A program made the position numbers and the translations under genes. This document shows, piece after piece, positions 1 through 64,000 of a stretch of 64,000 bases of DNA. Under the pieces are notes generated by a model. That model did not search any database and had not been told where the DNA came from. It saw only the letters and a list, made by a program, of their open reading frames with translations. Each line of letters opens with the position of its first letter. Within the stretch, counting starts at the first letter, position 1. The DNA is taken from assembly GCF_010093025.1 (NCBI RefSeq), contig NZ_CP048114.1, positions 4,340,001 to 4,404,000 on the forward strand. The letters are read 5' to 3'. The DNA comes from Edaphobacter sp. 12200R-103. GTDB taxonomy: Bacteria > Acidobacteriota > Terriglobia > Terriglobales > Acidobacteriaceae.

Positions 1-809
1 CGCCTGAAATCCAGACCAACACCGCCACCAGGGTCACAATCGACTACACAGACTTTGTGCAGGCGTTAATCAGCTCCACAAAGATTGCTGACCTCACCGA
101 CGTTCAGCTTAGCGGCACCCTGCTTGGTCTACTCAATACAGCTTTGCAGGACTTTCAACAGGGTCAGGCAGATGCGGGAAACATCGCATTGGGCGCCTAT
201 ATGCAACAGTTGGCCATTGCCAATGGAAATGGGATCACCGCCGCAAGCGTAAGCCAACTCACCGGCCAGACTGGCGCGGTCCTCGGTTGCGGCTCCAGCG
301 GCTTTTCGTTGGCAACCTCGCCTTCATCGGCGACGGTTTCCTCTGGCAGCACAGCATCCTACGCACTCGCGATCACGCCGACCGGCGGATTTCACGGCAC
401 GGTTTCGTTATCCTGCACCGGCGCGCCGCAAGGGACAGACTGTTCCTTTACCACACAGTCTGTAACTCTGAATGGATTGGATCAGTCCCGTGTAACCTTA
501 GCGATTACCACCACAGGCCGTTCAGCTGTTGCTGGATCGATCGGAGGACCACCTCCCCCTGGTTCAGGGAGAATCAAATGGCTTCTGATGCTTCTTCTGA
601 GTATATTTTCGATCGCATTGCTCCAACGTGCGCGGATCCGCTACACAGTTTTGAACTGCATCGTTCTACTGGTCCTCTTGAGCAACATTATCGGATGTGG
701 AGGTGACGGACATGCGAACGATACCCCTCCTGGGGCTTATACGCTCGTTGTGCAAGCAACCAGTGGAAACGCAGTTCAGAACACAAAACTCACCTTGGTG
801 GTGAAATAA
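1..809 (+). CDS. C-terminal part of an Ig-like repeat surface protein (5' end outside window)
   Basis: The reading frame is open from base 3, so the gene begins before the window; the GTG at 57 is only an internal start. The first ~90 visible residues form a helical segment resembling FIMAH-type domains. A serine/threonine-rich Ig-like beta domain follows (pattern SSATVSSGSTASYALAI, then GTVSLSCTGAP). Next come a proline-rich linker, two hydrophobic stretches near bases 570-690, and a short tail with a second beta-domain motif (GAYTLVVQATSGN). This ending is common in large exported acidobacterial surface proteins. Exact function is unknown, and the adhesive or structural role is an inference from the domain type. 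Confidence 0.65.
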   Translation, partial: PEIQTNTATRVTIDYTDFVQALISSTKIADLTDVQLSGTLLGLLNTALQDFQQGQADAGNIALGAYMQQLAIANGNGITAASVSQLTGQTGAVLGCGSSGFSLATSPSSATVSSGSTASYALAITPTGGFHGTVSLSCTGAPQGTDCSFTTQSVTLNGLDQSRVTLAITTTGRSAVAGSIGGPPPPGSGRIKWLLMLLLSIFSIALLQRARIRYTVLNCIVLLVLLSNIIGCGGDGHANDTPPGAYTLVVQATSGNAVQNTKLTLVVK

Positions 810-1104
810 CTAATTGTGGCTAATGATCGAGATTAGAAATTTGGGGAAAACAATGCAGAGAACCCGTGATCGACACCGATATTGGTCACAACGATTCCAA
901 TATCGTGTTACTGACGACTCTCCATACGATCTCCTCGATTCCAATTTGTAGGAGACGGCGTAGAGCATAATCTGACGCCAATGACCTCCGAAGAGCTGCG
1001 TTACCGAAGCTCCCTGCACGCATGCAAGTTGGTTGCGTACGAAGTTTTGACCAACGTCTTTCAGCTTGCTCTCATTCAATCCTGACCGCTGAGAGTGACC
1101 AGCG
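810..1104. other. intergenic stretch with no supported gene
   Basis: About 295 bases lie between the stops of two convergent genes. A minus-strand open frame across it has no recognisable domain and no good ribosome site. I see no clear terminator with a T-run. Confidence 0.5.
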
Positions 1105-3216
1105 CTATCCTACAGCCGGACGAGGGTCAACCTGCCAGACAGACTTGGCTCGTGGGGCGGCCAGGGGGCCCGGAAATCTGGTCTCTCCCGTAACTTGGCC
1201 GAAAAGATCGTCGTCGATGTGATTCACAGCGCTTACCTTCGGGAGTGGCTGCTTACTATTGATCGTAAGCAGCAGAGTATCTGGATTGAAATCAATTCGC
1301 ATTTCAGCCACAGCACCGTTCTTATCCCAGCCATGTGCATCACGCCAGGCGGCCAGGTCGAGCCATTCCTTCGAATCGCCGGTAAAAAATCCCTGAAAGT
1401 CCTTTGGCATGGAGACGTACAGATTTCCGTCGGCGTGGTTGTTCTGATTGAGGAACACAATGCCCGCTTTGCCGCATCCAACGAAGATATTGTTTGAGAT
1501 CGTGTTGTCGGAGGCTGTCCCGGTGCCCGCGCGATCTGGGCGGGTAATTGCCCACACTCCGGCATTGTCGCATTGACCGATCAGGTTCTGGGCGACGATC
1601 AGTTTGTCGCTGGCATTAATGAAAATGCCTGATCCTGCGCACCCTCGCTGACCTGGCGTGCCCGGCTCAGCATTTCGGACGTTCCAGATCACGTTGTTGT
1701 CGACCTGATTCTGCTCGAGGTTCACTTCCATATGAACGGCAGCGCCGACAGTGACGACGTCGGCGAAAATGTTTCCGGTGATACGGTTATTCACGTTGCG
1801 GCTATCGAACCAAACCGCATTGGCGTGGCGGATATGGCGGACCACATTGCGACGGAACAGCATGTTGCGCGCGGCATGAAACTTTGCTCCAGCTGACTCC
1901 CACTCACGTTCCGCGTCCGCCCAGCCGCACCACTCGATCATGTTGTCTTCGACCAGCACATCGCGCGTCCCGATGCCGGCGATGCCTTCCACCCCGCAAT
2001 AGCGGATCGTGTTGCCACGAACAATGTGTGCAGTCGGAGTCTGCTGCGCTCCAAACCCACCGCCACCGCCTATCTCCAGGCCGATCGCGTTTGCCCATTC
2101 GAGAGTATTGTTTTCGATGACCCAGTGAGTTCCGGCCTGGGTATCCACCATTGCTCCGCGCTGCGGAAGTGGGAACCCGTTGCCTGCGTGCTGGAAGGTC
2201 AGCCCCTTCAACCGGATGTAGTTAAGCCCTCGGGTCAGCGGCGCGAAAACCTGTTCGCGGGTGGTGACCTCGATCGTATGTTCAGCTGGAGTGCCGTTGG
2301 GCAGGCGGATGTGAATCGACTGGCCATTGGCATCGGTCCAGAACCTGCCGTCCTCCGTGGCGCCTACTTCCTGCATGATGGGACCGCCCCGAGCGCGTGG
2401 GGGAAGACCGTTGGGAGGTTGCGGCGTTCCCGGGGGCGGAGGTGTGTACAGGCTTGCGCTGGTCAGTTCACGCTGCAGCTCCACCGGCTCCAGAGGTTTA
2501 CCGTCCACAAAAACCAGACCGCGCCTGCGGAAGTACGGCCCCATGTCCACCGATTTGGTATCCAACCACGCGCGGTCGCCGGCTACGCTCGCCAAGGCAA
2601 ACGGATTATAAGCATCCGGGAACATCGCGCCGGTAAAGGTGTACTGCCACGTGGGGACACGAGGCGGCGCCGGAGTCGCCGCTGTTGGAGGCCCGCCAGG
2701 GCCGCGGCTCGCTGCCAGCGGATCCTGCGTCCAGCCCTCCTTCAATACCTCAGACCCCTTGATCACTACCTTTGCTCCGGGCGCAGCTTCGTAGCTGATC
2801 ATCTGTGTCGGCCCTGTTCCACCTCGTACCGGGCGAACGCACTCGCGATAAACACCTGAAGCAATTACCACACGCTCTCCGGGCTGCAGCACCTCAGCGG
2901 CCTTGCCGATCGTCCGGAAGGGCTTAGCTTTGCTGCCCGGACCCTTGTCGTCAGCCTTGGCTGAAGCGTTGTCAACGTAATAAGTCTTGATAAAGGTCAG
3001 CGGCTGTTCCCATGAGATATGTTCTGTACCGTCTGGCAGGCGCAGCCCTGTCTCACTTATCTCCTGCGTTTGGCCGAGGGCACCCTCACCAAAACCAACC
3101 ACAACACCTAAAGCCGCCGCATACTGAAGAAATTGCCGTCGATCTATGGCTGATCCCGACTTTCGATTTATCGGCCCGTTCTGATCGGATAAGAACTGCT
3201 TTTCCTCTGATTTCAT
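1105..3216 (-). CDS. Tat-exported right-handed parallel beta-helix protein (polysaccharide-lyase-like)
   Basis: The protein has about 703 residues when started at the ATG at 3216; an upstream GTG at 3243 has no ribosome site. Residues 24-45 hold a Tat signal (DRRQFLQYAAALG). A DUF1565-like N-terminal part follows (DDKGPGSKAKPFRTIGKAAEVLQPGERVV region, where coils begin). Many beta-helix rungs come after that, with N-x-I/V-x-x-N repeats between about residues 350 and 620. Such proteins bind or cleave acidic plant or microbial polysaccharides in the periplasm or outside the cell. No catalytic residues can be assigned, so lyase activity is only a family-level inference. A fragment of a second beta-helix gene may lie at 5150-5345. 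Confidence 0.75.
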   Translation of the reverse strand: MKSEEKQFLSDQNGPINRKSGSAIDRRQFLQYAAALGVVVGFGEGALGQTQEISETGLRLPDGTEHISWEQPLTFIKTYYVDNASAKADDKGPGSKAKPFRTIGKAAEVLQPGERVVIASGVYRECVRPVRGGTGPTQMISYEAAPGAKVVIKGSEVLKEGWTQDPLAASRGPGGPPTAATPAPPRVPTWQYTFTGAMFPDAYNPFALASVAGDRAWLDTKSVDMGPYFRRRGLVFVDGKPLEPVELQRELTSASLYTPPPPGTPQPPNGLPPRARGGPIMQEVGATEDGRFWTDANGQSIHIRLPNGTPAEHTIEVTTREQVFAPLTRGLNYIRLKGLTFQHAGNGFPLPQRGAMVDTQAGTHWVIENNTLEWANAIGLEIGGGGGFGAQQTPTAHIVRGNTIRYCGVEGIAGIGTRDVLVEDNMIEWCGWADAEREWESAGAKFHAARNMLFRRNVVRHIRHANAVWFDSRNVNNRITGNIFADVVTVGAAVHMEVNLEQNQVDNNVIWNVRNAEPGTPGQRGCAGSGIFINASDKLIVAQNLIGQCDNAGVWAITRPDRAGTGTASDNTISNNIFVGCGKAGIVFLNQNNHADGNLYVSMPKDFQGFFTGDSKEWLDLAAWRDAHGWDKNGAVAEMRIDFNPDTLLLTINSKQPLPKVSAVNHIDDDLFGQVTGETRFPGPLAAPRAKSVWQVDPRPAVG

Positions 3217-3342
3217 TTGCCGCCCTAGATTGATTAGTTGCACGGGTACTGAAACAAATTCCGGCCTCGTTCTTTGCGTGCGCGGTTACGAGACGCATAA
3301 GTCTCAAGCCGAATGTCCAGTACATCTGGCATGGTTATCAAG

Positions 3343-5040
3343 TCAGGTCAAGATGAGTTTGCGAGCTTCACCATCGGGATCGTTCACCATGCGAATCTGA
3401 TTGTCCCAGACCATCGTCTTGTTCGTCTCAGGATCGGTCGGCTCCCACGCCACGCCCGGAATGTTCGGTTTCCCTGTCGCGGCAAATGCTGCCCACGACG
3501 CGGCCATCTTCTTCGCCAGTGCCTGCGCCTCAGGAGTATTGCCCGTTCCTTGCTCGCAGCGCTTGGTATTGTCGAAGCAAAATTGAAGTTCGGCTGTGTG
3601 CCATGCACCCGGAAGGCCATCGAGAATTGGAGTCTGCCAGGTGAAGTAATACGCGTAAGCTGATGCGGCGTTCAGGCCGTGCTTCAGCTTGGCCATCTTT
3701 ACGACGTTGTTACGCATGGAGAGACCGTTCAATCCAGCGGCCCCGCTGCACATATATGAAAGGGTCTGAATCTTCTTCTCCGGATATGCCTTTTTCAGCG
3801 TTGTGATAATGGCATTCGCCTTCTCGTCACCGTAGGCCTTGGCGAGATTTGCATGCCACTGTTCTTCAGTAGGACGCTGGGACATGCGATTGCCTTCTTC
3901 GCTCACCGAGCCGATCAACATGGGGACGTTTTTGGAGACCTCCGGAGCGGCGTCGAAGAACGACCGCATATTAATATTCTTGCCGTCCACGCACGGAGAC
4001 CAACCTACACGAGGCGTCCCTGGAGCGCCCGGCCCTGCCGTCGGAGGGCCTGCAGGATTGATCTTAGCAACAGCGGCATTGCCGACGGCGTTGAGCTTGG
4101 CCCAATCTATTTTCTGCAACGATGCAATATCGTTGGGTGCAAGGCCCAGGTCCTTCATCAGTTGTCGAGCAACCTCCCTCTGCTGCTCCTTGGTCGGAAT
4201 ATTGCCGCCGCCGCCCGACTGAACCGACGCGCGATGGATAAGGCCCACAGCCGACGGCATGCCCATCAGCGTCGTGACCTTGGATCCGCCGCCTGATTGG
4301 CCGTAAATCATTACCCGATCGGGATCGCCACCAAAGTTTTCGATATTGTCATGCACCCACTTCAACGCCGCCACGAGATCGGTCATGCCTACATTCGCGG
4401 AATCTTCATATGCCGAGCCACCAATCTCAGAGGCATCGAAGAAGCCGAGGATATTGAGGCGGTGATTGACCGAAACCTGCACCACATCGTGGTACCGGGC
4501 CATCTGTGCGCCTTCATGCGAGGGAAGTTCGTAAGAGGAGCCGAAGGAATACCCTCCGCCGTGAATGTAGAACATCACGGGACGTTTGCCGGTCAGGCTC
4601 GACGTCCAGATGTTCAGCTTCAGCATGTCCTCGCTGATCCAGCCGTCGTCCCAATCCTGGATGAAGGTCTGCTCGGAGCTCGTCCAGGTGTGCAGGTGCT
4701 GTGGACAGTTCGCGCCATATACCAGGGCAGGAAATTCATCGGTCCACGGCTTGGGTGCCTTCGCTGGAAGCCAGCGGTTCTCCCCAGCCGTCGTCTGGCC
4801 ATATGGAACCCCTTTGAAGGTGAAAACGCCACCGTCAAGATATCCACGCACCTTCCCGTATTGCGTTTGGGCTATCGCCGAGCGTGGGGTCGACAGATTG
4901 CCCGGTCCCTGATGAGCAGCCGTCTTAACACTGTCGGAAGCAAGTGCGGATGAGCTGGCGGCAATACCCATGCTAGCCGTCGCCGAAAGCAACAACGCTT
5001 CTCTGCGGGTGAGAACGGTGCGATTTGCGGACTTACCCAT
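3343..5040 (-). CDS. type B carboxylesterase with Tat signal
   Basis: The protein has 565 residues, with a Tat signal at the N-terminus (TRREALLLSATASMG, RR at 12-13), so export to the periplasm is expected. The alpha/beta-hydrolase fold is shown by the oxyanion-hole HGGG (160-163), the nucleophile elbow GQSGGG (Ser249; the family usually has GESAG), a glutamate in SEEGNR (near 381) and the catalytic His in GAWHTAEL (481). Length and layout match the para-nitrobenzyl-esterase group. A short G/P/A-rich segment (near 330-345) interrupts the middle. The start has a clear AAGGA ribosome site about 9 bases upstream. The substrate is unknown. Confidence 0.88.
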   Translation of the reverse strand: MGKSANRTVLTRREALLLSATASMGIAASSSALASDSVKTAAHQGPGNLSTPRSAIAQTQYGKVRGYLDGGVFTFKGVPYGQTTAGENRWLPAKAPKPWTDEFPALVYGANCPQHLHTWTSSEQTFIQDWDDGWISEDMLKLNIWTSSLTGKRPVMFYIHGGGYSFGSSYELPSHEGAQMARYHDVVQVSVNHRLNILGFFDASEIGGSAYEDSANVGMTDLVAALKWVHDNIENFGGDPDRVMIYGQSGGGSKVTTLMGMPSAVGLIHRASVQSGGGGNIPTKEQQREVARQLMKDLGLAPNDIASLQKIDWAKLNAVGNAAVAKINPAGPPTAGPGAPGTPRVGWSPCVDGKNINMRSFFDAAPEVSKNVPMLIGSVSEEGNRMSQRPTEEQWHANLAKAYGDEKANAIITTLKKAYPEKKIQTLSYMCSGAAGLNGLSMRNNVVKMAKLKHGLNAASAYAYYFTWQTPILDGLPGAWHTAELQFCFDNTKRCEQGTGNTPEAQALAKKMAASWAAFAATGKPNIPGVAWEPTDPETNKTMVWDNQIRMVNDPDGEARKLILT

Positions 5041-5149
5041 AAAAGTTCCTTTTTAGACACAGCTGTGTGCGATTAAGAACAAACGCCCGATTTGGATCTG
5101 TGCGATCCCATCGGTCTGCCGTTTTCATGAGAAAACGTATTCTTCAGCC

Positions 5150-5345
5150 CAAAAACCATAAATCCAGAGTTTTATGTCCGTCAATGCATAAATTCTGAAC
5201 AAGCGTTCCCGGCCCTCGTCGTTCGCGTGGCCGTTGATTGGACGCGGTGCTCCGAGGCCTGACGCTGTATCGATGCACACCTTGGCGCAGTCGACGAACA
5301 GGTTGTATGCGATGATGACGTGATTTGTGTCGCGGATAATTACCC
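5150..5345 (-). pseudogene. possible beta-helix gene fragment
   Basis: Read on the minus strand, one frame gives IRDTNHVIIAYNLFVDCAKV, then about 40 more residues ending at a stop near 5150. The N-x-F-V-D-C rung pattern is typical of right-handed parallel beta-helix proteins. There is no start codon or N-terminal domain. It reads as a leftover of a gene otherwise deleted, in line with the neighbouring fragments. The assignment is weak. Confidence 0.3.
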
Positions 5346-5360
5346 GGATAATTCCGAGGT

Positions 5361-5516
5361 GTGGCAGGCTTCGACCTTACCCACATTCTTCTGGACGATA
5401 TCGCGATCCAATTCCCGCAACTCAAGATGATCGTTGCGCACCTTGGCCATCCGTGGATTGGGGAGACGCTGGTCCTCATCAGGAAACATCCGAATCTTTA
5501 CTCGGATATTTCGGCG
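5361..5516 (+). pseudogene. amidohydrolase (PF04909-type) fragment
   Basis: About 50 residues match the C-terminal half of metal-dependent amidohydrolases of the lactonase/decarboxylase superfamily. The FPQLKMIVAHLGHPW segment holds the conserved active-site His, followed by RKHPNLYSDIS. The N-terminal barrel with the HxH metal site and the C-terminal end are absent. The frame then runs without a stop into a different family's tail, so an internal deletion has joined two genes. Confidence 0.6.
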
Positions 5517-5573
5517 ACGCTTCAGGAGTTCAACACGACGACTGGACCTTTGAGCCGGGAGCTGTGCCTCACC

Positions 5574-6118
<545 letters not shown>

Positions 6119-6131
6119 AAACATTCAGCGC

Positions 6132-6425
6132 AATACAGATGTTCAGAGGGCTATCGTGCGTGCCTGGACCACGGGAAAGTTCGTGACCGCGGTTTGTCAC
6201 GGACCGTGCGCGTTGCTCGGCGTAAATCTCGGGGATGGAACGCCATTTGTTCGCGGCAGAAAACTCACTTCGTTTTCGAAAAAGGAAGAATATGACTACG
6301 CACGCGAGGACGTGCCTTATGAGCTTGAAGATGCTTTGAGGGCAGAGGGTGCCGAGTCACCGGCCAGAATCCCGCCTCGGCAGGCCCTCTCGGACAGGAA
6401 CTGGTGGCCGCCCTCAAGCGATCTG
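6132..6425 (+). pseudogene. DJ-1/PfpI family gene remnant
   Basis: The frame reads NTDVQRAIVRAWTTGKFVTA, then the nucleophile-elbow motif AVCHGP, then VRGRKLTSFSKKEE and LEDALRAEGA. After a deletion, a different frame (from 6359) carries the typical C-terminus TGQNPASAGPLGQELVAALK. The N-terminal third, about 20 internal residues and the common frame are lost. The original would have been a type 1 glutamine-amidotransferase-like stress protein. Confidence 0.65.
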
Positions 6426-6477
6426 CAGTTTGCTGTCCATCGATATCGTTCTTGAAATTCTCCGTGACTCGATTACC

Positions 6478-6690
6478 CTATGAAACCGCAACCGCCTCGA
6501 GTACGAAGGCCGAGCGGTCAGCTAACGAGGGAATACGCGCCAGATAGTCCTGGTAGTGCGGCGTGGCGCGATGTGCCTCGACCGCGTCGCCGTTGCGATA
6601 GAGTTCATCGAGAACCATAGCGCTCAGGACTGGTTTGATCGCGCCAGACACTAGCGTGAGCTTGCGACGAAGTAGGGCTGCTGGTTTCTA
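6478..6690 (-). pseudogene. antibiotic-biosynthesis/quinol monooxygenase (YgiN-like) C-terminal fragment
   Basis: On the minus strand the sequence encodes VLDELYRNGDAVEAHRATPH, then YQDYLARIPSLADRSAFVLE and a stop at 6478. This is the C-terminal half of ABM-domain monooxygenases. Upstream codons give no sensible N-terminus before a stop near 6694. It is a truncated gene on the edge of the decayed segment. Confidence 0.55.
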
Positions 6691-6939
6691 GAGACCAATT
6701 AATAGGCGTCCCGCGCGTTATGGTTGTCTATTAACGGAAATCGCCAGCTCATTGATGAACGTCTGCTGGCCTCTCTCGTGGGCAAAAGCTGCACGATGGA
6801 TTAATTCCCGTCGTGCGAGGCTTGAAACCAAGCTTTATGCTGACGGGAACAATATAGGAACATCGGCAATATAGTATTTTCAAATACTTACAAGAACAAC
6901 GCCCGATCATCCTCGGAGAATTAGGCCTAAAATTTCTTG
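6691..6939. other. non-coding stretch with a 16-bp palindrome
   Basis: I see no gene. At 6873-6888 there is a perfect inverted repeat (AGTATTT, 2-base centre, AAATACT), AT-rich compared with its surroundings. It could be an operator left from the deleted genes. Otherwise the stretch holds nothing recognisable up to the att repeat. Confidence 0.4.
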
Positions 6940-7008
6940 TAAGTTATTGATTCTAAATGGTGGCCAGAGACGGGATCGAACCGCCGACGCCGGCCTTTTC
7001 AGGGCCGC
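6940..7008. repeat. att-type direct repeat, left copy (partial tRNA-Phe)
   Basis: These 69 bases are identical to 16100-16168. The copy includes the CCA end, T arm, variable loop and most of the anticodon arm of tRNA-Phe (minus sense) and then diverges at 7009. The tRNA 5' half is missing, so this copy cannot make a tRNA. Confidence 0.92.
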
Positions 7009-7254
7009 CTAGCAAGCCAACTAAGTGGTCTGGAATCAGCGGATATCATTGTGGGAATTAGCGTTATGGTCTCGTCGCTTTAGGATGGTTTAGGACCATT
7101 TGGGATGGTTTCGTCCGTACGATGGTCGTGTATTGGTCGTGCGCTCTTGAGCAGCAACTTCGCCGTCTTCGGGATCACCGGTGCATCTCTGCTGGTTTTT
7201 AGGTTCCAATCGAGTGGCCGGAAGCTTACCAGTGCTCATCACATTGATTAGCAG
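7009..7254. other. island left end with candidate recombinase arm sites
   Basis: There is no gene here. The stretch holds direct repeats GGATGGTTT at 7083-7091 and 7103-7111 and the left member of a 23-bp inverted repeat (7121-7143). Short repeats at fixed spacing near an att core are typical of arm-type integrase or excisionase sites; this role is inferred. Confidence 0.45.
7121..7143 (+). repeat. 23-bp inverted repeat, left member
   Basis: It begins GATGGTCGTGTATTGG and its exact reverse complement occurs at 15989-16011, about 113 bp inside the left att copy and 89 bp inside the right one. The similar distance from both island ends points to a role in recombination. Confidence 0.8.
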
Positions 7255-7830
7255 TTACTGTGATGAGCCGACGCCTTTCTCGGCCCGTTCAATTTCAAAG
7301 ATGTGTCGCCGACACAATATAAGCGGTATCCCTCCAAATATTCCGAAGCTGCAGTCGACAAGTCGCCAAACGATGGGAAGACCTCGAACTTGACCGGCTA
7401 TGAGGGCCAACGGAATGACTCCTGCACAGGCAATGAGACCGAAAGTGATAACCCACTTGTTCCGGACGGGATCACGGTAGGGCCCGATAAAGACCACCGC
7501 GATGACGAGGTGAGCGAAGGCTAGCCAATCGGTGCCATACGCCAGAAACGGAAATTGCCGATTTGTACTTGCGAGGGCGCTGTAAACCCGCGAAATCCAA
7601 GGGAGTAGATGGGTCAACTCGGCAAAGGGGCGTAAGGCAGAGCTCTTTAGAAGGATGAGGAAGAAATGGAGTTCGGTCTCCAAGGGAAATGCAGTGACGC
7701 CGCTGAGAATCAAACCGGCCATGACTATGCCAAGCCAAAAACGAGTCGCGCGAAGATGATGTTCTTGCGGGACATGAGTGGAACCCGCCTTAAATCTGTT
7801 GACTTCAGTCATTCGATCCTTTGTCGTCAT
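7255..7830 (-). CDS. small multi-pass membrane protein of the island
   Basis: The protein has 191 residues and I do not recognise a named family. About four hydrophobic segments are visible: near residues 32-52, 95-118, 130-148 and 152-172. The C-terminus is charged. It is the last gene of the leftward cassette, 112 bases after creD, on the same strand. Start at the ATG at 7830; the two later ATGs (residues 7 and beyond) are alternatives. Its position next to CreD suggests an envelope-related role, but nothing in the sequence defines it. Confidence 0.65.
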   Translation of the reverse strand: MTTKDRMTEVNRFKAGSTHVPQEHHLRATRFWLGIVMAGLILSGVTAFPLETELHFFLILLKSSALRPFAELTHLLPWISRVYSALASTNRQFPFLAYGTDWLAFAHLVIAVVFIGPYRDPVRNKWVITFGLIACAGVIPLALIAGQVRGLPIVWRLVDCSFGIFGGIPLILCRRHIFEIERAEKGVGSSQ

Positions 7831-7942
7831 GAGCTCGTCTCGCTGCTAGATCAAGGGTACAGTCTGGTTGCGACGGCTTGCCCCGTCCTGCTGGGTTGCC
7901 GCTTCCCTGAACGTCTGTCTCCGGACTGTGAGACTCATCTGC

Positions 7943-9292
7943 TTAGAAAGCAAGAGGCGGCGGCGGAGCGGTGGAGTTGTGGCTTTCTTGCAGCCTTTCG
8001 GATGCGCCTCGATACCAGTCCACTTTCCGCGTCAGCACCATCACTGCAGCCAGCAGAAAGAACAGCATGAGCGATCCGAGAATCAACGCATTGTCCTCCG
8101 AGATCAGTAATCCATAGATTGCCGCGTAAAAGCTCGTAAGCATTGCTCCAAATCCTACCCCTCGTGCCGTGCTTCGCAATACGAAGGATAGATAAAAGGA
8201 AAGCAAACCGATACAACCGGTACTGGCGATCAAGTACGCAAAGCCGAAGGCCATGTGCTCGGAAAAACTTACGAGCAAGAGGAAGAAGATCGCGAGACCG
8301 AAGCCTACGAGCAGGTATTGAATCGGGTGTATTGGCAATTGCTTCATTAACTCAAAGATGAAGAAGCCGCCAAATGTAAGGACGACGAAGAGAATCCCGT
8401 ACTTTACTGCGCGATTGCTCAGACTGTATGGATCGAGCAGCGTTGTCAGGCTCACGCTCATGAGATCAATTGCCTTTACCGGATTAGCCTCAAGCTGTAC
8501 TTGAGTTCCGCTGGCAAGCGAAGAGACCTCCCATACGGCATGGAAGCCGGTGCTCGCCACATTTCGCGTTCTCGGAAGGAACTGTCCACCAAAGAGAGGC
8601 GATCTCCAGTTCGACCGGATCTCCAACAAGTTCGTATCCCCAACCGGAGCCATGCTCAGCGTCTCAGTTCCGGCCAGGTTAAATTCGACAGCAAAATCCA
8701 CATTGCCCTTCAGGGCAGACATCCTGTGGAGTGGGACCCGCAGATTAGGCTGCCATCCAGTCGCGGCGGGCGCTCCCTGCAGTATCGTCTCCTCGATGCC
8801 ATTCACCAGTACCCTAGGTCTTCCAACAATCCCGCGGACATCGGTCACGGAAAGCGCTAAGTAGGGCTCGCCCCACACAACTGTACCTTCCGTCTGAGGA
8901 TCGACTACATCGAAGTGGCCCTTCAACTGGCCTTGGAGCTCGTAAACTTCTACCCTGTACAAGCCATGTCGACGTTCGCTGGGCAGCATGACTCCATGCA
9001 TATTCAACTCGCGAGGGAAGCTCGTGGCGGTTAGTTCCTCTTTTCGGACACTTGTCTTTTTTATCCCTTTGTCATTGGTCTCAGTGGTCTCGATGGTTTG
9101 AGTGTATGGACGCACCAATACTGGGCCGATGAGAATCTGTGGACCGGCGTAGCTTCCCTCAATCGACTGCACTGCCGCGTCACGGTACTTCTGCCTATCA
9201 TCGATAACGCCGCCCACCATGTAGAGAGCAATCAGGATCACACAGGCTAATGCCGAAATGGCGAAGCCCTTCTGTAAGATAATCTTGTTCAT
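7943..9292 (-). CDS. creD: CreD-family inner-membrane protein
   Basis: The 449 residues match the usual CreD length. There is one N-terminal membrane helix (residues 9-27), a large periplasmic beta-rich domain to about 290, and then about six helices (FFIFELMKQLPIHPIQYLLV is the conserved region). CreD is an inner-membrane protein linked to envelope stress and, in some species, beta-lactam response; its biochemical activity is not known. Here it lies 96 bases downstream of uppS, not next to a CreBC two-component system. The start has the ribosome site AAGGAAA. Regulation is probably by the winged-helix protein encoded upstream. Confidence 0.9.
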   Translation of the reverse strand: MNKIILQKGFAISALACVILIALYMVGGVIDDRQKYRDAAVQSIEGSYAGPQILIGPVLVRPYTQTIETTETNDKGIKKTSVRKEELTATSFPRELNMHGVMLPSERRHGLYRVEVYELQGQLKGHFDVVDPQTEGTVVWGEPYLALSVTDVRGIVGRPRVLVNGIEETILQGAPAATGWQPNLRVPLHRMSALKGNVDFAVEFNLAGTETLSMAPVGDTNLLEIRSNWRSPLFGGQFLPRTRNVASTGFHAVWEVSSLASGTQVQLEANPVKAIDLMSVSLTTLLDPYSLSNRAVKYGILFVVLTFGGFFIFELMKQLPIHPIQYLLVGFGLAIFFLLLVSFSEHMAFGFAYLIASTGCIGLLSFYLSFVLRSTARGVGFGAMLTSFYAAIYGLLISEDNALILGSLMLFFLLAAVMVLTRKVDWYRGASERLQESHNSTAPPPPLAF

Positions 9293-9388
9293 TTGTGGTT
9301 TCCTTACTTGCGTTGAAAAGTTATCTGGAGTTTCTGTGGCTTGAGGGTGGGCAGCTCGTCAATGAGTGGATTCGCACGGCCCAACTAA

Positions 9389-10165
9389 TCAAGAGGAGCC
9401 AGCCACTACCAAACTGGGGCATAGCGCAGACGGTGTCGGAATACCGCCGAAGCGTCGTTCCCTTTTCCTGAAGACTTCGAGGGCGGCGCCCAGATCGGCA
9501 TCACTGAAGTCCGGCCACATGCATTCGAGAAAGACCAATTCCGCGTAAGCCGACTCCCACAACAGGAAGTCAGACAGGCGCTGCTCGCCTCCCGTCCGAA
9601 TCACCAGATCGACATCGTCTGTACCGCGATAATTTCCCGCAAGGGATTGTCCGAGAAGGTCCGATAAAAATGGCCGATCCGTATCGCAAGCGGAGATCAT
9701 TTCGAGCGCGGCCTGCGCGATGGCCTCCCGCGAGGAGTAATCCACGGCAACACGCACGAGAATCCGGCGTCCGGGCGCTGTCGCTGCCTCTACTTCCTCA
9801 ATCTCTCGTAGCAGCGCCTTGGGCAGACGGTCTCGTCGGCCGATCACTTGGAGCCTAGCTCCGTTCTTTCTGAGCCGTTCGCGCTCCAGGCGCAAATAAC
9901 CACGGAGCAACCAGAAGATGCTCTGCACCTCGAAAGCCGGCCTGCGCCAATTGTCTGAGGAAAAAGCGTAGAGGGTCAGAGAGCGTATGCCGAGTTCGAG
10001 CGCATGCTCGACCACACGCCGTGCGGCTGCGGCGCCAGCTCGATGCCCCGCCATGCGAGGCAGGCCGCGTCGCTCAGCCCATCGGCCGTTTCCGTCCATG
10101 ATGATTGCAACATGTAGCCAACTTTGTACTGCAAAGTGATTGGGCGCAGAAGCATTGCTTTGCAT
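9389..10165 (-). CDS. uppS: isoprenyl transferase (undecaprenyl diphosphate synthase family)
   Basis: This cis-prenyltransferase has 258 residues. Visible motifs are [17 protein letters not shown] (catalytic Asp24), FSSDNWRRP (Asp where most UppS have Glu) and [20 protein letters not shown] near the C-terminus. UppS condenses isopentenyl diphosphate onto farnesyl diphosphate to give the lipid carrier for cell-wall precursors. Since it sits on an island, it is probably a second copy beside a core uppS; product length cannot be read from sequence. The ribosome site GGAGG lies 10 bases before the ATG, and a 17-bp palindrome covers the space between them and the start codon. Confidence 0.9.
10121..10137. 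promoter_or_regulatory. 17-bp palindrome inside uppS start region
   Basis: ACTTTGTACTGCAAAGT has 6-bp arms and a 5-base centre. It is one of three related palindromes in this cassette (also 10157-10173 and 11194-11210). It lies in codons 10-15 of uppS and is a likely regulator-binding site. Confidence 0.5.
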
Positions 10166-10173
10166 CGTAAAGT
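10157..10173. promoter_or_regulatory. 17-bp palindrome over the uppS start codon
   Basis: GCTTTGCATCGTAAAGT matches the arms and centre of the operator at 11194. It spans the uppS ATG (10163-10165) and part of the spacer to its ribosome site, so a bound protein would cover the translation start region or an internal promoter. Confidence 0.55.
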
Positions 10174-10191
10174 AACCTCCGAAAAAAAGGG

Positions 10192-10587
10192 TCAGGCTTT
10201 GGATGGAGTAAGACCACGCATTAGGCGAGGCGAGGGTTCGTCCTTCGAAACTTTGGCTGCATCCGCTACTACTTGTTCAAGAGTGGAGAGATATTCAAGA
10301 AAGCGTTCTCGACCTGCCTTAGTAATCCGGCAGAAGGTCTGGGGACGGTTCTGTTCATGTCCCTTAGTGATCTCAACCATATGTTCTGCTTCGAGCACGC
10401 TTAGGTGACGGCTAAGATTCCCGTCTGTAAGCGAGCACAACTGTTTCAAGTCATTAAAGATCAGCCCCTTCGGATTGGTGATGAGGCACGTCAGCACGCT
10501 GAGGCGTGCCCGCTCATGGATCACCCGATCCAGCCCTTCATAGGCAAAACGTCCTTCGCTCCCTCGGGGCTCATGCTTCATCTTCAT
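10192..10587 (-). CDS. winged-helix transcriptional regulator
   Basis: The protein has 131 residues from the ATG at 10587 (MKMKHEPRG). It overlaps the end of the upstream membrane-protein gene by 17 bases, so translation is probably coupled. The central part is a winged helix of the MarR/ArsR-like HTH group that acts on envelope operons: [20 protein letters not shown], then the recognition helix in [19 protein letters not shown], and a wing with [13 protein letters not shown]. It has no cysteine metal site. Its most likely targets are the 17-bp palindromes at 11194, 10157 and 10121. A longer GTG-started form is open but would overlap the neighbour heavily. Confidence 0.82.
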
Positions 10588-11185
10588 TCTCCGGCGTGGC
10601 AACAAGCAGTATCCCAGCCACAAGCAACTGACCACCTCCAAAGGCAACGCCCATCGTCCATGGGGCGAGCGCGCGGAAATCACCAAGCGAAAGACAGATC
10701 AACCCGGTGATCAGATACCAAGCACCTGCCGCAATCATCGGGCGCGGCAGAAAGCGGCACGAAGAAAACACGCCGAGGCTATAGATCACCTGCCAGATTC
10801 CTGGAAGCATCCACAGGACCGCCGGCGCAAAACGCACTAAGACGGCTGTAATTAGCATCCCCGCACCCACAGCAGGCATGAATTGCTCGACGGCGGTACG
10901 GATCATCTCATCAGAAAGGCCAGAGTGCAATCGCCGGGTGCGCGTGTAGATTTGTACTCCGGCAATAGCAGAAGAGAGCACGGCGGTTCCTATCCAAAGG
11001 CTCAAGTATGCCTGTATATGGTTTGCCGCATCAGGCAGCCGGAAGGCTTGAGCAGCTGCAGCAAGTAGTGCGACTACACCCGTGCCGGCGAGCGTTGCTG
11101 GACCGTAGCCGCGAAACTGCGTGCTGCGCGCCATTTGCTTGCGGATGTTGCTGATGTCACCCAGCGCATTGTGTAGATCGCTCAT
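10571..11185 (-). CDS. membrane protein, first gene of the leftward island operon
   Basis: The protein has 204 residues from the ATG at 11185 (MSDLHNALGDI). A soluble N-terminus of about 30 residues is followed by about six hydrophobic segments (residues ~33-52, 58-78, 100-122, 128-145, 150-168, 172-195). No named family is recognised. Proteins of this layout often precede a winged-helix regulator and may modulate it, which is an inference. The upstream promoter (11194-11222) would start transcription at or next to the ATG, so the mRNA may be leaderless; no ribosome site is visible. Confidence 0.7.
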   Translation of the reverse strand: MSDLHNALGDISNIRKQMARSTQFRGYGPATLAGTGVVALLAAAAQAFRLPDAANHIQAYLSLWIGTAVLSSAIAGVQIYTRTRRLHSGLSDEMIRTAVEQFMPAVGAGMLITAVLVRFAPAVLWMLPGIWQVIYSLGVFSSCRFLPRPMIAAGAWYLITGLICLSLGDFRALAPWTMGVAFGGGQLLVAGILLVATPENEDEA

Positions 11186-11193
11186 ACGCGTTA

Positions 11194-11210
11194 ACTTTAC
11201 ATCGCAAAGT
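11194..11210. promoter_or_regulatory. operator palindrome of the leftward operon
   Basis: ACTTTACATCGCAAAGT has 5-bp arms, with near-symmetric flanking bases. It covers the -10 box and most of the spacer of the leftward promoter, which fits repression by the winged-helix regulator of the same operon. Confidence 0.6.
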
Positions 11211-11222
11211 GACTGATGGCAA
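11194..11222 (-). promoter_or_regulatory. predicted promoter of the leftward island operon
   Basis: Reading leftward there is a -35 TTGCCA (11222-11217), a 17-base spacer and a -10 TAAAGT (11199-11194). The expected transcription start falls at about 11187-11185, on the start codon. The boxes match consensus at four positions each. Confidence 0.5.
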
Positions 11223-11272
11223 GCCAATTTCCCCCCCAGGGCAAGTCCACCACTTATGGCCGAAGCGATTAA

Positions 11273-11288
11273 TTTGACCCTGTTCAAA
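11273..11288. promoter_or_regulatory. TetR-type operator, distal copy
   Basis: TTTGACCCTGTTCAAA, on its reverse strand, differs from the proximal copy at 11323-11338 by one base. It lies just upstream of the -35 box of the tetR promoter and between the two divergent operons. Confidence 0.6.
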
Positions 11289-11294
11289 AAAATC

Positions 11295-11323
11295 TTGACT
11301 TGCTAACTGGTCACGCTCATTAT
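11295..11323 (+). promoter_or_regulatory. predicted tetR promoter
   Basis: A -35 TTGACT (11295-11300), a 17-base spacer and a -10 CATTAT (11318-11323) precede the ATG at 11330. The -10 box abuts the proximal operator. The predicted start of transcription is within a few bases of the start codon. Confidence 0.55.
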
Positions 11324-11338
11324 TTGAACATGGTCAAA
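11323..11338. promoter_or_regulatory. TetR-type operator, proximal copy over the start codon
   Basis: TTTGAACATGGTCAAA is a palindrome centred on the tetR ATG (11330-11332). Its centre is 50 bp from that of the inverted copy at 11273-11288. Binding here would block transcription of its own operon. Confidence 0.65.
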
Positions 11339-12010
11339 AACGAACCAACTACGGACAAAGGCGGGCAAACGCGGAGCCATATCTTCCAAAGCGCACTCGA
11401 GCTGTTCCGGCAGAAGGGATTTGACTCCACGACTATGCAAGACATCGCCGCCCATGCACGGGTAGTCAAGAGCGCCGCTTACTACTATTTTCCAAGCAAG
11501 GAATCGATCATTCAGGCGTACTACGAGACGGTGCAAGCCGAGCAGGAGCGACTCTGCGAAGAGGCGTTCGCCCAAAGTTCTGATCTGAAGGTTCGGCTAG
11601 CGACGGCGATGCACTCGAAATTCGAACTGGCTAAGAACGACCGTAGGTTGCTCGGGGTGGTCTTTCGTTACACTGGCGAGCCCGAACATCCGCTCTCCTG
11701 TCTCGGGCGAGGAACAACAGACATCCGCAGTCGTAGCACACAGGTTTTCCGGAACGCGATTGCGGCGGAGAAGTTGCCTAGGGATCTCCAAGAGCTTCTT
11801 CCCGTCGCTCTCTGGGCTCTTCAGATGGGTCTCTTGGTGATGTTCCTCTACGACTCGTCCGAGGACCAGATCCGAACACGGCGTCTGGCTGATGGTTCGC
11901 TAGCTCTGACTATTAAGTTACTTGGCCTCGCGAAATTAGCAGTTCTAAAACCGGTACGAACCAAGATTCTCGCGCTCTTGCGTGAGGCAAATCTGTTGCC
12001 TGAAAGCTGA
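11330..12010 (+). CDS. TetR/AcrR-family regulator
   Basis: The protein has 226 residues from the ATG at 11330 (MVKNEPTTDKGG); an upstream in-frame codon at 11300 would place the promoter inside the gene. The N-terminal HTH is clear: IFQSALELFRQKGFDSTTMQ, then IAAHARVVKSAAYYYFPSKE, the usual TetR recognition helix and following Y-F-x-S-K-E. The helical C-terminal domain would bind an unknown ligand. It heads the rightward operon of the island and is expected to repress itself and the four genes behind it through the two operators at 11273 and 11323. Confidence 0.9.
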   Translation: MVKNEPTTDKGGQTRSHIFQSALELFRQKGFDSTTMQDIAAHARVVKSAAYYYFPSKESIIQAYYETVQAEQERLCEEAFAQSSDLKVRLATAMHSKFELAKNDRRLLGVVFRYTGEPEHPLSCLGRGTTDIRSRSTQVFRNAIAAEKLPRDLQELLPVALWALQMGLLVMFLYDSSEDQIRTRRLADGSLALTIKLLGLAKLAVLKPVRTKILALLREANLLPES

Positions 12011-12019
12011 GGAGATGCG

Positions 12020-12934
12020 ATGAGCGATATCGACAAGCAGAACCCGAAGATCGAGCCAGCCCAGTGGAGCGTAGTCGCGATCGTCGTAGCCTTCGCGGCC
12101 GGAGCCTTTCTCTACAAGTTGTTCATGCATGAGCGACTTGGTCATAGCGCCGCGATGTTCCTAGGCATACCTGCTGTTCTAGCGATCCTGCTGGCGCTAG
12201 CACCAAAAGCGAAGACCGCGACTGGAGGAATTCTAAAGGGCATTACTTTGGCGCTCCTGGTGGTCGCTCCCTTGTTGGGCGAGGGATACCTGTGCATTCT
12301 CTTCGCTTCGCCCCTCTTCTATATCGTCGGTATCGGGGTCGGACTTGCAATGGACAAGTCGCGCAGAAAGCAAGGTGCGACGCTGAGCTGCGTAGCGTTG
12401 TTGTTGCTACCAATGTGCCTTGAAGGAGTGGTCCCCCAGTTGACCTTCAATCGAGCCCAATCGGTTGAGGTCCGGAGCGTTGTAGCTGCTCCTGCTGATG
12501 AGGTTGAACATGCGCTAACGCAGGGTCCAAATGTAACTACTCCTCTACCGCTGGCTCTTCGCATCGGCTTCCCCAGGCCACTTGGCGCATGGGGCGAGGG
12601 TCTTGCAGTTGGGGACACGAGGACCATTCACTTCGCGGGGGCAGAGGGAGACCCGCCAGGAGACCTTGTTATGCGAGTGACGGAGCGTCACCCCGGCTAC
12701 GCCCGTTTTGAGACGGTAAGCGACCAGAGCAAACTTACCCAATGGGTGCGGTGGACCAGTTCAGAGGTGGAGTGGACGGCGCTGGACAAGGGTCACACGG
12801 CGGTGACGTGGCGCATCGACTTCATGCGGCAGCTCGATCCCGCATGGTATTTCACTCCATGGGAGAGAGCGGCAGTGAAGGAGGCGGCGGCGTACTTGAT
12901 CGACGCCGACGCGACACCCGTGCGGAGGTACTGA
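12020..12934 (+). CDS. membrane protein with C-terminal START/SRPBCC-like domain
   Basis: The protein has 304 residues. About four hydrophobic segments lie in the first 140 residues (near 18-36, 44-60, 72-108 and 120-138). The C-terminal ~160 residues begin VEVRSVVAAPADEVEHAL and contain the aromatic/basic pattern of SRPBCC (START-like) ligand-binding domains (GVVAAPADEV-like start, then VTERHPGYARFETVSDQ and a final helix WERAAVKEAAAYLI). It therefore looks like a lipid-binding domain anchored in the inner membrane. The ribosome site GAGGAG precedes the ATG. It is nine bases after tetR and abuts the next gene. The family assignment is from pattern, not alignment. Confidence 0.65.
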   Translation: MSDIDKQNPKIEPAQWSVVAIVVAFAAGAFLYKLFMHERLGHSAAMFLGIPAVLAILLALAPKAKTATGGILKGITLALLVVAPLLGEGYLCILFASPLFYIVGIGVGLAMDKSRRKQGATLSCVALLLLPMCLEGVVPQLTFNRAQSVEVRSVVAAPADEVEHALTQGPNVTTPLPLALRIGFPRPLGAWGEGLAVGDTRTIHFAGAEGDPPGDLVMRVTERHPGYARFETVSDQSKLTQWVRWTSSEVEWTALDKGHTAVTWRIDFMRQLDPAWYFTPWERAAVKEAAAYLIDADATPVRRY

Positions 12935-14260
12935 ATGGACCACGCCGATTGGGAACGAGCAGCTGCCGTATACGTACCTCTGGCCGCTGCGATCATAGCG
13001 AGGCTGCTCTACGGCCGACAGCCGCGCCAGTTCGCTGCTTGCTTGCTCAGCGTCTTGTGGACGCTACCGTCGCTGCTCCTTCTTCAACGCTTGAATCAGT
13101 ATGCGGTTTGGTGGAGCTTTGCAGCGGGCTCAGAGGTTGAGTTTCGCGGGATGCCGTTGGAGCTTTTCCTTGGTTGGATCGTCCTGTGGGGTGTTGTTCC
13201 TCAGCTGGCTCTTTCACGCCTAGGCATCATTTGGTGCGCCGTAGTTATGGTTGCGCTTGACTGCATCGTGATGCCAATGTCCAGTTCGGCAATATATTTA
13301 AAAGCCCACTGGCTGTTGGGAGAGGCCGCGGCTGTCAGCCTGGTCCTGGTCCCCGCGCTTTGCATCGGACAGTGGACTTATGAAAACACGCATCTTCGAC
13401 GGCGTGTGATGCTTCAGATCGTCACATCCGGCATGCTCTTTCTGTTTTTCGTGCCAGAAATCATCTTCGCACTACGGCCTGGAACCGGCTGGGGCCCACT
13501 TTTTGGTCTCTCGACTTGGGCTCGCCAAATCGAACTTCAGATGATCTTGCTGCTCGCGGTGCCCGGTATTGCTGCGGTTATGGAATTTGCAGAGCGCGGA
13601 TTTGGAACGCCCATTCCATACGACCCTCCTAAACGGTTGGTAACGAGCGGCATCTACCGATATTGCGCCAACCCAATGCAGATGTCCTGCGCGCTGGTTC
13701 TTATGGCTTGGGCAGGGGTGCTCAGGAGCGGCTGGATGTCGGGGGCGGCCTGTGTCTCGGTCGTCTACAGTGCAGGGATCGCCGCATGGGACGAGGAAGA
13801 AGATCTGGCCCGTCGTTTCGGGAACGAATGGAGCAACTACCGGTTTGAGGTCCGAAACTGGTGGCCAAGGTGGAGACCGTTCCATAGCGGACCGCCTGCG
13901 CTTATCTACATCGCCCGGAGTTGTGGCCCATGCAGCGAGGTTCGTACATGGCTCGAAGCGAGATCACCTTTGGGATTGCAGATTGTCGATGCGGAGACGT
14001 TACCGGCAGGCTCGATCCAGCGGATGCGTTACGACCCCAGAGACGGAAGCGGCACTGTCGATGGGGTCCGTGCAATGGGCAGAGCGGTTGAGCATTTACA
14101 TCTAGGCTGGGCCTTGTGCGGTGCAGCAGTGCGTCTTCCGTGCGTTTCGCAACTTGTCCAGTTGTTCATGGATGCGGCTGGCTTGGGTCCACGCGTGATC
14201 AGTTGCGAGATGGACCTGAGTCCGCAGCACACAGAGCGGGAATTGAGCTCGATACGATGA
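12935..14260 (+). CDS. integral-membrane methyltransferase (ICMT/PEMT-like) fused to a DCC thioredoxin-fold domain
   Basis: The protein has 441 residues. About eight hydrophobic segments fill the first 270 residues. The SAM-binding signature of isoprenylcysteine/phospholipid methyltransferases is at about 225-315: RLVTSGIYRYCANPMQMS, then WDEEEDLARRFGNEWSNY and a final VRNWWPRW. From about 322 a separate domain starts LIYIARSCGPCSEVRTWLEA, with a CGPC redox motif like DCC/DUF393 thiol-disulfide proteins; it ends with a cysteine-containing helical region. The gene starts directly after the previous stop and overlaps the next by ATGA. The substrate could be a lipid, prenyl chain or thiol; none is shown by sequence. 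Confidence 0.72.
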   Translation: MDHADWERAAAVYVPLAAAIIARLLYGRQPRQFAACLLSVLWTLPSLLLLQRLNQYAVWWSFAAGSEVEFRGMPLELFLGWIVLWGVVPQLALSRLGIIWCAVVMVALDCIVMPMSSSAIYLKAHWLLGEAAAVSLVLVPALCIGQWTYENTHLRRRVMLQIVTSGMLFLFFVPEIIFALRPGTGWGPLFGLSTWARQIELQMILLLAVPGIAAVMEFAERGFGTPIPYDPPKRLVTSGIYRYCANPMQMSCALVLMAWAGVLRSGWMSGAACVSVVYSAGIAAWDEEEDLARRFGNEWSNYRFEVRNWWPRWRPFHSGPPALIYIARSCGPCSEVRTWLEARSPLGLQIVDAETLPAGSIQRMRYDPRDGSGTVDGVRAMGRAVEHLHLGWALCGAAVRLPCVSQLVQLFMDAAGLGPRVISCEMDLSPQHTERELSSIR

Positions 14261-14772
14261 TCAGACTTCAAGAGACCACAGTCATCGATGCCCCAATCCA
14301 GCGATGTTTCGACCTCGCCCGCAGCGTCGAGGTCCACTTGATCGCGAACGTACACTCCGGTGAACAAGCACTTGCAGTTGGTGAAATTACCTCAGGCCTC
14401 GTCGGTCTGGGCCAGAAGGTCACTTGGCGCGCCAAACACTTCGGCATCTGGCATAACCTGACCAGCGAGACCACGGCCCTGGAGCCGCCATCCCATTTTC
14501 AGGTCACGATGATTCAGGGCATCTTCCGCTCCATGCAAGCCGATCATCTGTTTCGAGCCCTTCTATCCGGTGCAACCGAGATGAAGGACATCTTTGCGAT
14601 CGCCGCCCCACTTCCCCTTCTTGGACCTTTGGCCGAAGTCCTGTTTCTTCGGCGCTACATGCTGGCCCTGGTACGTGAGCGCAATGCTGTCATCAAGGAG
14701 ATCGCAGAGTCCTCCGAGTGGCAGCACTACCTGTCTTACCCCGAAGCATTGCGAGAGGACCTGTCGCAATGA
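14257..14772 (+). CDS. SRPBCC-family protein
   Basis: The protein has 171 residues from the ATG at 14257, which overlaps the preceding stop (ATGA). It is a START-like fold: TTVIDAPIQRCFDLARSVEV at the N-terminus, LGQKVTWRAKHFGIWHNLTS in the middle, and a C-terminal helix after PLLGPLAEVLFLRRYM. Such single-domain proteins bind hydrophobic ligands or act as polyketide-cyclase-like enzymes. Proteins of this type often pair with TIGR01777 epimerases, as here with the next gene, which overlaps by four bases. The ligand is unknown. Confidence 0.85.
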   Translation: MIRLQETTVIDAPIQRCFDLARSVEVHLIANVHSGEQALAVGEITSGLVGLGQKVTWRAKHFGIWHNLTSETTALEPPSHFQVTMIQGIFRSMQADHLFRALLSGATEMKDIFAIAAPLPLLGPLAEVLFLRRYMLALVRERNAVIKEIAESSEWQHYLSYPEALREDLSQ

Positions 14773-15743
14773 AGATCGTTATTCCCGGAGGCACAGGTCA
14801 AGTTGGGCAAATCCTTGCCCGCCACTTTCACCAACAAGGGGATCATGTCACTGTCCTTAGCCGCAGACCTCATGCCGTTCCTTGGCGTGTGGTCCCCTGG
14901 GACGGTGTCACCCTCGGCCCGTGGATCGAGGAACTCGACCGATGCGACGTTTGCATCAATCTTGCTGGGAGGAGCGTCAACTGCCGCTACACTCCGGCAA
15001 ACCGCCTCTCCATCTTCGAATCGCGCGTTCGTTCCACGCAGATACTCAATCAAGCCATCGCAGCGATTGAGCACCCTCCTTCGGTCTGGCTCAACGCCAG
15101 CACGGCCACAATCTACCGTCACGCACTGGACCGTCCCATGGACGAAGCTACCGGTGAGTTTGGTGGCGACGAGCCAGGCGCACCCGATACCTGGAACTTC
15201 TCAATTCGGGTGGCGAAAGCTTGGGAAGAAGCATTCTTCTCCAAGCCGACTCCTGGGACGAGGAAGATAGCACTACGTAGTGCCATGACCCTGAGTCCCG
15301 ATCGCGGCGGGGTCTTTGATGTCTTCCTGGGCTTGGTTCGTCATGGTCTCGGAGGGACAATACTGCCTGGCAACCAATACGTGTCATGGATCCATGAAGC
15401 GGACTTCATCCGCGCTGTCGAATTCCTCATCGAGCGACAGGATATTGCCGGGGCGGTGAATCTTGCCGCTCCCCACCCGCTGCCGAACTGCGAATTCCTA
15501 CGTGCCCTTCGCCAGGCGTGGGGTACACGCATCGGTCTGCCAACCGCAAGATGGATGCTCGAAATCGGCACCTTTCTTCTACGCACCGAATCGGAACTGA
15601 TCCTCAAGAGTCGCCGGGTTGTTCCCGGCCGTCTTTGTATAGCTGGATTCGAATTCCAGTATCCCGGTTGGCCCGAAGCATCATGCGATCTAGTAACCCG
15701 CTGGAGGGCAGGTCGAGAAGAAATGCATAGCTCTCGGCGGTAG
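14769..15743 (+). CDS. TIGR01777-family NAD(P)-dependent epimerase
   Basis: The protein has 324 residues from the ATG at 14769. Rossmann motif is GGTGQVGQILARHF, followed by INLAGRSVNCRYTPANR, LNASTATIY and a C-terminal DUF1731-like part with LPTARWMLEIGTFLLRTESE and RVVPGRLCIAGFEFQYP. This is the YfcH/YfhF-type extended SDR family, whose substrate is not established; sugar-nucleotide or lipid-linked substrates have been considered. It is the last gene of the tetR operon, translationally coupled to the SRPBCC gene. The usual SDR Tyr is in TIYRHA. Confidence 0.88.
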   Translation: MKIVIPGGTGQVGQILARHFHQQGDHVTVLSRRPHAVPWRVVPWDGVTLGPWIEELDRCDVCINLAGRSVNCRYTPANRLSIFESRVRSTQILNQAIAAIEHPPSVWLNASTATIYRHALDRPMDEATGEFGGDEPGAPDTWNFSIRVAKAWEEAFFSKPTPGTRKIALRSAMTLSPDRGGVFDVFLGLVRHGLGGTILPGNQYVSWIHEADFIRAVEFLIERQDIAGAVNLAAPHPLPNCEFLRALRQAWGTRIGLPTARWMLEIGTFLLRTESELILKSRRVVPGRLCIAGFEFQYPGWPEASCDLVTRWRAGREEMHSSRR

Positions 15744-16099
15744 CTGATGAGTTCACCGAGGTAGCTCGGCTTCAGGTGGTCGAACCCGCTCTCAACTCTG
15801 TCATTTCTGCTCGCCGAAGTAGCGCGTCTCCGCGGCACTTTAAGTTCAAGTCAGAAGGTCATCGCATCACCGCATGATTCAATCCCCAACATGGAATGAT
15901 CTTAAACGGCTGGTGGCGCTGATTCTCCGGCCTTCACATCCAAAGCATTCTCAGCGACTTAGACCATTGGGCGAAATGAGGAAACCAACGCACGACCAAT
16001 ACACGACCATCACTCGAAGTGCTCACCATACTGAAAATAAATCATTTAGCCGAATCGCGCGAAAGCCTTCCAAATGGGGGGCTTCTGTTTCGAAACTCC
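15744..16099. other. island right end, no gene
   Basis: About 356 bases separate the last island gene from the att repeat. The stretch holds the right member of the 23-bp inverted repeat (15989-16011). No coding frame with a ribosome site or domain is visible; integrase is absent. Confidence 0.6.
15989..16011 (-). repeat. 23-bp inverted repeat, right member
   Basis: It is an exact reverse complement of 7121-7143 and lies 89 bp inside the right att repeat. Confidence 0.8.
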
Positions 16100-16168
16100 T
16101 AAGTTATTGATTCTAAATGGTGGCCAGAGACGGGATCGAACCGCCGACGCCGGCCTTTTCAGGGCCGC
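16100..16168. repeat. att-type direct repeat, right copy (within intact tRNA-Phe)
   Basis: It is identical to 6940-7008. Bases 16118-16168 belong to tRNA-Phe, and the outer 18 bases lie beyond its 3' end. Confidence 0.92.
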
Positions 16169-16192
16169 GCTCTACCACTGAGCTATCTGGCC
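16118..16192 (-). tRNA. tRNA-Phe (anticodon GAA)
   Basis: Read on the minus strand, 75 nt start GGCCAGATAGCTCAGTGG and end with an encoded CCA. The acceptor pairs GGCCAGA with TCTGGCC. The anticodon loop CTGAAAA (16156-16162) gives GAA, and the T loop GTTCGATCC is standard. It serves as the integration site of the island on its 3' side. Confidence 0.97.
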
Positions 16193-16366
16193 TTGGCATT
16201 AAAGCAAAGCGTCTCTTCGGGGGATCGCCAAGAACGCCCGGACGCTACGTCTGCTGCATCAGCCTTTTCAAAGGGAGCTCGCTGCAGGCCAAACTGCCAG
16301 CAACTCAAACGCAGATCAAGTATAGCAACCAAGAGCCATTCTTTCCAACTATCTGGAGGAATTGAT

Positions 16367-16399
16367 AGTGGGCCAGTTTGAGATTCAAACGGACCCACT
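16367..16399. other. hairpin between tRNA-Phe and the deaminase gene
   Basis: AGTGGG and GTTTGA pair with TCAAAC and CCCACT around a 3-base loop; the middle three bases mismatch. No T-run follows on either strand, so a terminator role is doubtful. Confidence 0.4.
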
Positions 16400-16464
16400 A
16401 CCGAAGAATTGATTCTGCCGCCGCGCTATCCTTTTCTCATACAGTAACTCTGAAAGGGAAGCCC

Positions 16465-18123
16465 ATGTTTCGTCCATGCTCCTGCCTGGCTTTCGCCCTC
16501 CCCCTTTGTCTGTCTTTGGCTGGTTTTGCACAGGTGGCTGCGGCTCCAGCCCGGCATGCATTTACTCACTCCAGCAAGGCAGAGCAAAATGCCATCCGCG
16601 CCTTCAACGCCGCGGAGCGTAATCCTCTTCAGCTACGGGCCTTCCTTGCGCAGATGCCCAAGGGAGCGGATTTGCATATGCATCTCTCCGGTGCAATCTA
16701 TGCAGAGACCTTTATTAGGGATGCGGCCGCCGACCATCTTTGTTACAGTCCCATCACCCGCCGTCTCTTCAAGCCGTCGGCGACCACGCGTAGCCTGCCG
16801 CCCCAGCCCGTCTGCGGGGAAGGGAACCGCCGCGCCGAAGATGCTCTTAAGGACCAGGACCTCTACGACAGGATGGTAGATGACTTTTCGATGCGCGGCT
16901 TCGTTCCATCGTCCGGAGTTAGCGGTCACGACCAGTTCTTTGCGACCTTCGAGCGATTCTCGGCCCTGGGGCATGTTCATATAGGAGAGTGGCTTGACGA
17001 GGTTGCCAGCCGCGCCGCTGCTCAGAACGAGCAATATCTTGAGGTGATGCACACGCCGGATTTTCTCGCCGCAGCAAAGCTTGGATACTCCATCCCCTGG
17101 CCCTCAAGTCCAGCAGGAAACTCCGATCGAACCGGCGATGCCGCAGGAGCAAGCCATGCTGACCTGGCTCGACTGCGAGAGCAGCTCTTATCTGGTGGGA
17201 TTCGCGAGATGGCTGCAGCTAACCGCCAGGAATTTTCTGACGCATTGGCTGCTCGTGACCGAATCGAGCACTGCGGTACGCCCGCCGCGGCGCCTGGCTG
17301 CCGCGTAAAGATCCGCTTCATTTATCAGATCCTTCGCGGATTCCCGCCACAGCAGGTCTTTGCTCAGACGCTCCTCGGCTTCGAGGCGCTTCAGGAGGAG
17401 TTCGACTCCGGGCATCCAATCGCGGTTGGAATTAATTTCGTCATGCCCGAAGACGGTTATCTTTCCATGTCGGAATATCACCGTCAGATGTTGATGCTCG
17501 ACTATCTGCACAGCGTTTATCCTCATGTCCACATCACACTTCATGCCGGCGAACTGGCTCCGGGACTGGTTTCCCCTGATGGTCTTCGTTTCCATATCCG
17601 CGAAGCGGTTGAACTGGGGCATGCCGAACGCATCGGCCATGGAGTCGATGTGATGTATGAAGACAACCCGCAGGTCCTTCTGAAGGAAATGGCAGATCGT
17701 CACGTCATGACCGAGATAAACCTCAGTTCGAATGCTCTCATCCTTGGAGTGCAGAAGGAGTGGCACCCACTCCCCGTCTATAGAAAAGCTCATGTTCCGG
17801 TCGCGCTCTCGACCGACGATGAAGGAGTGTCGCGCATCGAGCTTACCCATGAGTACACGCGCGCAGTCCTGGAGTTCCAGCTGGGGTATCTTGACCTCAA
17901 AGATATGGCCCGCACCTCGCTTGAGCACAGCTTTCTTCCGGGGAATAGTCTCTGGGCAAAGCCAGATACCTTTACAACCGTTAATTCAGCATGCACCGGA
18001 CAGATCGCCGGCTCCGGCACTCCATCGTCTCGCTGCCGCAATTTTCTGGATGCAAACGAAAAGGCAGCTGAACAGTGGGATTTGGAGCGCCGCTTCAATG
18101 CCTTCGAAGCAGAGCAGCACTAG
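16465..18123 (+). CDS. exported adenosine-deaminase-like protein
   Basis: The protein has 552 residues from the ATG at 16465 (ribosome site AAAGGGA); an upstream in-frame start adds a non-signal-like leader. A signal peptide covers about 1-25 (LAFALPLCLSLAGFAQVAA). Metal-dependent deaminase motifs are KGADLHMHLSGAIYAETF (HxH), HITLHAGELAPGL, IGHGVDVMY and STDDEGVSRIEL. The family usually has SDDP at the last site. Family members hydrolyse adenosine or related purines; this one is longer and would work in the periplasm. An esterase gene follows 46 bases later on the same strand. Confidence 0.85.
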   Translation: MFRPCSCLAFALPLCLSLAGFAQVAAAPARHAFTHSSKAEQNAIRAFNAAERNPLQLRAFLAQMPKGADLHMHLSGAIYAETFIRDAAADHLCYSPITRRLFKPSATTRSLPPQPVCGEGNRRAEDALKDQDLYDRMVDDFSMRGFVPSSGVSGHDQFFATFERFSALGHVHIGEWLDEVASRAAAQNEQYLEVMHTPDFLAAAKLGYSIPWPSSPAGNSDRTGDAAGASHADLARLREQLLSGGIREMAAANRQEFSDALAARDRIEHCGTPAAAPGCRVKIRFIYQILRGFPPQQVFAQTLLGFEALQEEFDSGHPIAVGINFVMPEDGYLSMSEYHRQMLMLDYLHSVYPHVHITLHAGELAPGLVSPDGLRFHIREAVELGHAERIGHGVDVMYEDNPQVLLKEMADRHVMTEINLSSNALILGVQKEWHPLPVYRKAHVPVALSTDDEGVSRIELTHEYTRAVLEFQLGYLDLKDMARTSLEHSFLPGNSLWAKPDTFTTVNSACTGQIAGSGTPSSRCRNFLDANEKAAEQWDLERRFNAFEAEQH

Positions 18124-18169
18124 CGAATCAGGCAGAGCCAATTCCGATGGTGCCGGTAACCACAGGCCC

Positions 18170-19087
18170 ATGTACTATGTTGGCGTGCGAATCCACCTCT
18201 TTTTTGCGTGCTTCCTGATCTCGTCTTACGGTATCGCCCAGAAGGCCACACTTCCTCTGTGGCCGAATGGCGCGCCGGAGCCCTACAACGGTGGCCCCAA
18301 GACCGACATCACCAAGCCGACGGATCGGCTGGTGGCCGGCAGACCCTTGGCGCACCTGACCAACATCAGCAAGCCTACGCTCGCGTTCTATCCTGCGCCT
18401 GCAGAGAAGAACACAGGCGCTACTATCGTCGTCTTTCCCGGCGGAGGCTATCGCATTCTCGCCTACGACCTTGAGGGAACCGAGGTCTGCACCTGGCTTA
18501 ACTCCATCGGGGTCAACTGTGCGCTCGCCCAGTATCGTGTGCCCATCCAAAAGCATTTTCCTGAAGATACCTCCGACCTGGAAGACGCACAGCAGGCCGT
18601 GCGCATCACCCGGTCTCATGCCTCCGAGTGGAAGCTCGATCCCCACCGCATCGGTGTGCTCGGCTTCTCTGCAGGCGGCCACCTGGTGGTCGTGTTGGGC
18701 AATCATCCCGACTTCAAGCGAACCAACGAGCCGGCCGACGAAGCCGCCGTCAGCGCGCGCCCCGACTTTGTTGTAGGTATCTATCCTGCCTATCTGGCCG
18801 AACCTCCCGCGCTGACTCAACTCAGCCGCGGCATTGATCCAAGTGCTTCGACGCCTCCCACGTTTCTCCTGCAGGCAGAGGACGATCCCGTCCACGTGGA
18901 GAATGTTCTGGTCTACTTTCAGGCGCTTAAGCAGCTGAAGGTACCAGCGGAGCTTCATGTCTATGCCGAGGGCGGGCATGGCTATGGACTTCGTCCCTCG
19001 CCTCTGCCAGTCACACGCTGGCCGGCACTTGTGGAAACCTGGCTGCACACCATTCACATACTTACGCCCGATGCAAATGCAAAGTAG
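18170..19087 (+). CDS. exported alpha/beta-hydrolase (BD-FAE/acetyl-xylan-esterase-like)
   Basis: The protein has 305 residues starting at the ATG at 18170, with an N-terminal hydrophobic signal (IHLFFACFLISSYGIAQ). The hydrolase motifs are VVFPGGGYRILAYDLEG (oxyanion region), GVLGFSAGGHL (nucleophile Ser), QAEDDPVHVEN (acid) and AEGGHGYGLRPSP (His). This order and the PLWPNGAPEP start are typical of secreted esterases that deacetylate plant polysaccharides. It probably forms an operon with the deaminase gene upstream, though the functions do not obviously connect. Confidence 0.88.
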   Translation: MYYVGVRIHLFFACFLISSYGIAQKATLPLWPNGAPEPYNGGPKTDITKPTDRLVAGRPLAHLTNISKPTLAFYPAPAEKNTGATIVVFPGGGYRILAYDLEGTEVCTWLNSIGVNCALAQYRVPIQKHFPEDTSDLEDAQQAVRITRSHASEWKLDPHRIGVLGFSAGGHLVVVLGNHPDFKRTNEPADEAAVSARPDFVVGIYPAYLAEPPALTQLSRGIDPSASTPPTFLLQAEDDPVHVENVLVYFQALKQLKVPAELHVYAEGGHGYGLRPSPLPVTRWPALVETWLHTIHILTPDANAK

Positions 19088-19134
19088 GCTTGATTGAATT
19101 TACTGGATCAAATCCAGATTCCGGCATATGGTCG

Positions 19135-19440
19135 ATGCGCATGAAGAAAGCTCTGATCACCTTCGCTCAATTTCTGCTTTTCCTGGGCATCTTTGCGCTT
19201 GGCAGTTTTGTGCATCCGTTCAATCTGCACCATTGGGCCGCAACGCCTTCGTCTGCAGGAGTCAATCGCTACTTCGTTCCCGACGGTCTGCTGCTCTCTA
19301 TCGGAGCCTTCCTCGCAATCGTCATCCTTCAGGCGGTTCGCAAGCGGATGTGCAACACAACGTGGACGATGGTGGCCTTTCTTGCCGCCATCGCTATCGG
19401 ATACGCTCTAAAGTTTGGTTTCGTAACGCCGGGCTTTTAG
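19135..19440 (+). CDS. small membrane protein, function unknown
   Basis: About 101 residues from the ATG at 19135 (another ATG two codons on). Three hydrophobic segments are visible: ITFAQFLLFLGIFALGSFV, GLLLSIGAFLAIVILQAV and MVAFLAAIAIGYALKFG. I do not recognise a family. It lies 47 bases after the esterase gene and 22 before the decarboxylase gene, all on the same strand, so it may belong to one transcript. Confidence 0.6.
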   Translation: MRMKKALITFAQFLLFLGIFALGSFVHPFNLHHWAATPSSAGVNRYFVPDGLLLSIGAFLAIVILQAVRKRMCNTTWTMVAFLAAIAIGYALKFGFVTPGF

Positions 19441-19462
19441 AACGTTCGATAATGACTTAGGA

Positions 19463-20821
19463 ATGTCATCTCCAGACGATTTCTTCGCTCTTCTACGCGA
19501 GGCTCAGCAGCAGCTTGATGCCGGCTTTGCCTCACTTCCTTCCGCCCCTTCAGTCTCACTCGGCGACGATGCCGCTGCCATCCTGCAGCAGGTGGCCTTG
19601 AGGATGCATGACAACTATCCCTACGGCCATCCTCTCTATGCCGGCCAAATGCTCAAGCCTCCGCATCCCATCGCACGTGCGGCCTATGCATTGGCGATGT
19701 CTGTAAATCCCAACAATCACGCACTCGATGGAGGCCGAGCCAGCTCCGCTATGGAGTTGGAGGCGGTCGCAGAGTTAGCCAGGATGTTCGGCCTTCCGCA
19801 GTATCTTGGACATCTCTCTTCAGCAGGGACCTTCGCGAATCTCGAAGCCCTCTGGGTCTCAGGGCAGATCCATCCCGGTCGCGGGATCGCCGCGTCCGAC
19901 CAAGCCCACTACACCCATAGCCGCATCAGCGGCGTGCTGGAGCTGCCGTTTACCGAGATAGCATCGGATGACACGGGCCGCATGGACCTTGCCGCACTCG
20001 AAGGTGCTTTAAAGATCGGCAATATCGGAACCGTCGTCGCGACGCTGGGCACAACGGCAGTAGGTGCAGTCGATCCTTTGCCCGGGATATTTGAGCTTCA
20101 GAAGAAGTACGGCTTCCGCATTCATGCGGACGCTGCTTATGGCGGCTATTTTACGCTTGCAAACAATCTAGGAGAGGAAGCACGCGCTGCCTTCGATCTT
20201 GTTCCCATGGTTGATTCCATCGTGATTGATCCGCACAAGCACGGTCTGCAGCCGTACGGTTGCGGTGCAATTTTGTTTCGAGATCCTTCTGTGGGTCGTT
20301 TCTATAAGCATGGCTCGCCTTACACCTATTTTTCGTCGAAAGATCTTCATCTGGGCGAGATCTCTCTTGAGTGTTCCAGGGCTGGAGCATCCGCAGTCGC
20401 TCTTTGGGCTACACAGCGGCTGCTTCCTTACACGCGCGCTGGAGAATTTGCCCGAAACATCAGCACAGGTCGCGAGGCCGCACTCGACTTCTATCGCCGC
20501 ATCTCAGCGGAGGGTCGGCTCATTGCTCCCTGTGTGACTCCTCAGCTCGATATCGTCTTCTATGCAGTGCGCAGTTCCGAGGGAACCCCGGAGGCATCTT
20601 CAGCACTCGCCAAGCGCGTGTTCGATGCGGCGGCTGAGCGCAACCTGCATCTGGCGCTCGCCACACTTCCCGTACGCTTTTTCCCGGCGAATACCTTTTC
20701 GCGCCACGCAGATATGCACGTCACCTGCCTGCGTTCCGTCATGATGAAACCCGACCATCTCGCCTGGATGAACGAGATCTGGCAGCGTCTTGAGGGCGCA
20801 CTCACGGAGTGCACTCGTTAG
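19463..20821 (+). CDS. pyridoxal-phosphate group II decarboxylase
   Basis: The protein has 452 residues. It has the fold-type I motifs HADAAYGGYFTLANN (Asp contacting the PLP ring) and VIDPHKHGLQPYGCGAILFR, where the Lys forms the Schiff base. The N-terminal GHPLYAGQMLKPPHPIARAA resembles the substrate-binding start of aromatic-amino-acid and diaminobutyrate decarboxylases. The exact amino acid cannot be told. The enzyme is cytoplasmic. No transporter or pathway gene sits beside it. Confidence 0.85.
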   Translation: MSSPDDFFALLREAQQQLDAGFASLPSAPSVSLGDDAAAILQQVALRMHDNYPYGHPLYAGQMLKPPHPIARAAYALAMSVNPNNHALDGGRASSAMELEAVAELARMFGLPQYLGHLSSAGTFANLEALWVSGQIHPGRGIAASDQAHYTHSRISGVLELPFTEIASDDTGRMDLAALEGALKIGNIGTVVATLGTTAVGAVDPLPGIFELQKKYGFRIHADAAYGGYFTLANNLGEEARAAFDLVPMVDSIVIDPHKHGLQPYGCGAILFRDPSVGRFYKHGSPYTYFSSKDLHLGEISLECSRAGASAVALWATQRLLPYTRAGEFARNISTGREAALDFYRRISAEGRLIAPCVTPQLDIVFYAVRSSEGTPEASSALAKRVFDAAAERNLHLALATLPVRFFPANTFSRHADMHVTCLRSVMMKPDHLAWMNEIWQRLEGALTECTR

Positions 20822-21087
20822 ATAAGCAATATTTATGCCCTGTTTTCCACGCCTTCCACAGGCGCGACTAAATGTCGTCTCTTGCCGTCACATTGAAATT
20901 GATTGTCAATCCCTCTTGTGATTCGCGAAGAATAGCTCCACTTTACGCACGGAAGCCGTCCGCGGTTTGATAAACTTCCCGCAAGCCCGTTGGATTTGGC
21001 GCTCTTTTGATGCGCAATAACGGGGGTGAGCCGAGAGATCAGATTACCCGGTATCACGCCTCCGACTTACACGAGGATTATTACCGC
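20822..21087. other. intergenic region before the glucan phosphorylase gene
   Basis: These 266 bases carry no gene. A TTG-started extension of the phosphorylase frame begins at 21007 but has no ribosome site. No confident promoter or terminator can be assigned. Confidence 0.35.
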
Positions 21088-22878
21088 ATGAGCAATTCCG
21101 AATCACCCTCCGCAGACTTCGATCTCTCTACCCGCACCATTGCGTACTTCTCCATGGAGATTGCCCTGTCTCCTCAGCTGCCGACATATAGCGGCGGCCT
21201 CGGCATGCTTGCCGGAGATACGCTGCGTTCGGCAGCCGATGGTTCAGCGCCCGTCATAGCGCTGTCGCTGGTCTATCGCCGTGGCTACTTCCGTCAGCAA
21301 CTCTCTGATGCCGGCCAGCAGACGGAAGCGGATGTCCCCTGGTCTCCCGAACGTCTGCCTGAGGCTGGCCCGATCGTCACGTTGGACATGCAGGACCGGC
21401 AGATCAAGCTTCGCGCCTGGCGCTACGATGTAATTGGAGTAACCGGGCATATCGTTCCCGTGTTTTTGCTCGACAGCGACGTTGACGGGAACGATCCCTG
21501 GGATCGCAGGTTGACCGACCATCTTTACGGTGGAGACACCTACTATCGGTTGTGCCAGGAGGCCATCCTCGGTCTCGGCGGAATTCTTCTATTGCAGGCC
21601 CTTGGGGTAAAACCAGAGGTCTACCACATGAACGAAGGACATGCCTCGCTGCTCACGATAGGCTTGCTGGAAGAGAGGTTGCGCGGCAGGGTTTTGAGCG
21701 AGGCGACGGATGCCGATCGGCAAAGCGTGCGGCAGCAATGCGTCTTCACCACCCATACTCCAGTCCCTGCGGGACACGATCAGTTCGGCCTCGACCAGAT
21801 GAACCAGGTTCTGGGGCACGATCGCGGGGCAGCAATTGAGGCTGCGGGAGGCCTGCACAACGGCCTGCTCAACATGACCTACCTCGCCCTGTGCCTGTCG
21901 CGCTACGTGAATGGCGTCGCCATGCAGCACGGCAAGGTCTCCCAGTACATGTTTCCTGAATATAAGGTGCACTCCATTACCAACGGTGTGCATGCAGCGA
22001 CATGGATGTCTCCGAACTTTCAGGAGCTTCTCGACGCGGAGATTCCCGAGTGGCGCACTGATAACCGCTACTTCCGCTCCATCTACGGGGTGGACCCGGC
22101 ACGTATCTCGGCCTGTCATCTTAAGAACAAGCAGCGCCTCTTCGCCTGGCTCGCGCGCCGCACGGCACATTACTTTAACCCTGCCGTTCTTACGCTGGGG
22201 TTTGCCCGTCGCGTAGCTACCTACAAGCGCGCCGGACTACTGCTCCATGACCCTGAACGTCTCGTTGCTCTGGCTGAGAAGATTGGCGGACTGCAGATTC
22301 TCTACGCGGGCAAAGCTCACCCCGCCGACAACGCTGCCAAGGCGCTCATTCGCGATGTCTTTGCGGCTGCCGCAAAGCTCAACTCGGACTCGCTCAAGAT
22401 CTACTACATCGAAAACTACGATTGGGAACTGGGAGCCATGCTGACCCAGGGAGTCGATGTCTGGGTCAATACGCCGCGGCGGCCGTATGAAGCTTCAGGC
22501 ACTTCGGGCATGAAGGCGGCCCTCAACGGTGTGCCTTCACTCTCCATTCTGGATGGATGGTGGATTGAGGGTTGTGCTGAAAATACCACTGGCTGGGCGA
22601 TTGAAAACGGCGAGACAGAAGAGGCCGAAGCCAACAGCCTCTACAACAAGCTGGAAAAGGTAGTTGCTCCCTTGTGGGCGAGCCCCAACGCCTGGGCCCG
22701 TCTGCAGCAACACTGCATCGGCATCAATGGCGCGTTCTTCAACACGCAGCGCATGCTCAGCCAATACCTGACAAACGCATACTTCCCGATAACAGCGAAT
22801 ACCGAACAGCTCGATCTCACCGTTTCTCCTTCCGAAGACGTTGGGCTGCACGAACCCGCATTCATCCGGGCGCACTGA
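21088..22878 (+). CDS. glgP: alpha-glucan phosphorylase
   Basis: The protein has 596 residues from the ATG at 21088 (GAGG 11 bases upstream). This is the short GT35 type found in many bacteria. The conserved start is IAYFSMEIALSPQLPTYSGG, then YHMNEGHASLLTIGLLEERL, TNGVHAATWMSP and the PLP-binding site SGTSGMKAALNGVPSLSILD with the Schiff-base Lys. It releases glucose-1-phosphate from glycogen or maltodextrin. It is monocistronic, with a strong terminator right behind it. Confidence 0.93.
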   Translation: MSNSESPSADFDLSTRTIAYFSMEIALSPQLPTYSGGLGMLAGDTLRSAADGSAPVIALSLVYRRGYFRQQLSDAGQQTEADVPWSPERLPEAGPIVTLDMQDRQIKLRAWRYDVIGVTGHIVPVFLLDSDVDGNDPWDRRLTDHLYGGDTYYRLCQEAILGLGGILLLQALGVKPEVYHMNEGHASLLTIGLLEERLRGRVLSEATDADRQSVRQQCVFTTHTPVPAGHDQFGLDQMNQVLGHDRGAAIEAAGGLHNGLLNMTYLALCLSRYVNGVAMQHGKVSQYMFPEYKVHSITNGVHAATWMSPNFQELLDAEIPEWRTDNRYFRSIYGVDPARISACHLKNKQRLFAWLARRTAHYFNPAVLTLGFARRVATYKRAGLLLHDPERLVALAEKIGGLQILYAGKAHPADNAAKALIRDVFAAAAKLNSDSLKIYYIENYDWELGAMLTQGVDVWVNTPRRPYEASGTSGMKAALNGVPSLSILDGWWIEGCAENTTGWAIENGETEEAEANSLYNKLEKVVAPLWASPNAWARLQQHCIGINGAFFNTQRMLSQYLTNAYFPITANTEQLDLTVSPSEDVGLHEPAFIRAH

Positions 22879-22895
22879 GTTGCAGGCAAAAAAAT

Positions 22896-22925
22896 AAGAC
22901 CCGGAGGATTCTCACCCGGGTCTTT
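22896..22925 (+). terminator. Rho-independent terminator after glgP
   Basis: AAGACCCGG (22896-22904) pairs with CCGGGTCTT (22916-22924) around an 11-base loop, preceded by an A-run and followed by TTTC. It begins 18 bases after the glgP stop. Confidence 0.85.
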
Positions 22926-23249
22926 CTGTGTCTGAAGAAGTCAAGTCAGCTAATTTGTACTGACATATCTAAATTCCGATCATAGTTGCTTCAATAAAGG
23001 TGGCAGCTGCGACACTCGCTTTGGAAACTCAGCCGGGTCATCCGAACAGGTGTCATCCTGACCGAAGCTTCTCGTTGCCTTATCGCGAGAAGCGGAGTCG
23101 AAGGATCTGCGGTCTGTCGGCCTCGCCACCATCCATACCAAAAATTTCTCGACTTTGCACTGGCGTGTTTCCCTCAGGATGACACTTTGGGAAAACGTTG
23201 GAGGAAATAGCCCGGCGATGTCTTAGACAAAGCTATATGTCGATACTAT
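22926..23249. other. intergenic region with a dispersed repeat element
   Basis: There is no gene. A copy of the dispersed repeat occupies 23051-23112: a TGTCATCCTGACCGAAGC start, an internal inverted repeat around GCTTCTCG and CGAGAAGC, and a GAAGGATCTGCGG end. Nothing else is seen. Confidence 0.6.
23051..23112. repeat. dispersed repeat element, copy 1
   Basis: It is a member of a family starting TGTCATYCTGA and ending GAAGGATCTGCGG or GAAGAATCCCTGTATTT. This is the longest copy, with an internal hairpin. Confidence 0.65.
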
Positions 23250-26200
23250 CTAGTCGCCAGCGACGGTCTGAGCATGCTCCACATGCTTCGGTCGCCTCGC
23301 TGTCGCCATTCTTTTGAAGCGCAACCGAAGCCTGTCGAAGAAAAGATAAACGACCGGTGTGGTGAAGAGCGTCAGGCACTGCGAAACGATCAGGCCGCCC
23401 ACGATCGTAATTCCCAGAGGCCTGCGCAACTCGCTGCCCGTGCCCTGTCCCAGGGCCAGAGGAAGGCCGCCAAGCAGCGCAGCCATCGTCGTCATCATGA
23501 TCGGACGGAAACGCAGCAGGCAGGCCTGTCGAATCGCCTCTACGGGAGTCTTGCCTTCCAGCCTCTCCGCCGCCAGGGCGAAGTCGATCATCATGATGGC
23601 GTTCTTCTTCACGATTCCAATCAGCAGAAGAATCCCGATCATCGCGATCACGCTCAGCTCTACCTTGAAGAGCAGCAGAGCGACAATCGCGCCTACGCCG
23701 GCCGATGGCAGCGTCGAAAGAATTGTAAGTGGGTGAATAAAGCTCTCGTACAGCATTCCGAGAACGATATAGACCGCGATGAGCGCCATCAGAATCAGCA
23801 TCGGCTCGCTTGAGAGCGATGCCTGGAAGGCCTGCGCGGTGCCCTGGAATCCTCCATGAATTGTCGAAGGCATCCCGATGTTGATGCGGGCCTGTTCAAT
23901 CGCCTCGGTTGCCTGACTCAGGGAAACCCCAGGCGCCAGATTGAAGCTGAGAGTCGTTGCAGGCGACTGCGACTGATGGTTTACCGTGAGCGGAATTCGC
24001 TGAGACTCCACATGTGTAACAGCCGAAAGCGGAACCATCGCCCCCGTCGTGCTCTTCACATAGATGTTCTTCAGCGCATCGGGATCCCGCTGATACTGCG
24101 GCGCAACCTCCATCACCACGTGGTACTGATTCAGCGGACGATATGTTGTAGAAACCTGCCGTTGTCCGAAGGCATCCGATAAGGTCGCATCAATCGTCAG
24201 CGGTGAGACTCCCAATCGCGAAGCCGTATCGCGGTCGATAACGATCTGTGCCTTCAGGCCGTTGCTCTGCTGGTCGGTAGCAACGTCCTTGATGTCTGGA
24301 ATCTTCTGCATTGCTGCCATCAACTTTGGAGCCCATTCGTCCAGCTCTTTCAAATTGTCTGCCGTCAGCGAATACTGATACTGGGTCGCGGAGCTACGCC
24401 CGCCGATGCGGATGTCCTGATAGGCCTGCAGGTAAAGTTGAGCGCCAGGGATGCCTGCCGTCTTTGGACGAAGGCGATTGATGATGACCTCAGCCGTATC
24501 GCCTCGCTTGATCCGCTCCTCGTCTGGCTTCAGCGAGACGAACATGTGACCCATGTTGCTGCTGCCGCCTCCCGGCCCGCCGCCTCCAACAAAGGACATC
24601 ACGTTTTCGACACCAGGGTCCGCCTGGACAATGGAGGCGATCTGCTCGACTTTGGGTTTCATCGCGTCAAAGGAGGAATCCTGCTGACCGATGACGGAGC
24701 CGCCGATACGTCCGACATCCTGCTGCGGAAAGAATCCCTTCGGAACAAGAATATATAGATAGACATTCAGTACAAAGGTGATGATGGTGATTGTTAAAAC
24801 CAGCCCCTGATGCTCCAGCACCCAGTTCAGGCCCCGTTCGTACTCACGCGTAATCCAGTTGAGAGCCTGTTCTCCCCATCGATAGAAACGTCCATGTTTG
24901 CGTGCATCATGCGACACCAGAAACTTGGCGCTCAACATGGGAGTCGTTGTCAGTGACACAATCAGCGATACCAGAATCGCCATCGACAACGTCACCGCGA
25001 ACTCGCGGAAGAGTCGGCCGACGATACCTCCCATCAGAAGAATCGGAATAAAAACGGCAGTCAGCGAGGTGCTCATCGAAACGACCGTAAAGCCGATCTC
25101 TTTCGAGCCATCCATGGCCGCTTTGAAGGGAGACTTACCCATCTCCAGATGCCGCGAGATGTTTTCAATGACAACGATCGCGTCATCGACCACGAATCCG
25201 GTCGAGATCGTCAAAGCCATGAGACTCAGATTGTCCAGCGTGTAGCCCAGCAGGTACATGATGCCGCACGTACCCAGAAGGCTGAGCGGCACAGAGACGC
25301 TCGGAATCAGTGTGGCGGGCACCTCCCGAAGGAAGACGAAGACCACCAGGATTACCAGAATCACGGAGATGATCAGCGTGCGAGTAACGTCCTTAATCGA
25401 AGCACGAATCGAGATCGTTCGATCCAGTGCAACGTGCAGCTGAATTGCGGGTGGTATGGCTGCCTGCAGCGATGGCAACATGCGCAGAACATTGTCCACC
25501 GTATCGATGACATTGGCAGTCGAAGTCTTGAAGACGATGACCAGGATCGCTCGTTTGCCATTGAAATAGCCGCTGTTGTAAATGTTCTCAACGCTGTCGA
25601 CGACCTGGGCGACATCCTGAACCCGCACAATGCCATGGGCGGCAGCGGTCGGGTTTGCGCTGGAAGTTGCGGTGGTACCGGTTCCGTTGGAAACAGTTGT
25701 TGTAGAACCGCTACCGACGGCGCTTTGTAGCGATGCTGGAAGCCCGTTCGTTGCCGCGGCCGAACTTACCGGCCCACGGTTCGTCGCTACGATCAGCGGA
25801 GCGTACGCCGCGGCCCCAAACAGCTGATCGGTCGTGCTTATACCCCATCGTCGCGTATCGTCCTGCAGATAGCCCTTGGGCTGATTGACGTTGACGGTTC
25901 CAATTGCCGCTCGAAGGGCCTCCAGGCCAATCCCTGTATTGAAGAGAAGAGTTGGATTCGCTTCGATCCGGACAGCGGGCTTCGAGCTTCCTCCGCAGAA
26001 GGTTTGCCCCACGCCTTCCACTTGGGCAATCTTCTGGGCAAGGATGCTGTCACAGGCATCGTAGATCTGGGGCACCGACATGGTGTCGGAGGTCAGCGCC
26101 AGGATCAGGATCGGAGAATCGGATGGGTTGATCTTGCGATAGGAAGGGTTCTGGGGCAGATTCGAAGGAAGCTGGCTCCGCGCAGCATTAATAGCCGCCT

Positions 26201-26600
26201 GTACATCGCGCGCGGCTCCATTGATGTCGCGGCTCAGATCGAACTGCAGCACAATCGATCCGTTTCCCAGGCCGGAGTTGGACGTCATCTCATTGACGCC
26301 CGCGATTCTGGCAAACTGCCGCTCCAACGGCGTAACAATCGCCGAGGCTACTGTCTCAGGATCGGCGCCAGGAAGTCCGGCCCCGACCGAGATTGTGGGG
26401 AACTCCACCTGCGGCAGGCTGGAGACCGGCAGCATTTTATATGCGACGATGCCGGCCAGAATGATGGCGACCGAGAGCAGCGTCGTTGCGACAGGACGCT
26501 TGATAAAGGGCGCAGAAAAATGGACTCCCGCTACCCGCGGCATCTTTGCCGCGTCCTTACGGGCCTTCTCCATCTCGCGATCGAGGTCTCGTGTGTCCAT
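23250..26600 (-). CDS. RND efflux permease (MdtC/AcrB-type)
   Basis: The protein has 1116 residues. The start APFIKRPVATTLLSVAIILA is the first helix. Two large periplasmic loops and twelve helices follow. Proton-relay residues are seen in [18 protein letters not shown] (helix 4, double Asp) and [16 protein letters not shown] (helix 10, Lys). A Gly/Ser/Thr/Ala-rich insert of about 45 residues (SGSTTTVSNGTGTTATSSAN) sits in the first periplasmic loop and makes it longer than typical MdtC. It is the third gene of a leftward operon, overlapping the previous permease by ATGA. The two permeases probably form a mixed trimer like MdtBC. Confidence 0.92.
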   Translation of the reverse strand: MDTRDLDREMEKARKDAAKMPRVAGVHFSAPFIKRPVATTLLSVAIILAGIVAYKMLPVSSLPQVEFPTISVGAGLPGADPETVASAIVTPLERQFARIAGVNEMTSNSGLGNGSIVLQFDLSRDINGAARDVQAAINAARSQLPSNLPQNPSYRKINPSDSPILILALTSDTMSVPQIYDACDSILAQKIAQVEGVGQTFCGGSSKPAVRIEANPTLLFNTGIGLEALRAAIGTVNVNQPKGYLQDDTRRWGISTTDQLFGAAAYAPLIVATNRGPVSSAAATNGLPASLQSAVGSGSTTTVSNGTGTTATSSANPTAAAHGIVRVQDVAQVVDSVENIYNSGYFNGKRAILVIVFKTSTANVIDTVDNVLRMLPSLQAAIPPAIQLHVALDRTISIRASIKDVTRTLIISVILVILVVFVFLREVPATLIPSVSVPLSLLGTCGIMYLLGYTLDNLSLMALTISTGFVVDDAIVVIENISRHLEMGKSPFKAAMDGSKEIGFTVVSMSTSLTAVFIPILLMGGIVGRLFREFAVTLSMAILVSLIVSLTTTPMLSAKFLVSHDARKHGRFYRWGEQALNWITREYERGLNWVLEHQGLVLTITIITFVLNVYLYILVPKGFFPQQDVGRIGGSVIGQQDSSFDAMKPKVEQIASIVQADPGVENVMSFVGGGGPGGGSSNMGHMFVSLKPDEERIKRGDTAEVIINRLRPKTAGIPGAQLYLQAYQDIRIGGRSSATQYQYSLTADNLKELDEWAPKLMAAMQKIPDIKDVATDQQSNGLKAQIVIDRDTASRLGVSPLTIDATLSDAFGQRQVSTTYRPLNQYHVVMEVAPQYQRDPDALKNIYVKSTTGAMVPLSAVTHVESQRIPLTVNHQSQSPATTLSFNLAPGVSLSQATEAIEQARINIGMPSTIHGGFQGTAQAFQASLSSEPMLILMALIAVYIVLGMLYESFIHPLTILSTLPSAGVGAIVALLLFKVELSVIAMIGILLLIGIVKKNAIMMIDFALAAERLEGKTPVEAIRQACLLRFRPIMMTTMAALLGGLPLALGQGTGSELRRPLGITIVGGLIVSQCLTLFTTPVVYLFFDRLRLRFKRMATARRPKHVEHAQTVAGD

Positions 26601-29600
26601 CAGTCCGCACTCACCGCGTTCTCATGCTCGCGAAACTCTGCGTCAGCTTCGGCCGTATGCAGGTACTTACGACCAATCCGGTCAAAGAAGAGATAGACGA
26701 CGGGCGTCGTATACAGCGTCAGAATCTGCGATACGATCAGACCTCCTACGATCGCGATGCCGAGCGGCCGTCGCAGCTCGCTTCCGGTGCCTGTCCCCAT
26801 CGCTAGCGGGACTCCGCCCAGCAATGCTGCCATCGTGGTCATCATGATCGGACGGAAGCGAAGCAGGCAAGCCTGGTAGATTGCCTCCTCCGGCTCCATA
26901 TTGTGTTCCCGCTCCGCCTCCAGGGCGAAGTCGATCATCATGATGGCGTTCTTCTTCACAATACCGATCAGCAGGATGATGCCGATCAGGGCGATCACGC
27001 TCAGGTTTATATGGAAGAGCAGAAGGGCAAGAATTGCACCCACACCTGCCGAAGGAAGCGTCGACAGAATCGTAATCGGATGGATATAGCTCTCATAGAG
27101 AACACCCAGCACGATGTAGACCACGATCAGCGCAGCCAGGATCAGCAGCGGTTCGTTAGAGAGTGATGCCACGAAGGCGCGGGCAGTACCCTGAAACTCT
27201 GCATTGACGCTTGCCGGCAGATTCAGCTCTGCCTTGGCGCGATTTACCGCTTCGACGGCATCGCCGATGGACTTTCCGGGAGCCAGATTGAAGGAGATCG
27301 TCACAGCAGGAAACTGCCCCTGGTGATTAATCGCCAGCGTTGTCTGTCGCTCTTCGACGTGCGTGATCGCGGTTAGAGGAACCTGGGTGCCATTCGAGCT
27401 CTTGACGTAAATGTTGTTTAGCGCGTTCGGATTCAACTGGTACTTCGGCTCGACCTCCAGGATCACGTGATACTGGTTTAGCTGGGTGAACATCGTCGAG
27501 ACCTGCCGCTGTCCAAAGGCATCGTACAGAGTGTCGTCGATGTTCTGCGGTGTAATCCCCAGTCGTGAGGCCGTGTCGCGGTCGATGACCAGGTGGGCCT
27601 CCAGACCCTCCAGTTGCTGGTCGCTCGCTACATCGGTCAACTCCGGAACCTGCTTCAGCTTCGCCACCATCTGGCGAGTCGCACTTGCCAGCTCCGCTGC
27701 GTTGGCATCCTCGAGAGTGTACTGGTACTGTGTGCGGCTCACGCGGTCTTCCACCGTCAGATCCTGCAACGGCTGAAGATAGGCCTGAATGCCTTCCACC
27801 TGGGCGAGTTTCGGTCCAAGCCGGCGGATCACATCGACGGCGGAATCGGAGCGCTCTTCACGGTCGTGCAGATTAATCTGAATACGGCCGCTGTTCAGGG
27901 TGGAGTTGGTGCCATCGATGCCAATGAAGGACGATACACTCTCCACATCCGGATCCTCAAGGATGACGCGCGCAAGCTGTTGCTGCCGCGTGCTCATCGC
28001 CTCGAAGCTGATCGTCTGCGGTGCTTCCGTGATGGCGAGCAGCACACCTGTATCCTGTACCGGGAAGAAGCCCTTGGGGACGATGATGTACAGATAGATC
28101 GTCAGCAGGAACGTAGCCAGCGTCACCAGCAGGGTCAGTGTCTGATGCCGCAATACCCAGCGGACTCCAACGGCATACTTTTCGATGACGTAATTAAAGA
28201 ACTGTTCGCTCTTGTGATAGAAAGCGCCCTTTTCGTGCTCCGGCTTATGGCGCAGTAACTTGGCGCACATCATCGGAGTCAGCGTCAGGGAGACGACCGC
28301 GGAAACCAGGATCGTGACCGACAGCGTAACCGCAAACTCGCGGAAGAGCCGGCCGACAATATCTCCCATGAACAGCAGCGGAATCAGTACGGCGATCAGG
28401 GAGATGGTCAGAGAGAGAATCGTAAACCCGATCTGCTCCGATCCTTTGAGCGCTGCCTCCAGCGGCGAGTCGCCCATCTCCAGATAACGATCGATGTTCT
28501 CGATCATCACGATGGCGTCGTCAACCACAAAGCCGGTGGAGATTGTCAACGCCATCAGACTCAGGTTATTGAGGCTGTAGCCCAGCAGATACATCACGCC
28601 AAAGGTGCCGATGATCGAAAGCGGTACGGCGACCGAAGGGATGATGGTGGCCGATAGCGACCGCAGAAAGAGAAAGATCACCATCACAACCAGCGCAATG
28701 GTTAGCATCAGTTCGAACTGAACGTCTTTGACGGAAGCCCGAATGGTATTGGTTCGGTCGGTCAGAATCTCGAGCGATACGCTCGCCGGCAGAGTCGTGC
28801 GCAGCTGCGGCAACAGCTTCTGAACCTCATCGACCACGCCGATGATATTGGCTCCCGGCTGGCGTTGAATGTTGACGATCACGGCAGGCTTCAGTTGAGC
28901 GTCGCGTGCAGGGATCTCCTTGCCATTGGCGTCCTTGTGGGCGGGCCGTGCGGCAGTCCCCATCCAGGCTGCCTGGTAAAGGTTTTCGGCGCTGTCAACT
29001 GCGTTGGCGACGTCTTTAAGCCGAACCGGTGAGCCATTACGGTACGCAATGATGACATTCGCGTAATCTGCGCTCGACAACAACTGGTCGTTTGCGCCAA
29101 TGGTGTACGACTGGTGGGTTCCGTTCAGGTTTCCCTTGGCCTGATCGACGTTCGCCGTCGCAACAGCCGACCGCAGATCTTCCAGGCTCATACCATAGTT
29201 CGCCAAAGCCATAGGATTGGCCTGAATGCGAACCGCTGGCTTCTGGCCTCCGTTGATCGACACGAGACCGACGCCGGTAAGCTGCGAGATCTTTTGCGCC
29301 AGGACCGTATCGGCCAGGTCTTCGACCTTCACCAGCGGCAGCGTATCGCTTGAGAGCGCCAGTGTAAGGATCGGAGCGTCCGCCGGGTTTACCTTGCTGT
29401 AAACAGGAGGATTCGGAAGGTCCTTGGGGAGATAGCTGTAGGCCGCATTGATCGCTGCCTGAACGTCCTGCTGGGCAATGTCGATCGACTCCGAGAGGTC
29501 GAACTGCAGTGTAATGACGCTGCCACCCCCGGAACTGGTCGAGGTCATCTGGGTAAGGCCCGGAATCTGGCCAAACTGACGCTCCAGTGGAGCCGTCACT

Positions 29601-29785
29601 GAGGATGCCATCACCTCAGGGCTTGCGCCCGGATAGAAGGTCATCACCTGGATGGTGGGATAGTCGACTTGCGGCAGCGCGGAGACCGGAAGCTGAAGGT
29701 ATGCAACCCAGCCGGCAAGCAAAATGGCCACCATCAGAAGCGAGGTGGCCACCGGCCGCAGGATAAATGGCCGTGAAGGGCTCAT
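26600..29785 (-). CDS. RND efflux permease (MdtB/AcrB-type)
   Basis: The protein has 1061 residues. It starts [20 protein letters not shown] and keeps the helix-4 pair in [20 protein letters not shown] and the helix-10 Lys in [18 protein letters not shown]. The loop [20 protein letters not shown] is typical of MdtB/MdtC. It overlaps the adaptor gene before it and the second permease after it by four bases each, so the three proteins are translated together. Substrates cannot be predicted beyond amphiphilic compounds. There is no TolC-like gene in the operon, so the outer-membrane channel must be encoded elsewhere. Confidence 0.93.
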
Positions 29786-31251
29786 GGCTGCTGGCCTCCT
29801 GTACGGTCCTGCTTGCCTTGCTGTCGATCGCCATTTTGCGAGTCGGAGACCACGCCGGTGTCTTCCCGGTTCGGGTTCACCGCGCGCGGTCCGTTGGGAT
29901 TGGCAGACTGCCGCGGGATCACCCGGCTTCCACTGCGCAGCTTCTCCTGTCCGTCCACAACAATCGTGTCACCGGGCTTGACGCCGCCCGAAAGGATTAC
30001 CTGCGAACCCTCGGTCAGGTCAACCTTGACCGGCTGTGCAACGACATAAAAGTGAGGCTGGTTCTGGTTCGTCGCGGTGCCGGTATTGGCATCACCTTTC
30101 CGGCCTGCACGCTGTTGTGCTGGCGGGTTTGCAGCCTGCAGCTCCGCAGGAGGATCACCCGGCTTCACCATGTACACGTAGTTCCCCTCCGAGCCGCTCA
30201 ACAACGCTGCGCTCGGAATGACGATCGAGTTCGGACGCTGCTGCAAAACTAGGCGAACATTCACAAACTGGTTCGGAAACAGAGCTCCGTCTTTATTGTC
30301 AAAGACCGCCTTTACCTTCACAGTGCCCGTCGTGGTGTCGATCTGGTTGTCGACCGTAAGGACTGATCCGGTAGCCAGATGGGTTGCGCCCGACCGGTCG
30401 TAGGCCTCTACCACCAGCTTTCTCCCCTGTCGCGTCAGGTCCAGCACTTCAGGAAGATGGTCTTCAGGAAGCGTGAAAATCACCGCAATCGGCTCCAGCT
30501 GCGTGACCACCAGAAGGCCGTTCGTGTCTGAGGCGTGAACAATGTTGCCGGGGTCGACCTGGCGCAAACCAACCACCCCATTGATAGGAGAGGTGATCTT
30601 CGTATAGTTCAGATTTACCTTCGCTGCCTGAATCGCTGCCTGATCAGCTTGGATCGCTCCGCCGGACTGGCCGGCGAGAGCTTGCTGGGCCTGCGCGTTT
30701 TCGCGCGAAACCACACCGGCTTCCAGAAGAGCGCTGTAGCGATTTGCCTGGGCCTGGTCATTGACGTGCTGCGCTTGGTCGCGTGCCAGCTGTCCCTGGG
30801 CTTGCGCCAAAGCTGCCTGGTACGGAGCCGGATCGATCTCCGCCAGCAATTCTCCCTGACGTACCCTCTGCCCCTCGCGCACATTGACCCGGTTCAACTG
30901 ACCATCAACCCGCGATTTGACGGTTACGGTGTTATAGGCGGTAACCGTACCCAATGCAGTCAGATAGATCGGCATCGTCTTCTGCTGCACATGCACGGTC
31001 TGGACCGGCATGGGCCGATCTCCCATAGCCGACATCCGCTGGCCCTGGAACGACTGTTCCTGGGTGTTCTTGCGGATCTTCCACACTGCCGCTCCTACAA
31101 TCAGTGCAATTACCAGAAAAATAATCCACTTCCGGGCACCAGACCGCTGCGGCTTCTCCGGCTCGGGGAGGCTGGGAAGCGGTTTGGCTGCCGGGAAGGC
31201 AGGCTTGGTTTCCTGTTCACTGATCGGGGCTGATGACATTGGCGCGCTCAC
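29782..31251 (-). CDS. RND periplasmic adaptor protein (MdtA-type)
   Basis: The protein has 489 residues. A single N-terminal membrane helix ([17 protein letters not shown]) anchors it in the inner membrane. The biotinyl-lipoyl and coiled-coil hairpin follow: [20 protein letters not shown], then an Ala/Gln-rich coiled coil, then [20 protein letters not shown] and the beta-barrel with [19 protein letters not shown]. The C-terminal tail from about 440 is rich in Asn/Gly/Gln and probably disordered. It is the first gene of the operon, divergent from the HAD-UbiA gene. Confidence 0.93.
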
Positions 31252-31366
31252 CGTGCTCTCAATATTGCCTGGTCTTTAGAATGTGAAGAAATGTTTGAAA
31301 CAAAGACTCTGCGCACCTTCTGCAGAGCCTCCAGAATAATTAATAATGACGTACAAGGAGAACCGA
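31252..31366. promoter_or_regulatory. divergent promoter region between efflux operon and prenyltransferase genes
   Basis: About 115 bases separate the adaptor start from a small rightward frame at 31367. It is AT-richer than its surroundings and includes a small inverted repeat around CTCTGCGCACCTTCTGCAGAG. No convincing -35/-10 pair can be fixed. Confidence 0.3.
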
Positions 31367-31465
31367 ATGTTTCGTCTCCCTGGCGCATTCAACAGACAAG
31401 TTTCATGGATTTTGCATCTGAAGGCCGGTAATCGCCTCTTCTGGAAGGAAGGAACTGACTTTTGA
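31367..31465 (+). CDS. 32-residue upstream ORF coupled to the HAD-UbiA gene
   Basis: An ATG with a strong ribosome site (AAGGAG, 7 bases upstream) opens a 32-codon frame beginning MFRLPGAFNRQVSWILHL and ending with a TGA that overlaps the TTG start of the next gene by two bases. The peptide is basic and has no known domain. The tight overlap suggests translational coupling or a leader peptide. It could also be the mis-called start of a longer transcript. Confidence 0.4.
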   Translation: MFRLPGAFNRQVSWILHLKAGNRLFWKEGTDF

Positions 31466-32952
31466 CCCAGTCCATCTCTGGCCTTGACCCTGTCGTCATG
31501 CCCGCGCTATGTGTCGATCTGGATGGCACGCTGGTAAAGTCCGATACGCTTGTCGATTCCACACTCGCTCTGGCACGGTATCGTCCGGAACTGCTGTGGA
31601 AGATTCCCGGCTGGCTCGTGCAGGGTAAGGCGGCCTTGAAGCGCCACATCACCTCTTCCGTGTCTCTCGATGTCGAGCACTTGCCTTATAACCGTGAGCT
31701 TCTTCAATATTTAGAGCAGCAGCACGCCCAAGGGCGCCCTATCTATCTCGCTACGGCGGCCGACTCCGTGCTGGCCCACCGTATCGCGGAACATCTTGGC
31801 CTCTTCACCGGCGTTTTGGCCTCGGACGGCAACCTCAATCTGGCGGGACACAATAAGCTGGCGGCCTTCCGTCAGACCTTTGGAGGTAACTTCTGCTATA
31901 TCGGGAATGCTCTTCCCGATCTTCCTCTGCTCGAAAACTGCCACTATCCCATGGTGGCGAACCCTACCCGCGGCCTGCGTGCCGCCCTGCAAAAAGCAAA
32001 GGTAACTCCCTCTCGCTCCTTCACTGAGAAGACCTCGCCCCTGAAGACCTGGTTTAAGGCTCTCCGGATCCATCAGTGGGCGAAGAACATCCTGTTATTT
32101 CTGCCACTTCTGCTTGCCCATGCCCTTAAACCTGCGCTTATTGCGGGCGCGGTATTGGCATTTCTGTCCTTTGGACTCTGTGCTTCGGCAACATATGTCG
32201 TTAATGATCTGCTGGATATCGAGGCGGACCGGCAACACCCGCGCAAACGCCGCCGGCCCTTTGCTTCGGGCGATCTCTCCGCGCTGACGGGAGTCGGGGC
32301 AATCGTCCTTTTCCTGATCGCATCCCTGGCAATTGCGCTTTCCGTTCCTCATGTCATCGCGCGCATCTCGCCGGAACTCGCACTCAGGAGGCCCTACCAC
32401 TTTCTGGTGTGGCTCGGAATCTATGCCGTCACCACCCTGGCCTACTCTCTACGCCTCAAGCGTGCAGTCCTGGTAGATGTCATCGTGCTCTCCGGCCTCT
32501 ACACCATACGGATCCTGGCCGGCTCTGCTGCCACCGGAATCGACGCCTCAGCCTGGCTCGGCAGCTTCAGCATCTTCTTCTTTCTTTCGCTCGCCTTCGT
32601 CAAACGCTTTGCCGAGCTTGAGAATCTGCGGGAGCGCGGAGGTGAGGTGGCCAAGGGCCGCGGCTACCATATCAGCGACATCGAGCAGCTCCGCAGCTTC
32701 GGTTCGGCGTCAGGCTATGTGTCGGTCGCTGTCCTCACCCTCTATATCTCCAACCTGGACGCCGCTCAACTCTACAGCCATACAAGGCGCCTCTGGCTTT
32801 TAATTCCCGTTCTACTGCTTTGGATCAGCCGTCTGTGGTTGCTGGCCTCCCGCGGCGAACTGAACGAAGACCCGGTCGTCTACGCCATCACTGACAAAAG
32901 GAGCCTCTTCCTGGGAGTGATTGTCCTGTTGATCGTGTTGTCCGCGTTATAG
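31462..32952 (+). CDS. HAD phosphatase-UbiA prenyltransferase fusion
   Basis: The protein has 496 residues from a TTG (ribosome site GGAAGGAA); the ATG at 31498 is an alternative. Residues ~12-190 form a HAD domain: CVDLDGTLVKSDTLVDS (motif I), TAADSVLAHRIAEHLG, and GNALPDLPLLENC (motif III, with N before A instead of D). From about 200 there is a UbiA domain with about eight helices and the Mg-binding motif NDLLDIEADRQHPRKRRRP. Such fusions resemble decaprenyl-phosphate phosphoribosyltransferases, where the HAD part would remove the 5-phosphate; this is an inference. The partner oxidoreductase genes are not nearby. Confidence 0.87.
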   Translation: MTQSISGLDPVVMPALCVDLDGTLVKSDTLVDSTLALARYRPELLWKIPGWLVQGKAALKRHITSSVSLDVEHLPYNRELLQYLEQQHAQGRPIYLATAADSVLAHRIAEHLGLFTGVLASDGNLNLAGHNKLAAFRQTFGGNFCYIGNALPDLPLLENCHYPMVANPTRGLRAALQKAKVTPSRSFTEKTSPLKTWFKALRIHQWAKNILLFLPLLLAHALKPALIAGAVLAFLSFGLCASATYVVNDLLDIEADRQHPRKRRRPFASGDLSALTGVGAIVLFLIASLAIALSVPHVIARISPELALRRPYHFLVWLGIYAVTTLAYSLRLKRAVLVDVIVLSGLYTIRILAGSAATGIDASAWLGSFSIFFFLSLAFVKRFAELENLRERGGEVAKGRGYHISDIEQLRSFGSASGYVSVAVLTLYISNLDAAQLYSHTRRLWLLIPVLLLWISRLWLLASRGELNEDPVVYAITDKRSLFLGVIVLLIVLSAL

Positions 32953-32957
32953 ATTTT

Positions 32958-33059
32958 CAGGGAACAGGGAACAGGGAACAGGGAACAGGGAACAGGGAAC
33001 AGGGAACAGGGAACAGGGAACAGGGAACAGGGAACAGGGAACAGGGAACAGGGAACAGG
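32958..33059. repeat. 7-bp tandem repeat (CAGGGAA), about 14.6 copies
   Basis: The 102 bases are a perfect run of a heptamer, starting five bases after the HAD-UbiA stop. All copies are identical, which points to recent slippage expansion. Confidence 0.95.
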
Positions 33060-33342
33060 CATACTGAGCGAAAGGCGAAGGATCTGCGGTTCCAGCAGCG
33101 CGCGTTCCGGGGAACAGGAATAACGAAATCTGCCGTCATTCTGACCCTGAGCGAGCCGAAGGAGAAGAATCCCTGTATTTTGGGTTGGATTGTCACACCT
33201 CTCCGGTCGTAAATCACCGTGTCCTTCCGATTGGAGAAACCTGCATCCGTTGAATCCGGAAGCGACACGCCGGCATAGACACGAAAACCACCACAGCGCG
33301 CAGGCCCACACCCAGAGAACCATTTATCCTGTTAACTGAGCC
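33060..33342. other. region between minisatellite and pheS with two dispersed repeat copies
   Basis: One copy (33061-33092) ends GAAGGATCTGCGG, and another (33135-33180) ends AGAAGAATCCCTGTATTT. The remaining ~160 bases should hold the pheS promoter, but no clear boxes stand out. No gene is visible. Confidence 0.5.
33061..33180. repeat. dispersed repeat element, copies 2 and 3
   Basis: Two partial copies in tandem represent both endings of the family. They directly follow the heptamer array. Confidence 0.55.
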
Positions 33343-34458
33343 ATGACCGACACCATCCCTCAGCTGAACAGCTACGACGATGCCGCCCTCGAAACCGCCT
33401 TCACCACTCTTGCGGACGAAGTTCACCAACAGGGTGCGGAACTGACCAACGCCGAGGCGCAGGAAAACTTCCGGCTGCACTGGCTGGGCCGCAAGCAGGG
33501 ACGTCTTAAGCTGATCTCCGATGCCTGGCTCAAATCCGCTCCTGTCGAGGCCCGCAAACCCCTGGGAATCCGATTTAACCAGCTCAAGCAGCAGATCGAA
33601 GCGGCTTTGGAAGCTCCTGTAGTGGCAGCCTCCAGCTCGGGAATGCAGGGAATCGACATCTCTCTCCCGGGTGCGGTCCGCAGGCCCGGCATCGCTCACC
33701 CTCTGCTCAGCACCATGCACGAGGTAGTTCGCGTCTTTCATCACCTCGGCTACTCGACCAATCTTGGCCCCCAGGTCGAAAGCGACTTCTACAACTTCGA
33801 GGCGCTCAACTTCCCGCCGAACCATCCCGCTCGCGACACCCAGGACACGCTGCAGATCGCCGGCCAGCAGGTGCGTCCTTCGCGTGACCGTCTGTTGATG
33901 CGCACCCACACCTCCCCCGTGCAGATCCGTACCATGATTGCGCAGGCTCCGCCCATCCGCATCGTCATTCCGGGCAAGGTGCACCGCAACGACGCCGCCG
34001 ACGCCACCCATTCGCCCATCTTTCATCAGATCGAAGGCCTCTGCGTGGATACCAACATCACCTTCTCTGACCTGAAGGGAACGCTTGACCACGCCATGAA
34101 GGCGCTCTTCGGGTCCGCGGTAAAGACGCGCTTCTTCCCCAGCTTCTTTCCCTTCACCGAGCCGTCCGCCGACGTGCAGATCAGCTGCATCTTTTGCGGC
34201 GGTTCCGGTTGTCGCAAATGCAAACACTCCGGCTGGATCGAGCTTCTGGGCTGTGGCATGGTCGATCCCGCGGTCTTTGCTTCCGTCACCGAGGAGCGCC
34301 GCAAGATCGATCCCGCCGACGATGCCTACAACCCGGAGAAGATCTCCGGCTTCGCCTTCGGCATGGGGGTTGAACGTATCGCCATGATGCTCCACGGGGT
34401 CTCCGATATCGGGCAGTTCTACTCGGGCGATATGCGCTTCCTGGAACAGTTCGCCTGA
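33343..34458 (+). CDS. pheS: phenylalanine--tRNA ligase alpha subunit
   Basis: The protein has 371 residues. Class II synthetase motifs are visible: DTLQIAGQQV near motif 1/2, MRTHTSPVQIRTM (motif 2), VDTNITFSDLKGTLDHAMKA and GFAFGMGVERIAM (motif 3). A four-cysteine loop (CIFCGGSGCRKCKHSGWIE) is present. It charges tRNA-Phe as an alpha2beta2 enzyme with PheT. PheT is usually the next gene, but here it lies 4.7 kb downstream, beyond five genes. Confidence 0.97.
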   Translation: MTDTIPQLNSYDDAALETAFTTLADEVHQQGAELTNAEAQENFRLHWLGRKQGRLKLISDAWLKSAPVEARKPLGIRFNQLKQQIEAALEAPVVAASSSGMQGIDISLPGAVRRPGIAHPLLSTMHEVVRVFHHLGYSTNLGPQVESDFYNFEALNFPPNHPARDTQDTLQIAGQQVRPSRDRLLMRTHTSPVQIRTMIAQAPPIRIVIPGKVHRNDAADATHSPIFHQIEGLCVDTNITFSDLKGTLDHAMKALFGSAVKTRFFPSFFPFTEPSADVQISCIFCGGSGCRKCKHSGWIELLGCGMVDPAVFASVTEERRKIDPADDAYNPEKISGFAFGMGVERIAMMLHGVSDIGQFYSGDMRFLEQFA

Positions 34459-34470
34459 TGGAGGTGAGAT

Positions 34471-35598
34471 GTGGTGCTGCGAGGCTCTTTGCGGTATCTG
34501 TTCTATGTGCTTCTGCTGATCTCGCCTTTTGCATCCGGTAAAACGGCCCCGGAACCATCCACGGGCATCTTCCAGGTTGACCTCTTCCATCAGGGCGACC
34601 TCGGTGTCCACACTTTCCGCATCCCTGCGCTCGTCCAGAGCAAACACGGTGTCCTGATCGCAGTCGCCGACGCGCGCTTTGAGAGTACGCGCGATCTCCC
34701 AGCAAAGATTGCGCTCGCCATGCGGCGCAGCTTTGACAATGGTGCTCACTGGACACCCATCCGCATCATCCTCCAACCCCAGGCCGGAGGCGTGGGTGAC
34801 GCCTCGCTACTACTCGATCGCGAGACGGGCAGAATCTGGTGCTTTCACGGTTACGGTCCCCCGGGAATAGGCTTCCACACGGCGAAGCCCGGTAGCCCAA
34901 CCGGCCCAGACACTCTGCAGCTGCACGCAATCTATAGCGACGACGATGGGGAGACATGGTCTGTTCCCCGTGATCTCACGCCGCAAGTTAAAGACCCGGC
35001 GTGGCAGGCCTTCTTCGCAACCTCGGGCACGGCCATCGAAACCAGCGCGGGCCGCTTTCTGCTCCCGATCGTTGTACGCGATGCCCAGGGGCAGATTCAC
35101 TCCGCCAACATCTACAGCGACGATCACGGAAAGACCTGGCGCCGCGGAGAGTTCATCGGAACAGGAACAGACGAAAGCCACGCCGTCGAGCTGCCCGGAG
35201 GTGTAATCCTGCAGAACATGAGGACCGGCAGGGGAACTCGCGCCATCGCGCGATCCACAGATGGTGGCCGTACCTTCGGCGCCCTCACTCAGGACAGCAT
35301 GCTCATTGATCCCGGCTGCAACGCCGGAATTACGCGCTATCGCAACCAGAAAACCGATGCTCTGATCTTCACCAACGCGGCGAGCCACAAGCGCGAGAAT
35401 CTCACCGTCAGGGCTAGCTATGATGAGGGCCGCACCTGGCCCTCATCGCGTGTGCTCTATCCCGGCCCCGCAGCCTACTCGACCGTCATAGCCCTTCAGA
35501 ACGGCGAGATCGCTGTTCTTTATGAGCGCGGAGCTGTCGATTCGATCGAGAAGATCACCTTCGCGCGCTTTCCCTTTGGCTGGATCGCCACGCGATAA
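34471..35598 (+). CDS. exo-alpha-sialidase (neuraminidase family)
   Basis: The protein has 375 residues. It starts at a GTG at 34471 (GGAGGTGAG upstream). A signal peptide covers about 1-25 (LFYVLLLISPFASG). The family's RIP motif is in HTFRIPALVQS, and five Asp-box repeats are visible: SFDNGAHW, SDDDGETW, SDDHGKTW, STDGGRTF and SYDEGRTW. Such enzymes remove terminal sialic acids or related sugars outside the cytoplasm. It starts 12 bases after pheS and so probably shares its transcript, an unusual partner. Confidence 0.9.
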   Translation: MVLRGSLRYLFYVLLLISPFASGKTAPEPSTGIFQVDLFHQGDLGVHTFRIPALVQSKHGVLIAVADARFESTRDLPAKIALAMRRSFDNGAHWTPIRIILQPQAGGVGDASLLLDRETGRIWCFHGYGPPGIGFHTAKPGSPTGPDTLQLHAIYSDDDGETWSVPRDLTPQVKDPAWQAFFATSGTAIETSAGRFLLPIVVRDAQGQIHSANIYSDDHGKTWRRGEFIGTGTDESHAVELPGGVILQNMRTGRGTRAIARSTDGGRTFGALTQDSMLIDPGCNAGITRYRNQKTDALIFTNAASHKRENLTVRASYDEGRTWPSSRVLYPGPAAYSTVIALQNGEIAVLYERGAVDSIEKITFARFPFGWIATR

Positions 35599-35603
35599 CG
35601 TGG

Positions 35604-35960
35604 TTACGCGTTGACATTCCGGTCCGATCTCTTGAGGAAGCCGAACAACAGCTGAATGACCGCCAGCGCGAGCGCTCCCAGAAAGGCGGCACTGAAGCTC
35701 GTGACCGCAAAACCGGGCACAAACTTGCTCGAGAACCACAGGATGATCGCGTTGATCACCAGGAAGAACAGCCCGAGCGTCAATATGCCCAGCGGTAATG
35801 TGATGAGCTTCAGAAGCAGGCCCAGAGTGGCATTAAAGAAGCCAATGATGACCACCGCAAACAAGGCTGAGAGAAATCCACTCACGTGAAATCCTTCAAC
35901 CATGTGAGATACCAGGAGAAGTGCAACTGCGTTTAGAATCCAGTGCAATAACCAGCGCAT
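35604..35960 (-). CDS. PF04020 (phage holin 4_2/YvlD-like) membrane protein
   Basis: The protein has 118 residues from the ATG at 35960 with ribosome site AAAGGAAA. Four helices fill it: LLHWILNAVALLLVSHM, LFAVVIIGFFNATLGLLL, ILTLGLFFLVINAIILWF and LGALALAVIQLLFGFL. The family is widespread in bacteria and usually not phage-derived. Its function is unknown and may be linked to envelope stress. It converges with the sialidase gene, the two stops being five bases apart. Confidence 0.9.
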   Translation of the reverse strand: MRWLLHWILNAVALLLVSHMVEGFHVSGFLSALFAVVIIGFFNATLGLLLKLITLPLGILTLGLFFLVINAIILWFSSKFVPGFAVTSFSAAFLGALALAVIQLLFGFLKRSDRNVNA

Positions 35961-36087
35961 ACCGCCGTTTCCTTTCAGAAGAGATCGACTGAAGCCCTTC
36001 TTCTGTCCAGAGAATACGTTCCTGCAGCAGCGACCGCTATCGAAATCTGCCACCAGGGCTGGCCTGGCGCCCGGCTAAACTATCTGC

Positions 36088-36657
36088 ATGGGGAAACACT
36101 TCAGCTCCATTGCGCCGGAACATCGCGAGTTCATCGAGCGGCAGCACATCTTTTTCAATGCCTCGGCCGCCAGCGAAGGTCGCGTCAATCTCTCTCCTCG
36201 AGATGTGGCATCGCTCCGCGTGCTCGATGCCAACGCCGTCGTCTATCTCGATCTCACCGGCAGCGGAAACGAAACCGCTGCGCATCTCATCGCCGATGGC
36301 CGCCTCACCCTGATGTTCTGCGCCTTCGAGGGCTCGCCGCTGGTTCTTCGCCTCTACGGACACGGCCGGGTTATCCCTCGCCATAGTGATGAATACAATG
36401 CTTTGCTCGCTGACTGCTACCAGAATAACGAGCCGCCTGGAGCCCGCCAGATCATCCATCTCGCCGTGGACTCAGTCCAGACCTCATGCGGGATGAACGT
36501 GCCGTTCTACGAATATGTTGGCGAACGCGATCAGCTCCTCCGCTGGGCTGCCGTCAAAGGCGAAGCTGCTCTCGAAGAGTACCGCATGCAAAAGAACACC
36601 CGCAGCATCGACGGCCTCCCCACCGGCCTCGAGCAGCCAGTATCCGTCCCGAAGTAG
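36088..36657 (+). CDS. pyridoxamine 5'-phosphate oxidase-like FMN-binding protein
   Basis: The protein has 189 residues. It starts GKHFSSIAPEHREFIERQHI, then NLSPRDVASLRVLDANAVVY and LMFCAFEGSPLVLRLYGHGR, the split-barrel pattern of the PNPOx group (general stress FMN/F420-binding type). The reaction cannot be inferred and no pyridoxine genes are near. It is divergent from the PF04020 gene. Confidence 0.88.
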   Translation: MGKHFSSIAPEHREFIERQHIFFNASAASEGRVNLSPRDVASLRVLDANAVVYLDLTGSGNETAAHLIADGRLTLMFCAFEGSPLVLRLYGHGRVIPRHSDEYNALLADCYQNNEPPGARQIIHLAVDSVQTSCGMNVPFYEYVGERDQLLRWAAVKGEAALEEYRMQKNTRSIDGLPTGLEQPVSVPK

Positions 36658-36701
36658 AACAGCAAAGACTCTCTCTCGATAAAGAAACTCTCCTCCCCGC
36701 C

Positions 36702-36731
36702 AAAAAAAAGATGCCCATCTTCGGGACATCT
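36702..36731 (-). terminator. Rho-independent terminator for the leftward NTF2-like gene
   Basis: On the minus strand GATG-T-CCC pairs with GGGCATC (one bulge) around a 6-base loop, followed by eight Ts. It lies 118 bases past the stop of the gene at 36849-37343. Confidence 0.75.
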
Positions 36732-36848
36732 CATCGTCGCTAAGGTGGGTTCATTCGAGCGCAGCTCGAACCGCCTCGCAAAGGCACGGCTTCCAATGTG
36801 CCGAAAAGCCGGGCAGTAGCGGTTTCAGCCACTGCAACTGCCAACGCA

Positions 36849-37343
36849 TCACTTCGCTCCATGATGGTCGTAGCTGATCACGCGAGTAATCCTCCACCTA
36901 CCGTCCTTGAATTGCCACAGGTGAATGAATTCCGCCTCGCCCACGACTCCGTGATCCTGCTTCCACGGATGGGTAAAGCGGTGCACGCCCATCTCTACCG
37001 CGCCGTAATCCTTGATCGGATAAACCTTCAGCGTCCCGGGCACCAGCTCCCGCTGCACCTTGCCGCAGATGTTGTTCTTGATCGCATTCAGAAACACCTG
37101 CCGTCCCACCGCCAGGCCGGTCTTGTCGTGGTAAAACTCCAAATTCTCATCGACCAAACCCTTCATCCTCTCCAGGTCGCAGGTGTTATACGCATCGAAT
37201 AACTGCCTATCCAGCAGCGTCACCGCGCGCGTTAACTCCGCATCTGTTTTGATCGCGTCAAGCGGAGGTGGGGTCTGCGCCCAGAGAGATACCGGGAAAC
37301 TCGCAGCCAGCAGAATCAATGCCGCAGCAGAGAATCGACCCAT
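36849..37343 (-). CDS. exported nuclear-transport-factor-2-like (DUF4440) protein
   Basis: The protein has 164 residues from the ATG at 37343. The signal peptide is MGRFSAAALILLAASFPVSL with cleavage near AQTPP. The NTF2-like cone follows: TLLDRQLFDAYNTCDLERMK, LEFYHDKTGLAVGRQVFL and a C-terminal FIHLWQFKDGRWRITRVISY. Such domains bind or isomerise small ligands, and no catalytic residues can be named. It lies downstream of the amidase gene on the same strand (75-base gap). Confidence 0.85.
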   Translation of the reverse strand: MGRFSAAALILLAASFPVSLWAQTPPPLDAIKTDAELTRAVTLLDRQLFDAYNTCDLERMKGLVDENLEFYHDKTGLAVGRQVFLNAIKNNICGKVQRELVPGTLKVYPIKDYGAVEMGVHRFTHPWKQDHGVVGEAEFIHLWQFKDGRWRITRVISYDHHGAK

Positions 37344-37418
37344 AGAGCACACTCCTGACGGGTACAACACTTCTGAATTACGTGTGTTCCGCCCGGAAGG
37401 TTCAACTCCGGTAGCCGC

Positions 37419-39059
37419 CTATTTTCTCGAACCCTCAACCAGCTTCGGAACCTTCCGGCTATGCGTAGCCTGTTCATACGCGTACGCATACCCCAGCAGA
37501 TCGCCATCCCTCCACTGCACGCCGGAGATCTCCAACCCAAACGGAAGCCCGTCAGCATAGAACCCTCCCGGCACCGAGACCGCCGGAACCCCCAGCCGGT
37601 TCACCCATCCCGTCTCGCTGTACGGCCCCGCCTTCGACGCTCCTGGAACCGTCTCGTCGTAGGTGGGTATCTGCAGCGCCGGATACACAAATCCATCCAG
37701 TCTCCACTTCTTCCGCGTCTCCTCATAGATCGCCAGCGCCTTGCGCTTCGGCTCCCAGTAGTTCGCATCCGCCTCAGGATCACTCTCCAACTTTTTCTGC
37801 GGCATCACATCATCGCCGGTCCGCGAGCCCCCAACCATGTACGCTGGAAACTTGTCTCCCGTCGCCTTCTCGTAGTCCGCCACGGAGTGATACTGCGGCG
37901 GTCCGAAGTCACGCAGAAAGTTATCCACGCCCTCCCTGCGATAAGGCCGCGTATTCACCGTCCTAACGAGCGCGAAAAAGCTCTCCGGCAGAATCTCCTT
38001 ATCGATCACCACCGTCGCTCCCGCAGCCTTCAGTTGCTCCACCGCCTTCATGAAGGCGGCACGCGTCTCCGGAACCACAGCACCCGCATCCGGCGGAGCA
38101 TCCGGACCCGTCCCGTAGACGCTCGGCGACCCATTCAGCACAAACCACGGCACTCCGAACCGCTTGCCCTTCAGCGCGTCCTTCTTCAGATACTGCGTGT
38201 ACGGCCTCGCCTGCGCCTTCTTCGCCGCACCCTCGGTCCACTTGTCCAGCGGATCCTCCGCCTCCATCATATCCAGTGCAATCGCGGCGCTCGTCACGTC
38301 CCGAGCCAGCGGCCCGGTATTGTCCCGCAGCCAGTCCAGCGGATGAATCCCCGCAATGCTCGTTAGCCCGCGCGTCGGCATGAATCCCACCAGGCTGTTG
38401 TTCGCCGCCGGCTGCCGGATCGAGTTCGCCGTGTCCGTACCCGTCCCCACCACGGCAAGGTTCGCCGCCAGTCCCGTCGCCGTTCCACCCGAAGACCCTC
38501 CCGGCGAGTAGCGCACATCGTACGCATCCCCCGTGCGTCCGCCCGCTGTGCTGATGTTCGTGTCGCTCGCCGCAAAGTCCGGCATATTCGTCTGCCCAAG
38601 GATCACCGCCCCAGCCTCTTTCAGCCGCTTCACCACCACAGCGTCGCGCGGAGCCACCAGCTCCTCGCCCGGCTTCAGATAACCCTCCCATCCCGCACTC
38701 GTCACCAGGCCTTTGATGCTCGTGTTCGCCTTCACCAGAACAGGCACACCCCACAACTCGCCATGCTTCGTGCCCTTGGGCTCGGCATCTTCCTCCGCAG
38801 CCCGCTTCAAAGCACCGTCACGGTCCACATACAGAAGCGCCTTGTACGTGCCGTCATAGCGGGAAATGCGGTCCAGGTACCACTCCGTAACCTGCGTCAC
38901 CGTGTACTTATGAGCGGCGTACAGCGATTCCAGCTTTGGGACGGAGACCTCCATCAGGTCGCGATCCATTGTCGGAGTCTGTGTCCACAGCGGCGCCGCA
39001 CCCAGCCCAGCAGCAACAAAACACACCACGCCAAGCCACACGCCTTGCCTCATCCTCAC
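37419..39059 (-). CDS. exported amidase-signature hydrolase
   Basis: The protein has 546 residues. A signal peptide precedes about residue 28 (VWLGVVCFVAAGLGAAPLW). The amidase triad is visible: Lys in GVPVLVKANTSIKGL, the Gly/Ser loop YSPGGSSGGTATGLAANL and the nucleophile Ser in GTGTDTANSIRQPA. Family members hydrolyse amide bonds of small amides or peptides; the substrate is unknown and the signal peptide suggests the periplasm. It is divergent from pheT. Confidence 0.92.
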   Translation of the reverse strand: MRMRQGVWLGVVCFVAAGLGAAPLWTQTPTMDRDLMEVSVPKLESLYAAHKYTVTQVTEWYLDRISRYDGTYKALLYVDRDGALKRAAEEDAEPKGTKHGELWGVPVLVKANTSIKGLVTSAGWEGYLKPGEELVAPRDAVVVKRLKEAGAVILGQTNMPDFAASDTNISTAGGRTGDAYDVRYSPGGSSGGTATGLAANLAVVGTGTDTANSIRQPAANNSLVGFMPTRGLTSIAGIHPLDWLRDNTGPLARDVTSAAIALDMMEAEDPLDKWTEGAAKKAQARPYTQYLKKDALKGKRFGVPWFVLNGSPSVYGTGPDAPPDAGAVVPETRAAFMKAVEQLKAAGATVVIDKEILPESFFALVRTVNTRPYRREGVDNFLRDFGPPQYHSVADYEKATGDKFPAYMVGGSRTGDDVMPQKKLESDPEADANYWEPKRKALAIYEETRKKWRLDGFVYPALQIPTYDETVPGASKAGPYSETGWVNRLGVPAVSVPGGFYADGLPFGLEISGVQWRDGDLLGYAYAYEQATHSRKVPKLVEGSRK

Positions 39060-39169
39060 CTCATTCCATCCAGGATGTACCGTTTCAGCACCACCCTATC
39101 AAACCGCCCTCCATCCACAGCGATCAGCCAACCCCGGCGCTCCAGCATTTAGACTGGAAACGGTCCATC

Positions 39170-41290
39170 ATGAAAGTTCTAACCCGCTGGCTGCGCCACT
39201 ACCTTCCTGCACTCACCGTCACCGATCGGCAACTCGCCGACGACCTCACCCTCCGCGGCATCGCCGTCGAAGGCGTCCATCCGCTGGGCGAAGGAAACGG
39301 CCACCTGTTTGAGATGGACATCACCACCAACCGCGTCGATGCCATGAACCACTACGGTATCGCCCGCGAGGCCGCGACCATCTACAACCTCCCGCTCGAG
39401 CCGCTGCACCCCAGGCTCCCCATCGGAACCCTGGTCGATGAGCCGTTCTCTGTGCGCATCGACCCATCCGCCAAGGGACTCTGCGGCCGCTTCACCGCGC
39501 AGGTTCTGCGCAACGTCTCCATCGCTCCCAGCACCGGCCAGGTCGCCGAGTTCTTCACCCTTCTCGGCCAGAAGCAGATCTCGAACGCCGTCGATGCCTC
39601 GAACTTCGTGCTGCTCGGCATGGGCCACCCCACGCACGCCTTCGACCTCGACAAGATCGAGGGCGCGATCGTCGTCCGTCTCGCCCACAAAGGCGAGAAG
39701 CTGCGCCTGCTCGACGGCACCGAGCGCACCCTCGAACCCGATGATCTCGTAGTCGCCGACGAAAAGAAGGCACTCGCCCTCGCCGGAGTCATGGGCGGAT
39801 GGGACTCCATGATCACCCCCGAGACGAAGAACATCCTCGTCGAGGCGGCATGGTTCGATCCCGCCACCGTCCGCCGCAGCTCCCGCCGCCACCTCCTGCA
39901 CACCGACGCCAGCCACCGCTTCGAGCGCGGAGCGGACTTCAACGCTGCCCCCCTCGCCAACGCCCTCGTCTCCCAGCTCATCCTGCAGGCAGGAGGCTCC
40001 ATCGAGGGCGAGCTCGTCGACATCGTCGATCCCGAGATCGCCCAGTGCACCGCCAGCCGCGCACCCATCGAGCTCTCCGTCGCCCAGGTGCAGCGCCACC
40101 TCGGCACCACCCTCGACCCGCAGGGCATCACCAGCGAGATTGTCTCCCGCTTCCTCACCTCGCTCGGCTGCGAGCTCGTCCTGCACGGCATCGACCTCTA
40201 CCAGGTCAAGCTGCCCTCCTGGCGCCTCGACCTCGAGCGCGAAATCGACCTCGTCGAAGAGATCGCCCGCGTCTACGGCTACAACCGCTTCGCCAATACC
40301 CTGCCCACCGCGCTGCCAGTCACCGACTCTCCGTGGGCGACAGCGCAGATCGCCGTTCGTCGGCGCCTGCTCGAACTCGGCTTCAGCGAAGCCGTCTCCA
40401 GCACCTTCGCCAGCCGTCAGGACGCCGACCTCTTCTACGGCAACGCCGCAGGCAAATGCAGAACCGTGGAGATGGAAAACCCTCTCTCAGAAGAAGCATC
40501 CCTGCTGCGTCCCTCGCTCGTGCCCGGCATGGCGACCATGCTGGCCCACAACCTCAATCGCGATGTCCGCGAGGCGCGGCTCTTTGAGCAGGGCGAGGTC
40601 TTCACCGGAACCTCAGCCCCAGACGCCGGCTTCATCACCGAAGTCCACGAGGCCCCGCAGCTCTCGCTCGGCATCACTACCGCCGCAGCCCCGGAGAGCC
40701 GCCTCTACCCGGCAGCCGACGCTCCCATCTTCGAGCTCAAGGGAGCCATCGAATCCCTCGTCTCCATCTTCGCGCCTCCCGGCGGTCAGCAAGCCCTTAC
40801 CTTCACCACCACTGGCACTCCTGCATGGCTCGAACCCGGCCGCTCCGCAGTCGCTCTGCTCGACAACCAGCCCCTCGCCAGCTTTGGCGAGCTAGTCGCC
40901 TCCGAGCGCGACAAGCGGAAGCTCCGCCAGCCTGTCTACCTGGCTCAGCTTGACCTCAGGCTGCTCTACGACCTCCCGCTGCGCCGCGCCACCTCACACG
41001 ACCTCTCCCGCTACCAGGCGGTAGAGCGCGACTTCTCCTTCGTCCTCCCCGACTCGGTCCAGTTCCACACCATCGCCGCATCGATCGACGCCCTCGCCAT
41101 CCCCGAGCTGCAGAGCCGCCGACCGGTCGAGATCTGGCGAGACGCCAAGAAGCACCCCGGCGTCTACTCGCTTCTTCTCCGCACCGTCTTCCAGTCGCAC
41201 GACCGCACGCTACGCGACGAAGAGATGACGACCTGGTCCACCCGCATCATCGAGGCCATCACCGCCGCCGGAGGGACCCTCCGCGGTTAG
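39170..41290 (+). CDS. pheT: phenylalanine--tRNA ligase beta subunit, short form
   Basis: The protein has 706 residues from the ATG at 39170 (MKVLTRWLRHYLPAL). Most bacterial PheT have about 790 residues. Here the N-terminal RGIAVEGVHPLGEGNGHLFE runs straight into MDITTNRVDAMNHYGIAREA, so the ~110-residue EMAP-type tRNA-binding domain is absent. The B3/B4 editing domain (DASNFVLLGMGHPTHAFDLD), B5 and the anticodon-binding ferredoxin-like C-terminus (VERDFSFVLPDS to DRTLRDEEMT) are present. It is far from pheS, with its own promoter region after the divergent amidase gene. Confidence 0.95.
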   Translation: MKVLTRWLRHYLPALTVTDRQLADDLTLRGIAVEGVHPLGEGNGHLFEMDITTNRVDAMNHYGIAREAATIYNLPLEPLHPRLPIGTLVDEPFSVRIDPSAKGLCGRFTAQVLRNVSIAPSTGQVAEFFTLLGQKQISNAVDASNFVLLGMGHPTHAFDLDKIEGAIVVRLAHKGEKLRLLDGTERTLEPDDLVVADEKKALALAGVMGGWDSMITPETKNILVEAAWFDPATVRRSSRRHLLHTDASHRFERGADFNAAPLANALVSQLILQAGGSIEGELVDIVDPEIAQCTASRAPIELSVAQVQRHLGTTLDPQGITSEIVSRFLTSLGCELVLHGIDLYQVKLPSWRLDLEREIDLVEEIARVYGYNRFANTLPTALPVTDSPWATAQIAVRRRLLELGFSEAVSSTFASRQDADLFYGNAAGKCRTVEMENPLSEEASLLRPSLVPGMATMLAHNLNRDVREARLFEQGEVFTGTSAPDAGFITEVHEAPQLSLGITTAAAPESRLYPAADAPIFELKGAIESLVSIFAPPGGQQALTFTTTGTPAWLEPGRSAVALLDNQPLASFGELVASERDKRKLRQPVYLAQLDLRLLYDLPLRRATSHDLSRYQAVERDFSFVLPDSVQFHTIAASIDALAIPELQSRRPVEIWRDAKKHPGVYSLLLRTVFQSHDRTLRDEEMTTWSTRIIEAITAAGGTLRG

Positions 41291-41504
41291 TCGCGTTGCA
41301 CTGTCCGCCGTAACCGACACAACGGTCATTCTGACCGAAGTGAACAATCCCTCTATTTCTAGTCCTAGTTAGAGATCAGGTTAGATTGGTTTGATAGACC
41401 TGCGTATAGGATCGCTAGGGATCGAATTTGCCGGTATCGGCGTCTATGAGGACTGATTGAGAATTGCAGCGAAGGCCTCCGCCGATACGAAGTCGCTATA
41501 TCGA
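41291..41504. other. intergenic region with a dispersed repeat copy
   Basis: The 214 bases between convergent genes hold a short repeat copy at 41325-41360 (GTCATTCTGACCGAAG to CAATCCCTCTATTTCT). No gene is seen. Confidence 0.5.
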
Positions 41505-43031
41505 TCAATTCTTGCGTGGCAAGATTTCGATGCGGACAGGCAACGAACGGGCCGTCGCGTAGTGTTCGCCGAAGGTGTATTCGGAACCAAGTCCTTGAAT
41601 CACTGGGTCGCCGTTTTTGGCTTTAAGCACTGGCGGTGACCACACAGCAGAAACATAATAAGTGCCAGGCCCAGTGATGACCGCCTTTCCTTCCGAGGCC
41701 GTGTATCCCATCTTGGTGCTCGTGAGACTTGCGGACTTGCGGTGTCGCTTTCCTAGCTCAACGGAAAATGGTCCAAAGCCATGGATATTGCAACCCATAT
41801 CCACGAAATCGGTAGTGCCCAGAACACGATGGGACGCATCCTGTATCTCCACCTGCGGCTGAGGATCTCCGCACTCTCCGACTGCGAGCTTTTTACTTGC
41901 GGAGAAGTTTTCCCAACGAAGGTGCAGTGGGATTGTCTCGCCAAAGGTAAAGGTTGTTCTGTCGACGGAAAGGCCAACACCGATCCCTGCGATCTGGGTT
42001 CCCCAGTTCTGCGGCAGCGTATCCGGATCGAGGACATCGAAGTGTACGTCTGCTGTGACAAGCGTCGGCTCATGCGTGCTGACGTTTTCAGCACGCCACG
42101 CGATGTGACGAAGACCCTCCAGGTTCGGTTGGGGAACGACGTGAATAGGTGCGTTGAGGGACGCTGGCAACGTGACCGTCGTCGTATTGCGTTTCCCTTG
42201 GGTATCGCAAACTCGCATGTAGCCGTTGAGGTTCGCAGGTAATTTATCGGAATACCCCGAAATGAAGACACTGGGCTCATCCGACCGGTTGCGAACAAGG
42301 GCCCCATAGCCATCGGGAAGAATGGCCTCAAAGCGGGTGGAGCCAGAACCTTCGCTATACACCGCATAGAGTTCGGGGCAACGTCCAGTAGGACCGACCA
42401 AATTGTGCGAAGACCTCAATTCAAGCGTGAGCTGAGTGAACTCGTCCGCATATATCGGCGTGGGCGGGAGGCCTACCTCCAGCACAGTTTCCGCGCTGGA
42501 AGTAGGCCGATTCCTCGCGTCCGCGTCTGGTTCGTAACCGGAGATTTGCATAGTAGAGCAGACATTCGGTCTCCAGTGCATGTCCTCAAAGAGGAAAAGT
42601 GCGCGCCCATCCCATTCGGTGCCGATGGTCGCCCAATCGAACTTCTGGCAGGTGTCACCTACGGAAGACCACGAATATGTCACCCGAGCATTGCCATAGC
42701 CGGTAAGAATGAAGTTGTTGTTGCGCTGAATAGCCTCAGGGTCGGGATGACCGTCCGGAGTACAAAGCCAGCAAGTCTTAATGAGACTTCCGTGCCTATC
42801 AACAGCGAAGCTGGGAGCCAGTTCGCCTCGAAGTTTGCAAGGCTGCGGTGTCGTATTGTGAAGACGAACGCCGATCGTTTGGTGCTCTCTTGGAGCCTCG
42901 GCGAAAGCGAATGTAGCGTCAACATCGACAGGTTTGCATAGAGGCGCGGTGTTCGCCGCGGGCGTTTGCCCGCGCATGCTAGGTAAAATACAGACGAAGA
43001 AAAGCAAGGCATATAGTGCATAGGCGTGCAT
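41505..43031 (-). CDS. secreted protein of unknown function
   Basis: The protein has 508 residues from the ATG at 43031, where a clear signal peptide starts (MHAYALYALLFFVCILPSM, cut near RGQ). An earlier in-frame start adds 60 non-signal residues. It is beta-rich: the N-terminal part (VRLHNTTPQPCKLRGELAP) resembles DUF4232-like domains that carry paired cysteines. The second half has Ig-like features (FGETIPLHLRWENFSASKKL, GPGTYYVSAVWSPP). No enzyme motif is visible. A surface or periplasmic binding role is possible but unproven. Confidence 0.65.
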   Translation of the reverse strand: MHAYALYALLFFVCILPSMRGQTPAANTAPLCKPVDVDATFAFAEAPREHQTIGVRLHNTTPQPCKLRGELAPSFAVDRHGSLIKTCWLCTPDGHPDPEAIQRNNNFILTGYGNARVTYSWSSVGDTCQKFDWATIGTEWDGRALFLFEDMHWRPNVCSTMQISGYEPDADARNRPTSSAETVLEVGLPPTPIYADEFTQLTLELRSSHNLVGPTGRCPELYAVYSEGSGSTRFEAILPDGYGALVRNRSDEPSVFISGYSDKLPANLNGYMRVCDTQGKRNTTTVTLPASLNAPIHVVPQPNLEGLRHIAWRAENVSTHEPTLVTADVHFDVLDPDTLPQNWGTQIAGIGVGLSVDRTTFTFGETIPLHLRWENFSASKKLAVGECGDPQPQVEIQDASHRVLGTTDFVDMGCNIHGFGPFSVELGKRHRKSASLTSTKMGYTASEGKAVITGPGTYYVSAVWSPPVLKAKNGDPVIQGLGSEYTFGEHYATARSLPVRIEILPRKN

Positions 43032-43361
43032 CTGACGAACCTCGATAAGGCCATGAGACGTATTTGAGATTACATCAAAGGTGCTTGAGTAACGTGAAGT
43101 CGGCTTAGCGGAAGTTATATCTGAGTAGACCATCGAATAAACCTCTCCGGCTGCCCCGTTCAGGTATTGGCTTGACGCTGTGCCGAATGCCCCTTCCGCA
43201 ACGGGTGTCATCCTGAGCGAAGCCCGCAGGGCGCAGTCGAAGGATCTGCGGTTCGCTCCTCTCTACCGCCCAAAAGTCCTTGCATCCAGAGCGAGAGAAA
43301 GTTCCTGCGGCCCAATCAGAACGAACCACGACTCCGATACACTTGCTCCGGAGAGAAACCA
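43032..43361. other. divergent intergenic region with a dispersed repeat copy
   Basis: The 330 bases separate the secreted-protein gene (leftward) from the cupin gene (rightward). A repeat copy lies at 43206-43256. Promoters for both genes should be here, but I cannot place them confidently. Confidence 0.45.
43206..43256. repeat. dispersed repeat element, copy with GCGGTT ending
   Basis: TGTCATCCTGAGCGAAGCCC leads through GCAGTCGAAGGATCTGCGG. This is one of the most complete copies. Confidence 0.65.
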
Positions 43362-43835
43362 ATGAACCGAAGAGAACTTCTGGCTTCCGTCACAGCACTG
43401 GCAGGCTCAGCCCTGGTACCGGAAGCAGTCGCGCAATCTGGACAGCAGATCACCCATGTGGACACAAAGACCGGCGGCCCAGACCTTAAGAGCAGCGTCG
43501 TAAAGGCCGACAGTCTTCACGCCGAGGGAGCCGCGCCCGGCGCCAAAGCCTACGTCCACTTCAATGGGCCGACCAAGCAGCTTTCCGCGCTTGCCTCCGG
43601 CCTCGTCACCCTGGAGCCGGGAGCGCAGCCGCATCCTCCGCATCGCCATCCCGAGGAAGAGATCATGATCGTGGGTGAGGGCACTGGAGAGTTCTTCATC
43701 AACGGTGTCGCCACGCCTGTGAAGGTCGGCGACATGGTCTTCGCGGAATCCAACGAGCTGCACGGCGTTCGCAACACCGGCCAGACCCGCATGACCTTCT
43801 ACTTCGTCAAGATGATGGGCAAGAGCATTTCCTGA
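43362..43835 (+). CDS. Tat-exported cupin-domain protein
   Basis: The protein has 157 residues. A Tat-like signal (MNRRELLASVTALAGSALV) precedes a small cupin: PGAQPHPPHRHPEEEIMIVG carries the metal-binding His/His/Glu set, and ESNELHGVRNTG carries the last His. Single-domain cupins bind a metal and may act as isomerases or dioxygenases, or only bind sugars. No partner gene indicates which. Confidence 0.88.
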   Translation: MNRRELLASVTALAGSALVPEAVAQSGQQITHVDTKTGGPDLKSSVVKADSLHAEGAAPGAKAYVHFNGPTKQLSALASGLVTLEPGAQPHPPHRHPEEEIMIVGEGTGEFFINGVATPVKVGDMVFAESNELHGVRNTGQTRMTFYFVKMMGKSIS

Positions 43836-43899
43836 TCATTTCAGGCTAGGGGTGCTCCGAAAAGAAGCCAGCCGCCCTTGCGCCATTTACCCTAGGGTT

Positions 43900-44388
43900 A
43901 TGTTGTTCAAAGAACCGAATCAGACCAGATCAGCCGAGACCCTAAGAGAGGGTTACGTCTCGTTTGGTCACTCAACCGTCACCCTGAAGCTGGCATCGGG
44001 CGAATCAGTTGAGATCGACAAAGGCGTCCTCGACCTCATCACGTTGATGAACAGTATCCCCGGTATCGTGACTCGGGGTTCCTGCCAGGGCGAAGATCCA
44101 AACTACGGCTACGTCCAGTTCGCCCCGGACGAGACCGAAGGGAAGGCCCACGCCTCCATCTATCTCCTCTATCACATGATGAGGAACATGCATGCCGCAT
44201 GGGTCAAGCATCAGCACGCGATGTGGCAGCATGAGCAATCGACCGGCTCAGAACATCCGGATGCCTACCGGTTTAAGTTCACCACCGAGCTTGGCAACGG
44301 GTACGTCATGAAATGGTCGCCATACACCTATCCTGCAGTCCTGGCGGCTGCACGAGAAGCCGCCCAGGAACTCCGGCAAAGCCTGTAG
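43900..44388 (+). CDS. hypothetical cytoplasmic protein
   Basis: The protein has 162 residues from the ATG at 43900; a GTG at 43852 would add 16 residues. The middle carries LITLMNSIPGIVTRGSCQGE followed by YGYVQFAPDE, loosely reminiscent of the SCxG region of Tyw3-like proteins, but I cannot support that assignment. There is no membrane segment or signal peptide. It stands alone, after the cupin gene. Confidence 0.6.
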   Translation: MLFKEPNQTRSAETLREGYVSFGHSTVTLKLASGESVEIDKGVLDLITLMNSIPGIVTRGSCQGEDPNYGYVQFAPDETEGKAHASIYLLYHMMRNMHAAWVKHQHAMWQHEQSTGSEHPDAYRFKFTTELGNGYVMKWSPYTYPAVLAAAREAAQELRQSL

Positions 44389-44420
44389 GGCCGGTAGCCC
44401 GGCCCCCGGACGATTCGCTT

Positions 44421-45383
44421 TTACTTCTTCGGCACCGAGATAGTGATGTTGCGGTAACGGATCACACCGTGGTGATCGCCCTGCAGATAGAACGGTCCCG
44501 GCTCAGCCTCATTGCTGTCGAGAGCGCCGCCGGTCGGCCCCGGAAGCTCTACGTTGTCGTGGTACATCTTGCCATCGCGCAGCACCGTCACATGCCTGCC
44601 GACCAGCGTGACGTCGTAGCTCGTCCACTTGCCAAGGTCATTCTTGGCGCCCGCCGGCGGCGGATACCAGCTGTAGATCGCGCCCATCTCATGCGACGGC
44701 AGCTTGCCGCCCTCGGTGCCCACCTGCAGCTCATATCGCCCGCGCAGATAGATGCCGCTGTTACCACCCTCGGGGCAGTTCACCTCAATGTGCAGCTTGA
44801 AGTCCTGAAACTTCTCGGTCGTCTTGATGTTGGCGGCCCCGTGGTTCTTCTGACCGGGAACCTCGGGATTGTCATTCACCAGCTCGCCATCGCGAGCCAC
44901 CCATTTGTTGTTCTCGACGTTGCCGATCGGCTCCCAGCCCTTCAGATCCTTGCCGTCGAAGAGAGCCCGAGGCTTGGTCCACTCCTTCGGCATTGGCCGG
45001 TCGAGTAAAGGCGCCTTTACACCGGCCAGCGTCGGCCCATCGGTGTCGCCATGTTTCTCCACTCCAGTCAGCTTGCCCGAGCCGGGCTCCGTCAGCACCC
45101 AGGTGACCTCCGACCCCGACCGCTCCGGCCCGAGATCCACAACCAGCTTGCCCGCCTCGACGCTAGCCCCGGTGATCGCGTGCCACGCACCGCCCCTCGG
45201 CTGGACTTTGCCTTCAATCTTTCCGGCGCTCTCGGTCAACTCCATCCACTGCGGGTAGGGTTGGCCGGTGGCTGGAGTAACAGTCATATCCCAGCGGCCC
45301 AGAAACTTTTTCGCGTCTTGCGCGGCAACGGTCGAAACAAGCGCGACCGCCAGGATAGGGGCAAACAGAATCTTCTTTTTCAT
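44421..45383 (-). CDS. exported DUF1080 (3-keto-disaccharide hydrolase-like) protein
   Basis: The protein has 320 residues, with a signal peptide at 1-21 (KKKILFAPILAVALVSTVAA). A lipocalin-like first domain of about 110 residues (FLGRWDMTVTPATGQPYPQW) is followed by the DUF1080 jelly roll from ALFDGKDLKGWEPIG to RYRNITISVP, with GGNSGIYLRGRYELQV as the core strand pair. DUF1080 proteins are laminin-G-like. Some hydrolyse 3-keto-glycosides in the periplasm, which fits plant-polymer use; substrate is not shown here. Confidence 0.9.
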   Translation of the reverse strand: MKKKILFAPILAVALVSTVAAQDAKKFLGRWDMTVTPATGQPYPQWMELTESAGKIEGKVQPRGGAWHAITGASVEAGKLVVDLGPERSGSEVTWVLTEPGSGKLTGVEKHGDTDGPTLAGVKAPLLDRPMPKEWTKPRALFDGKDLKGWEPIGNVENNKWVARDGELVNDNPEVPGQKNHGAANIKTTEKFQDFKLHIEVNCPEGGNSGIYLRGRYELQVGTEGGKLPSHEMGAIYSWYPPPAGAKNDLGKWTSYDVTLVGRHVTVLRDGKMYHDNVELPGPTGGALDSNEAEPGPFYLQGDHHGVIRYRNITISVPKK

Positions 45384-45677
45384 TCGCTATGAGTGTAACG
45401 CCCGGGGTGATGCCTAGAGTTTAAATGTTCGCCGTCGTTAAGGCGGGCTCATCGAGCGAAGTTTCAAACGCCACCTGAACCACTATTCCTTTCCCCACTC
45501 AATAGCTTCTCCAAAAGGCTCCGCCCTTAGCGAAGCCTGAAGGGCGAAGTAGAAGAACCTGCGGTTCACCCCATCTCCCCAGGAATCCAGACAGGTGCAC
45601 CCAACTCGATTCCCCCTGTGAAAAATTCCCGCATCCGGGTTCTATACTTCTCAAAGAAACTTTTGAAGCAGGAGTAG
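45384..45677. other. intergenic region with a partial dispersed repeat
   Basis: The 294 bases between divergent genes hold a degenerate repeat copy at about 45525-45566 (TTAGCGAAGCCTGAAGGG to ACCTGCGG). No gene is seen. The zapB-like promoter must lie in the last 100 bases. Confidence 0.4.
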
Positions 45678-45941
45678 ATGTCCATGAGCACAGCCACGGT
45701 CAGCGTCGACGAGTTCCAGGCACTCGAACAGAAGGTGCTTCGCGCCGTCGAGATCATCAAGCAGGAGCGCGAGGCTCGCGCCAAAGCCGAGGCGGAAATC
45801 TCAAATCTCCGCGAACAGCTTGAATTCCAGACGCTAGTCGCCCAGGAGGCTCAGACCGCTGTCAACACCCTGAATAAGGACCGCGACAACGTTCGCCAAC
45901 GCGTCGAGAAGATGCTGCAGCAGATGGACGAGCTCGTCTAA
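45678..45941 (+). CDS. small coiled-coil protein upstream of zapA (ZapB-like)
   Basis: The protein has 87 residues, almost entirely helical with heptads from residue 10 to 85 (QALEQKVLRAVEIIKQEREA, then AEISNLREQLEFQTL and NKDRDNVRQRVEKMLQQ). ZapB and similar division factors have this size and shape, and it sits 15 bases before zapA, so it probably works with ZapA at the FtsZ ring. Sequence similarity to true ZapB cannot be claimed from reading. Two ATGs lie two codons apart at the start. Confidence 0.75.
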   Translation: MSMSTATVSVDEFQALEQKVLRAVEIIKQEREARAKAEAEISNLREQLEFQTLVAQEAQTAVNTLNKDRDNVRQRVEKMLQQMDELV

Positions 45942-45956
45942 GCTCCAGGAGAACCG

Positions 45957-46322
45957 ATGGACCATACCTCCGCCCCGGCCGCGACCTGCTCTCATCCACT
46001 CCAGGAGGAGAGCAAGGCCGTCGCTGTCGAAATCTACGACCAGATCTACCGCCTTCGCGGCACCGACCCGGCCTATATCGAGCAGCTGGCCCACATCGTG
46101 GACTCGAAGATGCGCGCCGTCTCCTCGATGGGGAACACGGTCGATTCGCTGCGGGTAGCTGTGCTAGCCGCCCTCAACATCTGCGACGAGCTCGAAACCC
46201 TTCGCCAGCGCTATGACGCGCTCGCCGGCAGCCTCTCCCTCTCGCAGGTGACGTTGCGATCCCGAGCCGGCTCGCTTGCCGGCATGCTCGACGAGATCCT
46301 CGAAGACCGCAAGGTAGGCTAA
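45957..46322 (+). CDS. zapA: cell division protein ZapA
   Basis: The protein has 121 residues. The globular N-terminal part EESKAVAVEIYDQIYRLRGT and the conserved YIEQLAHIVDSKMRAVS are followed by a coiled coil (VAVLAALNICDELETLRQRY). ZapA crosslinks FtsZ filaments in the cytoplasm. The first 15 residues are an extra unstructured leader. It forms an operon with the coiled-coil gene before it. A probable 6S RNA lies 1.2 kb downstream; zapA and 6S RNA are neighbours in many proteobacteria. Confidence 0.88.
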   Translation: MDHTSAPAATCSHPLQEESKAVAVEIYDQIYRLRGTDPAYIEQLAHIVDSKMRAVSSMGNTVDSLRVAVLAALNICDELETLRQRYDALAGSLSLSQVTLRSRAGSLAGMLDEILEDRKVG

Positions 46323-46447
46323 CGAGACGCAGAAGGGGTAGCGGGAGAGGCGCACCAAAAATAAGGTTTGCAAGACTCACCGTCGACGCATTCGCCGCGG
46401 GCCTTGTTCTGATCCATCTCGCCACCTCCGCCCGATCCACCCACGCC

Positions 46448-46482
46448 GTCATTCTGAGCGCAGCGAAGAATCCCTGTATTTC
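46448..46482. repeat. dispersed repeat element, short subtype
   Basis: A 35-base copy with the AATCCCTGTATTT ending. Confidence 0.6.
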
Positions 46483-46695
46483 GCTCGAATCGCCTCAGCT
46501 TCCAAATTGAAGCCATCACTTCGACCAAAGCGTCCCTCTGATGGAAGCGTGAAGCGGAGAAATCCGCTTCTACCCCGATCCCATCAGGGGATTACATCTC
46601 GTCAGGTTTCTCCACTAGCTAATCCATGCATCAATGCAAACAAAAAATGGTCAAGCAGTCCCTGATTGGGCCTCCGGCCTTTGTTAAGCTGGAAG

Positions 46696-46732
46696 CAGCC
46701 TCAGAAAGGCCTTCCTTCAGAGGCTGATTTTT
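46696..46732 (+). terminator. orphan Rho-independent terminator
   Basis: CAGCCTC (46696-46702) pairs with GAGGCTG (46720-46726), followed by ATTTTT. The loop contains a further GGCC. No gene ends within 370 bases upstream on this strand. Confidence 0.7.
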
Positions 46733-46824
46733 GCCGAGTAGCCTTATAAATCAAGACTTTGCAAAACAGGCCGAACCTTAGTCCAATTTTTCAGAAGACT
46801 TTGCGTGTACTGCGAGGGAGGGGC

Positions 46825-47460
46825 ATGTACATCCCGAAACATAATGAAGAGACTCGCGCCGAGGTGATGGACCGGCTTATGCGCTCCCATCCCCTTGCTG
46901 CGCTCGTCACCATGGGTAAGTCCGGCCTCTTCGCGACTCATCTCCCTCTCGTCCTTCACCGCCAGGACGACCAGAATGCCGTACTTCGCGGCCACCTCGC
47001 TCGCGCCAACCCCCAGTGGAAGGAGTTCTCCCCGGAGATTGGCGTGCTCGCTATCTTCTCCGGCCCGGAGCACTACATTACGCCCTCCTGGTATCCCGAG
47101 AAGGCCGAGACCGGCAAGGTCGTTCCCACCTGGAACTACGCCGTCGTCCACGCGTACGGCGCGCTCTGCATCATCGAAGACCCGGAGTGGCTCCTCGCGC
47201 ATCTCAATACCCTGACCGATACGCACGAAGCCGCGCTGGCCTCGCCCTGGAGCGTTTCGGATGCTCCCGCAGATTTCATCGCAAGTATCGCCCGCGGCAT
47301 CGTTGGCCTGGAGATGAAAGTTAACCGGCTGGAAGGGAAGTGGAAGGTCAGCCAGAACCAGACGGAGCGCACACGGATGTCGATCGCCAGCGAACTTGAG
47401 GATCTCGGTACCGAAGACGCGCTCGCGATGAGCGGGTTGGTGAAGGGCCGGCGTCCGTAA
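46825..47460 (+). CDS. FMN-binding negative transcriptional regulator, PaiB family
   Basis: The protein has 211 residues from the ATG at 46825 (GGGAGGGG just upstream). It starts MYIPKHNEETRAEVMDRLMR and has FATHLPLVLHRQDDQNAVLR, ARANPQWKEFSPEIGVLAIF and the hallmark YITPSWYPEKAETGKVVPTW, then a C-terminal RGIVGLEMKVNRLEGKWKVS. PaiB proteins have an FMN split-barrel fold; the regulatory role comes from Bacillus and need not apply here. Confidence 0.92.
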   Translation: MYIPKHNEETRAEVMDRLMRSHPLAALVTMGKSGLFATHLPLVLHRQDDQNAVLRGHLARANPQWKEFSPEIGVLAIFSGPEHYITPSWYPEKAETGKVVPTWNYAVVHAYGALCIIEDPEWLLAHLNTLTDTHEAALASPWSVSDAPADFIASIARGIVGLEMKVNRLEGKWKVSQNQTERTRMSIASELEDLGTEDALAMSGLVKGRRP

Positions 47461-47500
47461 AACTGCTGTAACGGCGCACATTTTACGCCTGTGCGTCAAC

Positions 47501-47529
47501 TTGCAAAGCACCTTCGCCGCAGGTAGCAT
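47501..47529 (+). promoter_or_regulatory. promoter of the probable 6S RNA
   Basis: TTGCAA (47501-47506), a 17-base spacer and TAGCAT (47524-47529) precede the structured RNA by the expected 7-9 bases. Confidence 0.6.
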
Positions 47530-47537
47530 CACAACCT

Positions 47538-47735
47538 AAGAGACCGGCCTGCAAAGCAGGTGCGCGATCCACGCTGGTTGAACCAACATTCATTGAACAG
47601 GGGCCTGGCTCGTATACATGGTTCGGTGTGCAACGTCCGCCAGTCCGGAATGCCTAAAGAACCACGGCAGGGTCCCGCCGTCTTAGGACGGGTTCACCAG
47701 CGCATCAGTGCACGGCCCCGCGGGTCGGTCCTCTT
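47538..47735 (+). ncRNA. ssrS: probable 6S RNA
   Basis: The ~198-nt element folds as one long rod. AAGAGACCGGCCTGC (47538-47552) pairs with GCGGGTCGGTCCTCTT (47720-47735) as the closing stem with one bulge and some G-U pairs. A large unpaired region then separates it from an inner stem, GCTGGTTGAACC with GGTTCACCAGC. Length, closing stem, central bubble and a sigma70-type promoter directly upstream match 6S RNA, which binds RNA polymerase by mimicking an open promoter. The zapA gene is close, as in other bacteria. Identification is by eye, not by a covariance model. Confidence 0.6.
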
Positions 47736-47802
47736 GCCTTTACGGTCCTGTTTTCCTTCTCTGCTTCCACAACGCAGATGGCAGCTCTTTCAAAGAAGGG
47801 GA

Positions 47803-47851
47803 TGTCATCTGAAGCGAAGCCCGAAGGGCGCAGTCGAAAGATCTGCGGTTT
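47803..47851. repeat. dispersed repeat element, copy before the Lgt-like gene
   Basis: TGTCATCTGAAGCGAAGCCC runs to AAAGATCTGCGGTT; it has one base lost near the start compared with other copies. It lies 26 bases before the next start codon. Confidence 0.6.
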
Positions 47852-47876
47852 CAGGATCTGTGGTTTTCAAGACGTA

Positions 47877-48623
47877 ATGCATCCCAGTCTTCTGCATATC
47901 GGTTTTCTGACGATTCCGACCTACGGCCTTCTGGCTGCGTTTGGTCTGATGTTTGCGCTGGTACTGAGCCTTCGCACGGCCGCCGTCGCGGGCCTCAGCC
48001 CGGATCGCATCTGGAACGCCGGACTCTTCACCCTGATCGCTGCCTTCGTCCTGTCGCGTCTACTCTTGGTGGTAGAGAATCTTCATACCTTCTGGGCCTT
48101 CCCCATCCTGCTGCTGATGGTGCCTTCTCTGACGCCGCTCGGACTCGCTCTGACTGCCGTTGCCAGCCTGGTCTATCTTCGGACCCGCAGCATCGACATC
48201 TGGTCTACTCTCGATGCCTGGGCTCCCTGCGCAACGCTCGCCTGGGCATTCCTCGCCCTCGGCCACTTCGCCGAAGGCAGCGATCCGGGACTTCCGAGCC
48301 GCCTGCCCTGGGCGGTTGCGCTGCCGTCCAGTTCGCTCCGGCTGCAACCGGTCGCGATCTACGCCGCCATCGTTGCGGTCCTGCTGACCGCGACGCTGCT
48401 GGTTCAGCTTCCGCGCCGCCGTCGCGCCGGAGATACCGCAGCAATTGCGCTCGCCGCCAGCGGCGTGGCACAGTTTCTCCTCAGCTTCCTGCGCGAACCG
48501 GCCTACTATGAGAACACGCTGGGGCGCCTGCTCGACCCGATCCAATGGGTCGCTTTGGGCATGATCGTGGTCGCGGGAATCCTCTGGCAGCAGCCGCGAA
48601 GGGAGATTGTCCATGCCATCTAA
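47877..48623 (+). CDS. Lgt-like (prolipoprotein diacylglyceryl transferase family) membrane protein
   Basis: The protein has 248 residues from the ATG at 47877; the frame is open further upstream through the repeat element. About seven helices are visible. The topology and the start HIGFLTIPTYGLLAAFGLMF resemble Lgt. The Lgt signature is weak: the GRxGNFxNGE-type loop is replaced by GHFAEGSDPGLPSRLPWAVA, and the HP(V/A)QLYE region by RLQPVAIYAAIV. It may therefore be a divergent paralogue rather than the housekeeping enzyme. It overlaps the pseudouridine synthase gene by 11 bases. Confidence 0.7.
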   Translation: MHPSLLHIGFLTIPTYGLLAAFGLMFALVLSLRTAAVAGLSPDRIWNAGLFTLIAAFVLSRLLLVVENLHTFWAFPILLLMVPSLTPLGLALTAVASLVYLRTRSIDIWSTLDAWAPCATLAWAFLALGHFAEGSDPGLPSRLPWAVALPSSSLRLQPVAIYAAIVAVLLTATLLVQLPRRRRAGDTAAIALAASGVAQFLLSFLREPAYYENTLGRLLDPIQWVALGMIVVAGILWQQPRREIVHAI

Positions 48624-49737
48624 GCACATGTTGCCAAAGGGCAAGCGCCGCCAGACCGTGAAGCCGGAGTACCGTGCCACACGCGATGTTGAGCCTGCGC
48701 CTGCGCCCGTAATCCCTGTTCTCGAGCTTGAGAACGAGGGTGAAGGCAGCCTGCGCTCCTTCAGCGTTCCTCCTGAGGCCGCAGGCCTCAGGCTCGACCA
48801 GTATCTCGCCCAGGCGATTGCGGACATCAGCCGGTCGCGCGTTCAGCTTCTCATCGACCATGGCCAGGTGCGCGTGAACGGCGAGGCAGCAAAGGCAAAG
48901 ATGAAGCTGCAGGGCAGGGAAGAGGTTGTGATCGAGGGCACTCCCCATCCGCCGCCGCTGCATGCTTTTCCCGAAGATATTTCCCTCACGATCGTTTATG
49001 AAGACGAATTTCTGGCCGTCATCGACAAACCCGCTGGCATGATGGTGCATGCAGGCGCAGGTGTGGCTGCCCCGGGCGAAGAGGCGGACGAGCGTAACCA
49101 TGGCACTCTTGTGAACGCGCTGCTGTACCACTTCAATAAGCTTTCGCAGGTCGGCGGCGAGCTTCGGCCTGGAATCGTGCATCGCCTGGATAAACAGACC
49201 AGCGGATTGATCGTGGTCGCTAAAGATGACGTGACCCACCGCAAGCTCAGCGAGATGTTTGCGGCCCGGGAATTGGAGAAGACTTATCTCGCTCTCGTCC
49301 ATGGCAGTGTCTCTCGAGATAACGTCACCATTAGTCTTCCTATAGGCAGGGACCTGGTGAGGCGGATCCGAATGACGACGCGCCGCTCACTGGAAAGCGA
49401 AGGCGTCCGCCCTGCCGTCTCCCATGTCAAGGTGCTGGAGCGAATCTCGAGTGAGATTTATGGCCGGTTTACGGTGGTCGAGGTAAAGATCGAAACCGGA
49501 CGGACCCACCAGATTCGTGTTCATTTACAGTCACTTGGCCATCCGGTGGTAGGTGATACGCTGTACGGCGCCCCTCATCGCGTGGGGCAAGCGCCGAATA
49601 GCCGCTCACTGGACCGGAACTTTCTGCACGCAGCGCGCCTGGCATTTCAGCATCCCCGCACCCGGAAGGCTGTAGCGTTCGAGGCGCCGCTGCCATCTCA
49701 ATTAGCGGAGCTGCTGGGTGTGCTCCGCGCCGGATGA
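48613..49737 (+). CDS. RluA/RluD-family pseudouridine synthase
   Basis: The protein has 374 residues from the ATG at 48613. A basic N-terminal tail of about 50 residues precedes an S4 RNA-binding domain (RLDQYLAQAIADISRSRVQL, GQVRVNGEAAKAK). The catalytic domain has IDKPAGMMVHAG, HRLDKQTSGLIVVAKDD with the catalytic Asp, and VEVKIETGRTHQIRVHLQSL. It converts uridines to pseudouridine in rRNA or tRNA; RluD (23S helix 69) is the closest type by layout. It is translationally coupled to the Lgt-like gene and touches the VWA gene. Confidence 0.93.
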   Translation: MPSKHMLPKGKRRQTVKPEYRATRDVEPAPAPVIPVLELENEGEGSLRSFSVPPEAAGLRLDQYLAQAIADISRSRVQLLIDHGQVRVNGEAAKAKMKLQGREEVVIEGTPHPPPLHAFPEDISLTIVYEDEFLAVIDKPAGMMVHAGAGVAAPGEEADERNHGTLVNALLYHFNKLSQVGGELRPGIVHRLDKQTSGLIVVAKDDVTHRKLSEMFAARELEKTYLALVHGSVSRDNVTISLPIGRDLVRRIRMTTRRSLESEGVRPAVSHVKVLERISSEIYGRFTVVEVKIETGRTHQIRVHLQSLGHPVVGDTLYGAPHRVGQAPNSRSLDRNFLHAARLAFQHPRTRKAVAFEAPLPSQLAELLGVLRAG

Positions 49738-50870
49738 CTCCGTTGAGTAAAATGATCGGAGTGACCGTACCGACACGAATGAACCGCATCTTTCGGCTGC
49801 TAACTACTCTTTCTCTCTCGGCTGTCTTCGCCTCGACCACGTGTGCCCTGGCGCAGACGCCGTCGACTTCATCCGGTAGCCTGCCCTCCGCTCCTGCACC
49901 CACAATGACGCAACCCGCGACGACGCCCGGGACTACGGCAACTCCGCTAACTACAGGACAGCCCGGACCGGCTCAGACGACATCGGCTCCATCGCCCTCT
50001 GCAGACCAACAGTCTGCAGACAACGAACCGATTACGACCATCAAGGTGCAGGTCAACGAAGTCAATCTGATCTTCACGGTAACGGACAAAAAGGGCCGCT
50101 TCATCACGGGCCTGAAGCGCGAGAACTTCGGTTTGCTGGATGATGGCCGTCCTCCGGTTGCGGTTCTTCGCTTCAGCCAGCAGACGAATCTTCCGCTTCG
50201 TGTCGGCATCATGCTCGATACATCCAGTTCAATTCGCCAGCGATTCCAGTTCGAGCAGGATTCTGCAATTGAGTTTCTTCTCCAGATCCTGCATCGTAAC
50301 GACCGCGCCTTCGTGCAGGGCTTCGACATCGAGACCGATATGGCGCAGGGCTTTACCAACAATATCGATCTGTTGAACCAGGGAATCCGCAAGCTGCGTC
50401 CTGGAGGCGGTACGGCTCTATACGACGCTCTTTACAGGACCTGCCGTGATCAGATGCTGACCCTGCAGGAAGACGGCGCCGTTCGCCGCGCCCTGATTGT
50501 GCTCTCCGACGGCAATGACAACTACAGCCGTGCCCAGCAGTCGGATGCCATCAAGATGTGTCAGCGCGCAGAGACGATCGTCTACACCATCAGTACGAAC
50601 GTCAGCCCCAGCAAGGACAAGGGCGACGATGTGCTTCGTGCGATCTCCGAGGCGACCGGAGGCATGGCCTTCTTTCCCACGAAGATTGAGGACGTAGCGG
50701 TCGGCTTCCGAAACATTCAGGAGGAGCTGCGTAGCCAGTACTCGCTGGTTTATCGCCCGGCGGACTTCAAGCAGGATGGCTCATTCCGGACGATCTATCT
50801 CCAGGCCCTCGATCCTCGCTACAAGGTTCGCGCCAGCAAAGGCTACTTCGCACCGCGGCCGGCACCCTAG
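49734..50870 (+). CDS. secreted VWFA-related acidobacterial protein
   Basis: The protein has 378 residues from the ATG overlapping the previous stop (ATGA); the ATG at 49779 gives a cleaner signal peptide (MNRIFRLLTTLSLSAVFAST). A Pro/Ser/Thr-rich stretch to about 95 is followed by VNEVNLIFTVTDKKGRFITG and a von Willebrand A domain with the MIDAS motif in GIMLDTSSSIRQRFQF, then GGTALYDALYRTCR and IVLSDGNDNYSRAQQ. This matches the TIGR03436 family, abundant in Acidobacteriota. It would bind metal-dependent protein partners outside the cytoplasm. Confidence 0.92.
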   Translation: MTPLSKMIGVTVPTRMNRIFRLLTTLSLSAVFASTTCALAQTPSTSSGSLPSAPAPTMTQPATTPGTTATPLTTGQPGPAQTTSAPSPSADQQSADNEPITTIKVQVNEVNLIFTVTDKKGRFITGLKRENFGLLDDGRPPVAVLRFSQQTNLPLRVGIMLDTSSSIRQRFQFEQDSAIEFLLQILHRNDRAFVQGFDIETDMAQGFTNNIDLLNQGIRKLRPGGGTALYDALYRTCRDQMLTLQEDGAVRRALIVLSDGNDNYSRAQQSDAIKMCQRAETIVYTISTNVSPSKDKGDDVLRAISEATGGMAFFPTKIEDVAVGFRNIQEELRSQYSLVYRPADFKQDGSFRTIYLQALDPRYKVRASKGYFAPRPAP

Positions 50871-50875
50871 TGCGC

Positions 50876-51511
50876 TCAAAGCTGGTCGCGATATTTCTCG
50901 ATAGCCAGCAGAACCAGTTGCGAACGGGTACGGACGCCAGTTTTGGAGAACAGTTGCTGAAGCGTAGCCTTGACGGCGCTCTCTGAGATGTTGAGGTTTC
51001 CCGCGATCTCTTTGTTCGCCAGCCCCTGCAGCAGATAACGCATCGTAGTGCGTTCGCGCTCAGTGAAACGCGGCGACTCCTGCGGCTGTACTGCGGCGAC
51101 CACGGACTGCAGATACTGCTGATCGATCAGCACCCGTCCCTGCGCTACTTCAACGATGGCGCGCTGCAGGTCCTCCGGGGACTCTTGTTTATGGAAGATG
51201 CCGGAGATGCCACCTTTGATCAGGGCCAGCGCATCCTTGTCGGGAAGACCCGCAGTAACGATCAGGGTTTTGCCGGGGAAGTTCATCGCACGCAGGGGTT
51301 CCAGCAGCTTCAGGGCATTTTCTCGTCCCAGGTCATAGTCCAGAATCAGCACGTCGACCGGCGTCGTCCTTAAATCTTCCAGCGCCTGTGCGGAATCGCC
51401 GCTTTGCCCCGCAATCGTGAAATGTTCGTCGGCCTCGAGCAGTCGTCGCAGACCCTCGCGAAACAGCCCGTGATCGTCCAGCAGATAGATGCGAATGGCA
51501 TCGGGATTCAC
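50876..51511 (-). CDS. NarL/LuxR-type response regulator
   Basis: The protein has 211 residues from a GTG start. The receiver domain has the acidic pair in IYLLDDHGLF, the phosphoacceptor Asp in VLILDYDLGREN and the Lys in SGIFHKQESP. The C-terminal LuxR helix-turn-helix is RFTERERTTMRYLLQGLANK to VKATLQQLFSKTGVRTRSQL. It lies 37 bases downstream of the histidine kinase gene on the same strand and is its likely partner. It converges with the VWA gene. Target genes are unknown. Confidence 0.93.
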   Translation of the reverse strand: MNPDAIRIYLLDDHGLFREGLRRLLEADEHFTIAGQSGDSAQALEDLRTTPVDVLILDYDLGRENALKLLEPLRAMNFPGKTLIVTAGLPDKDALALIKGGISGIFHKQESPEDLQRAIVEVAQGRVLIDQQYLQSVVAAVQPQESPRFTERERTTMRYLLQGLANKEIAGNLNISESAVKATLQQLFSKTGVRTRSQLVLLAIEKYRDQL

Positions 51512-51548
51512 GTATAGTTCGTCTCCTGGTGCAATATCTTCGGTACCG

Positions 51549-53057
51549 TCAGATCGATGCGGCCTTCAGGTCGGCGGGCAGCAGGACGATCACAAAACAG
51601 CATCCGGATTCAGTTGGCTCAAAGTGCAGCTCTCCGCCAAAGCTTTCGACCATCGCCCGCGATACATAAAGCCCCAATCCGGAACCATCTGACTCCGGAC
51701 GGAAGGGCTGAAAAAGATCTTCTACTTTACTGATGCCTGGGCCGGTATCACAGACTCGCAGAAAAACTTTTTCTTCTGCGAAGACTGTTTCAATCTTTAG
51801 CTGTCGCTCCGCCGAGCGCTGCACAGCACGCAGCGCGTTTTGAGAGAGGTTCAGAAGGATCTGTATAAGTCCGTGATGGTTGGCACGGACCGCAGGGAGG
51901 TTTGGAGGAACCAGCCACTCAAATTCGCCGTCAATATCTGACCAGTCCTGCCCGACGATCACCCGCATCTCCTCCGCGAGTTCCTGCAGGCGCACAGAAG
52001 AGACGCGCATGCGCGTCTCTTTGTGCGGATCGAGAGATGCCAGGTCTCTTAGCCCAGAGGCGAGGTTTTTCAGGGCGATGAAGTCAGGGTTCCCGGAGAT
52101 AATGCTGCTTCTCTCCATGTTGGAGGCCACGACAAAGATCGCTGAGCATAGATTGCGGATCTCGTGAGAGACGGCGCCTGCCAGGATGCGATCATGATGG
52201 ACGATCTGTTCAAACTGCGCCTGCTCTCGCTCGCGGACCTCATCGGAGGTATCGACGACGATCGCTGCCAGGTGACGAGCAGGCCCTTCGCCATAGATGG
52301 AAAACCAGGTAGTTACCGGAAGCACGGTGCCATCGGCCCGTCGTGCCCACGCAGTGGAGGAAGTTCGAATCTCTCCCATGCGTGCAGGTAGCTGAAGCGC
52401 GTCATGGAAGAGTCCCACATATCTTCGGATATCCTGACCCAACAAAGGCCGGTCAGATTGCAGCAGGATCTCTGCAGCCTGGTTGGCTGCGACAATTTTT
52501 CCGTCGCAGTCCATCGTCAGGATGGCTGCGGGACTGCTCTGCGCCAGCAGCCGAAGCTGTTCCTGCACGCGGCGTCGCATGCGCTGTTCATAGCGGAGGC
52601 GCGAATAGTGTTTCAGCACGACGCGGCGTGAATCGGCGATCTGGTAGATCCAGAGGCCGCAGGCGGTATAAGCGATCGTAGCCATGCAAAAGCGCAATAC
52701 GTGCTCAAGGTGAGTCTCATCAGCAGTAAACAGGCCGCGGGTATAGGCGCACAAAGCAGCAGCAAGCACGATCTGCCAGCGATCGAAGATCGTCGCTGCA
52801 AGCATGACGGGGAAAATGTAAAGAATTCCCAGGGAAAAGTCGAAGTTGAAATACCATTCCAGCAGAACGAGGAGGGAGACGAGGGAGAGGGCGGTCAGAA
52901 AGATAAGGCCACGGCCACCATGGGCGGACCGCATTCGTACAAAACGCCTGTAAAAGGTGTTCACGCGTTCTATTAGACGCAAAAATAGCAAAAGTATGAA
53001 CGGCAAATATCCGAAAGATAGGTAATATCTCATCTCCCGGCAATACCCAAAGAGCAT
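51549..53057 (-). CDS. membrane-bound PAS sensor histidine kinase
   Basis: The protein has about 502 residues. Starts at 53057 (ATG), 53063 (TTG) and 53033 (ATG) are all possible. The N-terminus has about four helices (YLPFILLLFLRLI, LIFLTALSLVSLLVLLEWYF, LGILYIFPVMLAATIF, LRFCMATIAYTACGLWIYQI). A short coiled region and a PAS domain follow (LLAQSSPAAILTMDCDGKIV). The kinase has the H box VSHEIRNLCSAIF, N box NLSQNALRA, G1 DTGPGI and G2 GSGLGLYVS. It forms an operon with the response regulator. The signal is unknown. Confidence 0.93.
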   Translation of the reverse strand: MLFGYCREMRYYLSFGYLPFILLLFLRLIERVNTFYRRFVRMRSAHGGRGLIFLTALSLVSLLVLLEWYFNFDFSLGILYIFPVMLAATIFDRWQIVLAAALCAYTRGLFTADETHLEHVLRFCMATIAYTACGLWIYQIADSRRVVLKHYSRLRYEQRMRRRVQEQLRLLAQSSPAAILTMDCDGKIVAANQAAEILLQSDRPLLGQDIRRYVGLFHDALQLPARMGEIRTSSTAWARRADGTVLPVTTWFSIYGEGPARHLAAIVVDTSDEVREREQAQFEQIVHHDRILAGAVSHEIRNLCSAIFVVASNMERSSIISGNPDFIALKNLASGLRDLASLDPHKETRMRVSSVRLQELAEEMRVIVGQDWSDIDGEFEWLVPPNLPAVRANHHGLIQILLNLSQNALRAVQRSAERQLKIETVFAEEKVFLRVCDTGPGISKVEDLFQPFRPESDGSGLGLYVSRAMVESFGGELHFEPTESGCCFVIVLLPADLKAASI

Positions 53058-53120
53058 CTGCAAGATAGGGCGCGTGGGGGCGGCTGAGGCAGTCTAATTC
53101 GCATAAGGGAAACGAAGCGA

Positions 53121-54074
53121 ATGATTGTTCGAGACCGGTTGCCTCTCAAAAGAATATGGCCCCAGGCGTGGAAGCGGCTTCTTGTTCTGCTGATCTTCGA
53201 CTGCACTGTAGCGGCGGCCTATTCCATCTTTCACCACAGGTGGATCTCCTTGAATGGTCTCCCTATCGCTCCATTGGCATCGGCGCTGACTATCTTCCTT
53301 GCCTTTCGAACCAATGCCGCCTATGGTCGCTGGTGGGAGGCGCGTCAACTTTGGGGTCAGCTAGTGAATACGTCGCGGGCGCTTGCCGTGCAGTTTCTCA
53401 CCATGCTGGATGATGAAACGGAAGATCAGCATCGCGTGCCCCTGCGGAACACTCTCGTGCTGCACCACATCACCTTTACGCATGCTCTGCGATGCCACCT
53501 CCGTAAACAGACTGCCCTGCCAGAGGTGCGGACGTTCCTGGGAGAGCAGGCAGCTCGCGAGCTAAGCGTCTACAAGAATCTGCCCGCAGGTCTGGTGCTG
53601 CGGATGGGCAGTCTGTTGCGGCAGGCACGCAATGAGGGCATGCTCGACAGCTATCGATGGGCTGCTATCAATGAAAATCTGACGGTGCTTACCAATATCC
53701 AGGGAGCGTGCGAACGCATCAAGAATACGCCGTTGCCGCGTCAGTTCGACTATCTGCCTCGAGTCCTTGTCAACGCCTTCTGCTGGCTGCTGCCATTGGG
53801 CCTGGTGGAGGACCTCGGGTTGATGACCCCCATCGCCAGCGTGCTGATCAGCTTCACCTTTATCGCAGCCGATCTTATGAGCCGCGAGATTTCGAATCCG
53901 TTTGAGAACACCATTCATGACACACCCATGACATCTCTCTCGCGTGCGATTGAGCTTAACCTGCGCGAGCAGATGGAGGAGATCGACCGGGAACGCGCAT
54001 GGACCGGGATTGCCAAGCATCGCCGCGTACGGCCCATCTCTGACGTCCAACCTGTAGACGGCTTTGTGTTTTAA
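53121..54074 (+). CDS. bestrophin-family chloride-channel-like protein
   Basis: The protein has 317 residues. The family motif FLAFRTNAAYGRWWEARQLW is present, with membrane helices at about 20-42, 52-68, 205-225 and 230-255 (LPLGLVEDLGLMTPIASVLI). The end NPFENTIHDTPMTSLSRAIE is conserved in bacterial bestrophins (UPF0187/YneE). These form pentameric anion or ion channels in the inner membrane. It is followed after 25 bases by a universal stress protein gene on the same strand. Confidence 0.93.
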   Translation: MIVRDRLPLKRIWPQAWKRLLVLLIFDCTVAAAYSIFHHRWISLNGLPIAPLASALTIFLAFRTNAAYGRWWEARQLWGQLVNTSRALAVQFLTMLDDETEDQHRVPLRNTLVLHHITFTHALRCHLRKQTALPEVRTFLGEQAARELSVYKNLPAGLVLRMGSLLRQARNEGMLDSYRWAAINENLTVLTNIQGACERIKNTPLPRQFDYLPRVLVNAFCWLLPLGLVEDLGLMTPIASVLISFTFIAADLMSREISNPFENTIHDTPMTSLSRAIELNLREQMEEIDRERAWTGIAKHRRVRPISDVQPVDGFVF

Positions 54075-54099
54075 AGATTTAACCCAGGAGGGAGTACTC

Positions 54100-54975
54100 A
54101 TGCTGCAAAGAGCAACCGAGATCGTATTCGCGACAGACTTCTCCGATTCAAGTCATGCCATCATTCCCACCATTGCGCAGTGGGTAGAAAATCTGGGCGC
54201 AAAGCTGACCCTTCTCCATATCTATAACCCGAAGAAGATGCTTTACCGCGAGGCGGAGGCGCGCCTGCAATCCTTCTTTGCGGAAGCCGACAATTATCGG
54301 CACTGTGATCGCGTGCTGGTCAGCGGAGATCCCTGCGATGGGATCGCTTCCTACTGTGAAAGTCGAAGCAACGTGTTGCTGATGCTGCCGCCCAGCGATC
54401 TCTCGGGATTGCCACGCCCGTGGCATCGATCCATGCGCGCCCGCCTCATCCGGCGTCTCACGATTCCCATATGGACGGTGGGAAAGGTGAACGTCGGGGA
54501 ACCTGCGCCCATATCGAACCGGAACATCGGTGTGTGGCTGGGTGATCCCGAGGAGGGTATCTCACACCTGCAGCACGCTGCTGCTTATGCAAGCGAGACA
54601 GGAGGTACGCTTCATCTGCTTCATGTTGTAGACGAGATTGACGAAGGGTCGATGCTCAAGCCCCTGCTGTCTTCTGCTCCAATGGGGCTGGAGGCAGCCG
54701 ATAGATGGGCTCGTGATCTAGCTGGCACCTTGGAACTCGATTGCAGCTTCGAAGTGCACGTGGCACAGGGAAGGATAGCTCGTGAGTTTCCACAGTTGCT
54801 CCATCGCAGCGGAGCCAACATGCTTGTGCTCAGCCAGCAGAGTGCTGTCCACCGCGCGGTCGTCGGTCTGGAGATCAATCCCGTCTTTCGCAATTGTCCC
54901 ATCAGCCTGGTCTGCGTTCCATTTGGCGCCAGAATGGAGGACCTGCACAGGCAGGTGGCGGAGTCTGCAGCTTAG
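54100..54975 (+). CDS. tandem-domain universal stress protein
   Basis: The protein has 291 residues from the ATG at 54100, preceded by GGAGGGAG. Two UspA folds are visible. The first starts EIVFATDFSDSSHAIIPTIA and the second RNIGVWLGDPEEGISHLQHA, ending GANMLVLSQQSAVHRAVVG. The ATP-binding G-2x-G-9x-G(S/T) motif is not intact in either half, so nucleotide binding is uncertain. It is probably co-transcribed with bestrophin. Confidence 0.88.
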   Translation: MLQRATEIVFATDFSDSSHAIIPTIAQWVENLGAKLTLLHIYNPKKMLYREAEARLQSFFAEADNYRHCDRVLVSGDPCDGIASYCESRSNVLLMLPPSDLSGLPRPWHRSMRARLIRRLTIPIWTVGKVNVGEPAPISNRNIGVWLGDPEEGISHLQHAAAYASETGGTLHLLHVVDEIDEGSMLKPLLSSAPMGLEAADRWARDLAGTLELDCSFEVHVAQGRIAREFPQLLHRSGANMLVLSQQSAVHRAVVGLEINPVFRNCPISLVCVPFGARMEDLHRQVAESAA

Positions 54976-54984
54976 TGGGGTACT

Positions 54985-56022
54985 TTATGCGTACTGCTCG
55001 ACCCGTTGAAGCAACTTCAGCTTCCTTGAAGGATCCAGGAAGCTGGCTTCGACGGCATTGGCGGCAAGCTCGCGCATCTGCTCCATCGTAAAACCGTACA
55101 CCTGCTGGGCCAGCACATACTCTCCCAGCAGATCGCTTCCAAACATGGGGGGATCGTCGGAGTTCAGCGTGATCATCAGGCCGGACTCGAAGTACTCCTT
55201 AACTGGATGAACATCGAAGCCCTTGCAGCATCCGGTTTTTATGTTGCTTGTGATGTTGATCTCGAGCGGAATCTGTTTCTGTGCCAGGATCTCGATCAAC
55301 TCTGGATCATTTTGCGCTGCCAGTGCATGACCGATCCGCTCCGCACCTATATTGATGGCTGCCCAGATGCTTTCTGGGCCGACGGACTCGCCGGCATGAG
55401 CGGTAAGGCGCAGCCCTGCTGCCTTCGCCTCTCGGTAGAGTTCACGGAACTGGTCAGCCGGTCCGCGAGCTTCATCGCCACCGATGCCAATCCCGACAAT
55501 GCTCGGATACCTCTCACGAAGCTCGGCAGCACGTCGAAAGACCCGTGCTCCTTCTTCCACCCCAAAGTGCCGGACGGCGTCTACGATCCAGAGAAGCGTG
55601 GTTCCAAACTCTTTTTCGCCGCGTTCGCGTCCGCGCTCGATGGCCTCGACAAAGGGTTCTACATCTGTCTTCTTCCAGTAATGGATGATGCCGAAGGAGA
55701 CATAGACCTCAGCGTGCACGACACCCTGCCGGGCCAGCTCACGGATCATGTTGTAGGTGATCAGCTCGTAATCTTCCGGCTCTTTCAGGCGTTCCGTTAC
55801 GGCCTTGAAGGACATCAGAAAGCCGAGGAAGTCTTCATATTGATAGAGAGCTCGTGCCTGTTCGAGTGTTAGCGGCTGCTCATCATGCCGACTGCTCAGC
55901 TCTATCAGCGTCTCCGGCTTGATCGTGCCTTCCAGATGAAGATGCAGCTCTGCTTTGGGCAGACCACGCAGCCAATCTACAACGTCTATCTCCGAATCGC
56001 CTTTTGCCAGTCTTCGAGCCAT
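54985..56022 (-). CDS. adenosine deaminase (or aminodeoxyfutalosine deaminase)
   Basis: The protein has 345 residues. The metal-dependent deaminase set is complete: LPKAELHLHLEGTIKPETLI (HxH), GLRLTAHAGESVGPE (His and Glu), RIGHALAAQ and LNSDDPPMFGSDL (Asp pair). It is cytoplasmic. The family includes adenosine deaminase and the aminodeoxyfutalosine deaminase of menaquinone synthesis, and these cannot be separated by eye. It is nine bases downstream of an amino acid permease gene on the same strand. A longer, exported deaminase lies at 16465-18123. Confidence 0.9.
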   Translation of the reverse strand: MARRLAKGDSEIDVVDWLRGLPKAELHLHLEGTIKPETLIELSSRHDEQPLTLEQARALYQYEDFLGFLMSFKAVTERLKEPEDYELITYNMIRELARQGVVHAEVYVSFGIIHYWKKTDVEPFVEAIERGRERGEKEFGTTLLWIVDAVRHFGVEEGARVFRRAAELRERYPSIVGIGIGGDEARGPADQFRELYREAKAAGLRLTAHAGESVGPESIWAAINIGAERIGHALAAQNDPELIEILAQKQIPLEINITSNIKTGCCKGFDVHPVKEYFESGLMITLNSDDPPMFGSDLLGEYVLAQQVYGFTMEQMRELAANAVEASFLDPSRKLKLLQRVEQYA

Positions 56023-56031
56023 CTCTCTATC

Positions 56032-57615
56032 TTAGGCTTCGGGAGAGTAAAACTCACTTCGCTTGCGGCTGTAGAAGAAGTAGACGACGAGTCCAACGAC
56101 TAGCCAGACGAAGAAGCGCACCCACGTCTTTACGGGAAGCCCGGCCATCAGCAGGATGCAGAACGCCACGCTGAGCAGCGGGATAACGGGCCCAAAGGGA
56201 ACGCGAAAACCGCGATGACGCTCCGGTTGGCGGGATCGCAGCACCAGCACTCCAATGGAGACCAATACAAAGGCAAACAGCGTTCCAATGTTTGACATTT
56301 CAGCGAACGTACCCACGTCAAACAATCCAGCAGGAATAGCAACCAGAAAACCTGCAACCCACGTCGCAAATGCAGGAGTCCGGAACTTCGGATGGACTCT
56401 GCTGAAGGCGCCTGGCAGCAGGCCATCGCGCGACATTGCGAACCACACGCGGGCCTGACCGAGCTGGAACACAAGGATCGAAGAAATCATGCCAAGAATG
56501 GCGCCCAATAGGACTGCCAGCCTGACCCAATGCAGGCTGTGCCCCCCGGGTGTCAGCGAGACACGCTTCAACGCGTTGACGACGGGGGCTGCATCTCCCG
56601 CCACCGTCTGCCAGGGAACGATTCCTGTCAGCACGACGGCGACGCCGATGTAGAGGATCGAGCAAATGACCAATGTGGCAAGGATGCCGATGGGGACGTC
56701 CTTTTGAGGGCATTTGCACTCTTCGCTCGCGGTCGATACGGAGTCGAACCCGATGTAAGTGAAGAAGATAATCGAGCCGCCTGCAAGAATTCCGCTCCAG
56801 CCGTTGGGCGAGAAAGGAACGTAGTTGCCGGGATGGATAAAGCTAAGGCCGAAGAAGACAAACACCAGGATGGCCATAATCTTTATCAGCACCATGATGT
56901 TGTTGGTTCTCGCGGACTCCCGGATGCCGCGCACCAGCACCACCGTCAGCAGTAGGACGATCAGGAATGCGGGAATATTGAAGCCCGCATGCCAGCCTGA
57001 CCTGTAGATATCATGCCCCTCCAGATCCTGCAGGCCTAACGGCAGATAAGCAGGAGATAGCCACTTGGGTGAGATCTTCACGCCCAGCCAATCCAGCAGA
57101 TCGACAACGTGAGCGGCGAATCCCACGCTCACGCTCATATTGCTGAAGGCGTATTCGAGGATAAGGTCCCAGCCGATGATCCACGCAATCAGCTCCCCCA
57201 GCGTCGCATAGGTGTACGTGTACGCCGATCCCGCAATTGGAATCATGCTTGCCAGCTCTGCGTAGCAGAGACCAGTCAGCGCGCACACAATCGCCACCAG
57301 CACCAGCGAGATCGCCAGCGCCGGACCTGCACCCGGTCTGCCTGCGACGGCTCCTGTGGTGTGGTGCAGCAGCCCGAGGATTAGGTCAATCACCGGCGAA
57401 TCCGAGAGCCTGACCTCGCTGGCAGGGTTGCCGCCGATAGCTGTTCCGATGACGGTAAAGATCCCCGAACCGATCACGGCTCCGATTCCGAGCGCAGTAA
57501 GGCTGACCGGTCCAAGCGTCTTCTTAAGCGCCTGCTCCGGCCGCTCCGATTCGGAGATCAGCTTGTCGATCGACTTTGTTCTGAAGATTTGCTTAGCCAG
57601 CACCCTGCTCCTCAA
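56032..57615 (-). CDS. APC-family amino acid permease
   Basis: The protein has 527 residues with about 12-14 helices. The family's start is KKTLGPVSLTALGIGAVIGS (GIGAVIGSGIF glycine motif of helix 1), then CYAELASMIPIAGSAYTYTY and FFTYIGFDSVSTASEECKCP, typical of the cationic amino acid transporter group. It would import an amino acid by proton coupling. The N-terminal ~30 residues are soluble. It probably forms an operon with the deaminase gene behind it. Confidence 0.92.
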   Translation of the reverse strand: MRSRVLAKQIFRTKSIDKLISESERPEQALKKTLGPVSLTALGIGAVIGSGIFTVIGTAIGGNPASEVRLSDSPVIDLILGLLHHTTGAVAGRPGAGPALAISLVLVAIVCALTGLCYAELASMIPIAGSAYTYTYATLGELIAWIIGWDLILEYAFSNMSVSVGFAAHVVDLLDWLGVKISPKWLSPAYLPLGLQDLEGHDIYRSGWHAGFNIPAFLIVLLLTVVLVRGIRESARTNNIMVLIKIMAILVFVFFGLSFIHPGNYVPFSPNGWSGILAGGSIIFFTYIGFDSVSTASEECKCPQKDVPIGILATLVICSILYIGVAVVLTGIVPWQTVAGDAAPVVNALKRVSLTPGGHSLHWVRLAVLLGAILGMISSILVFQLGQARVWFAMSRDGLLPGAFSRVHPKFRTPAFATWVAGFLVAIPAGLFDVGTFAEMSNIGTLFAFVLVSIGVLVLRSRQPERHRGFRVPFGPVIPLLSVAFCILLMAGLPVKTWVRFFVWLVVGLVVYFFYSRKRSEFYSPEA

Positions 57616-57757
57616 ACAGAATTGTCCGGCAGAGCTACCCCGAACTTATCCAAGTCACATGCGATGGTGAACCAAGGGATGTGACTCGATTGGGAGGAGC
57701 TACTCTCCGGGCGCGCAGGCGGGGTGCCGTGCTTCGCCCGAAGAGCCTCATGGAACA
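57616..57757. other. short intergenic gap
   Basis: The 142 bases between the permease start and the basic-protein stop should contain the permease promoter; no boxes are clear. Confidence 0.3.
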
Positions 57758-57913
57758 CTAACGCTTCGACTGACCACGCGCCAGCTTGCGAACCTTGGCC
57801 TTGTTCGAGCCACGCGGAGTCGTGCGCTTGGCCTTGGGAGCAGCCTTCTTGCGGGCAGCCCGCTTTACCTTCTTCCGCTCCACCTTGTCTGTAATGCTCT
57901 TGGTATTTGCCAT
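57758..57913 (-). CDS. 51-residue lysine/arginine-rich basic protein
   Basis: An ATG at 57913 opens a 51-codon frame reading MANTKSITDKVERKKVKRAA, then RKKAAPKAKRTTPRG and a C-terminus KVRKLARGQSKR. A third of the residues are Lys or Arg with Ala/Thr/Pro between them, like histone-H1-type tails or small ribosome-associated proteins. The strongly biased composition over the whole frame and a purine-rich site upstream argue for a real gene. It starts 43 bases after the helicase stop on the same strand and may share its transcript. The function is unknown; nucleic-acid binding is inferred from charge. Confidence 0.65.
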   Translation of the reverse strand: MANTKSITDKVERKKVKRAARKKAAPKAKRTTPRGSNKAKVRKLARGQSKR

Positions 57914-57956
57914 TCGTCTCTTATCAAACTCTCTCTAAAAATAGTTTCGGGGAAAC

Positions 57957-60788
57957 TTAGAGGCGCTCCAACTGGGCAAACTTCTCCACCAGCTTCTTCA
58001 CGCCATGCTGTTGAAATTGTACTGTAATCTTGGCGTCATCCCCATCCCCTTCGCGACGAAACACCATTCCTTCCCCGTATTTCGGGTGCCGGACCCTCGT
58101 TCCCTGCTGCAGACCGGTCTTGCCTGCCGGCGCGGCAACTTCCATCTTCGGGCGGCCTGGCTTCGCGCCAGGGACCTTCTGCCCACGTCCAGCAAAGAAG
58201 CTCGCAATGTTGTCCAGCGACCCCGACCCGCCTGAAAATCCACGCCCGGTTCCCCGGTCTCTTGATGTTCCGGCGGCCCCGCGCCCTCCGCTCTGGTCCT
58301 CATCCTCATAGTTCCAGTGGCGTTCCGTATCCTCATGTTCCCCGCGCCCAAAGCGATTTGCCTTGGGGTACGGTGTGGAATACAGCCTGCTGTAATCTCC
58401 GCCGAACTGCGGCCTCTCCGGAGGACTGCCAAGATCTTCCATCAGCCGCGACGGAACCTCCTCCAGAAACCGCGAAGCCACCGTAGCGTCCGGCATATCG
58501 CTGCCGTACCTGCGGCGATGCCGCGCCCGCGTCATGACCAGCGTGTCCATGGCGCGCGTCATGCCCACGTAGCAGAGTCGACGCTCCTCCTCCAGGCCGC
58601 TGGGGTCCATCATGGTCCGCGCGCTCGGGAAGAGGCCTTCCTCCATGCCTGCCACAAAGACCAACGGGAATTCCAGGCCCTTGGCAGCATGCATCGTCAT
58701 CAGGGTAACTTTGGCTTCGGCCGAGTACTGGTCTGCATCGCTTGACAGGGCGGCATGATCCAGAAATGTATCGAGCGTTTCGCCGCGTTCCTCCGCGTCC
58801 TGCGCCGCGTTGGCAAGTTCCTTCAGGTTTTCGATCCGCGAAAATGCCTCCGGGGTTCCTTCGTCCTCAAGCGACCGTATATAACCGCTGCGATCATTCA
58901 GAAATTTGATCAGCTCCGGCAGCGTAGCTCGTCCGCCGGGCGTGCGAAACGCTTCTCTCTCTTGGTTCGAGGCGCCGTCTTCCGCTCGCAAACGGGTGTC
59001 ATTCTGAGCGGAGCGCAGCGAAGTCGAAGGATTTGCAGTATTCTTCCTCGGCTTCTCCTCCTTCAGCACCACAGGAGCAAACGGATTGAAACTCGCCGAA
59101 TCGATCCCATGCTCCGCATCCGAGTCCTCTGAGTTCTCCGCCGCTATGGTCGAAATCTCCTCACTCGGCCCGAAGTCGAAGGCAAAATTGAAGCTGGTAT
59201 CGAACTCCTCATTCTCGCCTGCAGCCTCTGGCTCTGCCGCAGCGTCATTTTGTTCCGGCTCGATAGTGAACTCTGCCACATCGAACGAAATATCGTCACT
59301 CGCGTCTTCATGCACGTCCGCTTCAAGCTTCTCCGCAAATCCCGGACCCGCCATCGCGCGCGCATCGTCAATCAGCCTGCGAAAACCCTCCAGCGCATTG
59401 AGCGTGCGTTGCGGCAAGAGACGATCTTCCATCGCGCGCGCCATTGCATCCCACGTGCTCATGCCCGAACTTAACGCCATCCGCTCGAGCGTCTCCATCG
59501 TCGTCTTGCCGATGCCGCGCGGAGGTGAGTTCACAACTCTCTGCAACGCGATCGAGTCATGTGGGTTCTGCACCAGCTTCAGATAACTCAGCAGGTCTTT
59601 TACCTCGGCGCGATCATAGAAGCTGAATCCACCAACCATGTGGTACTGGATCTGGTATCGCCGCAGAGCCTCTTCCACCAGTCGCGACTGTGAGTTCGTG
59701 CGATAAAGCACTGCGCATCGCGGCTGCTCCTCCTGCTGGCCCGCCTCGCGCAGGTACCGTTGAATGCGGTCTGCGATAAACAGCGCCTCGTTCTCTCCGT
59801 CCGGCGCTTCATAGTATCCAATCAGCGAGCCACCCTCGCGAGCCGTCCACAGGTTCTTGCCCTTGCGCTGCGTGTTCTGCGAGACGACAGCACCCGCGCC
59901 CTCAAGAATCACCTGCGTCGAGCGGTAGTTCTGCTCCAGGCGAATCGTCTTTCCGTTCGGAAAGTCCTTCTCGAAGTCCAGAATATTTTTAATGTCAGCC
60001 CCGCGCCAGCTATAGATCGACTGGTCTTCATCTCCGACCACGCAGACATTCTTCTCCGGCCCGGCCAGCAGCTTCATCAGCTCATACTGCGGACGGTTCG
60101 TGTCCTGGTACTCGTCGATCATGATGTAGCGATAACGCCGGTTATACCGCTCCCGCACCTCGGCAGAAGACTTCAGCAGCCGCACCGTCTCCAGCAGAAG
60201 ATCGTCGAAGTCCATCGCGTTCGCCTTGGCCAGCTCCTTGCGGTAGATCTCATAGATGTGTGCGATCTTCTCCTCAAGAGGATTGGCCGAGGCAAGGAAG
60301 TACTCCTGCGGGTCGATCATGTGGTTCTTAGCCCAGCTGATCCTTCCCAGCGCCACCCGCGGCTTCAGGCTCTTGTCATCGATGCCCAGGCGCTTCAGCG
60401 CGGCTTTCACAACCGCTTGCTGATCCTGCTCGTCATAAATTGCGAAGGTCTTCGTCAGGCCGACACCATTCACGCGCAATGCTTCAATGTCACGCCGCAA
60501 CACGCGCACGCAGAAGCTGTGAAAAGTTGCAAGCGTGGGCTTGCTGAGCGTGGTATGGCCAAGTATCTTCTCGACGCGTTCCTCCATCTCCTTCGCAGCC
60601 TTGTTGGTGAAGGTGACGGCAAGGATGGCATCGGCGGGAACGCCGCGCTCTTCAATCAGGTAAGCGATGCGGTGCGTAATCACTCTTGTCTTGCCGCTGC
60701 CTGCGCCTGCAAGCAGCAACACAGGGCCATCCACCGTGCGAATTCCCTCCTGTTGCTGAGGGTTCATTTTTTCTAAAAGACGACTCAA
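57957..60788 (-). CDS. UvrD/PcrA-type ATP-dependent DNA helicase with an acidic insertion
   Basis: The protein has 943 residues; PcrA/UvrD usually have 720-750. SF1A motifs are visible: LLLAGAGSGKTRVITHRIAY (Walker A), MDFDDLLLETVRLL, IDEYQDTNRPQYELMK (motif II), VVGDEDQSIYSWRGAD (III), RLEQNYRS (IV), TMHAAKGLEFPLVFVAGMEE (V) and YVGMTRAMDTLVMTRA (VI). A ~140-residue acidic, low-complexity stretch interrupts domain 2B (about 490-630) and includes a translated dispersed repeat. The C-terminus keeps the PcrA-like Tudor domain (GTRVRHPKYGEGMVFRREGD). It acts in excision repair and replication. Confidence 0.95.
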   Translation of the reverse strand: MSRLLEKMNPQQQEGIRTVDGPVLLLAGAGSGKTRVITHRIAYLIEERGVPADAILAVTFTNKAAKEMEERVEKILGHTTLSKPTLATFHSFCVRVLRRDIEALRVNGVGLTKTFAIYDEQDQQAVVKAALKRLGIDDKSLKPRVALGRISWAKNHMIDPQEYFLASANPLEEKIAHIYEIYRKELAKANAMDFDDLLLETVRLLKSSAEVRERYNRRYRYIMIDEYQDTNRPQYELMKLLAGPEKNVCVVGDEDQSIYSWRGADIKNILDFEKDFPNGKTIRLEQNYRSTQVILEGAGAVVSQNTQRKGKNLWTAREGGSLIGYYEAPDGENEALFIADRIQRYLREAGQQEEQPRCAVLYRTNSQSRLVEEALRRYQIQYHMVGGFSFYDRAEVKDLLSYLKLVQNPHDSIALQRVVNSPPRGIGKTTMETLERMALSSGMSTWDAMARAMEDRLLPQRTLNALEGFRRLIDDARAMAGPGFAEKLEADVHEDASDDISFDVAEFTIEPEQNDAAAEPEAAGENEEFDTSFNFAFDFGPSEEISTIAAENSEDSDAEHGIDSASFNPFAPVVLKEEKPRKNTANPSTSLRSAQNDTRLRAEDGASNQEREAFRTPGGRATLPELIKFLNDRSGYIRSLEDEGTPEAFSRIENLKELANAAQDAEERGETLDTFLDHAALSSDADQYSAEAKVTLMTMHAAKGLEFPLVFVAGMEEGLFPSARTMMDPSGLEEERRLCYVGMTRAMDTLVMTRARHRRRYGSDMPDATVASRFLEEVPSRLMEDLGSPPERPQFGGDYSRLYSTPYPKANRFGRGEHEDTERHWNYEDEDQSGGRGAAGTSRDRGTGRGFSGGSGSLDNIASFFAGRGQKVPGAKPGRPKMEVAAPAGKTGLQQGTRVRHPKYGEGMVFRREGDGDDAKITVQFQQHGVKKLVEKFAQLERL
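58997..59040. repeat. dispersed repeat element inside the helicase gene
   Basis: TGTCATTCTGAGCGGAGCGC runs to AAGTCGAAGGATTTGC. Read in the gene's sense it codes the peptide NPSTSLRSAQNDT in frame. Confidence 0.7.
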
Positions 60789-60994
60789 TCTGATACACGC
60801 TCCACTCTCAATTTTAACCTTCCGCGAACATTCACATCTTGCAGCTGCATTCCGTCACCGTCTCCATGCGTTTGGTCACTTTCAACAATCCCCGGGAACT
60901 TCTTTGAGTCCAATCCGTATCGACATACGAAGGGCCTGACTGAACCATGGCAGCAAGGTCCATCACATAAACGCACAAAACCGGGAGCATCACA

Positions 60995-61333
60995 ATGAAC
61001 TACCGTAAAGCTATTGCCGCTACTGCCGTCGTCGCCTCCTCCCTGCTCGCCTCCCCTGCGGTCTATGCCGCAACCAGCGTGCACGCACCCGTTCTGGCCA
61101 TGTTCGGCAAGTCGAAGACCGTCAAGCTCACCATCATGAATGACAGCGGTGCACCCATGGAGGTGAAAGCAGGCGAAGAGGTCATCAAGCTCGAAGCCGG
61201 CAAGCCCACCACGGTAAGCCTTCCAGCGGGAACCCGCATTGTTTCTGCCGCAGACACCGCTACGCAGAAGGCAGGGACCCTGATCGCCGAAGCCAACAGC
61301 TCACTGAACGGCGCTACCATTCACATCAAGTAG
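60995..61333 (+). CDS. small secreted protein of unknown function
   Basis: The protein has 112 residues. A signal peptide (YRKAIAATAVVASSLLASPA) is cut near VYAATS. The mature part of about 85 residues is beta-rich (KTVKLTIMNDSGAPMEVKAG, TTVSLPAGTRIVSA) with no cysteine. It could be a small periplasmic Ig-like protein; I do not recognise a family. It stands alone and is divergent from the helicase gene. Confidence 0.7.
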   Translation: MNYRKAIAATAVVASSLLASPAVYAATSVHAPVLAMFGKSKTVKLTIMNDSGAPMEVKAGEEVIKLEAGKPTTVSLPAGTRIVSAADTATQKAGTLIAEANSSLNGATIHIK

Positions 61334-61357
61334 TCAGCAAAAACAGAAACTGCAATC

Positions 61358-61409
61358 CGGCCTTTGAGGCGACGTCCCGCTTCGGGGATATATATCGCCT
61401 CAAAGGCCG
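61358..61409. other. long perfect hairpin after the secreted-protein gene
   Basis: CGGCCTTTGAGGCGA (61358-61372) is perfectly inverted at 61395-61409, with a 22-base loop. It lies 24 bases past the stop. No T-run follows on either strand, so it may be an RNA-stabilising or attenuation stem rather than a standard terminator. Confidence 0.6.
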
Positions 61410-61455
61410 CATCGTGATTCACGCGCCATTCTCGCTGGATTGATATCCTGACTAT

Positions 61456-61998
61456 GTGATCCGAAACGTTGCTGTCTTCTGCGCCTCTTCTAGCGGGGCA
61501 GACCCTGCTTATCATGATGCAGCTGTCGAGCTTGGTCACCTGCTCGCCCAGCAGGACATCGGTCTTATCTATGGCGGCGCTAACGTCGGCCTCATGCGGG
61601 CCGTGGCTGAATCTGCTCTTCTGCATGGAGGACGTGTTGTCGGCGTCATCCCCGAGGTGCTCGTTGACCTCGAGATTGCACACCGTGGCTTGACCGAACT
61701 GCACATCACCACCAGCATGCACACCCGCAAGGCAATGATGGGTGAGCTGGCCGACGCCTTCCTTGTGCTTCCTGGAGGCTTCGGCACACTCGAAGAGATG
61801 TTTGAGGTACTCACCTGGCAATCACTTCGTCTGCACCAGAAGCCGACGGTCCTCATCAACATCGGCGGCTTCTACGACAAGCTCATCGAGTTTCTCGATC
61901 ATTGTGTCGAACAGGGTGTCTTGAGGCCCCACGCGCGCGAGAATCTGCGCATTGTCTCAGGAATTCCAGAAGCTTTTCGGCTGCTGCTTCCCGCCTAG
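61456..61998 (+). CDS. LOG-family protein (TIGR00730; nucleoside 5'-monophosphate phosphoribohydrolase)
   Basis: The protein has 180 residues from a GTG; the ATG two bases before is immediately followed by a stop. The family motif PGGFGTLEEMFEVLTWQ is complete, and the N-terminus has FCASSSGADPAYHDAAVELG and LIYGGANVGLM. LOG proteins cleave AMP or cytokinin nucleotides to the free base and ribose-5-phosphate in the cytoplasm; in bacteria outside plants the role is uncertain. It is a single gene. Confidence 0.93.
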   Translation: MIRNVAVFCASSSGADPAYHDAAVELGHLLAQQDIGLIYGGANVGLMRAVAESALLHGGRVVGVIPEVLVDLEIAHRGLTELHITTSMHTRKAMMGELADAFLVLPGGFGTLEEMFEVLTWQSLRLHQKPTVLINIGGFYDKLIEFLDHCVEQGVLRPHARENLRIVSGIPEAFRLLLPA

Positions 61999-62226
61999 CG
62001 CGTAAATTCATTCGATACGGCAGCAATCTCATCTTCATAGTTGTCTCAGCACGATTCTGTTCTCTGGGGAAAAATGTCATCCCGAGCGTAGCCCGAGAGG
62101 GCGAAGTCGAAGAATCTTCGTTTATTCCCTCGATCTTTTCCCTTATAAGGAAAGAAATGGCCGCCATCCTTCGCATTCTCAAAATTCGATAATCGGTCAA
62201 TGTTTGCGTTATTCGCGCTTCTTGGT
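61999..62226. other. intergenic region upstream of hmp with a dispersed repeat
   Basis: A repeat copy lies at 62075-62122 (TGTCATCCCGAGCGTAGCCC to AGAATCTTCG). A possible hmp -35 box TTGCGT (62204-62209) precedes the NsrR site. No gene is seen. Confidence 0.5.
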
Positions 62227-62251
62227 AAATATGTATTTGAAATGCATATTT
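62227..62251. promoter_or_regulatory. NsrR operator in front of hmp
   Basis: A 25-bp near-perfect palindrome reads AAATATGTATTTGAAATGCA with 11 of 12 pairs matching. It is the known NsrR pattern (ATGyATTTnAAATrCAT core). It ends 10 bases before the hmp ATG and overlaps the likely -10 region, so Fe-S NsrR would block hmp until nitric oxide destroys its cluster. Confidence 0.85.
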
Positions 62252-62261
62252 CGGAGGAAGC

Positions 62262-63500
62262 ATGCAGCAACAGCAGAAGGAAATCGTCAAAGCCACCGTT
62301 CCAGTACTGCAACAGTACGGAGAAGCCATCACCACTGAGTTCTACAAGACGCTCTTCGCGGAGCACCCTGCGCTTCTGAATATCTTCAACCCCGCCAACC
62401 AGCGGAGCGGTGGACAGGCACGCAGTCTCGCAGCTTCCATCCTTACCTATGCTGCCCACATCGACCATCTGGAGCAGCTTGGCGGTATGGTGAACCGGAT
62501 CGCTCACAAGCATGCCAGCCTTGAGGTGCAGCCGGAGCACTACCCCATCGTTGGCGATCATCTGCTTCGCGCCATCCGCGCCGTGCTTGGTGAGGCGGCA
62601 ACCCCTGAGATCATCGCAGCCTGGGGGGCGGCTTATCAGCAGTTGGCCACCATCATGATCGGCACCGAAAAGAACCTCTACAGAGAGGGCACGACGCAGC
62701 CGGGCGGATGGACTGGTTACAAGCCGTTGACCGTTGTCCGCAAGGTGGCTGAAAGCGAGACCATCACCTCCTTCTACCTGGAATCGCCCGACGGCTCTCC
62801 TCTCCCGCCCTTCCGCCCGGGACAGTATCTTGCGGTCAGGGCGCATGTGGCCGATGCTCCCTTTCAGCAGATTCGCCAGTACAGCCTTTCAAAGACCAGC
62901 GAGGGCCGTCAGTACCGCATCAGCGTTAAGCGCGAGCTTGCGCCGGGGCACATTGCGGCTGCAGAGAACGGCCTTATCTCCAACCACCTTCACGATGAGG
63001 TCAATGAGGGGGACTCCATTCTCGCGCACGTCCCGCAGGGAGATTTCGTTCTCCAGGATAGCCAGCGCCCTGTGGTGTTGCTGAGCGGTGGCGTTGGAAT
63101 TACCCCGGCGATCTGCATGTTGCACCACCTGGCTGCAAATGCACCCTATCGGCCTGTGCTCTTCATCCACGCGACCCTGCAGGGAAATCATCACGCCTTC
63201 CGCAAGGAGATCGGTGAGCTTGTCTCCGGCTTCTCGCACCTGCGCTCGTTGACCTTCTACGAAAGGCCCTCTGATGCGGACAAACTCGGCATCGACTACG
63301 ACCATGCCGGTCGTATCTCCACAGAGATCCTTGCTTCGCAGCTGCCCCAGCAGGATGCGGAGTTTTACTATTGCGGGCCAGTGGGATTCATGAACGCCGT
63401 CGACAGCATTCTGGATGCTCTTAACATCCCGCCAGCCTCCCGCTATAGTGAAGCTTTCGCCCCCGATCCGTCCTTTGCGACCGAGGTTGCGCGGGCGTAG
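62262..63500 (+). CDS. hmp: flavohemoglobin (nitric oxide dioxygenase)
   Basis: The protein has 412 residues. The globin domain (1-~140) has FNPANQRSGGQARSLAASIL and proximal His in RIAHKHASLEVQPEHYPIVG. The reductase part carries the FAD motif RQYSLSKT and the NAD motif VLLSGGVGITPAICMLHHL, ending EFYYCGPVGFMNAV. It oxidises nitric oxide to nitrate with NADH and oxygen in the cytoplasm. The ribosome site GGAGGAAG is strong. nsrR follows 18 bases later; the shared operator gives a self-contained NO-response unit. Confidence 0.97.
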   Translation: MQQQQKEIVKATVPVLQQYGEAITTEFYKTLFAEHPALLNIFNPANQRSGGQARSLAASILTYAAHIDHLEQLGGMVNRIAHKHASLEVQPEHYPIVGDHLLRAIRAVLGEAATPEIIAAWGAAYQQLATIMIGTEKNLYREGTTQPGGWTGYKPLTVVRKVAESETITSFYLESPDGSPLPPFRPGQYLAVRAHVADAPFQQIRQYSLSKTSEGRQYRISVKRELAPGHIAAAENGLISNHLHDEVNEGDSILAHVPQGDFVLQDSQRPVVLLSGGVGITPAICMLHHLAANAPYRPVLFIHATLQGNHHAFRKEIGELVSGFSHLRSLTFYERPSDADKLGIDYDHAGRISTEILASQLPQQDAEFYYCGPVGFMNAVDSILDALNIPPASRYSEAFAPDPSFATEVARA

Positions 63501-63518
63501 TAAGGAGTCTTCGCCCAA

Positions 63519-63953
63519 ATGACGATCACCCGTTTCTCGGATCTGGCCCTGCGCCTTCTGATGTATCTCGGCAGTCGAGCCGAGCCCATGAAGGCCACGG
63601 TCACGGTCCGGGAGGCGGCTGAACTCTTCAACGTTCCCTACACTCACCTGGTCAAGGTGGCCCATCAGCTGGGCCAGCAGGGATTTCTCATTACCGCCAA
63701 AGGCGCCGGCGGTGGGCTACGGCTTGCGCGTTCAGCCGACTCCATACGCCTCGGCGAAATCCTGCGCATTTCAGAACCGTCTGATGCGGTAGTCGACTGC
63801 GTCAGCCAGCCCTGTCCTCTTGCCGGGGCATGCCTGCTGAAGGGCGCGCTGGACAGCGCCTATGCTGCCTTTCTCGATACGCTCGACCGATACACCCTGG
63901 CCGAGGTAGCACGCACACCGCGCCTCCAGAAGCTGGTCTCTATCAAAGTCTGA
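63519..63953 (+). CDS. nsrR: Rrf2-family NO-sensing repressor NsrR
   Basis: The protein has 144 residues. The winged helix begins ITRFSDLALRLLMYLGSRAE, with recognition region FNVPYTHLVKVAHQLGQQGF. Cluster-binding cysteines C94, C99 and C105 lie in DCVSQPCPLAGACLLKGAL, as in NsrR. It is expected to bind the palindrome at 62227-62251 and be displaced by nitric oxide. It is the second gene of the hmp operon and thus autoregulated. Confidence 0.93.
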   Translation: MTITRFSDLALRLLMYLGSRAEPMKATVTVREAAELFNVPYTHLVKVAHQLGQQGFLITAKGAGGGLRLARSADSIRLGEILRISEPSDAVVDCVSQPCPLAGACLLKGALDSAYAAFLDTLDRYTLAEVARTPRLQKLVSIKV

Positions 63954-63976
63954 TGGCTCTAACAATTAGAGCCATC
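63952..63976 (+). terminator. hairpin at the end of the hmp-nsrR operon
   Basis: GATGGCTCTAA (63952-63962) pairs perfectly with TTAGAGCCATC (63966-63976) around a CAA loop; the nsrR stop lies in the stem. No long T-run follows, so termination efficiency is uncertain. Confidence 0.6.
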
Positions 63977-64000
63977 CTCATTCAGATGTAATCTTTCGAT

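Follow-up and report, generated by a model that had tools for sequence, protein, structure and literature searches.

The 9.1-kb block at tRNA-Phe is probably a satellite island, an integrative element that is not autonomous but would depend on a helper and be mobilised by the integrase of another element. Four results go beyond the initial annotation of the locus: an inverted arm repeat, a tandem junction at position 6940, the recurrence of the element ends and an integrase with an identical arm. Islands without an integrase are often taken for wrecks. As judged by sequence comparison, the ends described here look like a distinct inherited type: the left end agrees with the right, and both agree with integrases from other genomes. 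The question of whether such islands are decayed or adapted hitchhikers therefore becomes directly testable. Through such elements, soil bacteria could exchange complete operons. Positions refer to the window, the whole stretch of 64,000 nucleotides that was analysed, and the features are collected in Table 1.

Boundaries and cargo of the island

The island is flanked by attL and attR in the form of a perfect 69-bp direct repeat of the tRNA-Phe 3′ part, one copy of which lies inside the tRNA gene. Both copies were recovered as initially annotated. ARAGORN detected a single tRNA in the window, which identifies the left copy as a displaced 3′ part with 18 bp of flank. Full-length matches to the repeat in the 4.55-Mb one-contig genome are restricted to the two island copies, and the next-best match is 88% identical over 2–67 of the repeat. 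The perfect identity of the copies had been read as a sign of recent insertion. This is poorly supported, because three of the ten elements compared, this island among them, show 100% identity over the shared stretch.

The two cargo operons proposed earlier correspond to two divergent gene sets, located at 7255–11287 on the minus strand and 11300–15743 on the plus strand. No mobility domain was found among the ten cargo ORFs in the Pfam scan. The absence of the usual integrase next to the tRNA was confirmed, as no recombinase is encoded inside the repeat-bounded block: the tyrosine recombinase domain PF00589 has 12 matches in the genome and PF00239 has two, and none of them falls in the window. 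An integrase adjoining 16100 or 6940, such as abuts the right arm site in the tRNA-Phe integrase-bearing elements of Acidobacteriaceae, was not found.

Shared ancestral synteny through 6940–16168 is not what the relatives display. The gene on the 5′ side of tRNA-Phe was detected in 23 of 25 loci, both misses having less than 1 kb of flank in the piece, and the cargo ORFs of 7009–16099 were found beside tRNA-Phe in none of them (pieces up to 20 kb long, minimum ORF length 100 aa, E ≤ 1e-15). In another species (G014), collinear cargo corresponding to 11270–15772 is present at 89%, and the right end occurs there once more on its own. This version of the island has undergone rearrangement, has no clear left end and lies 37–45 kb from the tRNA-Phe of that genome.

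Table 1. Features of the island and its flanks. The left-end model was trained on 17 sequences, the island's left end being one of them; the right-end model (R1) was trained on 21, including the right ends of the island and of its left neighbour.
Position	Strand	Feature	Evidence or remark
6845..6864	-	Arm-type site GATGTTCCTATATTGTTCCC at the neighbour's right end, TGTTCC alphabet	77 bp outside att copy
6849..6963	+	Right end, integrase-less type, of left-hand neighbour element	R1 E=9.1e-14
6940..7008	+	att copy	Displaced tRNA-Phe 3′ part plus 18 bp flank
6996..7144	+	Left end (LE): element-specific half 7009–7044 and arm region	Left-end model
7121..7143	+	Left arm-type site GATGGTCGTGTATTGGTCGTGCG	Inverted-repeat and genome pattern search
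7255..7830	-	Cargo ORF, 191 aa	No Pfam match
7943..9292	-	CreD family inner-membrane protein	PF06123 E=6.7e-134
9389..10165	-	Undecaprenyl diphosphate synthase family	PF01255 E=5e-71
10192..10686	-	Winged-helix regulator	PF13601
10571..11287	-	Cargo ORF, 238 aa	No Pfam match
11300..12010	+	TetR-family regulator	PF00440, PF17931
12020..12934	+	Cargo ORF, 304 aa	No Pfam match
12935..14260	+	PEMT-like methyltransferase domain protein	Homologue in G014, 88% identical
14257..14772	+	Cargo ORF, 171 aa	No Pfam match
14772..15743	+	NAD-dependent epimerase family with DUF1731	
15989..16011	-	Right arm-type site	Inverted copy of left arm
15995..16123	+	Right end (RE), integrase-less type, inverted arm site	R1 E=1.5e-23
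16063..16084	+	Terminator-like hairpin in RE	Fold of 16051–16100, -17.2 kcal/mol
16100..16168	+	att copy	Restores tRNA 3′ half
16118..16192	-	Intact tRNA-Phe (GAA), integration target	ARAGORN
16378..18123	+	Flank gene, adenosine deaminase family	tRNA 5′ side; kept in relatives (23/25 loci)

Element ends and the tandem junction

Just inside both island ends lies a perfect 23-nt inverted repeat, which by its sequence looks like a pair of integrase arm sites. Within three mismatches, the arm matches the genome at these two places only (control, 0). Arms were located by motif scan, the tandem-period search having yielded little. In the integrase-less elements the right arm is inverted and 77–93 bp from att, whereas in the integrase-bearing elements it is direct and about 47 bp away; an exception is G329b, whose right arm is direct and lies further inside. 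The inverted right arm may mean that recombination of the satellite is helper-dependent or that its direction is unlike the helper's own. GC-rich hairpins similar to the terminator-like one in the island's right end were seen by eye in other GGTCG-type right ends.

A right end of the integrase-less type was also detected directly left of the island, and position 6940 is therefore a tandem junction, at which another element of this kind ends on the left. The earlier description of a repeat-bounded island holds in that both repeat copies are real, but 6940 is a junction with another element and not the original chromosome edge. The 77-bp arm spacing of the neighbour's site was also found in L061, L063:19670, L078:14583 and L084. 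Neither the left end belonging to the neighbour nor the point at which the array begins on the left was found in this genome. Matches to the left end at G000 3941504 and 3982862 have no recognised partner within reach.

Recurrence of the ends in relatives

The right-end model matches 23 of 398 family genomes, representing eight of the 79 genera sampled, and the left-end model matches 53. The element ends recur in relatives around different cargo, often in tandem at tRNA-Phe, and junctions of the order right end, att, left end are seen between the tandem elements. In the complete genome G186, a row of four elements, one with an integrase and three without, ends at tRNA-Phe. Of the 37 right-end matches, only 25 extend as far as the arm (model position ≤ 10). 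Across 84,980 species, each represented by one genome, the arm pattern was found in 21 stretches, all with titles naming acidobacterial taxa; 17 of these also resemble the ends or att outside the arm itself, two match in the arm only and two are cut by the locus edge.

Neither PF00589 nor PF00239 was found inside nine integrase-less spans (three in G186, two in G329 and one each in G000, G102, G374 and G138); G063 and E. aggregans C30 were classed as integrase-less by a home-made profile only. Within an element, the left arm matches the right one (observed 181 versus 157.3 permuted, P=5e-5, n=11 complete integrase-less elements), with a score of at least 15 of 18 in ten of the eleven. G186_3 and G264, each with an integrase, were left out of this test, and for G374 the outer pair was used in place of the two spans because the inner spans did not match. 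Arm matching fails in G102, and G374a and G264 are not clean fits.

Candidate helpers and proposed mobilisation

A tRNA-Phe integrase gene adjoining tRNA-Phe in Granulicella sapmiensis (L098/L160; gene at L098:2848-3966) is followed, after the stop codon, by a 23-nt arm identical to that of the island. Two relatives, G207 and G272, lie within ICE/IME-like elements. Integrases with the TGTTCC alphabet of the left neighbour are present in L181 and L184, the latter being a C-terminal piece at a contig start. The island and the tRNA-Phe integrase-bearing elements have att, the left-end layout and the arm letters in common, and the left arm is located at about the same distance.

The suggested dependence on another integrase is supported by the matched arms at both ends, by the recurrence of these ends around other cargo in relatives and by the integrase element with the identical arm, but a helper in this genome was not found. 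The search of this genome for the cognate integrase group (E ≤ 1e-40) gave a best match of 27% identity, and the island is therefore probably stranded here at present. Of the 23 genomes that have the right end, 20 likewise gave no member of the group at this threshold; the two occur together in three genomes, G430 and G323 among them, versus 1.5 expected by chance. Helper and satellite therefore rarely co-occur now.

We propose that the island consists of cargo and two recombination ends only, the left one comprising a tRNA-like half site and an arm site, the right one an inverted arm site, the 3′ half of tRNA-Phe and a terminator-like hairpin. The island arms would be bound by a tRNA-Phe-group tyrosine integrase from a different element that uses this arm alphabet. 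Such an integrase, whose own right arm is direct and about 47 bp from att, would have to accept an inverted arm at 77–93 bp. With a crossover within the tRNA anticodon stem-loop, the element would be excised as a circle and integrate again, the tRNA always being restored. Insertion into an occupied tRNA-Phe would lead to tandem arrays, of which the island and its left neighbour are two members. Spread from cell to cell would ride on a co-resident integrase element, either through its integrase acting in trans or through composite excision with an ICE/IME neighbour. Att truncation at L053:4545 was rejected as a marker of the crossover point, as an ORF that we take to be IS110-like from a motif read in its sequence starts right after it.

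Other gene blocks with like ends in related soil bacteria, together with the elements carrying a matching recombinase in some of them, suggest a family of hitchhiking islands. A wider view is advanced only tentatively: in Acidobacteriaceae, non-autonomous elements of operon size might form a dedicated class that has evolved its own right end (inverted arm and terminator-like hairpin). Arm alphabets would then be a specificity code pairing each satellite lineage with a single lineage of integrases. The tRNA-Phe site would act like a superintegron, as a shelf on which entire metabolic operons are stored and which is restocked whenever an ICE with the right alphabet passes.

Alternative explanations

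The scarcity of the tRNA-Phe integrase group among genomes with the right end, and the right-arm orientation unlike that of integrase-bearing elements, would also fit if the integrase-less elements were served by a recombinase outside that group, for example an unrecognised enzyme of the host or of an unsampled full-length relative. We consider this unlikely, since both kinds of element share the att site, the arm letters and a left end laid out alike with similar spacing, and since neither recombinase domain was found in the nine spans.

Ordinary decay would make each integrase-less island an ICE/IME that independently lost its integrase and transfer genes and kept att (a classical CIME), with no dedicated end lineage. 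CIMEs are described as decay products (PMC5704250), and integrase fragments at tRNA-Phe in G036 and G023, the integrase followed by a degenerate right end in G264 and the chimeric appearance of G186_3 are in line with such an origin. Simple deletion, however, predicts a right end of the integrase type, with a direct arm about 47 bp from att. The actual right end is of another type and not simply an integrase-bearing end minus the gene, which argues against simple deletion. The integrase-type profile recognised 22 of 22 own loci and none of 27 integrase-less ones, and the integrase-less profile 27 of 27 and none of 22, both profiles being trained partly on the tested loci and the 22 being those of 28 integrase loci from which the sequence of the end could be extracted. 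Ordinary decay is considered unlikely to account for the island.

Homologous recombination or duplication at tRNA-Phe, which would have made the repeat and the array and left the element a fixed chromosomal segment, agrees with the failure to find a helper in this genome and with the displaced, rearranged G014 copy but is very improbable, since it does not produce matched arms, element-specific half sites or recurrence with other cargo, and since the 5′ flank gene is so widely kept where this cargo is missing.

A phage-satellite reading was rejected. The sole viral-contig match to the arm pattern has no att, tRNA or integrase around it and is therefore taken as chance; the left-end pattern had no match in viral contigs, the left end none among 50,697 phage records, and its one plasmid match covers 44 bases of the tRNA part. 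A resolvase match on G063:C539, considered for the RYN_18 satellite, was also discarded, as it sits on a 12,040-bp contig and not on the 12,743-bp satellite contig.

Comparison with known systems

Among the matches listed from the open-licence literature, judged by title and the start of the abstract, no published description of such a system was present. Tycheposons are tRNA-associated cargo islands that carry their own tyrosine recombinase. Such a gene is absent from the 9.1-kb island. The excerpt of PMC11389934 names the Tycheposons of Prochlorococcus as a proposed satellite family. It also covers CALIN cassette arrays and MITEs, which, as proposed for the island, are units moved by an enzyme in trans; these are integron cassettes or short coding-free units, whereas the elements described here measure about 9–35 kb and target a tRNA.

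CIMEs, as outlined in the excerpt of PMC5704250, resemble the island in having no integration or transfer genes, in keeping attL and attR and in tandem accretion with ICEs/IMEs, here seen as the second element's right end directly left of 6940. They are described there as products of ICE/IME decay, whereas the right end of the island is a separate conserved type. The Dehalococcoides ssrA islands (McMurdie et al. 2011, PMC3146451) are likewise tandem cargo islands with att repeats at one RNA gene, and 15 of 31 have no integration module and were proposed as possible cis-mobilizable elements. The integration module of that system has serine recombinases, and the excerpt describes no dedicated end type or arm-site matching. 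The microcin H47 island of E. coli also has no recombinase genes; according to the excerpt of PMC3191183, it was seen to excise and integrate by means of functions encoded elsewhere in the genome. That island is 13 kb long with imperfect repeats in E. coli, whereas the islands described here occur in several genera at a tRNA gene.

Ends and cargo of the island

The initial annotation described a tRNA-Phe island with perfect att repeats and a missing recombinase, and both features are borne out. The 69-bp repeat comprises the 3′ part of the tRNA-Phe gene and 18 bp beyond it, and occurs at full length at only two places in the 4,554,841-bp single-contig genome. Matches to PF00589 (12 genome-wide) and PF00239 (two genome-wide) are both absent from the window. 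ORF calling and a Pfam scan revealed two divergent gene sets as the cargo. One strand encodes CreD, an undecaprenyl-diphosphate-synthase-family protein, a winged-helix regulator and two ORFs without Pfam match; the opposite strand encodes a TetR regulator, a PEMT-domain protein, a DUF1731 epimerase and two further ORFs without Pfam match. Positions 7009–7044 together with the tRNA 3′ part resemble a tRNA 5′ half that is degenerate and has its D arm replaced by a hairpin, and left ends in other genera hold a stretch similar to this element-specific sequence.

Features of the island and its flank (window positions)
Feature	Position	Strand	Remark
att copy	6940–7008		69-bp perfect direct repeat
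Inverted repeat, left	7121–7143		perfect, 23 nt; about 110 bp inside the att copy
Inverted repeat, right	15989–16011		perfect, 23 nt; about 90 bp inside the att copy
att copy	16100–16168		69-bp perfect direct repeat
tRNA-Phe (GAA)	16118–16192	minus	sole tRNA found in the window
Gene on the tRNA 5′ side	16378–18123		

The 23-nt inverted repeat was found by a repeat search, and the genome contains no other copy with up to three mismatches (control matches, zero). Within it, a TGGTCG-like unit occurs twice in direct orientation at a distance of 11 bp. The att copies of relatives are flanked by sites of like geometry in other letters (TGTTCGCG, TGTACG, TGTTCC, TGTCC), and all these are probably arm-type integrase sites, each with its own alphabet. 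In the tRNA-Asp integrase of the same genome (L006:2148-2304, contig C1 near 1525450), the stop codon is followed by the arm-like pair TGTGCCCGTATCGTGCCC and then the tRNA; this similar layout may be general to the integrase type.

Two kinds of right end

Where a full tRNA-Phe-group integrase adjoins the tRNA (the integrase-type right end), a direct arm site lies just past its stop codon, and a short conserved spacer separates this site from the tRNA. In integrase-less right ends the arm site is inverted and lies 77–93 bp from the att copy, and the GGTCG subtype has a terminator-like hairpin. Exceptions occur: in element G329b the right arm is direct and lies further inside, and only 25 of the 37 right-end model matches reach back into the arm. 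The integrase-type profile matched 22/22 of its own loci (those of 28 integrase loci whose end could be cut) and 0/27 integrase-less loci, and the integrase-less profile matched 27/27 and 0/22, both having been trained partly on the loci tested. The profiles never cross-match; deletion of the integrase alone would not convert one type of right end into the other. At three loci (L066, L079, L087) with a tRNA-Phe-like att, a second arrangement was seen, in which the integrase reads away from att and an arm-like pair stands 28 bp from that att.

Spans from left to right end were delimited for the island (9.2 kb), in genomes G329 (two), G102, G374, G138, G186 (three integrase-less, one with a tyrosine recombinase) and G063, and on contig C30 of E. 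aggregans. No PF00589 or PF00239 match was found in the nine integrase-less spans of G000 (this genome), G329, G102, G374, G138 and G186; for G063 and C30 integrase absence was judged by a purpose-built integrase profile only. In genome G264 an interior integrase precedes a right end of integrase type that has degenerated, probably a decayed tandem. The 40 proteins sampled from G063, G374a, G329a, G102, G186 and G264, a part of all ORFs, are metabolic, transport, regulatory or uncharacterised, with one HipA; they include no relaxase or transposase, and their only integrases are those of G186_3 and G264. No gene is common to all 13 spans compared, and an outer-membrane protein of 1,102–1,272 aa recurs in six. 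The element G186:C1:5218930-5229553 has a GGTCG-type left arm, but its tyrosine recombinase adjoins a GCGGACTG-like repeat; it seems to be chimeric, combining two elements.

Eleven complete integrase-less elements were scored for their best 18-nt match of left end to right end; G374 was entered as its outer pair, its inner spans having failed to match. The sum over own pairs was 181 and the permuted mean 157.3, and none of 20,000 permutations reached 181 (P = 5e-5). The score was at least 15/18 in ten elements; G102 failed (13). Among integrase-bearing elements whose two ends were located, one alphabet, judged by eye, stands at both ends of all four examined (G283, G258, G207, G272) and of that in G011. 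G186_3, with another recombinase, has no single alphabet.

Distribution and tandem arrays

The right-end model (21 hand-chosen sequences) and the left-end model (17), both sequence-only, were searched at E ≤ 1e-4. The former matched at least 23/398 family genomes and at least 8/79 genera and the latter at least 53/398 and at least 17/79, lower bounds owing to stricter search filters; the left-end model fits integrase-bearing elements too. Among one genome per species from 84,980 species, the exact arm pattern occurs in 21 stretches, every title naming acidobacterial taxa (including Edaphobacter aggregans, E. modestus, Granulicella sp. dw_53 and Acidobacterium sp. S8). Past the arm, seventeen resemble the ends or att; of the other four, two run off the edge of the locus and two are arm-only.

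Unlike ordinary chromosome, the 90 bp left of 6940 align with element right ends from other genomes, and their arm site, TGTTCC in alphabet, stands 77 bp from att. Position 6940 thus joins two integrase-less elements, the right end of the first meeting the left end of the second. Junctions of this kind also occur in L054/L097 (one site), L089, L090 (the G138 site), L099, L100 and L106, and in G186, G329, G138, G430 and G063. The left neighbour contains short gene pieces at 5340–6600 (amidohydrolase/enolase-like and short-chain dehydrogenase), and the G102 cargo has similar pieces. G138:C29:737077-737365 is an inverted junction within a larger array span. In an E. aggregans element the att site is broken from L053:4546 onward by the start of an ORF, presumably IS110-like.

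Probable helper dependence

We consider it most likely that the island depends on a helper and forms part of a tandem array, its ends being common to a family-wide set of integrase-less islands; the direct right arm of G329b and the G374 pair chosen temper this confidence. The proposal that another integrase may be needed was right in direction; the best match to a cognate integrase in this genome is 27% identical. Binding, excision and transfer are predicted steps. Contig L098 of a Granulicella sapmiensis MAG encodes a 372-aa tyrosine integrase that ends beside tRNA-Phe and whose arm site equals the 23-nt site letter for letter; the same place is apparently found in G061 and G356. Relatives of this integrase (E ≤ 1e-40) occur in 26/398 family genomes. 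Two of these relatives have the left neighbour's TGTTCC alphabet: L181 (G146) and L184 (G015), the latter being a C-terminal fragment at the start of a contig. The integrase group and the integrase-less right end occur together in 3/23 right-end genomes (G430, G264, G323; 1.5 expected by chance), and in a tree of 22 integrases similar alphabets cluster only in part. The G207 and G272 elements share genes near their integrases, those of G207 including a relaxase, a split type IV coupling protein, RepA, a ParA-like protein and a Toprim protein; both therefore look like ICE/IME.

Integrase-less, co-mobilised islands are already known from CIMEs (PMC5704250), Dehalococcoides (PMC3146451) and microcin H47 (PMC3191183). 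The separate right-end type and matched arm alphabets would set the present islands apart; no description of these was found in the open-licence literature among the matches listed.

Proposed exchange point and past mobility

The left ends of G329b, G102 and G374 share att with their own right end up to position ~66–67, and in L057, a left end at a site other than a tRNA, the att match starts at 55. By these limits the exchange probably takes place in the anticodon loop or close to it, within ~6994–7005 and 16154–16165. The perfect repeats had been taken as a sign of recent insertion or continuing exchange; the att copies are 100% identical over the shared stretch in 3/10 elements, the island included, and perfect repeats are not strong evidence of recency. 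The gene on the tRNA 5′ side was found in 23/25 tRNA-Phe loci (the two misses have <1 kb of flank), and the 7009–16099 cargo in 0/25. The PEMT-domain protein has homologues in 25/398 family genomes, G000 counted, and the surroundings of that in G014 were examined. There, collinear cargo (11270–15772 at 89%, the rest at 69–73%, interrupted around the undecaprenyl synthase gene) lies 37–45 kb from tRNA-Phe, and a right-end copy lies 69 kb further along in opposite orientation. The G014 cargo is an old, rearranged relative.
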